This document shows, piece by piece, positions 1 to 33,383 of a DNA stretch of 33,383 bases. Below the pieces are notes generated by a model. The model worked only from the letters and a program-made list of their open reading frames with translations. It was not told where the DNA came from and made no database searches. Source of the stretch: Lachnospiraceae bacterium (GTDB lineage: Bacteria > Bacillota > Clostridia > Lachnospirales > Anaerotignaceae); contig SVDG01000003.1 of the NCBI GenBank assembly GCA_015057875.1, forward strand, positions 1 through 33,383, given 5' to 3'. The number at the start of each line of letters is the position of its first letter. Position 1 is the first letter of the stretch. The position numbers and the translations under genes were made by a program.

Positions 1-1
1 T

Positions 2-1546
2 TTTGCTCAGCACCACTATCCTTTTGAAAACAAGGACCTTTTTGAAGCACAGTTCCCCGCTGACTTTATCTCTGAGGCTGTTGACCAGACAAGAGGCTGG
101 TTCTACTCACTCCTTGCTATATCAACTCTTATCTTCAACTGCTCACCCTACAAAAACGTTATCGTTTTAGGTCATGTTCAGGATGAAAACGGCCAGAAGA
201 TGAGTAAATCAAAGGGCAACGCAGTAGACCCCTTCGAGGCGCTTGAGCAGTATGGTGCAGATGCTATCCGCTGGTACTTCTATATCAACTCAGCTCCCTG
301 GTTACCTAACCGTTTCCACGGCAGAGCAGTTGTTGAGGGTCAGCGTAAGTTCATGGGTACATTATGGAACACATACGCATTCTTCGTGCTTTATGCTAAC
401 ATAGATAAATTCGATGCAACAAAATACACACTTGAGTATGACAAGTTAGCCGTTATGGATAAATGGCTCCTTTCAAAACTCAACACACTTGTTAAAACAG
501 TTGACGAGTGTCTTGGCGGATACAAAATACCCGAGGCTGCAAGAGCTCTTCAGGATTTTGTTGACAACATGAGTAACTGGTATGTAAGACGCTGCCGTGA
601 ACGTTTCTGGGCAAAGGATATGCCTCAGGACAAGGTAAACGCTTATATGACACTTTATACAGCTCTTGTTACAGTAGCTAAAGCTGCTGCTCCCATGATC
701 CCTTTCATGAGCGAGGAGATCTACCTCAACCTTGTTAAGAGCATTGATGAAAGTGCTGAAGAAAGTATCCACCTTACAGACTTCCCTGCTGTAAACGAGG
801 ATATGATAGATGCAGAGCTTGAGAAAAACATGGATGCTGTTTTACAGGTAGTTGTTCTTGGCCGTGCGGCAAGAAACACAGCAAACATCAAAAACCGTCA
901 GCCTATCGGCACTATCTATGTAAAATGTGACGTAGAGCTTGGCGATATGTATAAAGAGATCATTGCTGATGAGCTTAATGTTAAAGAAGTTGTTCTTACA
1001 GATGATGTTGAAAACTTCACAGATTATACATTCAAGCCTCAGTTAAGAACACTCGGCAAAAAATACGGCAAGCTTGTTCCTAAGATCAGTGCATACCTTG
1101 CAGCCGTTAACGGAAGCGAGTTTATGGCAACACTTAAGGCAGACGGCAAGGCTTCATTTGAGATCGAAGGCACACCCGTTGAGCTTGAGATGGACGATGT
1201 GCTTATCAGCACAGCTAAAAAGGACGGCTTCGTATCAGAAAGCGATTACGGCGTGACTGTTGTTCTTGACACTAACCTTACAGATGCACTTATCGAAGAG
1301 GGCTTTGTAAGAGAGGTAGTTTCAAAGATCCAGACAATGCGTAAAGAAGCCGGCTTTGAGGTAATGGATCGTATCTGTGTATACTGTAAGGATAACGACC
1401 ATATCAAAGCGATCATGGAGCAGAACGCAGAGGATATCAAAGGCGATGTTCTTGCAGAAAATATCGTATTCGGTGAAACAGACGGATATGAAAAAGAATG
1501 GAGCATCAACGGAGAAAAAGTTGTTCTTGCGGTTAAAAAGATGTAA
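2..1546 (+). CDS. ileS: Isoleucyl-tRNA synthetase, C-terminal part (5' truncated by window edge)
   Basis: Frame is open from base 2 (FAQHHYPFENKDLFEAQFPADFISEAVDQTRGWFYSLL...) into KMSKSKGN, then the anticodon-binding region and a long C-terminal extension. The ATG at 200 in the ORF track is internal. Confidence 0.95.
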   Translation, partial: FAQHHYPFENKDLFEAQFPADFISEAVDQTRGWFYSLLAISTLIFNCSPYKNVIVLGHVQDENGQKMSKSKGNAVDPFEALEQYGADAIRWYFYINSAPWLPNRFHGRAVVEGQRKFMGTLWNTYAFFVLYANIDKFDATKYTLEYDKLAVMDKWLLSKLNTLVKTVDECLGGYKIPEAARALQDFVDNMSNWYVRRCRERFWAKDMPQDKVNAYMTLYTALVTVAKAAAPMIPFMSEEIYLNLVKSIDESAEESIHLTDFPAVNEDMIDAELEKNMDAVLQVVVLGRAARNTANIKNRQPIGTIYVKCDVELGDMYKEIIADELNVKEVVLTDDVENFTDYTFKPQLRTLGKKYGKLVPKISAYLAAVNGSEFMATLKADGKASFEIEGTPVELEMDDVLISTAKKDGFVSESDYGVTVVLDTNLTDALIEEGFVREVVSKIQTMRKEAGFEVMDRICVYCKDNDHIKAIMEQNAEDIKGDVLAENIVFGETDGYEKEWSINGEKVVLAVKKM

Positions 1547-1556
1547 TTTAAAATTT

Positions 1557-1585
1557 AAAGGCACCCTGATGGGTGCCTTTTCTTT
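1557..1585 (+). terminator. Intrinsic terminator after ileS
   Basis: AAAGGCACCC-TGAT-GGGTGCCTTT perfect stem followed by a T-rich tract. Confidence 0.85.
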
Positions 1586-1629
1586 CTATCTTAAAGATAC
1601 TTTTAAGCCTTTAAGATCCTTATCTTTAT

Positions 1630-2169
1630 TTACTGTTGATTACCAAAATCATAATATTTTTGTATCTGACATGGCATTGAGTTATACAACAGCCTTGTTA
1701 TCTCTTCCGGCGTTTGCGGAGTACCCTTTTTTATCCATTCAGATATCCTGTCTGTAGCTCCTACCCAAAACAAATTAAGAGAAAAATCCAATTCTTCCGT
1801 CAAATCTTTACCAATAAACATTCTTCCATATTTTATAAATTCGCTCGTCAACGCACTTAAAAACGAATTTTGTCCCTCCGTCTTAAAAACTTCTTTATAA
1901 AACCGTGAATTCTCCTTCATAAAGCTAAAATACTCATAAAAAGCTGTATAAAAATCTCTGTTGTTCCAAAATCTATCCTCTATTATCTGGATTTTATCCG
2001 TATGTATCCAAAACATAAAATCATAAATGTCTATAAAGCTATTATAAAAGCTACGCCTTGATACCCCACTTTCACTTACAATCTGAGCAACAGTAATTTT
2101 CGAAACAGGATGTTTTTCAATCAAAGAAACAAATGCCTCAACGAACTTCTGTTTAATACGTGACGCCAT
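1630..2169 (-). CDS. TetR/AcrR-family transcriptional regulator
   Basis: N-terminal HTH (FVEAFVSLIEKHPVSKITVAQIVSESGVSRRSFYNSFIDIYDFMFWI). Start revised from 2211 to the ATG at 2169 (MASRIKQ), which has a GGAGGG SD upstream. Confidence 0.88.
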   Translation of the reverse strand: MASRIKQKFVEAFVSLIEKHPVSKITVAQIVSESGVSRRSFYNSFIDIYDFMFWIHTDKIQIIEDRFWNNRDFYTAFYEYFSFMKENSRFYKEVFKTEGQNSFLSALTSEFIKYGRMFIGKDLTEELDFSLNLFWVGATDRISEWIKKGTPQTPEEITRLLYNSMPCQIQKYYDFGNQQ

Positions 2170-2213
2170 ACTTTTCCCTCCGCTTTCCACATTTTTGCAC
2201 GAAATTGCCAATC

Positions 2214-2225
2214 TGTAAATTTACA
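2214..2225. promoter_or_regulatory. Candidate regulator operator: palindrome TGTAAATTTACA in the divergent tetR/SDR intergenic region
   Basis: Perfect 12-bp palindrome; its right half TTTACA is a -35-like hexamer spaced 17 bp from TATCAT (2243-2248). Confidence 0.45.
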
Positions 2226-2300
2226 CCAAAACACTTATTTATTATCATAATAATATAACAAAGTGCAAAAAACAACATATTGCTGAAAGGAGCTTATATC

Positions 2301-3038
2301 ATGAAATTAAAAGACAAAGTTGTAATAATCACAGGAGCTACTGCAGGAATCGGCCGTTCAAGTGCAATCATATTTGCTGCTGAAGGTGCTAAAGTAGTTG
2401 CTGCAGGAAGAAGCGTTGAAAAAGGAAATTCACTTGTTGACGAGATCAAAGCTGCAGGCGGCGAAGCTATTTATGTTCCTACAGATGTTTTAAAAGAAGA
2501 AGATTTAGACAATTTAGTTAAAGCTGCAATCGATACATACGGAAGAATAGACGTATTATTTAATAATGCAGGTGTTGCTTATACAGTTCCTTTAGAAGAA
2601 ATGACACAGGACAAATGGGATTGGGTATTAAACATGAATACACGTTCTCTTTATATGTTAACTAAAAAATGCATGCCCTATATTCTTGAATCAAAAGGTA
2701 ATATTTTAAATACATCTTCTATTGCAGGCTTAAAAGCTACAGCATACGGATATGCATATAATACATCAAAATATGCTGTTAACGGTCTCACAAAATGTCT
2801 CGCTGCAGATTACGCAGCACAGGGAATAAGAGTAAACGCTATTTGTCCTGGACTTACTTTAACAGATATTCTCAGCCAGGTAGATGAGGCTATCATCACT
2901 GCCGCTTCCGCAACAATTCCTATGAAACGTTTAGCTGAGCCCGAAGAGATCGCAAAAGTAGCTCTTTTTGTAGTATCTGATGATGCTTCTTTCATGACAG
3001 GCCAGACAATAGCTGTTGACGGCGGAATGACTTTATAA
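2301..3038 (+). CDS. SDR-family oxidoreductase (3-oxoacyl-ACP reductase/glucose dehydrogenase-like)
   Basis: TGATAGIG cofactor motif (TGxxxGIG), NNAG, catalytic S-YAYNTSK (YxxxK), C-terminal TGQTIAVDGGMTL; ATG at 2301 with an upstream AAAGGAG SD. Confidence 0.93.
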   Translation: MKLKDKVVIITGATAGIGRSSAIIFAAEGAKVVAAGRSVEKGNSLVDEIKAAGGEAIYVPTDVLKEEDLDNLVKAAIDTYGRIDVLFNNAGVAYTVPLEEMTQDKWDWVLNMNTRSLYMLTKKCMPYILESKGNILNTSSIAGLKATAYGYAYNTSKYAVNGLTKCLAADYAAQGIRVNAICPGLTLTDILSQVDEAIITAASATIPMKRLAEPEEIAKVALFVVSDDASFMTGQTIAVDGGMTL

Positions 3039-3055
3039 AAACCAAACATTATTAT

Positions 3056-3087
3056 AGCTGGATGATAATTATCATCCAGCTTTTTTG
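3056..3087 (+). terminator. Intrinsic terminator after the SDR gene
   Basis: Perfect palindrome AGCTGGATGATAATTATCATCCAGCT followed by TTTTTT. Confidence 0.88.
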
Positions 3088-3166
3088 TATCAAAACCATA
3101 AGATATCTGCAGATGACTTACAGCACTTTTAATTCATTTTCACATATAGTGAAGCACCAAGACAAT

Positions 3167-3195
3167 TTGACAAGTTTTATCAATAATGCTATGCT
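3167..3195 (+). promoter_or_regulatory. Sigma-A-like promoter for the MBL-fold gene
   Basis: TTGACA (3167-3172), 17 bp, TATGCT (3190-3195). Confidence 0.6.
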
Positions 3196-3249
3196 TAAAT
3201 TATAGCTATATTTGTTTCAATTCGTTTTTTACAAAAAGGAGGAATATTT

Positions 3250-4104
3250 ATGAGCAATACAACTTTCGCACCTATGCAGACTATCACATCTGGCAACTGC
3301 AAAGTTACCTACATCCCCGATGGCGGTGCTTACATAGCTTCAGGTGCAATGTATCCCACATCAGACCCCGAGGGCTGGGCAAAGTATGCTGAATTAACAG
3401 ATGACCAGGCAAGAGTTATCGTTTCTCTCGGTGGCTTCCTTATTGAAACAGGCGACAGAAAGATCCTCATGGACCTTGGCTATGGTCCTTACAATGTTGA
3501 ATTCCCCGGCTTAGGCCCCTTCGTTGGCGGCAACTACCTTGAAAGCCTTGCGGCTACAGGTGTTAAACCCGAGGAGATAACAGATGTTTTCTACACACAT
3601 CTTCATCTTGACCATGTAGGCTGGACATCAGTTGAAAAGAATGGAGAAAGAGTTCTTACATTCCCCAACGCACGCTATATGTGTTCAGAAACAGAGTGGA
3701 ACTTCTGGCCCGGTGATGAGTCAGGCTTAGGCCCCGATCCCGAAACAGTTGTTAAACCCCTCACAGGTGTTATCCAGTTCGTTAAAGACGGAGAAGAGAT
3801 AGTTCCCGGATTAACAGCTTACGCTGCACCCGGACATACACCCGGCTTTATGACACTTAAGCTTGAAACCGGTGCTGACACTATCTGGTTCTGTGCTGAT
3901 ATCTTCCACTGCACAGTTCAGTTCAGCGAAAGAAAATGGCACGCTTTATTCGATATCGATTCAGAAATAGGCGAGGCAAGCCGTGTTGCCAAACTCCCCG
4001 AATTTATAAAAGACGGCGTTATCATGGCAGACGGACATTTTTCAAACGGAGCTTTCGGCAAGCTTACAGAAGAAGACGGAAAATACGTTTGGACAATGAT
4101 TTAA
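3250..4104 (+). CDS. MBL-fold metallo-hydrolase (lactonase-like subgroup)
   Basis: THLHLDHVGW (HxHxDH), APGHTPG, CADIFH metal ligands; AAGGAGG SD. Confidence 0.9.
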   Translation: MSNTTFAPMQTITSGNCKVTYIPDGGAYIASGAMYPTSDPEGWAKYAELTDDQARVIVSLGGFLIETGDRKILMDLGYGPYNVEFPGLGPFVGGNYLESLAATGVKPEEITDVFYTHLHLDHVGWTSVEKNGERVLTFPNARYMCSETEWNFWPGDESGLGPDPETVVKPLTGVIQFVKDGEEIVPGLTAYAAPGHTPGFMTLKLETGADTIWFCADIFHCTVQFSERKWHALFDIDSEIGEASRVAKLPEFIKDGVIMADGHFSNGAFGKLTEEDGKYVWTMI

Positions 4105-4125
4105 AAAAGTCTTATATAAATACCA

Positions 4126-4153
4126 AAGGCACCCTTACGGGTGCCTTATTTTT
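4126..4153. terminator. Terminator between convergent MBL hydrolase and flavoprotein genes
   Basis: AAGGCACCC-TTAC-GGGTGCCTT then ATTTTTT. Confidence 0.8.
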
Positions 4154-4773
4154 TATCTTATAAAATTCATTCTTATGGCTTTTTCGACCTCGGGCGGCTC
4201 AAGACCGTTTTCTTTGGCTATGTTTATGCATTTGATAAGCCATGCCATATTGCGTCCTATAAGCTTCATTGTCTGCATCCCCTCAAGGTCCTGCATGACC
4301 TCTTCGGGAGTATTGCCGTAAACGGCGTTCCAATACATAGAAGAAACTATAGGCATATGTGATATGGTAAAATACTTATTAAGCACTTCCATACTTGCGG
4401 TAGTACCTGCACGCCTTGCAGAGACCACAGCCGCCGCAGGCTTATGGGCAAAGCATTTTTTAGCATAAAATACTCTGTCAAGGAAGCTTATAAGAGAACC
4501 GTTGGGAGAGCTGTAATAAACAGGGCTTCCTATTACTAAACCGTCAGCCTCTTCTATTTTTTCTATTACCTCGTTTACCCTGTCATCATCAAATACGCAT
4601 CTGCCAGTATCCGCACATTTATCGCAGGCTATGCAGCCCCTTACGGGTTTATTGCCTATATCTATTATTTCGGTATCTATACCGTTTTTATTAAGCTCCT
4701 CTGCCACAGCACTAAGTGCTGTATAGGTACACATTTTACCTCTGGGGCTTCCGTTTATCATTACTACCTTCAT
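4153..4773 (-). CDS. Flavodoxin/NADPH-dependent FMN reductase family protein, iron-sulfur flavoprotein-like
   Basis: MKVVMINGSPRGKMCTYTAL FMN-binding start; compact cysteine motif GCIACDKCADTGRC (CX2CX2CX5C); IGSPVYYSSPNGSL. Confidence 0.87.
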   Translation of the reverse strand: MKVVMINGSPRGKMCTYTALSAVAEELNKNGIDTEIIDIGNKPVRGCIACDKCADTGRCVFDDDRVNEVIEKIEEADGLVIGSPVYYSSPNGSLISFLDRVFYAKKCFAHKPAAAVVSARRAGTTASMEVLNKYFTISHMPIVSSMYWNAVYGNTPEEVMQDLEGMQTMKLIGRNMAWLIKCINIAKENGLEPPEVEKAIRMNFIR

Positions 4774-4784
4774 ATTTTTACCCC

Positions 4785-5483
4785 TTACATTTTGTCTATC
4801 ATATATTCAAGTATTTTACCTGAATTGTTTGCCGCTATATCCTTAAACTCGTTATAGCTCATTTCCGCACCGCCGTCTGCATTATCGGAAATTGAACGGA
4901 TAACAACAAAGGGCACCTTATTAAGATAGCAGGTGTGGGCAATAGCCGCGCCCTCCATATCAGCCGCATAGGCACCAAAGGTATTCCATATCCTGTCCTT
5001 TTCCTCCTTGCTGCTTATAAAACGGTCACCGCTTCCAATTCGTCCGAGGTATACATTGTATTCAAAGGCGTTATCATCCTTAAAGCTCTCAAATATTTTA
5101 AGTATCTCTTCATCAGCCTTAAAAACACTTGTATCCATCCTTGAGATATATCCGGGAGGGTCACCCAGGGCAGTTGTATCAAAATCGTGCTCAACGGCAT
5201 CTGTTGAAACCACAACATCACCTATTTTAAGCTCTTTATAAATACCTCCGCCAACACCGATATTTATTATACAATCGACCGCAAACATATCTATCATAGC
5301 CTGTGCACATATAGCCGCATTTACCTTGCCTATACCACAGCGCACCATAACTACCTTTGCGCCCTTGAATTTGCCGATATAAAAATCCTGTCCTACTATG
5401 TTTTTTGCAGAAACTATTTCAGAGTTATTGTAGATATATTCAAGCTCCTCATCCATAGCACAGATTATACCTATAGTGTTCAT
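4785..5483 (-). CDS. mtnN: 5'-methylthioadenosine/S-adenosylhomocysteine nucleosidase
   Basis: MNTIGIICAMDEEL start, NIGVGGG, AADMEGAAIAH, RSISDNAD motifs of the MTAN/Pfs family. Confidence 0.92.
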   Translation of the reverse strand: MNTIGIICAMDEELEYIYNNSEIVSAKNIVGQDFYIGKFKGAKVVMVRCGIGKVNAAICAQAMIDMFAVDCIINIGVGGGIYKELKIGDVVVSTDAVEHDFDTTALGDPPGYISRMDTSVFKADEEILKIFESFKDDNAFEYNVYLGRIGSGDRFISSKEEKDRIWNTFGAYAADMEGAAIAHTCYLNKVPFVVIRSISDNADGGAEMSYNEFKDIAANNSGKILEYMIDKM

Positions 5484-5604
5484 TTTAAAGTCGCTCCCTT
5501 CGTATTATCTGTTTTAACTATTTTAACATATTACCGCAAGTGGTACAACTTACCCTTCATACAAATATATAATAATATATAAAAATGCTTAAAAGGAGAA
5601 TAAA

Positions 5605-6324
5605 ATGCTTCCTTTGATCGCCGTTATACCATCCTTTAACGAAAGAGATGGCTTCTACACCCTGTCAGCTGCCTACACAAAAGCCATCGCGTCCCTTAAC
5701 GCTATACCTGTAATAATACCCTATGACTGCGATTTTAAACTTATAGCGGAAAATGCAGACGGAATACTTTTAACAGGTGGTGGTGACCCTCACCCTTCTC
5801 TATGGGGAGAGACACCTAAAAAAGGGCTTGGCGAGGTATGCAATATACGCGATAGCTACGAAAAGGAGATGATCCTTACAGCCTTTAAAAAAGACATACC
5901 CCTTTTAGGCATATGCCGGGGAGCACAGATGATAGCGGCCGCCCTTGGCGGAACACTTTTTCAGGATATAAAAACTGCTCTTCCCGGTGCAGATGAACAT
6001 ATGCAGTCTGCTCCGAGGCACTGCCCCACCCACGGCATTTTATTAAATTTTTCCTCACTTCTTTACACTATATGCGAAAAACATTATAATAGAGTTAACT
6101 CGTTTCACCATCAGGCTATAGATAAGCTTCCGCCAGCATTTACGGTCAGTGCTATAAGTGAAGACGGTATATGTGAAGCTATTGAGTGTCCTTTAAAGAG
6201 TTTTTTTATAGGCGTTCAATGGCATCCTGAGGCTATGCTAAATGATGAAACACAGAAAAAACTATTTTCCGCTTTTATCAAGGCCGCGGAAAAATATCAG
6301 GGAGGTAAATTATGGGAAGCATAA
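5605..6324 (+). CDS. Class I glutamine amidotransferase-like gamma-glutamyl hydrolase (PuuD-like, peptidase C26)
   Basis: LLTGGGDPHPSLWGE, LGICRGAQMIAAALGG nucleophile elbow, VQWHPEA catalytic His/Glu. Confidence 0.9.
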   Translation: MLPLIAVIPSFNERDGFYTLSAAYTKAIASLNAIPVIIPYDCDFKLIAENADGILLTGGGDPHPSLWGETPKKGLGEVCNIRDSYEKEMILTAFKKDIPLLGICRGAQMIAAALGGTLFQDIKTALPGADEHMQSAPRHCPTHGILLNFSSLLYTICEKHYNRVNSFHHQAIDKLPPAFTVSAISEDGICEAIECPLKSFFIGVQWHPEAMLNDETQKKLFSAFIKAAEKYQGGKLWEA

Positions 6325-7139
6325 GCTTTGCAGCAATTCAGACATTATTTTTGGCAGCTTTTTCAAAGATCATCTACTGTGTGATCATCCTTATAATAAG
6401 TGCCATTTTAGTGTCTGTACTCAATTCAATCACAAGAAAGATCCTTTCATCAAAAATGTCACGCATTGATGCAAGAAAGGCAGACACCATTCATTCAGTT
6501 TTAGGCAGTGTTATAAAGGTAATTGTTTACTTTATAGCGGCAAGCTCAATACTTACTCAGTTCGGCATAAATGTTGCATCCATCATTGCTGTTGCCGGAG
6601 TTGGCTCCGTTGCCCTCGCTTTTGGCGCACAGAGCCTTGTAAAAGACATCATAACAGGCTGTTTTATCCTGCTTGAAGACCAGTACGGCGTTGGTGACGT
6701 TGTAACTATCGCAGGTGTTACAGGTCAGGTAGTAGACATATCTCTTCGTACAACAAGCCTACGTAACCCTGACGGAACACTTTATGTTGTACCTAACGGA
6801 AGTGTTGTAATAGTTGAAAGCAAGTCAAAACAGTTTATGAATGCTGTTGTTGATATCGGCATAGACTACGGCGAGGATATGAATAAAGTACTTGCAGTAC
6901 TCAATGACGAAATGGATAAGATTGAAGGAAGAATAGAAGGCTTAAGAAAGCGTCCCGATGTTCTTGGCATAATAGCACTTGCAGACTCATCTGTAAATGT
7001 TCGTATCGTTGCTGAATGTATGGTAGGCTTTAATCTTCCCATCGAAAGAGAGCTTCGTCTTATCATCAAAAACCGTCTTGACGCCGAAGGTATCACGATC
7101 CCTTTCCCTCAGTGCACAGTTCATATGGCTAAGGATTGA
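6312..7139 (+). CDS. Small-conductance mechanosensitive channel (MscS family)
   Basis: TM helices plus GVGSVALAFGAQSLVKDIITGCFILLEDQYGVGDVV pore/beta-domain signature; overlaps the preceding CDS by 13 bp. Confidence 0.93.
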   Translation: MGSISFAAIQTLFLAAFSKIIYCVIILIISAILVSVLNSITRKILSSKMSRIDARKADTIHSVLGSVIKVIVYFIAASSILTQFGINVASIIAVAGVGSVALAFGAQSLVKDIITGCFILLEDQYGVGDVVTIAGVTGQVVDISLRTTSLRNPDGTLYVVPNGSVVIVESKSKQFMNAVVDIGIDYGEDMNKVLAVLNDEMDKIEGRIEGLRKRPDVLGIIALADSSVNVRIVAECMVGFNLPIERELRLIIKNRLDAEGITIPFPQCTVHMAKD

Positions 7140-7144
7140 TAGCT

Positions 7145-7339
7145 ATGGATATTAAATTAGGCGATATTTTGCAGACCAAAAAAAATCATCCCTGCGGCTC
7201 AAACCAATGGGAGGTGCTCCGTACGGGCATAGACTTCCGCATAAAATGTCTTGGCTGTGGCCATGTTGTTATGCTTCCCCGTACAAAGCTTGAAAAATCG
7301 ATCAAAAAAATAATTACAGATGAAAAAACCACCTCATAA
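7145..7339 (+). CDS. DUF951-family small protein
   Basis: MDIKLGDILQTKKNHPCGSNQWEVLRTGIDFRIKCLGCGHVVMLPR, the DUF951 pattern; ATG at 7145 (a TTG at 7136 is the alternative); directly follows the mscS-type gene. Confidence 0.85.
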   Translation: MDIKLGDILQTKKNHPCGSNQWEVLRTGIDFRIKCLGCGHVVMLPRTKLEKSIKKIITDEKTTS

Positions 7340-7352
7340 GGTGGTTTTTTCA
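7321..7352. terminator. Bidirectional intrinsic terminator overlapping both convergent stop codons
   Basis: TGAAAAAACCACCT-CATA-AGGTGGTTTTTTCA: perfect 14-bp stem with a T-tract on both strands. Confidence 0.88.
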
Positions 7353-8902
7353 TTATATGCCCTTTTAAGCACAAGCACCCTCTGCCCGGGATAAATGATA
7401 TCAGGCTCCTCTATCCTGTTTATGGCAAGTATTTCATCGACCGTTGTGTTAAACCTTTTAGCTATATCCCAGAGAGTATCACCTTTCCTTACGGTATAGA
7501 TAGTTATGCCCGGAAGTGTTTTTACAGGGTCACTTTCATCTATCACAGCCTCTGTAACAAATTCCTCTTCATTCTCCATAAGGGCAAATATGCTGTAATC
7601 AAGGTTAAGCCTTATCTCCGCCTCTCTTCCCGAAAGAAGGCTGTAATCAACATCTCTTACATTAACGGTTATGTCCGTTTCCGCATCATCATATATGCCC
7701 CTTATCTCCACGCTGTTTTCAAAAGGCAGGGTAGCCTTTACGCTTTCAATGGGGTCATTGTCATCTCCTGTCACATAAAGCATATTCACATAAAGTATTC
7801 CCTCTATATCAAGCATATCCCCGTTTATTTCCACATTATCCGTTTCGGCCGTGACCGATACGTCTTTTATCTGCATAATATCGGGGAAACTATCATTTAT
7901 GGTTATTATTTCCCTTAAGGAGTTGGCGGCAGAGGTATATACTCCTCTTTCCGGGAAGCGTATGCTTTCGGTCATAACAGAGGCCTTGCCCTTTGTTGAA
8001 TAAATGTCTTTAACCGCCGTTACATCGGTATTATCCCCTGTGTTTATATCCGCCGCTATATCCGCCTTTACGCCTATCTCTCTTCTGCTCCCGTTATCAT
8101 CCTCATTTACATCCACTTTTACGTCCTTTACATAAACATCGCCCCACACAACAGAGGAAGACTTGACCCCCTCAGCAGCACTGCCGCCGCCGAAAGGTAT
8201 TTTAAATGTAGTCCTTTCCAACCCTCCCCGTCCATTATAAAGCACAGACATTCCCAGGCTTCCCCTTGCACTTACCCTGCCGTCTGCAGGCGTAAGCTCA
8301 TACTCATTTACCCATACCTCGCTTTTAAGCATAACGTCTATCTCAGGCATATTGGACGGGATAATACATCTGTCCTCAACCTCAAACTCTTCTCTTAAGC
8401 TTATCCCTTCCCTGAAGACCGATACACTTTTTTCAAGAACTTGTACGCCCTCTCCGTCAGCACCGCACACTATGTTCTTTTCTCTGCCGTCAGAAACCGC
8501 TGTACTTACCTCACCTATAGCCCTTACGTTGACCTTCCTGTCGTTAACTACCTTTGCCCTTGAGGATAAAAGTTTAAACCTTAGGTCTGAGCGGTCTCCT
8601 TTTTTTATATCGTCTGCATTTATAAAATCCACAAAAGGTATAACACCCTTTGCCGATAAAACAGGTCTTTGCTCATCCTTCGAGCTGTAAAGTATGTCCA
8701 CCTTCAGATCCCCGCCGAAGCTTACCCTGCCGTCCGTTACCTTTTCATCGTTTATAACAGGCGTTGCCGTGACCGTAAGCACATCCTTAACATCAGGCAT
8801 ATTATCGGGTATTATAATATCTCCGCTGACAGCTGTCTGTGCCGATATTTTTGCAGCTCTTCCTCCCACAGGTACAGCGGTTTTAAAAAATTCCGCACTC
8901 AC
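7334..8902 (-). CDS. SPOCS (DUF3794)-domain protein with C-terminal LysM; probable spore-coat/cortex associated
   Basis: Several repeated DUF3794-like units (e.g. IIIPDNMPDVKDVLTVTATP, CIIPSNMPEIDVMLKSEVWV, DSFPDIMQIKDVSVTAET) and C-terminal LysM ITIYTVRKGDTLWDIAKRFNTTVDEILAINRIEEPDIIYPGQRVLV; GTG start at 8902 with GGGAGG SD. Confidence 0.9.
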   Translation of the reverse strand: MSAEFFKTAVPVGGRAAKISAQTAVSGDIIIPDNMPDVKDVLTVTATPVINDEKVTDGRVSFGGDLKVDILYSSKDEQRPVLSAKGVIPFVDFINADDIKKGDRSDLRFKLLSSRAKVVNDRKVNVRAIGEVSTAVSDGREKNIVCGADGEGVQVLEKSVSVFREGISLREEFEVEDRCIIPSNMPEIDVMLKSEVWVNEYELTPADGRVSARGSLGMSVLYNGRGGLERTTFKIPFGGGSAAEGVKSSSVVWGDVYVKDVKVDVNEDDNGSRREIGVKADIAADINTGDNTDVTAVKDIYSTKGKASVMTESIRFPERGVYTSAANSLREIITINDSFPDIMQIKDVSVTAETDNVEINGDMLDIEGILYVNMLYVTGDDNDPIESVKATLPFENSVEIRGIYDDAETDITVNVRDVDYSLLSGREAEIRLNLDYSIFALMENEEEFVTEAVIDESDPVKTLPGITIYTVRKGDTLWDIAKRFNTTVDEILAINRIEEPDIIYPGQRVLVLKRAYNEKTTL

Positions 8903-8957
8903 AAAAAAACCTCCCTGACCATATATTTATAATTAAATATATTATCGGGAAGGTTTT
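8903..8957 (-). terminator. Long terminator-like hairpin between lepB and the SPOCS gene, containing the SPOCS-gene SD
   Basis: Minus strand: AACCTTCCCGATAATATATTT-AATTAT-AAATATATGGTCAGGGAGGTT + TTTTT; about 21 bp stem with two mismatches and two wobbles. Confidence 0.65.
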
Positions 8958-9456
8958 AATATAACTTAAAACGGTCGAAAGGATATACACGGGCTATTAC
9001 CTTTGCGTGAACATTTCTTTTTTCAACCGAACCATATTGTCTGCTGTCAAAGCTTGCCTCTCTGTTGTCACCCATAACAAATATACAGCCTTTGGGTACG
9101 GTTATTGAAAGATTTCCTTTTGTATATCCGCTTATGTACTCATCATTCACGGGCTTGTCATTTACAAAAACCTTGCCCGATCTTATGACCACCTTATCAT
9201 CCTCTACCGCGATCACTCTTTTTACCATATTGCGGTTTTCATCATTTACTCTTTCGCTGAAGATTATTATATCGCCTGCCTTATAAAGGCCAAGTCTTCC
9301 GAGGAAGCGGCTTGCCACTACCCTGTCGCCGTCATAAAGGGTGGACTGCATGCTCGTGCCTCTTATGCTGACAGGGAACACAAAAACATAAAGCACCGCA
9401 AAAATCATCGCCGCCTGCAAAACAGTCCTTATTAAAATTTTAAGTACCTTTGCCAT
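8956..9456 (-). CDS. lepB: Signal peptidase I
   Basis: Single N-terminal TM, RGTSMQSTL (catalytic Ser), MVKRVIA (catalytic Lys), FVMGDNREASFDSR. Confidence 0.94.
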   Translation of the reverse strand: MAKVLKILIRTVLQAAMIFAVLYVFVFPVSIRGTSMQSTLYDGDRVVASRFLGRLGLYKAGDIIIFSERVNDENRNMVKRVIAVEDDKVVIRSGKVFVNDKPVNDEYISGYTKGNLSITVPKGCIFVMGDNREASFDSRQYGSVEKRNVHAKVIARVYPFDRFKLY

Positions 9457-9509
9457 AAAACCAGTCCTTTAAAAAGCAAGCTTATTTGTGCCATAGTTTC
9501 TATGATACC

Positions 9510-9538
9510 ACTATATATGCCATTTCCTTGTTTTGCAA
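9510..9538 (-). promoter_or_regulatory. Sigma-A-like promoter for lepB
   Basis: Minus strand TTGCAA - 17 bp - TATAGT. Confidence 0.5.
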
Positions 9539-9643
9539 TAGGAAATCAGAACTTTAATACAAACTTAATAAAATCAGCACAAATTCTTAAAATCAAGAAA
9601 AAACTTTTAACAATAAAATAATGGCCGTTTAAATTTTCTTAAT

Positions 9644-9670
9644 AAAAAAGGGATCGTTTCCGATCCCTTT
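9644..9670 (-). terminator. Intrinsic terminator of the Trp-type ABC transporter operon
   Basis: AAAGGGATCG-TTTC-CGATCCCTTT; minus strand ends in a T-tract; abuts the stop codon. Confidence 0.85.
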
Positions 9671-10443
9671 CAATTGCCACACTCTATACTTATCTTTGTG
9701 AATATATCAAGTATGTCATCTACCTTTGTTGCTTTCTTTTCCTCTCCGTCCTTATCCATTATTATATGTCCTTTATCCATCATAATAAGACGGGAGCCAT
9801 ATTCCACAGCATACCTTAGGTTATGGGTGACCATCATGGCTGTAAGCTGTTTTTCTCTTACTACCTTATCTGTAAGCTCCATGATTATTTCCGCCGTTTT
9901 AGGGTCAAGGGCAGCCGTATGCTCGTCAAGTATAAGGAAATCAAGGGGTGTAAGAGTTGCCATAACGAGGGCAACAGCCTGTCTTTGTCCGCCTGATAAA
10001 GAGCCTATTTTTATATCCAGCTTATCCTCAAGGCCAAGGCCTAAAATCGAAAGCTGTTCCTTATAGAAGTTTATCCTTGATCTGTTTATGGCAAAGCTTA
10101 AACCGAAGCGTTTGCCCTTGTTATCCGCAAGGGACATATTTTCAAGTATAGTAAGCTCAGGACAAGTGCCGAGGGCGGGGTTCTGATAAACCCTGCCTAT
10201 ATGCTCATAACGTCTGAAGTCCTTTATTTTATTTATGTTTTTGCCGGAAATTATTACCTCGCCATCCTCAACAGGTATGCTCCCGCAGATTATATTGAGC
10301 AAAGAAGTTTTTCCGCTTCCGTTTGAACCTACTATGGAAACAAACTCGCCCTTTTTAATGGAAAGGTTAAAGTTATCAAAAAGGCAAACTTCCGTTATCT
10401 CTCCGGGGTTATATATTTTTGTTATATTTTTAAGCTCAAGCAT
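9670..10443 (-). CDS. ABC transporter ATP-binding protein (TrpXYZ-type importer)
   Basis: GSNGSGKTSLLN Walker A, LSGGQRQAVALVMA signature, LDFLILDEHTAALDP Walker B. Confidence 0.92.
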   Translation of the reverse strand: MLELKNITKIYNPGEITEVCLFDNFNLSIKKGEFVSIVGSNGSGKTSLLNIICGSIPVEDGEVIISGKNINKIKDFRRYEHIGRVYQNPALGTCPELTILENMSLADNKGKRFGLSFAINRSRINFYKEQLSILGLGLEDKLDIKIGSLSGGQRQAVALVMATLTPLDFLILDEHTAALDPKTAEIIMELTDKVVREKQLTAMMVTHNLRYAVEYGSRLIMMDKGHIIMDKDGEEKKATKVDDILDIFTKISIECGN

Positions 10444-11335
10444 GGTGTTTCACCTTACCCTTCCTGTTGTGGTTGCCCATTACAAGTATAATAAGGAACA
10501 TAATTGCTGTTACAAGGTTAAGAAGGTTTGCATCAAGGCCTAATGTAATGGCTATCATTATGCAGGCTTTATAAATAACAGCACCTACAATGGCCGCTGT
10601 TGTACCCTTAACAAAACCGAAGCGTTTAAAAATAGTTGAGCCGATTATAACAGCCGCAAGACCAAAAACTACCTGACCTGTACCCATTGTGTTTGAGAAT
10701 GCTCTCTGCTCATGGCATACAAGACAGCCTGCCGCCGCAACAAGGGCATTGGCTATAACAAGGCCTACTATCTTAACATTGCCGCTATCCTTGGCAAGCG
10801 TAGTAACAAGGCTTGAGTTATCGCCTACGGCACGCAGAAGAAGTCCGCTTTTTGTTTTAAAGTAAATATCAAGTATTATTTTTATAATGACAGCAATAAC
10901 AAGCGCCACTATAAGCTTGCGGTACATAAGTCCAAGATCGCCGAAAAGAGCCATAACGGGGCCAGATGTAAAGATCGTGTCAATCTCTCTTGGTATGATA
11001 AGGTTAGAGCCGCCTATTTTAAGATTTATTGAAAAAAGGGCAGTCTGAACGATTATACCGGAAAGAAGGTCTCTTATATTGAATTTGACGTGGATTATGC
11101 CTGTTGCAAGGCCAGCGACCGCTCCCGCTATCATTGCAGCGGGGATAGTAACAAAGGGATCAGCACCACTTGTCAATAAAACAGCTGTAACAGCAGCCCC
11201 CAGAGGGAAGCTGCCGTCAACTGTAAGGTCTGGAAAATCAAGTATTTTATATGTAATGTAAACACCGTAGGCAATAAGGCCGTATATAAGGCCCTGCGTA
11301 AGGGTGCTTACACAAAGGTCGAAAACAATATTCAT
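10436..11335 (-). CDS. ABC transporter permease (TrpXYZ-type importer)
   Basis: Multi-TM, LDFPDLTVDGSFPLGAAVTA (BPD_transp_2-like); overlaps the ATPase gene. Confidence 0.9.
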   Translation of the reverse strand: MNIVFDLCVSTLTQGLIYGLIAYGVYITYKILDFPDLTVDGSFPLGAAVTAVLLTSGADPFVTIPAAMIAGAVAGLATGIIHVKFNIRDLLSGIIVQTALFSINLKIGGSNLIIPREIDTIFTSGPVMALFGDLGLMYRKLIVALVIAVIIKIILDIYFKTKSGLLLRAVGDNSSLVTTLAKDSGNVKIVGLVIANALVAAAGCLVCHEQRAFSNTMGTGQVVFGLAAVIIGSTIFKRFGFVKGTTAAIVGAVIYKACIMIAITLGLDANLLNLVTAIMFLIILVMGNHNRKGKVKHHA

Positions 11336-11352
11336 AATAAAAACCTCTATTT

Positions 11353-12333
11353 TTACTGAGCATTAACAGCGATCGCTTTTTCTGCTATATCGGCAGGTAT
11401 CTCAACGGCAAATGCTGCCGCCGCATCATTATTTATATAAATCCCGTATTCTGTGATAGTTTCGTAAGGCATCTCGCTCGCTTTAGCCTCGCCTTTAAGC
11501 ACCTTAACTGCCATTGCGCCTGTCTGTTTGCCAAGCTCAAAATATTCAATACCTGCAGAAGCAACACAGCCTAAAACTACCTGTTCAACCTCGCTGCCGT
11601 AAACAGGGATACCCGCTTCATCTGTTTTTTCAAGGATAGATGCAAGAACGCCTACTACGTTGTTATCTGTAAGGTTTGAGAAACAGTCAACACCTTTAGC
11701 GATAAGTGTATCTGCGGCCTGTGTTGCCTGTGACTGCTGAGTGATACCGATCGCCTCAATAGCAAATCCGTAATCGGGAGCAAGCTCTTTATACTCTCTT
11801 ATGGCTGAAACAGAGTTGGGCTCGCTTTCTGTGTAGATGATACCGATAGTATCATCATCGGGCTGAAGGCTTCTTATAAGGTCAAGCTGTGCCGCAATGG
11901 GAAGCTTATCGCTTGTGCCCGTTACGTTGCCTTTATCAAGCTTTGCTTCAACGGGGTCTGTGATAGCTGTGAAAATAACTGGGATATCCTTATCCTCTGC
12001 CGCTGCATAGCAGGCTGTTGCGGAAGGAGTTGCGATGGCACACATTATATCAACATTCTGTGCTGAAAAGTTCTGTGCTATCTGTGTTGTTGTTGCATCG
12101 TTAAAGCCTGCGTTCTGATAATCTATAACAAAGTCCTCACCCTCAACAAGACCTGCATCCTTAAGGCCCTGGATAAAGCCCTCGCGGCAGTTATCCAAAG
12201 AAGCATGCTCGCCGTACTGAGAAATACCTATTTTGTAAGGGTTTGTTTTTGCTTCTTCTGTTGATGATGAACAGCCTGTTAAACAAGCTAATGATAAAAC
12301 TGATACTAAAGCTAAAGATAATAATTTTTTCAT
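11353..12333 (-). CDS. ABC transporter substrate-binding lipoprotein (TrpX-like, PF04392-type)
   Basis: Lipobox CLTGCSSS; YKIGISQYGEHASLDNCREGFIQGLKDAG..., PVIFTAITDPVEAKL; T-box leader upstream. Confidence 0.92.
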   Translation of the reverse strand: MKKLLSLALVSVLSLACLTGCSSSTEEAKTNPYKIGISQYGEHASLDNCREGFIQGLKDAGLVEGEDFVIDYQNAGFNDATTTQIAQNFSAQNVDIMCAIATPSATACYAAAEDKDIPVIFTAITDPVEAKLDKGNVTGTSDKLPIAAQLDLIRSLQPDDDTIGIIYTESEPNSVSAIREYKELAPDYGFAIEAIGITQQSQATQAADTLIAKGVDCFSNLTDNNVVGVLASILEKTDEAGIPVYGSEVEQVVLGCVASAGIEYFELGKQTGAMAVKVLKGEAKASEMPYETITEYGIYINNDAAAAFAVEIPADIAEKAIAVNAQ

Positions 12334-12384
12334 AATATATTCCTCCGGTTTTTATTATATTGGTATTGATCTGATTTAAAGAAT

Positions 12385-12423
12385 TTATATTAAGCTTCGC
12401 CATCGAAAATCCAGTATCATCAT
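12385..12423 (-). CDS. Candidate 12-aa leader sORF MMILDFRWRSLI (one Trp codon)
   Basis: Strong SD (TGGAGGAATAAAAT-ATG) after the T-box terminator; ATG ATG ATA CTG GAT TTT CGA TGG CGA AGC TTA ATA TAA. Confidence 0.4.
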   Translation of the reverse strand: MMILDFRWRSLI

Positions 12424-12445
12424 ATTTTATTCCTCCAGTCTAATA

Positions 12446-12714
12446 AAAAAAGTCTTATCCCACTAAAGGGACAAGACTTGAATATCCTGCGGTACCACCC
12501 AATTTGGTGAAAATATCACCCTCTTTTAATCGTACTTTAAATACGACCCGAATTTATAACGGGTACGGCTCCCGTCGGTTACTACTTGCCTTCGCTTTCG
12601 ACCGCCCTCATAAGTCCATTCACTTTAATCCCGCTACCGCACTCACACCACCGGCGGCTCTCTGAAAAACTTCGCTTAAAGCTACTACTCTTAATCACAG
12701 GTTTATTTTGTATT
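12446..12714 (-). promoter_or_regulatory. T-box riboswitch leader, probable Trp specificity (specifier TGG)
   Basis: Minus strand: GATTAAGAGTAGTA leader start, AGAGAGCCGCCGG, GTGAATGGACTTATGAG (specifier TGG at plus 12616-12618), T-box GGGTGGTACCGCAGGATATTC, terminator AAGTCTTGTCCC-TTTA-GTGGGATAAGACTTTTTTT. Confidence 0.9.
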
Positions 12715-12720
12715 GTGGTC

Positions 12721-12749
12721 ATTTTAGCAGACGAAAACTATTTTGTCAA
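12721..12749 (-). promoter_or_regulatory. Sigma-A promoter for the T-box leader
   Basis: Minus strand TTGACA - 17 bp - TAAAAT. Confidence 0.8.
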
Positions 12750-12784
12750 CACTTTACAGCGATAAATTTAAAAAGTTTTTCGGC

Positions 12785-12813
12785 AAAAAAAAGACCACTT
12801 AAAAGTGGCCTTT
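12785..12813 (-). terminator. Intrinsic terminator downstream of ftsY
   Basis: Minus strand AAAGGCCACTT-TT-AAGTGGTCTTTTTTTT. Confidence 0.75.
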
Positions 12814-12863
12814 AGGTTTTCAAAATTTTTTATACTGGCTCTTTTCGGAAAGCGTAAGTGCTT

Positions 12864-13967
12864 TTATTCACCGAAAAGCGCTTTTGCAAAGCCTGCGGCA
12901 TCAAAGGGCTGAAGATCCTCTATGCCCTCGCCTACACCGATATATCTTACGGGTATGTTAAGCTCGTTTTTGATGGCGATAACGATACCGCCCTTTGCTG
13001 TTCCGTCAAGCTTGGTAAGGATTATGCCTGTTATATCGGCAACCTCTTTAAAAAGCTTTGCCTGCTGGAGCGCGTTCTGTCCTGTTGTTGCATCAAGCAC
13101 AAGCAGTACCTCACGGTTGGCATCGGGATATTCCCTTTCTGTTACCTTGGCTATCTTTTTAAGCTCCTCCATAAGGTTTTTCTTGTTATGGAGCCTTCCT
13201 GCGGTATCGCAGATGAGCACATCTGTTTTTCTTGTTTTGGCCGCATTTACAGCATCAAAAACAACTGCCGCAGGGTCGGTATTTTCCGCATGCTTTATGA
13301 CCTCTATGCCGCTTCTTTCTCCCCATACCTCAAGCTGGTCGATAGCCGCCGCCCTGAAGGTATCGGCCGCCGCAAGAAGGACTTTTCTTCCGTCCTTTTT
13401 AAGGTTGTTGGCAAGCTTGCCTATCGTGGTCGTTTTGCCAACGCCGTTAACACCTATAACAAGCACAACTGAGGGAGAAGGGAAAGAAAAATCATCGTCA
13501 CTTCCCTCTTCAAGCATAGCTGTTATCTCTTCAATAAGCATACCCTTTATTTCCTGAGGATCCTTTGTGCCCTCTCTCTTTACTCTTTTGCGTAGCCTGT
13601 CAACTATCTCAACCGTTGTGTTAACTCCGATATCCGCCATGATAAGTACCTCTTCAAGTTCCTCAAAAAGGTCCTCATCTATAGAAGAAAAGCCGCCAAG
13701 CACGCTGTCAACACCGCTTAAAATGCTCTTTCTTGTTTTGCCAAGGCCTTCTATAAGCCTGCCGAAAAAGCCTTTTTTCCTTTCGGGCTCAGCTTCCTCT
13801 TCTATCTCCTCTATCTCTTCGGCTATCTCTTCTCTTACTTCCTCAACAGCCTCTTCTATCTCTTCCTTTATTTCCTCAACAGCTTCCTTTAAATCTTCAG
13901 CTATTTCTTCAAGTATGCCCTCATTTTCAGGCTCCTCGTTCTTTTTAAAAAAATTAAAAAGTCCCAT
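12864..13967 (-). CDS. ftsY: Signal recognition particle receptor FtsY
   Basis: GVNGVGKTTTIGKLA, DTFRAAAIDQL, DTAGR, TKLDGTAKGG, IGVGEGIEDLQPF; Glu-rich N-terminal A-domain. Confidence 0.96.
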   Translation of the reverse strand: MGLFNFFKKNEEPENEGILEEIAEDLKEAVEEIKEEIEEAVEEVREEIAEEIEEIEEEAEPERKKGFFGRLIEGLGKTRKSILSGVDSVLGGFSSIDEDLFEELEEVLIMADIGVNTTVEIVDRLRKRVKREGTKDPQEIKGMLIEEITAMLEEGSDDDFSFPSPSVVLVIGVNGVGKTTTIGKLANNLKKDGRKVLLAAADTFRAAAIDQLEVWGERSGIEVIKHAENTDPAAVVFDAVNAAKTRKTDVLICDTAGRLHNKKNLMEELKKIAKVTEREYPDANREVLLVLDATTGQNALQQAKLFKEVADITGIILTKLDGTAKGGIVIAIKNELNIPVRYIGVGEGIEDLQPFDAAGFAKALFGE

Positions 13968-13979
13968 TTAAACCTCTCC

Positions 13980-16900
13980 TTAAATCGCGTCTTTTTTAGC
14001 GTCCTCAAATTTAACGGAAATTATTTTTGAAACGCCTTTTTCCTGCATAGTAACTCCATACATAGTGTCCGCAGATTCCATAGTTCCCTTTCTGTGGGTT
14101 ATAACTATAAACTGTGTATCGTCTGCAAATCTTTTAAGATACTGTGCAAAGCGGTTTACATTGGCATCGTCAAGGGCCGCCTCTATCTCGTCAAGCACGC
14201 AGAAGGGTGACGGCTTCATCTTGAGGATGGAGAAAAGGATAGCTATTGCCGTAAGGGCCCTTTCTCCGCCCGATAAAAGCATCATATTCTGCAGGTTCTT
14301 TCCGGGGGGCTGTGCTATTATCTCTATGCCCGAATCAAGGACATTGCTCTCATCGCTGAGCTTAAGATATGCCTTGCCGCCGCCGAACATTTCTTTAAAC
14401 ACAACATTGAAGTTTTCGGAAATGACCTTGAACTGCTCCGCAAACTGTTTTTTCATGAGCTCTGTAAGGTCATTTACCATGACCATAAGCTTTTCTTCAG
14501 CGCTTAATATATCGTCCCTCTGACTTGTAAGGAATTCATATCTTTCCTTTGTTTCTCTGTACTGCTCAATGGCGTTTACGTTAACGTGGCCAAGCTCCTT
14601 TATCTGTCCCTTAAGGCCTTTAACGCCCTTATCTGCCTCTGTGTTTGTAAGGGTAAGATCCCTTAAGCCCTCCGCCATCTGATAGGTTATTTCATACTCT
14701 TCCCAGATCTCGTCTATTATCTTCTGTTTATCCTCTTTAAGCCTTTCTATCTTTGTTTCAGTCTTAAAGATATCGTTTTTAAGAAGAGAGGAGGATTCAA
14801 GTGCATCCTGCTGTTCGTCCTCAAAATCCTTTGTCTCGCCGGTTTTGATCTTCTTTTTATCGTTAAGGGCTTCTATCTCGCCTGAGCAAAGGGCAAATTT
14901 TGCCTCTGCCTTATCAAGCTCTGCATTAAAGGCATCTTTTTCCTCTTCTTTTTCAGCCTTAAGCTTTTCAAAAGCGGCTATGTTTTCATCAAAAGCTGAA
15001 AGGGAGTCGTTTTTAAGCTCTATCTCACCCTCTATACGGCTTATGTTTTCTTCAATGGCCGTCTTTTTCTCCTTAAGGGCAGATATGTCGACCTTGATAG
15101 CTGTAAGATCGCCTAAGAGTTTTTCTCTTTCTGCCTTACCTGTTTCGGTCGTTCCCTTGAATACAGAAAGCCTGTCCTCAAGCTCTTTTATGTCTTCCCT
15201 TGTGCTTTCTATCTCGTCCTTGTAATACTCTATATCCTCTGTTGCGGAGTCTATCTGCTTTGTAAGAAGTGCGGCCTCTTTTTCAAGGCTTTCCTTTTTC
15301 TCGCCAAGCTCGGCAAGGGTTTCTTCGGACTGGGTATATTCCTGCCTTAAGGATGCAACAGACACCCTTATTTCCTGTATCTTTTCAAGGTTCGTTGTTT
15401 CGTTACATTTAAGTAAAACAAGCTCTTCATCAAGCTCATCGCCTTTAGCCGTAAGCTTTCCTATATCGCTTTTAAGCTTAAGCACCATATCTTTAAGCTC
15501 GCCTATCTCTCTGCCGCGGGCAAAAAAGCTTGTGCTCTTTTTAGAAACACTGCCGCCTGTCATCATACCGCCGGGGGCAATGACATCGCCCTCGAGGGTA
15601 ACTATGCGGTATTTATATCCTGCTTTTCTTGAAAGCCTTACCGCATGGTCTATGTTTTCCATAATAACTACCTTGCCTAAAAGGTTATCTATTATGCTTT
15701 TATATTTTTTATCAAACTTAACAAGCTCGCTTGCAATGCCTATAAAGCCTTCCGCACCTGAAAGCTCGCCCTTTTCGTTACCGAAGGTTTTACCCTTTAT
15801 AACGGATAAGGGAAGGAATGATGCCCTGCCAAGATTATTGGCTTTAAGGTAGTTTATGGCATTTTTAGCCTCGTCCTCATCAACGGTCACGATATTCTGC
15901 ATACCTGCACCAAGGGCTGTTTCTATGGCTGTTTCATATTTTTTATCTACCTTTATAAGCTCGCCAACGGCACCGCAAACACCTTTAAAGCGGGTATCCC
16001 TTAATTTAAGGATACTTTTAACGCTTTTGTAAAAACCTTCATAATCCTTTTCCATCTCGCTTAAAACGCTGTAACGGGATATCTTTTCGCCAAGCTCACG
16101 GTTTTTCGCTTCAAGGTCTGCTTTTATTTTTGAAAGCTTTACGGAAATTGCATCTGCCTTTTCTGTAATAGCTTTATTTTCTTCGTTTAAGGCCTCTATT
16201 TTTTCATCGGACTCAGAAAGCTTGAGCTTAACGGCTTCCTTATGCACATTGGCCGCTTCATAACGGCTTTCGGCCTGCTCTTTTTCCGCATTTATCTGTT
16301 CAAGGCGGAGCATGAACTGCTCGTTAAGTGCCTCAAGACGCATTTTGTTGTTTTCGGCATCGGAGATATTTTTCATCTCCTCAAGTATCTCGCTTTTAAA
16401 CTCCTCAATATGCTCCTCGTTGACACTCATAAGGCTTTCAACTGTGTTATACTCGGCCTCTTTATTTTTAAGGTCAGCATTTTTTTCATCAATGACCTTT
16501 AAAAGGGCGCTCTTTTCTGAGCCTAATTCCAGAAGAGAGCCCGTAAGAGAGTTTACATCAAGCTTAGCCTGTGATATATCGCTTTTGATCCTTTCAATGT
16601 TGCTGTCGTAGTTAAGTATCTGTGAAACACAAAGGTTGATGGCACCCTCTGCCTTTTCCTCCTCGGCCTTTATATCAACAAGCTCGCTGTTTTTTAAAGC
16701 TATCTCGTTATCGAGGGCCTCTATCTCCTCTTTAAGCAGGCGGGCAGCCTCTCTTATCTCCTTTATGCGCTCATCCTTCATATTGGAGTCGTCAGTCATT
16801 ATCCTGTAGGCTTCTTCAAGCTTATCAAGGTTTTCGTCAAGCTTTGTTACATAGTTATAAAACCTTGTTATTTCAAGGCTTTTAAGTTCTTCCTTAAGGG

Positions 16901-17549
16901 CTATGTATTTTTTTGCCTTTTCGCTTTCCTTCCTTAAGGGCTCAACATTGCTTTCAAGCTCATTTATTATATCCTGTACCCTTTCAAGATTACGCTGTTC
17001 CTTTTCAAGCTTATCAAGGGTCTCGTTCCTGCGATTTTTATATTTAACAATACCTGCAGCCTCTTCAAAAAGCTTACGTCTGTCCTCACCCTTTGAGCTT
17101 AATATCTCATCTATCTTACCCTGGCCGATGATAGAATATCCCTCTCGTCCAATACCTGTATCCATAAAAAGCTCGTGTATATCCTTTAAGCGGCACTGTG
17201 TACCGTTTATGGCATACTTGCTTTCTCCTGAACGGAAAACAGTTCTTGTTACCTTTACCTCGCTATAGTCTACGGGTATTTTGCCGTCACTGTTATCAAG
17301 AGTAAGAGAAACCTCAGCAAAGCCTAAGGGTTTTCTCATCTGTGTGCCCGCAAAGATAATATCCTCCATTTTATCTCCGCGCAGACTTTTTACCCTCTGC
17401 TCGCCAAGCACCCATTTGATAGAGTCAGAAATATTGCTCTTTCCGCTTCCGTTGGGGCCTACTACGGCTGTTATGCCGTTATCAAAATCTAATTTGATTT
17501 TATCGGGAAAGGACTTAAAGCCCTGCAGATCCAAATGCTTTAAATACAT
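13980..17549 (-). CDS. smc: Chromosome segregation protein SMC
   Basis: MYLKHLDLQGFKSFPDKIKLDF, GPNGSGKSNISDSIKWVLGEQ, coiled coils and hinge, LLSGGERALTAIAILF, CVLDEIEAALDDANV. Confidence 0.97.
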   Translation of the reverse strand: MYLKHLDLQGFKSFPDKIKLDFDNGITAVVGPNGSGKSNISDSIKWVLGEQRVKSLRGDKMEDIIFAGTQMRKPLGFAEVSLTLDNSDGKIPVDYSEVKVTRTVFRSGESKYAINGTQCRLKDIHELFMDTGIGREGYSIIGQGKIDEILSSKGEDRRKLFEEAAGIVKYKNRRNETLDKLEKEQRNLERVQDIINELESNVEPLRKESEKAKKYIALKEELKSLEITRFYNYVTKLDENLDKLEEAYRIMTDDSNMKDERIKEIREAARLLKEEIEALDNEIALKNSELVDIKAEEEKAEGAINLCVSQILNYDSNIERIKSDISQAKLDVNSLTGSLLELGSEKSALLKVIDEKNADLKNKEAEYNTVESLMSVNEEHIEEFKSEILEEMKNISDAENNKMRLEALNEQFMLRLEQINAEKEQAESRYEAANVHKEAVKLKLSESDEKIEALNEENKAITEKADAISVKLSKIKADLEAKNRELGEKISRYSVLSEMEKDYEGFYKSVKSILKLRDTRFKGVCGAVGELIKVDKKYETAIETALGAGMQNIVTVDEDEAKNAINYLKANNLGRASFLPLSVIKGKTFGNEKGELSGAEGFIGIASELVKFDKKYKSIIDNLLGKVVIMENIDHAVRLSRKAGYKYRIVTLEGDVIAPGGMMTGGSVSKKSTSFFARGREIGELKDMVLKLKSDIGKLTAKGDELDEELVLLKCNETTNLEKIQEIRVSVASLRQEYTQSEETLAELGEKKESLEKEAALLTKQIDSATEDIEYYKDEIESTREDIKELEDRLSVFKGTTETGKAEREKLLGDLTAIKVDISALKEKKTAIEENISRIEGEIELKNDSLSAFDENIAAFEKLKAEKEEEKDAFNAELDKAEAKFALCSGEIEALNDKKKIKTGETKDFEDEQQDALESSSLLKNDIFKTETKIERLKEDKQKIIDEIWEEYEITYQMAEGLRDLTLTNTEADKGVKGLKGQIKELGHVNVNAIEQYRETKERYEFLTSQRDDILSAEEKLMVMVNDLTELMKKQFAEQFKVISENFNVVFKEMFGGGKAYLKLSDESNVLDSGIEIIAQPPGKNLQNMMLLSGGERALTAIAILFSILKMKPSPFCVLDEIEAALDDANVNRFAQYLKRFADDTQFIVITHRKGTMESADTMYGVTMQEKGVSKIISVKFEDAKKDAI

Positions 17550-17559
17550 AATGCACCTC

Positions 17560-18483
17560 TTATTTCATTCCCCTTAACTTATCTATCAGTTTCTCAAAGC
17601 CTTCAGGCAGGGGTGACCTGAATTCCATATATTCCTTTTTAGTGGGATGGATAAAGCCAAGCACTCCTGCGTGGAGCACCTGTCCGTCATTTATGCCGAA
17701 GGGCTGTTTCTCGCTTCCGTAAACCTTATCTCCAAGCAAGGGGTGGCCTATGCTTGACATATGCACCCTTATCTGATGAGTCCTGCCCGTTTCAAGCTGT
17801 GCCTGCATAAGGGTATATTTACCGTATCTTTCAAGCACCTTGTAATGGGTAACAGCTCTTCTTCCGCCCTTATCTGTTATAGCCATCTTTTTTCTGTCCT
17901 TGGGATTTCGTCCGAGGGGTTTATCCACCGTGCCGTTATCCTCTTTTATATTTCCGAAGCAGATAGCATAGTATATCCTTGTTATGGAGTGGTCCGCAAG
18001 CTGCATGGCAAGCTCTCTGTGGGCATTATCGTTTTTTGCGGACACAAGTATGCCCGATGTATCCTTATCTATCCTGTGGACGATACCGGGACGAAGCTCT
18101 CCGTTTATGCCCGAAAGGCTTTCACCGCAATGGTACATAAGGGCATTTACGAGAGTACCTGAAAAATGTCCAGCCGCCGGATGAACGACCATTCCCTTTG
18201 GCTTATTTACAACTATTATATCCTCATCCTCATAAATAACATCAAGAGGGATATCCTCAGCCACTATGTCAACATTTTCTGGATCGGGTATAATGGCACT
18301 TACCATATCGCCGCATCTTAGTTTATAGTTGGATTTTATATTTTTTTCATTAACAAGTATCTCTCCGCCTTCAATAAGCTTCTGCACCATACTTCTTGAA
18401 AGAGAGTCCATATTGTCGGAAACAAAAACATCTATCCTTTTGCCTGTATCCTCTTTTTCAGCTATAAGAGTATATCTTTCCAT
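17560..18483 (-). CDS. rluD: RluA/RluD-family 23S rRNA pseudouridine synthase
   Basis: N-terminal S4 domain, GELRPGIVHRIDKDTSGILVSAK catalytic motif, ETGRTHQIRVHM. Start placed at MERYTLIAEK (18483), just after the lspA stop. Confidence 0.92.
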   Translation of the reverse strand: MERYTLIAEKEDTGKRIDVFVSDNMDSLSRSMVQKLIEGGEILVNEKNIKSNYKLRCGDMVSAIIPDPENVDIVAEDIPLDVIYEDEDIIVVNKPKGMVVHPAAGHFSGTLVNALMYHCGESLSGINGELRPGIVHRIDKDTSGILVSAKNDNAHRELAMQLADHSITRIYYAICFGNIKEDNGTVDKPLGRNPKDRKKMAITDKGGRRAVTHYKVLERYGKYTLMQAQLETGRTHQIRVHMSSIGHPLLGDKVYGSEKQPFGINDGQVLHAGVLGFIHPTKKEYMEFRSPLPEGFEKLIDKLRGMK

Positions 18484-18484
18484 T

Positions 18485-18952
18485 TCAATCTTCCTTTTTG
18501 GGCTCGTCCTTAATAACAAAAAGCACGGTAAACGCCATCAGAAACGCACCTGCAACAACAAAAATATCCGCCACGTTAAAAACAGGGTAATCAATAAAGG
18601 TCACCTCAAAAAAATCCACAACAAAACCACGGGCGAGCCTGTCTATGCAGTTGCCGATGGCTCCGCCAAGTATCATAACAAGGCTTATCCTTAAAAGGTC
18701 ATTGCCCTTGTCACGGGGAAGCCTTTTAAAGGCGATGACCGTACCTATGGCAATGGCAAGGGTCATCACAACAAAAACCCATTTTGCACCCTGAAGTATA
18801 CCGAAGGCTGCGCCAAAATTTCTTACAAAGCTGAAATCCATTATGCCTTCGATAAATGTAATACTGCCTATAGGCATAAGCTTTGTTACGGCTATATATT
18901 TAGTAAGCTGATCTATCGCAACTATGGCGATAAGAAGCAGTAAATAAACCAT
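18485..18952 (-). CDS. lspA: Lipoprotein signal peptidase II
   Basis: Four TM segments, GGAIGNCIDRLARGFVVDFFEV and FNVADIFV catalytic Asp motifs. Confidence 0.95.
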   Translation of the reverse strand: MVYLLLLIAIVAIDQLTKYIAVTKLMPIGSITFIEGIMDFSFVRNFGAAFGILQGAKWVFVVMTLAIAIGTVIAFKRLPRDKGNDLLRISLVMILGGAIGNCIDRLARGFVVDFFEVTFIDYPVFNVADIFVVAGAFLMAFTVLFVIKDEPKKED

Positions 18953-18955
18953 ATC

Positions 18956-20044
18956 TTATTCCTCACTTAAAATGTATCTTATACCGTTTCTTATTTCTTC
19001 CTCGGTAAGCTCCTTTGTCCTTAAAGGTGTGCCTATATTTTCGATAAGCACAAAACCTATCTTGCTGTTCCTTGCCTTTTTATCCAGGAACAATGTTTTA
19101 TATATATCCTCCTCATCAAGGCCCGTAACTCTTACCGGAAGGTCAAAAAACTTAAGTATTTGCTCAAGCTTTGTTACCTCTTTTTTATCTATATATCCTT
19201 TATCGGCACTTATTTTCATAGCCGCTGCCATACCTATGGCAACGCACTCGCCGTGGATAAGCAAAAAGCCTTTAAGGGTCTCTACCGCATGGCCTATGGT
19301 ATGGCCAAAGTTAAGTATCTCCCTTAAACCACTCTCTTTTTCGTCCTCATTAACGACCGCCGCCTTGATCTTACAGCAGTCTTTTATTATTTCAACTATG
19401 GCTGAAAGCTCGCCATTTTTGATTTTTTCTTTATTATTCTGAACAAAACTATAAACATCAGGTGAAAAAATAGGCCCGTACTTGATGACCTCTGCCATTC
19501 CCGCATTAAATTCACGCTCGGGTAATGTTATAAGCGTATCCGTGTTTATATACACAAGCTTGGGCTGATAGAAGGCACCAACAATGTTTTTAACACCGTT
19601 AAAATCTACGCCTACCTTGCCGCCTACGCTGCTGTCCACCTGAGAAAGAAGTGTCGTAGGTATCTGGATAAAGCTTACGCCTCTCATAAATGTTGCGGCA
19701 GCAAAGCCTGCCATATCACCGCACACGCCTCCGCCAAGACCAAAAACGACCGTTGATCTATCCGCTTTTTTATCAAGCATAAATGTATATATATCCCTTA
19801 CGGTATCAAGGTGCTTGCTTTTTTCTCCGGCCTCAAATGAAAACACAGATACATTCTCAAAAACCTTTTCAAGCTCTTTAACGACAACGGCACCGTAGAT
19901 GGGCGCAACATTACTGTCACTTATAACGATAGCTGTGCTTTTTTTATCGACTGCAGATTCTACTGCTTCTGCAAGGCCCTCAAATCCCTTTTCTATAAGT
20001 ATAGGATAGCTTCCGCCGGGGGTAGAAACAAACACTTTTTCCAT
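18956..20044 (-). CDS. aroB: 3-dehydroquinate synthase
   Basis: FGLGGGVCGDMAGFAAATFMRGVSFIQIPTTLLSQVDSSVGGKVGVDF, ILNFGHTIGHAVE; start placed at MEKVFVS (20044) with SD GAAGGTGAC. Confidence 0.95.
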   Translation of the reverse strand: MEKVFVSTPGGSYPILIEKGFEGLAEAVESAVDKKSTAIVISDSNVAPIYGAVVVKELEKVFENVSVFSFEAGEKSKHLDTVRDIYTFMLDKKADRSTVVFGLGGGVCGDMAGFAAATFMRGVSFIQIPTTLLSQVDSSVGGKVGVDFNGVKNIVGAFYQPKLVYINTDTLITLPEREFNAGMAEVIKYGPIFSPDVYSFVQNNKEKIKNGELSAIVEIIKDCCKIKAAVVNEDEKESGLREILNFGHTIGHAVETLKGFLLIHGECVAIGMAAAMKISADKGYIDKKEVTKLEQILKFFDLPVRVTGLDEEDIYKTLFLDKKARNSKIGFVLIENIGTPLRTKELTEEEIRNGIRYILSEE

Positions 20045-20060
20045 AATGTCACCTTCAAAC

Positions 20061-20084
20061 AAAAAGCCCGGTCATCCGAGCTTT
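20061..20084 (-). terminator. Intrinsic terminator between divIVA and aroB
   Basis: Minus strand AAAGCTCGG-ATGA-CCGGGCTTT + TT; starts within the divIVA stop codon. Confidence 0.7.
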
Positions 20085-20655
20085 ATTTATCATCATCTTC
20101 TTCGCTGAATACGTATGTATCGCTCTGCTGCATTATTTTAGCCTCGGCCTCAATAAGCATCATTATCCTTTTTTTCATGCGGTAATACTTTTTAACAAGC
20201 TCATCGTTTGCGGCCTGTATCCTTTCCGCCTCTGCCTTTGCACCGGAAATTATCTTATCTGCTTTTTCAAAGGCTTCCCTTTCAGCCTGCTTTATGATAC
20301 CTTTGCCGTCCGCATAGGCATCTTCAAGAATGCTTTCGGCATCCGTCTGTGCCTTATCAAGCATTTTTCTTACACTTTCCTGTGCCTCGGCATATTTGTT
20401 TTTAACGCATATATTTGTGGCATCCATTACCTGATTGGCCATTTTTTTGGCCTCCTCAAGATAACGCTCCTTTGCCGTATAATCCTCGACCTTTATTTTA
20501 AGGTCATCTGTTTCCTCATAAAGCCTTAAATTTTCAATATAAAGCTCCTGATAATCAAGATAGACATCTTTGATGAACTTATCAACCTCATCCTTACGGT
20601 ATCCGCCAAAACTGCTTTTAAACTTTTTACTTTTAATATCGCGTGGTCTTAACAA
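20083..20655 (-). CDS. divIVA: DivIVA-domain cell division/polarity protein
   Basis: LRPRDIKSKKFKSSFGGYRKDEVDKFIKDVYLDYQELY N-terminal DivIVA motif plus coiled coil. Confidence 0.92.
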   Translation of the reverse strand: MLRPRDIKSKKFKSSFGGYRKDEVDKFIKDVYLDYQELYIENLRLYEETDDLKIKVEDYTAKERYLEEAKKMANQVMDATNICVKNKYAEAQESVRKMLDKAQTDAESILEDAYADGKGIIKQAEREAFEKADKIISGAKAEAERIQAANDELVKKYYRMKKRIMMLIEAEAKIMQQSDTYVFSEEDDDK

Positions 20656-20674
20656 GGTCCATCACTCCTTTTGT

Positions 20675-21469
20675 CTAAACGTATCTGTCTATAACTATGC
20701 CTATCCTGTCCTTTTTTGTTCTTCCTTTTATTTCTTTTACCTTTGCCCTGCCAAATCCTCTCGCAGATAAAACATCGCCTTCATTTACCTCGCAGGAAGC
20801 ACTTGTAACCGTTTCCCAGTTAAGCTGTACCTTTTCGGCATCAATAAGAGCCTTTGCATTACCTCTTGAAAGGCCAAAAGCCGATGAAACTATGCAGTCA
20901 AGCCTTAAGGAAGGTACGGTCGAAAACAATTCTTTTACATTCCTTGTGCCCATATCGATCCCGTCAGTATCTTTAACTGTGCATCTAACGGGTGTTCTGC
21001 CTACCTTAAAAAGATTTGCGGCAATATAATCCGCAATATCCTCCATAGCGAGAACTAAAGCTTTGTTTCCGTTTATTATTATATCCCCTGTCCTGTCCCT
21101 GTCTATGCCAAGGCCAAGTATAGAGCCAAGATAATCCCTGTGGCTCAAGGAGGAGCTGAATCTTTTATCAGTCTCTATCTCAACAGCCTTTATCGGAAAA
21201 TCCGCCTCTGTTATATCAAAAAAATCGGGACAGAAGCCTATCATTTTCCTTTCGGCATCAGCAAAGCCACCGAAAACACAAATATTAAGGTCACCCTTCA
21301 AGTATTCAAGGCTTTTTGAAAACTTATAAATATGCCCGGGTGACAGGAAAAAGGTAAACCTTTCTTCCCTGCGTCTTAAACTTAAATCAGCCTGATCCAA
21401 AACTTTTGCCAGCAAAAGCTTGTCCTCAGGCTGAACAAATCTTTTTAAAAAAGCCTCTTTGTCTAACAT
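20675..21469 (-). CDS. ylmH: YlmH-type S4-domain RNA-binding protein
   Basis: Position in the ylm cluster; GSILGLGIDRDRTGDIII and C-terminal S4 domain (LDCIVSSAFGLSRGNAKALIDAEKVQLNWE). Confidence 0.9.
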   Translation of the reverse strand: MLDKEAFLKRFVQPEDKLLLAKVLDQADLSLRRREERFTFFLSPGHIYKFSKSLEYLKGDLNICVFGGFADAERKMIGFCPDFFDITEADFPIKAVEIETDKRFSSSLSHRDYLGSILGLGIDRDRTGDIIINGNKALVLAMEDIADYIAANLFKVGRTPVRCTVKDTDGIDMGTRNVKELFSTVPSLRLDCIVSSAFGLSRGNAKALIDAEKVQLNWETVTSASCEVNEGDVLSARGFGRAKVKEIKGRTKKDRIGIVIDRYV

Positions 21470-21490
21470 AGTTAAACACCACCTGCCAGC

Positions 21491-21790
21491 TTAAAAAACA
21501 GAATATATAACATTTATGATGATAGTTCTTAAAAGCTGGATCAAAAATAATGCGATAACAGGTGAAAAATCAAGCATCATTCCTCCGCCAAGGGGGGATC
21601 TGCCTATCATATTCCTTATGGGGCCAAGGAAAGGCTCTGTAAGCACATAAAAGAACTCCTTTATTTTGCTTCCGCTACCACCAACAAGCCAGTTGCAAAG
21701 CACCCTGCCCATAATAAGCACATATAAAACATTTGAAAAAACCATTACTGAATTGCTCAGTAACCATCTCATATCGGAAAAACCGTTCAC
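21491..21790 (-). CDS. YggT-family membrane protein
   Basis: 99 aa, two TM segments, FFYVLTEPFLGPIRNMI. Confidence 0.9.
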   Translation of the reverse strand: MNGFSDMRWLLSNSVMVFSNVLYVLIMGRVLCNWLVGGSGSKIKEFFYVLTEPFLGPIRNMIGRSPLGGGMMLDFSPVIALFLIQLLRTIIINVIYSVF

Positions 21791-21805
21791 TTTAATACCT
21801 CCGGA

Positions 21806-22318
21806 TTATTTTGAAGAGGGTACCCAGGGGAGAATTACCCCTTTTGTTTTTAACTCCTCTTTTACGTTGCCTGATACATCAACATTATCGGGAGCAATGA
21901 TAAAGATGTTGTTCGCGATCCTCTGGATACTTCCGTCTATTGAATAGCATGCACCGCTTAAAAAGTCCATTATCCTCTGTGCAACAGGGTATTCAACCTT
22001 TTCAAGGTTTACAACAACGGGCTTTTTAGCCTTAAGCTGATCGCAGATAGACTGTGAATCCTCATATTTTTCAGGACGGATGATAACTACCTGAAGCTGA
22101 TTGTTTGTGTTATGTACGCTTACAACAGGTGCAGACTGATTTTTTCTTGCACTGATACGGCGGCTTACAATATCCTCTTCCTCGTCATCTTCGTCTCTTT
22201 CTTTTCTGAACCTTGAGAAACGTGAAGGCTTTTCTTCATACTGCTCTTCTACCATATCCTCTTCTTCATCAACATACTCACCAAACATTACGTCTTTAAC
22301 TTTATCAAAAAGTCCCAC
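21806..22318 (-). CDS. sepF: Cell division protein SepF
   Basis: MGLFDKVKDVMFGEY N-terminus; ICDQLKAKKPVVVNLEKVEYPVAQRIMDFLSGACYSIDGSIQRIANNIFIIAPDNVDVSG core. Confidence 0.95.
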   Translation of the reverse strand: MGLFDKVKDVMFGEYVDEEEDMVEEQYEEKPSRFSRFRKERDEDDEEEDIVSRRISARKNQSAPVVSVHNTNNQLQVVIIRPEKYEDSQSICDQLKAKKPVVVNLEKVEYPVAQRIMDFLSGACYSIDGSIQRIANNIFIIAPDNVDVSGNVKEELKTKGVILPWVPSSK

Positions 22319-22336
22319 TTTGATTTCCTCCTTGGA

Positions 22337-23035
22337 TCATAAATATACTCTGGGTCCGAAAATACCTGTACCAACCCTGACTATTGTTGCACCCTCCTCT
22401 ACGGCTACCTCGTAATCACCTGTCATGCCCATAGATAGAATGTCCATATTAACATTATCAATTTTTTTGGCGTTGATGTCAACAAGTAATTGCCTAAGCC
22501 TTACGAATACGGGTCGGTTTTGTTCACCATCTTCAACAAAAGGGGCAACTGTCATAAGTCCTCTTACCCTTATGTTGTGCATGGTGCTTAGCTTTCTTAT
22601 TATATCCTCTGCCACATCGCAGGTGATACCGAATTTGCTTTCCTCATCGGCCACGTTTATTTCAACGAGTATATCCATGACCTTTTCAGCCTTTGCCGCT
22701 TTTTTGTTTATTTCCTCCGCAAGCTTAAGGCTGTCTACTGAATGGATAAGGGTCACTTTGTCGATTATATATTTGACCTTGTTTGTCTGCAGATGGCCTA
22801 TCATATGCCATTTAACGTCCCTGCAAAGGGTATCGTATTTATCCATTATCTCCTGCACCTTGTTTTCGCCAAGCTCACAAAGCCCTGCGTCGACCGCTTC
22901 CCTTATGCGTTCGTTATCAATGGTTTTTGTCACCGCAAGCAAAAGCACATCCTTAGGATCTCTTCCTGCCTTCTCGGCTGCTCTTGCTATCTTTTCCCTG
23001 ATGACCTCTATATTTTCTCTGATAAAGCTTTCCAT
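22337..23035 (-). CDS. yggS: YggS/YlmE-family PLP-binding homeostasis protein
   Basis: LLAVTKTIDNERIREAVDAGLCELGENKVQE, WHMIGHLQTNKVKYI, LSMGMTGDYEVAVEEGATIVRVGTGIFG. Confidence 0.95.
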   Translation of the reverse strand: MESFIRENIEVIREKIARAAEKAGRDPKDVLLLAVTKTIDNERIREAVDAGLCELGENKVQEIMDKYDTLCRDVKWHMIGHLQTNKVKYIIDKVTLIHSVDSLKLAEEINKKAAKAEKVMDILVEINVADEESKFGITCDVAEDIIRKLSTMHNIRVRGLMTVAPFVEDGEQNRPVFVRLRQLLVDINAKKIDNVNMDILSMGMTGDYEVAVEEGATIVRVGTGIFGPRVYL

Positions 23036-23046
23036 TTTTTGTCACC

Positions 23047-24543
23047 TCAATAAAGTGCCTGTGATTCTGAAACTGTAGCCGCATCCGCAACTATTTTGTC
23101 ATATATCCTCAGTCCATAGCCCGATTCGCTGTCTACTATCGTATATTCCGCATTCTGCCCGATAATATCGATCATCTTAAACTGTGCCATGGAGCTGTTT
23201 GCCACATAAACACCTTTATACACAACAAGCTCGCTTACCGTATAGCTTTGTGCCTCCATTCCTGTGCCTTTAAGTATCGTATCCCCAAGCTTGATGCCAT
23301 CGGTAGACTGATTAACGTAAGCAAAACCCTCGTCATAGCCGGTAACACTGATATTTACGAGTTTATCGCCCTCATTGTCTTTTTTGATAACGCTTGTTTC
23401 TCCGACACTTTCAATAACACATTCTATAGGCAGTTTAATGAAGGATTTTTCAACTATGGCTTCGTTGGGTATTTTGAAGCCCTCGTATTTATCCTCGTTT
23501 ATTTTGAAGGTAAGCTCTCTTTCCGAAATAAAATCCGTTATGTCCTTATCCGTAACGAAAATAACAAAGTTTTCACCCTCTTTGGGAGAGATACTGTAAA
23601 TTTCAGCTATTATTATTTTTTCCTCTTCATTTACGGTAGTGTAAAGCTCTTTTGTATCGCCCTTTTTCCAGTCCACGCTTTCGTTTTCGTCAATAAAGGC
23701 TGCTATATACCATGTGTTTGATGAAACTATTTTAAAGAGAGGGTCACCCTCCTTAACATCGCTGGAATGTCTTATATAGCTGACATCATAGCTCATTTTA
23801 AAGTTTTCCTTGGTGATAGATGCCATATTTTCAGGCGTAAACTCGCTTTCAAAACCGTCTGTCCTGTAGGAAACTATACCGCTGAGAGCATTTGTTATAT
23901 AGCTTTTATTTTCGCCAAGCTGAGCCTCATAATTAAGACGCTGGCTCTGAAGCTCCGAAAGGCTCTGGCTTGATTCCGCGACCCATATATTGGTCCTTGC
24001 ATCCATATAGGATACTGCCCTTTCTTTCATATCGTATACACCCGATATATCACCTGAAAGGAATTTATAGGTATGGTCATCAAAAACCGTATCTATCTGT
24101 TTTTCTATATTATTTATATCGCTTGAAAAAACGGAAATATCCGTACGGTTTTTCTGAATATCTATTATGCTTCTGTCTATGGTATCTATCTCTGCCTCTA
24201 TTTTTTCAACCTTGGCAGAATCCTCAACAGAGCATATCACCTTGTTTTTTGCAACCTTTTCATTATCGGTATAGAAATATCTGGGAGTTCCGCTCCTTGT
24301 GCTTGTAACAACACTTTCCTCCCTTATGATAAGTCCTTCTATAGTAGCAGGCAGCATTATCGAACCCATCTCAACAGACTCGACCCTTACAGACGGACGG
24401 GTAGCAAAGCTTATAAGATAGCCCGCCAGATATACCGCAAGGATGAAAAAAGTAACGACCGTAAAGATCTTATATCCGCCTTTAGTGCGTTTTTTTGTAT
24501 GCTTTATTTCTTCGTGATGTTCTTTTTTGCTGTGATGGCCCAA
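23047..24543 (-). CDS. HlyD-like membrane-anchored adaptor protein of unknown role in the sepF cluster
   Basis: Basic N-terminus plus one TM (IFTVVTFFILAVYLAGYLISF), large extracytoplasmic region with biotinyl-lipoyl/HlyD-like segments; immediately upstream of yggS. Confidence 0.75.
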   Translation of the reverse strand: MGHHSKKEHHEEIKHTKKRTKGGYKIFTVVTFFILAVYLAGYLISFATRPSVRVESVEMGSIMLPATIEGLIIREESVVTSTRSGTPRYFYTDNEKVAKNKVICSVEDSAKVEKIEAEIDTIDRSIIDIQKNRTDISVFSSDINNIEKQIDTVFDDHTYKFLSGDISGVYDMKERAVSYMDARTNIWVAESSQSLSELQSQRLNYEAQLGENKSYITNALSGIVSYRTDGFESEFTPENMASITKENFKMSYDVSYIRHSSDVKEGDPLFKIVSSNTWYIAAFIDENESVDWKKGDTKELYTTVNEEEKIIIAEIYSISPKEGENFVIFVTDKDITDFISERELTFKINEDKYEGFKIPNEAIVEKSFIKLPIECVIESVGETSVIKKDNEGDKLVNISVTGYDEGFAYVNQSTDGIKLGDTILKGTGMEAQSYTVSELVVYKGVYVANSSMAQFKMIDIIGQNAEYTIVDSESGYGLRIYDKIVADAATVSESQALY

Positions 24544-24576
24544 TTCGTCACCCCCTTAAGCTTCTTTAACTAATAT

Positions 24577-24605
24577 ATTATAATATATTTTTTGCTCAAG
24601 GTAAA
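24577..24605 (-). promoter_or_regulatory. Sigma-A-like promoter upstream of the HlyD-like/yggS/sepF operon
   Basis: Minus strand TTTACC - 17 bp - TATAAT between sigF and the adaptor gene. Confidence 0.5.
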
Positions 24606-24635
24606 TAAAAACAGCCTTTTTTATAAACTTTGCGC

Positions 24636-25355
24636 TTATGCCATATTCCTCCTTATGGTCTCCTTAGCCTTCTTCTCTATGCGGCTTACCTGGACCTGAC
24701 TTATACCTATCTCCCCTGCTATATCTGCCTGGGTACGATCTGAAAAATAACGCATTTTTATTATCCTTCTTTCGTTTTCCGGAAGAGCTGCTACTACCTC
24801 TCTTAAGGCTATTATATCGACCCTTCTTTCCTCATCATCATCTCTGCAGGCAAGCTTATCCACAAGGAAGATGCCGCTTCCGTCATTCTGATAAACGGTC
24901 CTGTTTATGGACTCTATATCCCTGCCCGCCTCAAGGGCTTCCAAAAGGACATCCCGCCTTACGCCAAGGGCATCCGCAAGAGTGCTTAAAGAAGGTGCTT
25001 CTCCGTTTTTCTTTAAAAGTTCCTCCTGCATATACCTTGCCCTTATGTTGAGCTCCTTAAGGGGACGGCTTATTTTTATCATACCGTCATCCCTTAAAAA
25101 TCGTTTTATCTCGCCCATTATCATTGGCACGGCATAGGTTGAAAACTCCACATTATAGCTCATATCGAATTTTTCTATACACTTTAAAAGGCCGATCGCA
25201 CCTATCTGGAAAAGATCCTCCGCATCGGCTCCTCTTTCACGAAATCGCCTTACAATGCTCCATATAAGCCCTGCGTTTTCCTTTATTATAAGCCCCTTTG
25301 CACCCTCATCGCCCTTTTGTGCAAGCAGTATCATATCCCTGACACGTTCATTCAT
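24636..25355 (-). CDS. sigF: RNA polymerase sporulation sigma factor SigF
   Basis: NAGLIWSIVRRFRERGADAEDLFQIGAIGLLKCIEKFDMSYNVEFSTYAVPMIMGEIKRFLRDDG; C-terminal region 4 HTH; follows spoIIAB. Confidence 0.96.
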   Translation of the reverse strand: MNERVRDMILLAQKGDEGAKGLIIKENAGLIWSIVRRFRERGADAEDLFQIGAIGLLKCIEKFDMSYNVEFSTYAVPMIMGEIKRFLRDDGMIKISRPLKELNIRARYMQEELLKKNGEAPSLSTLADALGVRRDVLLEALEAGRDIESINRTVYQNDGSGIFLVDKLACRDDDEERRVDIIALREVVAALPENERRIIKMRYFSDRTQADIAGEIGISQVQVSRIEKKAKETIRRNMA

Positions 25356-25366
25356 AGACTACCACC

Positions 25367-25786
25367 TTAAACTTCCTTCATAAGCCTTACCGTGGTGCCT
25401 TTATCCCTTTCGCTTTCAACCTCAACCAAGTCCATAAAGCTTTCCATTACCGTAAAGCCAAGACCCGACCTTTCTTCCGAAGCCTTTGTTGTAAACATCG
25501 GCTCCATTGCTTTTTTTATATCGTCAATACCGCATCCTCTGTCCTCAATTTCTATGTATACCTTTCTTTCTTCGCTCCTCAGCCTTAAAAAAACATCTCC
25601 CGCCTTACCGTCATAGCCGTGGATGACCGCATTTGTAACAGCCTCCGATACTGCCGTTTTTATATCGGAAAGTGTGTCAACATCAGGGTCAAGCCCTAAC
25701 ACAAATGCCGATACCACAAGCCTTGCAAGGCTTTCGTTTAAAGAAAGTGCGGGAAAAGTTACCTCCATCCAGTTTTTCATGATCAT
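25367..25786 (-). CDS. spoIIAB: Anti-sigma F factor SpoIIAB (HATPase kinase)
   Basis: AVSEAVTNAVIHGYDG N-box, IEDRGCGIDDI G1 box, SGLGFTVMESFMD G2 box. Confidence 0.96.
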   Translation of the reverse strand: MIMKNWMEVTFPALSLNESLARLVVSAFVLGLDPDVDTLSDIKTAVSEAVTNAVIHGYDGKAGDVFLRLRSEERKVYIEIEDRGCGIDDIKKAMEPMFTTKASEERSGLGFTVMESFMDLVEVESERDKGTTVRLMKEV

Positions 25787-26100
25787 TCCTCCCCGTAGCT
25801 TATATCTACTACCCTTTCAAGACCGGATAGCTTTATCATTTTTGAAAACTCTTTCTTTACCCCTGTTACCAAAAGGCAACCGCCGAGGCTTTTTACAAGC
25901 CTGAGCCTGCCCATAACAAAGCCTAAAGCCGAACTATCCATAAAAGTAACGCCGCTTAAGTCGATCTCCATGTCCCTCAGTCTTCTTTCTATAAACTCCT
26001 TATCCGTCCTGTATCTTGCGTGCTCACAGCTATGATGGTCTATATCCCCCGTAAGCCTTACCACAAGGACATTGCTCTTTATGCCGAAAGCTACTTCCAT
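25783..26100 (-). CDS. spoIIAA: Anti-anti-sigma factor SpoIIAA (STAS domain)
   Basis: LTGDIDHHSCEHAR, MEIDLSGVTFMDSSALGFVMGR; overlaps spoIIAB by 4 bp. Confidence 0.95.
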   Translation of the reverse strand: MEVAFGIKSNVLVVRLTGDIDHHSCEHARYRTDKEFIERRLRDMEIDLSGVTFMDSSALGFVMGRLRLVKSLGGCLLVTGVKKEFSKMIKLSGLERVVDISYGEE

Positions 26101-26186
26101 AAAAATCTCTCCTCCCGGTTTTTTACAAATAAACTATACTTTAAATTATTCCCCGTTTCTTTAAAAACAATTCCAAAAATTAGTAC

Positions 26187-26222
26187 AAAAAAAGCGGAAA
26201 CCGTTAAGATTTCCGCTTTTTT
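26187..26222 (-). terminator. Intrinsic terminator of the STAND/SARP regulator gene
   Basis: AAAAAGCGGAAA-N9-TTTCCGCTTTTT; minus strand ends in a T-tract. Confidence 0.8.
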
Positions 26223-26241
26223 GATATTTATTCATTTTTGT

Positions 26242-29004
26242 TTATCTTTTTCCGACAGCCTTTATAATGGCACCGTAACCTTCCTTATCAAGCACATCAA
26301 GTGCCTCCTTTGAAAGATTCTGACATTTTCTTGAAAGAGGTGCGATAAAAGCACCCTCTGCACCGCCGAAGGCATCGCCCTTTATCCAGCTTAACACCTT
26401 AAGGGCATTGTCTGCGTTTTTATTTTTTATAAACTCGTCCTCAGCCATACGGAAATACTCATAATCCGTACCTACTGCCGTTTTATCTATGCTGTAGGCA
26501 TTATCCGAAAATGTTATTGCCTCACTTTCGCTTACTGCCTTTCTTAAGTTATACATCGTTGTGTTAAAAATAGGCGTAAGGGCCTTTGTAGGCGCCTCCT
26601 CCCACACGTTTTCTATTATCCTGTTTTTGCTTACCCCCTCGCCGTCCATATAAACAAGGTAGGCCATTATATCCCTTGCCTTTGTTGTACGCCATTTTAC
26701 CTCTTTATCCAAGCCTGACCATACTCTGAACTTACCGAATACCTCGGCATAGGCCATTTTGTTTTCAAGCGCACACTTAATGAAGACCTGCTCAAGATTT
26801 TTTATCGTATCCTCTCTTTCGCTTAGGAGTATCAGCACTTTAAGCTTGCTTCTGTCTATATCGCTCAAACCGCTTGCCTCGGGGGCATTGTCGCTTACCC
26901 AGCTTATATACTGCTCCGCCTTAAGCCTCTCGCCCTTCTTGATACAGTAAAGGGCAATATCCATAACAAGGTTTACAAAAAATACATTAAGCATACCGCC
27001 GCTTTCCTCGATTATAAGGTCAACAACGGGCATTATTTTATCAACATCGTTCCTATCCACAAGTATCTTTATGTAAATACAAAGGCATTCCACCCCGGAT
27101 GCAAAATCCAGAGCATTTATGTCAGAAGTAAGTGACATAAAGCGTTCACTTGTTTCCTTTGAAAGAGATGCATCATAAAGCTCTTTTATTATGCCGAAAT
27201 ATGTATTGTAAAGGGCGTGGTTTTTAAGCGGCTCCATATAAGCCCCTACAAAGCCTATGCATTCTTTTATGCCTTGTATGGAGGTCCTTTCACCAAATAC
27301 CTCTTCATAGAGTGCTATTTTAAGATACTGAAGCTCTCCGTACCATATTTCTCCCGTTATGCCGCTTTCAACAAGCTCTCTTTTGCATTTTTCAAACTCC
27401 TGCGAAGCCTTTTTCCTGTCACCTATTATATGCAGGGCACTTAAGCCGTACATATATATCTCACTTCGTTTTTTTATCCAGTAATCCTCTTTTTCGTTCT
27501 CCTTGCTCTTTTCATAGGCATAAACTGCCCTAGCAAGGCGTTTTGAAAAATAATACACGCATACAGAAAGGCGTTCGTAAAGCTTTTTGACCCTTAAATC
27601 ACCCTTTACGGAGCTTTTTTCCATACCACGCAGACAGATGTTATAGGCCTCGTTAAACTCGCCCATATCGTTAAGGACGCTTATTTTCTCTGCGTCTATG
27701 AAATAACCGTATAAAAGCGGATGCTCGCCTCTTGCTTTTTCCGCTTCGTTTATTACAGAAAGGGCCTCTTTAAGATATGATGTATTCCTTAAGGCTCTTG
27801 ATGTAAAAACTGCGGAATATATAAACCTTGTATCGTAAGGGTGGGATCTGAAATACTCAAAAGCCTTAAGCACAAGGCTGTAGCCTCTGCTGTAATCGCC
27901 TCTTAAAACAGATAAAGCACCGTCAACGGCATAAACTCCATAGCCCTTTTCATCAAGGGGGGCTATAAAGCTTAAAGTCTTATCCAGAAAATCAAGCTCG
28001 CCATCATCAAGCAGTTTAAAGCCTGACTTATCAAGGCAAAGAGCGGCCTCCTCCCTTTTACCCAGAAGCATACAGTATTTAATAAAGCTGATGCTGTCCT
28101 CTGTTTCATCGTAATAGGAGAGCAGTCTTTCATTCACAAGCTTCTTAGGAAGACCTACCCTTTCCGCAGCAGCGGCCTTAAGCATAGGATGAAGAGCAAA
28201 GCTGTTATCGGAAAATGTCGCAAAAAAGCTTCCACGCATATCTTCCGCTATCCTTATACCGTATTCCGCACCATAAAGATATTCGCAAAGGCCAAAGGGT
28301 ATATCATCTATAAGCACCGTATCGGAAACAAGGCGTTTTTTATCGCTTTCAAGCTTTTCGTAAACGTTTTTAAAAATATATGAAAGGGCCATATCTCTGC
28401 CCACCGCATAGCTTTTTGATACCGCCATAAAGCCTGCCGCAGCCGCATAGCCACCTATCTCGCGGATAAGGGCATCATCGTCTGTACCTGTTATGCTCGC
28501 AGCCTCTTTATCGGTAAGCCGGAAGGCAGTATTATCAATAAAAACTCCGTCTTTTTTAATAAATGTATCATAAACAGCAGGTAAAAAAACGCGTGAGCTT
28601 ACGATAAGCTGTACGTTTTCCGCCTCGGCAAAGCTCATAAAAAGCTCCTCATCAAAGAAGTTATCCATATCGTCTATTATAAGGGTATAGCCTTTAAGGT
28701 GCTTGTTAAGGGCATTTGTTATATCCTGCTTATCCTCTGTTTCGGCTAAAAATCTTTCGCCGAGGATATCCTTTATTTTTTCGGTACTATCGTATTTTGT
28801 AACGCTTGACCAGTATACCTTTTCCTTTTTAAGGGCATAGCTTAAAAGAGCCAGCGTTTTGCCGCAGCCCGCATCTGCACATACATATATGTTTTTTCGT
28901 CCTGCCGATTCAATAATGCTCATGATCCCTTCCCTTTCAACATAAAAGGGAGGAAGGGAAGGCAGCTTCTCTCTTGGGTTTAAAGTTTTTTCCAAGACTA
29001 TCAC
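26242..29004 (-). CDS. Large STAND-type ATPase transcriptional regulator with C-terminal SARP/BTAD-like winged-helix region
   Basis: Walker A ADAGCGKTLAL, Walker B-like YTLIIDDMDNF, long helical-repeat middle, C-terminal FGKFRVWSGLDKEVKWRTTKARDIMAYLVYMDGEGVSKNRIIENVWEEA...TTMYNLRKAVSE. Confidence 0.82.
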   Translation of the reverse strand: MIVLEKTLNPREKLPSLPPFYVEREGIMSIIESAGRKNIYVCADAGCGKTLALLSYALKKEKVYWSSVTKYDSTEKIKDILGERFLAETEDKQDITNALNKHLKGYTLIIDDMDNFFDEELFMSFAEAENVQLIVSSRVFLPAVYDTFIKKDGVFIDNTAFRLTDKEAASITGTDDDALIREIGGYAAAAGFMAVSKSYAVGRDMALSYIFKNVYEKLESDKKRLVSDTVLIDDIPFGLCEYLYGAEYGIRIAEDMRGSFFATFSDNSFALHPMLKAAAAERVGLPKKLVNERLLSYYDETEDSISFIKYCMLLGKREEAALCLDKSGFKLLDDGELDFLDKTLSFIAPLDEKGYGVYAVDGALSVLRGDYSRGYSLVLKAFEYFRSHPYDTRFIYSAVFTSRALRNTSYLKEALSVINEAEKARGEHPLLYGYFIDAEKISVLNDMGEFNEAYNICLRGMEKSSVKGDLRVKKLYERLSVCVYYFSKRLARAVYAYEKSKENEKEDYWIKKRSEIYMYGLSALHIIGDRKKASQEFEKCKRELVESGITGEIWYGELQYLKIALYEEVFGERTSIQGIKECIGFVGAYMEPLKNHALYNTYFGIIKELYDASLSKETSERFMSLTSDINALDFASGVECLCIYIKILVDRNDVDKIMPVVDLIIEESGGMLNVFFVNLVMDIALYCIKKGERLKAEQYISWVSDNAPEASGLSDIDRSKLKVLILLSEREDTIKNLEQVFIKCALENKMAYAEVFGKFRVWSGLDKEVKWRTTKARDIMAYLVYMDGEGVSKNRIIENVWEEAPTKALTPIFNTTMYNLRKAVSESEAITFSDNAYSIDKTAVGTDYEYFRMAEDEFIKNKNADNALKVLSWIKGDAFGGAEGAFIAPLSRKCQNLSKEALDVLDKEGYGAIIKAVGKR

Positions 29005-29025
29005 CTCTTTTAAACTATTAGTTAT

Positions 29026-29054
29026 ATTTTAAGACAGTTGTAAACTGCTGTCAA
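29026..29054 (-). promoter_or_regulatory. Sigma-A promoter of the STAND/SARP regulator with an inverted repeat in its spacer
   Basis: Minus strand TTGACA - 17 bp - TAAAAT; GACAG...CTGTC and CAGTT-N3-AACTG repeats overlap the -35 and spacer. Confidence 0.7.
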
Positions 29055-29151
29055 ACCTTTAAAGCTGTGCATATATGCTCTTTTTTTCTTTTTATTAAAT
29101 GCAAAATATGTTAAAATCATTTGTATATTTAAAGCACAAGGAGATCTATCA

Positions 29152-30876
29152 ATGATACGCAGATTTATATCTTACTATAAACCGCATAAGAAGCTGTTTT
29201 TTCTGGATATGCTGGCTTCTTTTTTAATGGCGCTTATAAGCATTTCCTACCCTATCGTTACCCGCACCATGCTTAACGACCTTATACCCAACCGCAAATA
29301 TCAGCTTATAATCGCATTCGGGCTGTTTTTGCTTTTTATGTATGTTATCCGTGCCCTTTTAAACTTTTTCATACAGTATGAGGGACATATGATGGGCGTA
29401 AATATGCAGGCACAGATGCGCCGCGATATGTTCCGTCACCTTGAAAAGCTGCCCTACAGATTTTTTGACAGCCACGAAACGGGTAAAATAATGAGCAGGC
29501 TTACAAACGACCTTATGGACATAAGCGAGCTTGCACACCACGGCCCCGAAAGCGTTATAATATGCACTTTTTCAATAATTGCATCGTTTATTTATCTCGC
29601 TACGATAAATATTTATCTTACCCTTATAATCTTCCTTTGCGTGCCTGCGCTTATAATCATAGCCGCGTCCCTTCGTACAAAAATGCTTAATGCCTTTATG
29701 CAGACCCGCCGTTCATTAGGCGAGATAAATGCTTCTATTGAAAGCAGTATATCCGGCATAAGGGTAACAAAGGCGTTCACAAACGCAGATAAAGAGCAGG
29801 AAAAATTTGAGGTGGGAAACTCCCTCTTTATTTCCGCAAGAAAAAAAGCCTATCACTCTATGGGTATATTCCACAGCGGTACAAGCTTTATAACAGATGT
29901 GTTTAATGTAATAGTGCTTATAGCAGGCGGACTTTTCCTTTACCGCGGAAGCATTACATTTGCGGATTATTCGGCGTTTATCGTGTCGATAAATCTTTTC
30001 CTTAACCCTGTTACGACTCTTATCAATTTTATGGAGATGTTCCAGAACGGTATAACAGGATTCCAGAGATTTATTGAGATAATGGACGAGGAGCCTGAAA
30101 AGGACTTGCCTGATGCCTGTGATATTGAAAACATAGAAGGCAATATTTCGTTTAAAAATGTTACCTACAGCTATGGCGAGGAGGGCGATGTGCTTAAAGA
30201 CGTAAGCCTTGAGATAAAAAAAGGCTCTACCTTTGCTCTCGTTGGGCCAAGCGGAGGAGGAAAGACCACTATCTGTCACCTTATACCGAGGTTTTATCCG
30301 CTTACGGAGGGGCAGATACTTATTGACGGAGTGGATATAAAAAACATATCCATGACTTCACTCAGGCGTAATATCGGTATCGTTCAGCAGGATATATATC
30401 TCTTTAACGCAAGCATCCGCGACAATATCCTCTACGGCAGGCTTGATGCAACCGATGAGGAGGTAATAGAGGCCGCAAAACGGGCTAATATACACGATTA
30501 TGTTATGTCACTTGAAAAGGGGTATGACACAGTTATAGGCGAGCGTGGTGTAAGGCTCAGCGGCGGGCAGAAGCAGAGGCTTTCTATCGCCCGCGTGTTC
30601 CTTAAAAATCCGCCTATACTGATACTTGATGAAGCTACAAGTGCTTTGGATAATACGACCGAGATACTTATACAGCAAGCCCTCGATGAGCTCTGTAAAG
30701 GACGTACGACCCTCGTTGTTGCACATAGGCTTTCAACTATTAAAAATGCCGATAAAATAGCCGTTATATCAAAAGGCAATATTATAGAACAAGGTACACA
30801 TAACGAGCTAATGAACGAAGACGGGCTCTATAAAAAACTATATAGCCAGCAGTTCAGAGAAAGCGATATTGAATAG
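29152..30876 (+). CDS. ABC transporter, fused permease/ATP-binding half-exporter (MsbA/MdlB-like)
   Basis: N-terminal six-TM exporter domain, GPSGGGKTTICHL, RLSGGQKQRLSIARV, PILILDEATSALD, VVAHRLST; AAGGAGA SD. Confidence 0.95.
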   Translation: MIRRFISYYKPHKKLFFLDMLASFLMALISISYPIVTRTMLNDLIPNRKYQLIIAFGLFLLFMYVIRALLNFFIQYEGHMMGVNMQAQMRRDMFRHLEKLPYRFFDSHETGKIMSRLTNDLMDISELAHHGPESVIICTFSIIASFIYLATINIYLTLIIFLCVPALIIIAASLRTKMLNAFMQTRRSLGEINASIESSISGIRVTKAFTNADKEQEKFEVGNSLFISARKKAYHSMGIFHSGTSFITDVFNVIVLIAGGLFLYRGSITFADYSAFIVSINLFLNPVTTLINFMEMFQNGITGFQRFIEIMDEEPEKDLPDACDIENIEGNISFKNVTYSYGEEGDVLKDVSLEIKKGSTFALVGPSGGGKTTICHLIPRFYPLTEGQILIDGVDIKNISMTSLRRNIGIVQQDIYLFNASIRDNILYGRLDATDEEVIEAAKRANIHDYVMSLEKGYDTVIGERGVRLSGGQKQRLSIARVFLKNPPILILDEATSALDNTTEILIQQALDELCKGRTTLVVAHRLSTIKNADKIAVISKGNIIEQGTHNELMNEDGLYKKLYSQQFRESDIE

Positions 30877-30883
30877 AACCTTA

Positions 30884-31087
30884 GGGGCTCTGCCCCCGAT
30901 ACCCCCGCAAGCCTTTAAAAAGGCTTGACCTAAATTTTAATTTGCAAAGCTTTGCTTTGCGTTAAAACCAAAGGGCTACCCCTTTTAATAGGGGTAGCCC
31001 TTGGTTTTTAAGCGGAACAAAGTTCCGCAAGTCAAAGTTTGGATTGAACCTTTTCAAAGGTTCACAGGGTTTGGGACAGCGTCCCAA
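30884..31087. repeat. Cluster of seven inverted repeats/hairpins in the convergent ABC exporter/histidine kinase intergenic region
   Basis: GGGGCtctGCCCC; CAAGCCTTTaaAAAGGCTTG; GCAAAGCTTTGC; AAAACCAAAGGGCTACCCC...GGGGTAGCCCTTGGTTTT; GCGGAACaaaGTTCCGC; GAACCTTTtcAAAGGTTC; TTGGGACagcGTCCCAA. Confidence 0.85.
30964..31008 (+). terminator. Strong terminator hairpin inside the inverted-repeat cluster
   Basis: About 18-bp stem with a single bulge, flanked by A- and T-runs. Confidence 0.75.
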
Positions 31088-31092
31088 GGGTT

Positions 31093-33042
31093 TCACTCAC
31101 TGACTCTTCTGAAATGCAGTTCTACTTTGAATAGGTCTCCGTCAACGTATATATCAAATGAGGCCTTCATAAGCTCGGCGAAGCTTTTAGCGATATTGAG
31201 CCCCAGCCCGCTTCCTTCCGTATTACGCGAGCTATCGCCTCTTACAAACCTCTCCATAAGCTCATCACTATCTATATTAAGCCTTTCCCTGGAAATATTT
31301 TTAAAGGTGATGACCACGTTCTCGCCTTTGTTTATAACATCAACGTATGCCCTTGTTTCCGGCTGTGCGTACTTACAGATATTATTAAGCACATTATCAA
31401 ATATCCTCCACAGCTTTCGTCCGTCCGCCATAATAATCGTAGGCACATCCGGCAGCGTTACCACGACCTCAAGCCCTTTTTCCTCAAGCTTTTCGCTGTA
31501 CTCACCCACCGCCTGATTTATTATCTCGCATACATCCATTTTCTCAAGATCAACAGGAAGGTTCCCCGTAGACGCCTTTGACGCTTCCAAAAGATCCTCC
31601 AGCAGCTTTTTGAGCCTGTTCGCCTGTTTTTCAAGCACCTGCGAATACTCGTCTATCTTACCCTCAGGCTCCTCCTTACGTATAAGGTCAACATAATTGA
31701 TAATAGACGTAAGAGGTGTTTTTATATCATGGCTCACGTTCGTTATAAGCTCCGTACGGAAACGCTCGCTCTTCATCTTCTGCTCAACTGCGCGCCCCAT
31801 ACCTCCGCTTATGCTGTTAAGGTTTTCGCCATGTGTCCTTAAATCGCCTTTAAGATTTGACACATCTATCCTTTCATCAAGGTTACCGCTTGCTATGTTT
31901 TCCCCTGCCTCTTTAAGCTTATTTAACGCTATTATCTGCCTGTATAACCATATAAACAAGATCGCATCTATAACGATCGTTATAGGCAGGATAAATATCC
32001 CCAGAAGATTTATCAGTATGATAAGCGTAAAGCCAAGCATCCATTTAAACACCAGGTCAAGATTATCAAACAAGCTTCCTATCCCGCCGAACACCTTATG
32101 GAAGAACATATAGATAAGTGTGTTTTTAAAAAGCGTACCCGTCTTTATGCGTGTTGCAAGGCTCATAAGCGCCGCAAGGCCAAGTATAACAAGTATGGCA
32201 AGTGAAATACCCGCCGTAACTATCTCCACAGCCGCAAACTGATAGAAGCTATCCACACAGAACACAAACACCAGCCCCGCAAATAACATAAGCGTACCCA
32301 TACCGACTATATAAACATCAAGCGGTATCTTATCCTGCCAGTTAGGCACTATCTCATCCGTGCCCGGTCTGTGGCCTGCGGCACACATAAGGAATATAAG
32401 GTCCGCAATAAACACGACCGCCATCAAAAGGCCAAGTATTATTATCCAGTAACGGGCGGAATAAAGCGTATTATGCATCTTATAAAGCTCATAGTATGTA
32501 TCCCCCGCCGTGGGAGTGCGGAATTTCATTACCACACGGTATGTCTCTTCAAATTCATTTCCGTTTTCGTCTTCATACCAATAATCATAGGTATGTTCAG
32601 ATTGATGGACTACTTCATTATCGTCAAAAGGTATTCCCTTTACAATAAGGTTTCCACCCTTTCCTTCAGTCTTGACCCTTGATCGGTCATAACCTCCAAT
32701 GACACCATCCTCGGTTTTTTCCTCAACAGGCAAAGTAACGTATGTATACACCTCGTCCAGATAAACCTCGTATGTATAATTTAAAGTATTGCTTTTTATC
32801 TGTTTGTTTATCTGATCCTGCGTATACCCGTTATAGGCAAGGTCTGATATATATCGGCTGTCCTGCCACGCCTGACGGTGGAAGACCGTGCTCTCAAAAA
32901 AGCGGTTACCGTCATTTCTGTAATAGCCCTGGCTGTATATATACGAAAAACCCGCCACACAGCCCACACCCGTTATAAATGAAATAACAAGCAAAAACAG
33001 GGCAACTACTTTAGCAAACAGGCTTTTGTTTAAGCCTTTCAT
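31093..33042 (-). CDS. Sensor histidine kinase
   Basis: N-terminal TM and extracytoplasmic region, several TM segments, HAMP-like region, NVSHDIKTPLTSIINYVDLI H-box, GSGLGLNIAKSFAELM G2 box. Confidence 0.93.
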   Translation of the reverse strand: MKGLNKSLFAKVVALFLLVISFITGVGCVAGFSYIYSQGYYRNDGNRFFESTVFHRQAWQDSRYISDLAYNGYTQDQINKQIKSNTLNYTYEVYLDEVYTYVTLPVEEKTEDGVIGGYDRSRVKTEGKGGNLIVKGIPFDDNEVVHQSEHTYDYWYEDENGNEFEETYRVVMKFRTPTAGDTYYELYKMHNTLYSARYWIIILGLLMAVVFIADLIFLMCAAGHRPGTDEIVPNWQDKIPLDVYIVGMGTLMLFAGLVFVFCVDSFYQFAAVEIVTAGISLAILVILGLAALMSLATRIKTGTLFKNTLIYMFFHKVFGGIGSLFDNLDLVFKWMLGFTLIILINLLGIFILPITIVIDAILFIWLYRQIIALNKLKEAGENIASGNLDERIDVSNLKGDLRTHGENLNSISGGMGRAVEQKMKSERFRTELITNVSHDIKTPLTSIINYVDLIRKEEPEGKIDEYSQVLEKQANRLKKLLEDLLEASKASTGNLPVDLEKMDVCEIINQAVGEYSEKLEEKGLEVVVTLPDVPTIIMADGRKLWRIFDNVLNNICKYAQPETRAYVDVINKGENVVITFKNISRERLNIDSDELMERFVRGDSSRNTEGSGLGLNIAKSFAELMKASFDIYVDGDLFKVELHFRRVSE

Positions 33043-33383
33043 TTTTTAACCTCCGTTTCCATTTTGTACCCCTGTCCCCATACTACTTTTATGTATCTGG
33101 GTTCAGAGGGATTGATCTCAACCTTTTCACGGATATGTCGGATATGTACTGCAACCGAGCCCTCTGAGCCGAAAGGCGACTCGTTCCATACCTGCTCGTA
33201 TATCTGCGCTGATGAAAAAACTCTGCCTGGGTTCTGCATAAGCAGTTTAAGCATTTTATACTCTATAGGCGTAAGGTATACGTCATCTCCGTCCACGGTT
33301 ACCGTTTTTGTTTTATCGTCCATACGGATACCGCCTATCACATACACCTCGGTTTCTTTTTCCATACCGCCAAGGGAGGTAAA
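33039..33383 (-). CDS. OmpR-family response regulator, C-terminal DNA-binding part (truncated by window edge)
   Basis: LTPIEYKMLKLLMQNPGRVFSSAQIYEQVWNESPFGSEGSVAVHIRHIREKVEINPSEPRYIKVVWGQGYKME; frame open to the last base (FTSLGG upstream of the internal Met); 4-bp overlap with the kinase. Confidence 0.93.
   Translation of the reverse strand, partial: FTSLGGMEKETEVYVIGGIRMDDKTKTVTVDGDDVYLTPIEYKMLKLLMQNPGRVFSSAQIYEQVWNESPFGSEGSVAVHIRHIREKVEINPSEPRYIKVVWGQGYKMETEVKK

What the first reader, a model, noticed from the sequence alone, without database searches (positions are those of the whole stretch)
12385..12423. Possible Trp-containing leader peptide (MMILDFRWRSLI) between the T-box and the transporter
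After the T-box terminator there is a strong SD (GGAGGAATAAAAT) and an ATG opening a 12-codon ORF with one UGG codon. The trpX-like gene starts 51 nt after its stop with a near-identical SD context (GGAGGAATATATT-ATG). A translated sORF here would be a second Trp-sensing layer: ribosome stalling at UGG could change access to the second SD. Alternatively it is a decayed duplicate of the gene's own initiation region.
Basis: partly seen in the sequence, partly recalled or inferred. Interest (0 to 1): 0.6.

Follow-up and report, generated by a model that had tools for sequence, protein, structure and literature searches.

The report
Conserved tryptophan-codon leader peptide before trpX
Between a tryptophan-tRNA-sensing RNA switch and a tryptophan-uptake operon, this bacterium and more than twenty relatives carry a tiny gene whose eighth codon is nearly always tryptophan, which looks like a second tryptophan-starvation sensor and which, in sister genera, is replaced by an apparent binding site for the tryptophan-sensing protein TRAP.

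Summary
Confirmed, and more than chance. The sORF (12423..12385, minus strand, MMILDFRWRSLI*) lies just after the terminator of a Trp (UGG-specifier) T-box, before trpXYZ. In 23 non-redundant trpX loci from several Clostridia families the same place holds a Shine-Dalgarno-led sORF with the core [R/K]-R-W. UGG is codon 8 in 18 of 23, although residues 2-5 are unrelated. The codon before UGG is always the rare CGA; the Arg codon after it wobbles, or the ORF stops there. Dinucleotide shuffles give about 1 UGG-sORF per 57 leaders against 23 observed. Two paralogues whose T-box now specifies Phe have lost the UGG sORF. Sister genera that lack it carry (G/U)AG-repeat arrays like TRAP sites over the trpX SD, and their genomes encode TRAP. 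The sORF is therefore a real, selected, Trp-related leader peptide; the 'decayed duplicate' reading fails. How it acts on trpX is not shown: no conserved hairpin hides or frees the trpX SD, so the proposed SD-access switch is unsupported. Ribosome stalling at UGG8 under Trp starvation, helping downstream expression (perhaps through mRNA protection), is likeliest but inferred. Closest precedent: the T-box plus Trp-codon leader peptide of B. subtilis rtpA (anti-TRAP).

The parts
12464..12707 (-). T-box leader RNA, Trp specifier UGG at 12616-12618
   Evidence: Rfam RF00230, 122.8 bits, full length
12445..12479 (-). T-box terminator hairpin and U-run (AAGUCUUGUCCC..GGGAUAAGACUUUUUUU)
   Evidence: read from sequence
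12432..12436 (-). Shine-Dalgarno of the sORF (GGAGG)
   Evidence: sequence, 8 nt from ATG
12385..12423 (-). leader peptide sORF MMILDFRWRSLI*, UGG as codon 8
   Evidence: conserved in 23 trpX loci; shuffles
12400..12405 (-). invariant core CGA-UGG (codons 7-8)
   Evidence: CGA before UGG in 22 of 22 and in L051; CGA is 2.5% of Arg codons in the window's genes
12342..12346 (-). Shine-Dalgarno of trpX (GGAGG)
   Evidence: sequence
11353..12333 (-). trpX-like substrate-binding lipoprotein
   Evidence: PF04392 1.1e-60; NCBIfam TrpX 1.1e-69 but below its equivalog cut-off, 235 against 390 bits
10436..11335 (-). ABC permease (trpY-like)
   Evidence: PF02653 4e-23
9670..10443 (-). ABC ATPase (trpZ-like)
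   Evidence: PF00005 1e-26

Best explanation
The sORF is a functional Trp-codon leader peptide, a second charged-tRNATrp sensor in series with the T-box. Step 1 (established T-box logic; the elements are present here): uncharged tRNATrp lets RNA polymerase pass the T-box terminator. Step 2 (inferred): ribosomes load on the strong SD just after the terminator, translate seven codons, are slowed by the rare CGA codon and stall with UGG8 in the A site when Trp-tRNA is scarce. Step 3 (inferred, least certain): the stalled ribosome raises trpXYZ output, most likely by protecting or keeping open the start of the read-through mRNA (as with stalled ribosomes in erm leaders) rather than by opening a hairpin over the trpX SD. 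In related TRAP-bearing genera without the sORF, an apparent TRAP site over the trpX SD occupies the same position.
For: SD-led sORF at the same place in 23 loci, core [R/K]-R-W, UGG at codon 8 in 18; shuffles give about 1 per 57 leaders. Codon 7 is CGA in every case although CGA is rare; codon 9 uses CGA/CGC/CGT/CGG or is a stop (CAT in L051). Between L026, L027, L030 and L049 the first 9 codons differ only synonymously. The shifted ATGGCG frame is not kept (MA* in L027, L033, L039). Five loci add a further UGG within three codons (L032, L049, L062, L076, L091). Two paralogues with a Phe (UUC) T-box, sister to UGG/sORF loci, lost the UGG sORF. CGA is slow in his-leader assays (PMC4046918).
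Against: No expression, ribosome-profiling or reporter data. Only one UGG in most loci; classical Trp leaders have two or three. No conserved downstream structure. In L049 and L051 the sORF runs into the trpX start, where a stall could lower trpX translation. The sORF is missing from several Trp T-box trpX loci (for example L037, L060, L068, L069), so it is dispensable in some lineages.
Confidence: 0.6

Rival explanations
1. Nascent-chain arrest peptide: the M-x4-[R/K]-R-W peptide itself, at a fixed length of 7-8 residues, acts in the exit tunnel together with Trp-tRNA or another ligand, so the sensor is peptide plus codon and not just a hungry UGG.
For: Fixed spacing and conserved R/K6-R7 before W8 are more than a hungry-codon sensor needs; in three loci the ORF stops right after W, so codons 1-8 suffice.
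Against: Residues 2-5 are unrelated; codon 7 is conserved as a codon (CGA), not only as Arg; L076, L091, L054, L051 and the window have V, G, G, E and F before the Arg.
Confidence: 0.2
2. RNA-level element: CGAUGG(CG) is an RNA or protein binding site and its lying in a sORF is incidental.
For: CGATGG is invariant at the nucleotide level (23 of 23), and where an Arg follows it is CGN, never AGR.
Against: Every copy has an in-frame SD-ATG 5-10 codons upstream; the third base of codon 9 varies freely; the downstream CG is absent in L050, L051, L052 and L057; codon 6 varies as R/K (AGA, AAA, AGG, AAG, CGG).
Confidence: 0.1
3. SD-access attenuator as first proposed: stalling at UGG frees the trpX SD from a hairpin (rtpA or erm type).
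For: Architecture like the B. subtilis rtpA leader; L031, L058 and, slightly, the window show lower SD pairing once the stalled footprint is removed.
Against: No structure shared among 21 leaders; the gap to trpX is mostly AU-rich, 58-103 nt from UGG, and in most loci SD pairing is unchanged.
Confidence: 0.12
4. Decayed duplicate of the trpX initiation region, no function.
For: Similar SD context (GGAGGAATAAAATATG and GGAGGAATATATTATG) in the window.
Against: That similarity is a generic strong SD; the conserved part is codons 6-9, kept in 23 loci against about 1 expected.
Confidence: 0.03

Closest known systems
B. subtilis rtpA/yczA (anti-TRAP) leader: Trp T-box followed by a Trp-codon leader peptide (Chen and Yanofsky 2003, 2004; cited in PMC11255114 and PMC4027176, details from memory)
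   Same: Trp T-box, then a short SD-led ORF with Trp codon(s), then the regulated gene; both transcription and translation respond to uncharged tRNATrp (PMC4027176)
   Different: Here the target is the trpXYZ transporter; usually one UGG fixed at codon 8 in an [R/K]R(CGA)-W context; no leader-SD overlap or sequestering structure seen; different bacteria
Trp T-box of Streptococcus suis trpXYZ (PMC9382623)
   Same: Trp T-box (UGG specifier) over a trpXYZ operon, induced at low Trp
   Different: No leader peptide is reported there
Proteobacterial trp/his leader-peptide attenuators
   Same: Short ORF with regulatory codons ahead of amino-acid genes
   Different: No alternative terminator after the sORF was seen here; no Pfam or NCBIfam match for the longer peptides
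Macrolide-arrest +X+ leader peptides (ErmDL type; from memory)
   Same: R-x-R motif at codons 7-9
   Different: Three loci end at W without the second R; the gene is a Trp transporter under a Trp T-box
TRAP (MtrB) control by (G/U)AG repeats over an SD
   Same: Found here in sister genera at the same place in the trpX leader
   Different: Absent from the window's leader, and no TRAP gene found in its 85%-complete genome

Membership tests
Trp-codon leader peptide (rtpLP-like, tandem with a T-box) | Trp T-box directly upstream | tested here: met
   RF00230 122.8 bits, specifier UGG; tRNA response not tested
Trp-codon leader peptide (rtpLP-like, tandem with a T-box) | Short SD-led ORF with in-frame Trp codon(s), conserved | tested here: met
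   23 loci, UGG at codon 8 in 18
Trp-codon leader peptide (rtpLP-like, tandem with a T-box) | Several tandem Trp codons | tested here: not met
   One UGG in the window; two in 5 of 23 loci
Trp-codon leader peptide (rtpLP-like, tandem with a T-box) | Ribosome position controls the SD of the next gene | tested here: inconclusive
   stop-to-ATG 51 nt; predicted folds show no conserved sequestering structure, but no experiment
Trp-codon leader peptide (rtpLP-like, tandem with a T-box) | Translation or stalling responds to Trp-tRNA charging | not testable with these tools
   needs ribosome profiling or reporters
Transcription attenuator (trpL type) | Terminator/antiterminator pair after the leader ORF | tested here: not met
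   no hairpin plus U-run between sORF and trpX in the window; no common fold
TRAP-regulated leader | Array of (G/U)AG repeats 2-3 nt apart | tested here: not met
   window has one repeat; array present in 12 sister loci
TrpX (NCBIfam NF041285 equivalog) | score above cut-off | tested here: not met
   235 against 390 bits; Trp specificity rests on the T-box

The most novel reading that the evidence does not exclude
A previously undescribed family of Trp-sensing arrest leaders, M-x4-[R/K]-R(CGA)-W(UGG), in which the slow CGA in the P site, the basic nascent peptide and the UGG codon act together as a starvation-triggered ribosome trap just after a T-box terminator, and which is evolutionarily interchangeable with a TRAP site as the second control layer on trpX.
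Probability: 0.3. Interest if true: 0.78.

Novelty: new variant of a known kind. Interest (0 to 1): 0.62.

Why it matters
Tandem sensing of the same uncharged tRNA by a T-box and a leader peptide is known to me only from B. subtilis anti-TRAP. Here it appears on a nutrient transporter across several Clostridia families, with a codon-level core (CGA-UGG at codons 7-8) that can be mutated one base at a time. The swap with a TRAP-site-like array in sister genera, and the loss of the UGG sORF in paralogues whose T-box switched to Phe, make the trpX leader a natural experiment on how layered amino-acid control evolves.

Tried and rejected
Shifted reading frame starting at the ATGGCG inside CGATGGCG: not conserved (MA* in L027, L033, L039). 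SD-sequestering hairpin: no common fold. UGGC pairing with the tRNATrp 3' end: the C after UGG is absent in L050, L052 and L057. Random occurrence: shuffles. The same sORF behind other T-boxes: none in the window's genome; in the order-level pattern search only trpX leaders of 8 genomes matched, though that pattern is modelled on the trpX T-box. Known peptide family: no Pfam or NCBIfam match. A family search around an Oscillospiraceae genome gave only two close TrpX, both already held. A first automatic pass missed L051 because its motif search matched TGGCATCGC inside the sORF; corrected by eye.

Full report
What is there. On the minus strand the order is ftsY (12864-13967), T-box (12707-12464, RF00230, 122.8 bits, specifier UGG), terminator and U-run, sORF (12423-12385), then substrate-binding protein, permease and ATPase (11353-12333, 10436-11335, 9670-10443). 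The SBP is PF04392; its NCBIfam TrpX score (235 bits) is below the equivalog cut-off (390), so 'trpX' rests on the family match plus the Trp T-box. The sORF is MMILDFRWRSLI* with GGAGG 8 nt from the first ATG, exactly as reported. The window's genome is an 85%-complete assembly; relatives held in its family match named Anaerotignum and Chakrabartyella contigs.

Conservation. TrpX homologues were taken from 58 genomes of the family and from a scan of 84,980 species genomes, and the stretch between T-box and trpX start was read in each. Twenty-two loci found automatically, plus L051 found by eye, carry an SD-led sORF with an in-frame CGA-TGG. Examples: MNQTGRRWRSH, MKLPGRRWRS, MREKEKRWRSFC, MILLTRRWRGI, MFIMSRRWR, MFVLSRRW, MRRLTKRW, MKRTERRWRG, MDLRQVRWRRWRRSS. 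Counting from the first ATG, UGG is codon 8 in 18 of 23 (others 6, 7, 9, 10, 11). Residues 2-5 have nothing in common across lineages, and the part after codon 9 varies from nothing to more than 20 residues, so selection is on the first 8-9 codons. Dinucleotide shuffles of 57 leaders give 1.0 UGG-bearing SD-ATG sORF on average (max 4 in 200) against 23, and 0.01 with UGG8 after CGN against 18; these loci are related, so the numbers are not a formal probability. That count of 23 holds L078 (MFKTAGMWPGG, a distant relative) and lacks L051.

Coding versus RNA. The codon before UGG is CGA in all 23, though CGA is 11 of 439 Arg codons in the window's genes and at most 17% locally elsewhere. The codon after UGG is CGA 8, CGC 5, CGT 4, CGG 2, stop 3, and CAT in L051, so its third base is free. 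Codon 6 is mostly R or K through AGA, AAA, AGG, AAG, CGG. L026, L027, L030 and L049 share MNQTGRRWR with only synonymous differences. So the peptide is coding, with an added codon-level demand at codon 7. In Salmonella his-leader assays CGA was among the slow Arg codons, and Arg-Arg pairs with CGA gave strong de-attenuation (PMC4046918), which fits a slow step just before UGG. That this holds in Clostridia is inference.

Link to tryptophan. The sORF loci have a UGG-specifier T-box. L059 and L063, paralogues in the same two assemblies as the sORF loci L050 and L055 and their sister pair in the TrpX tree, have UUC (Phe) specifiers; both have lost the UGG sORF, L059 keeping SD-ATG with MSKFI*. 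Two cases in one clade count as one event, but the direction is as expected. Five loci add a second UGG within three codons.

Replacement by a TRAP-like site. In genera g3, g4 and g6 of the same family, 12 leaders without the sORF have on average 8.4 (G/U)AG repeats in the 95 nt before trpX, with 40 repeat pairs spaced 2-3 nt against 10.1 in shuffles (max 21 of 1000), reaching over the trpX SD. TRAP (PF02081) was found in all 12 of those genomes. Family members without a TRAP hit (g1 window, G010, G014, G016, G021) show no such pairs; G021, a single-contig genome of g6, has the sORF instead. Genus g2 has TRAP and the sORF but no array, and G768 (L057) also has both TRAP gene and sORF, so the exclusion is at the leader, not the genome. 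Absence of TRAP from the window's genome is uncertain at 85% completeness. TRAP binding itself is not shown.

Ancestry. In the TrpX tree the sORF occurs on many branches of a 50-row clade and in none of the 7 outgroup rows (L051 is labelled 'none' there but has it). The simplest reading is that it is old in this clade, replaced by TRAP sites in Anaerotignum-like genera and lost in the Evtepia group and others. Some spread by horizontal transfer is likely because the clade is patchy.

Mechanism. Shown: position, coding, conservation, codon-level core. Inferred: translation in vivo, stalling at UGG8 under Trp shortage, and the sign of the effect. Folding 21 leaders gives no shared structure; the trpX SD is not consistently paired, and removing the stalled-ribosome footprint changes little in most. 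I therefore do not support the SD-access switch as stated. A stalled ribosome near the new 5' region could protect the mRNA; this is by analogy with erm leaders and is the weakest step. In L049 and L051 the sORF overlaps the trpX start, which would make stalling harmful to trpX translation unless the effect is on mRNA.

Known or new. B. subtilis rtpA has a T-box and a Trp-codon leader peptide in tandem (Chen and Yanofsky 2003, 2004, cited in PMC11255114; [quoted passage not shown] The S. suis trpXYZ T-box paper mentions no leader peptide (PMC9382623), nor does a survey of T-box transporters (PMC2494555). Literature searches in the open library found nothing on this peptide; subscription papers were not searchable. 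I file it as a new variant of a known kind.

Noticed in passing
L017-L020, L022, L024, L025, L028, L029, L034-L036 (95 nt before trpX): Apparent TRAP-binding (G/U)AG arrays overlapping the trpX SD downstream of a Trp T-box, in genomes that encode TRAP: a possible T-box plus TRAP double control of trpXYZ.
   Followed up: yes
L059 and L063, leader of SBP paralogues: T-boxes with a Phe (UUC) specifier over close TrpX paralogues; the UGG sORF has decayed, and L059 keeps SD-ATG MSKFI* with a UUC codon. Suggests a switch of transporter specificity to Phe.
   Followed up: partly
L114, L121, L118 (T-box trpX leaders at 50-51% TrpX identity): Trp-bearing SD-led sORFs of another sequence (MSLADGWRS..., GTG-start ...ADGWRF..., MVGWWKINIKYGK) at the same place, perhaps more distant versions of the leader.
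   Followed up: partly
L049, L051: The sORF continues to overlap the trpX start (ATGA), so it may be translationally coupled to trpX there.
   Followed up: no
L069:1380-1476 (-): azaaromatic (yjdF) riboswitch, 80.2 bits, close to the Trp T-box on the opposite strand.
   Followed up: no
L002 (own genome C2:7801-8796): Second TrpX-like SBP (39% identity) with no T-box motif found upstream.
   Followed up: no
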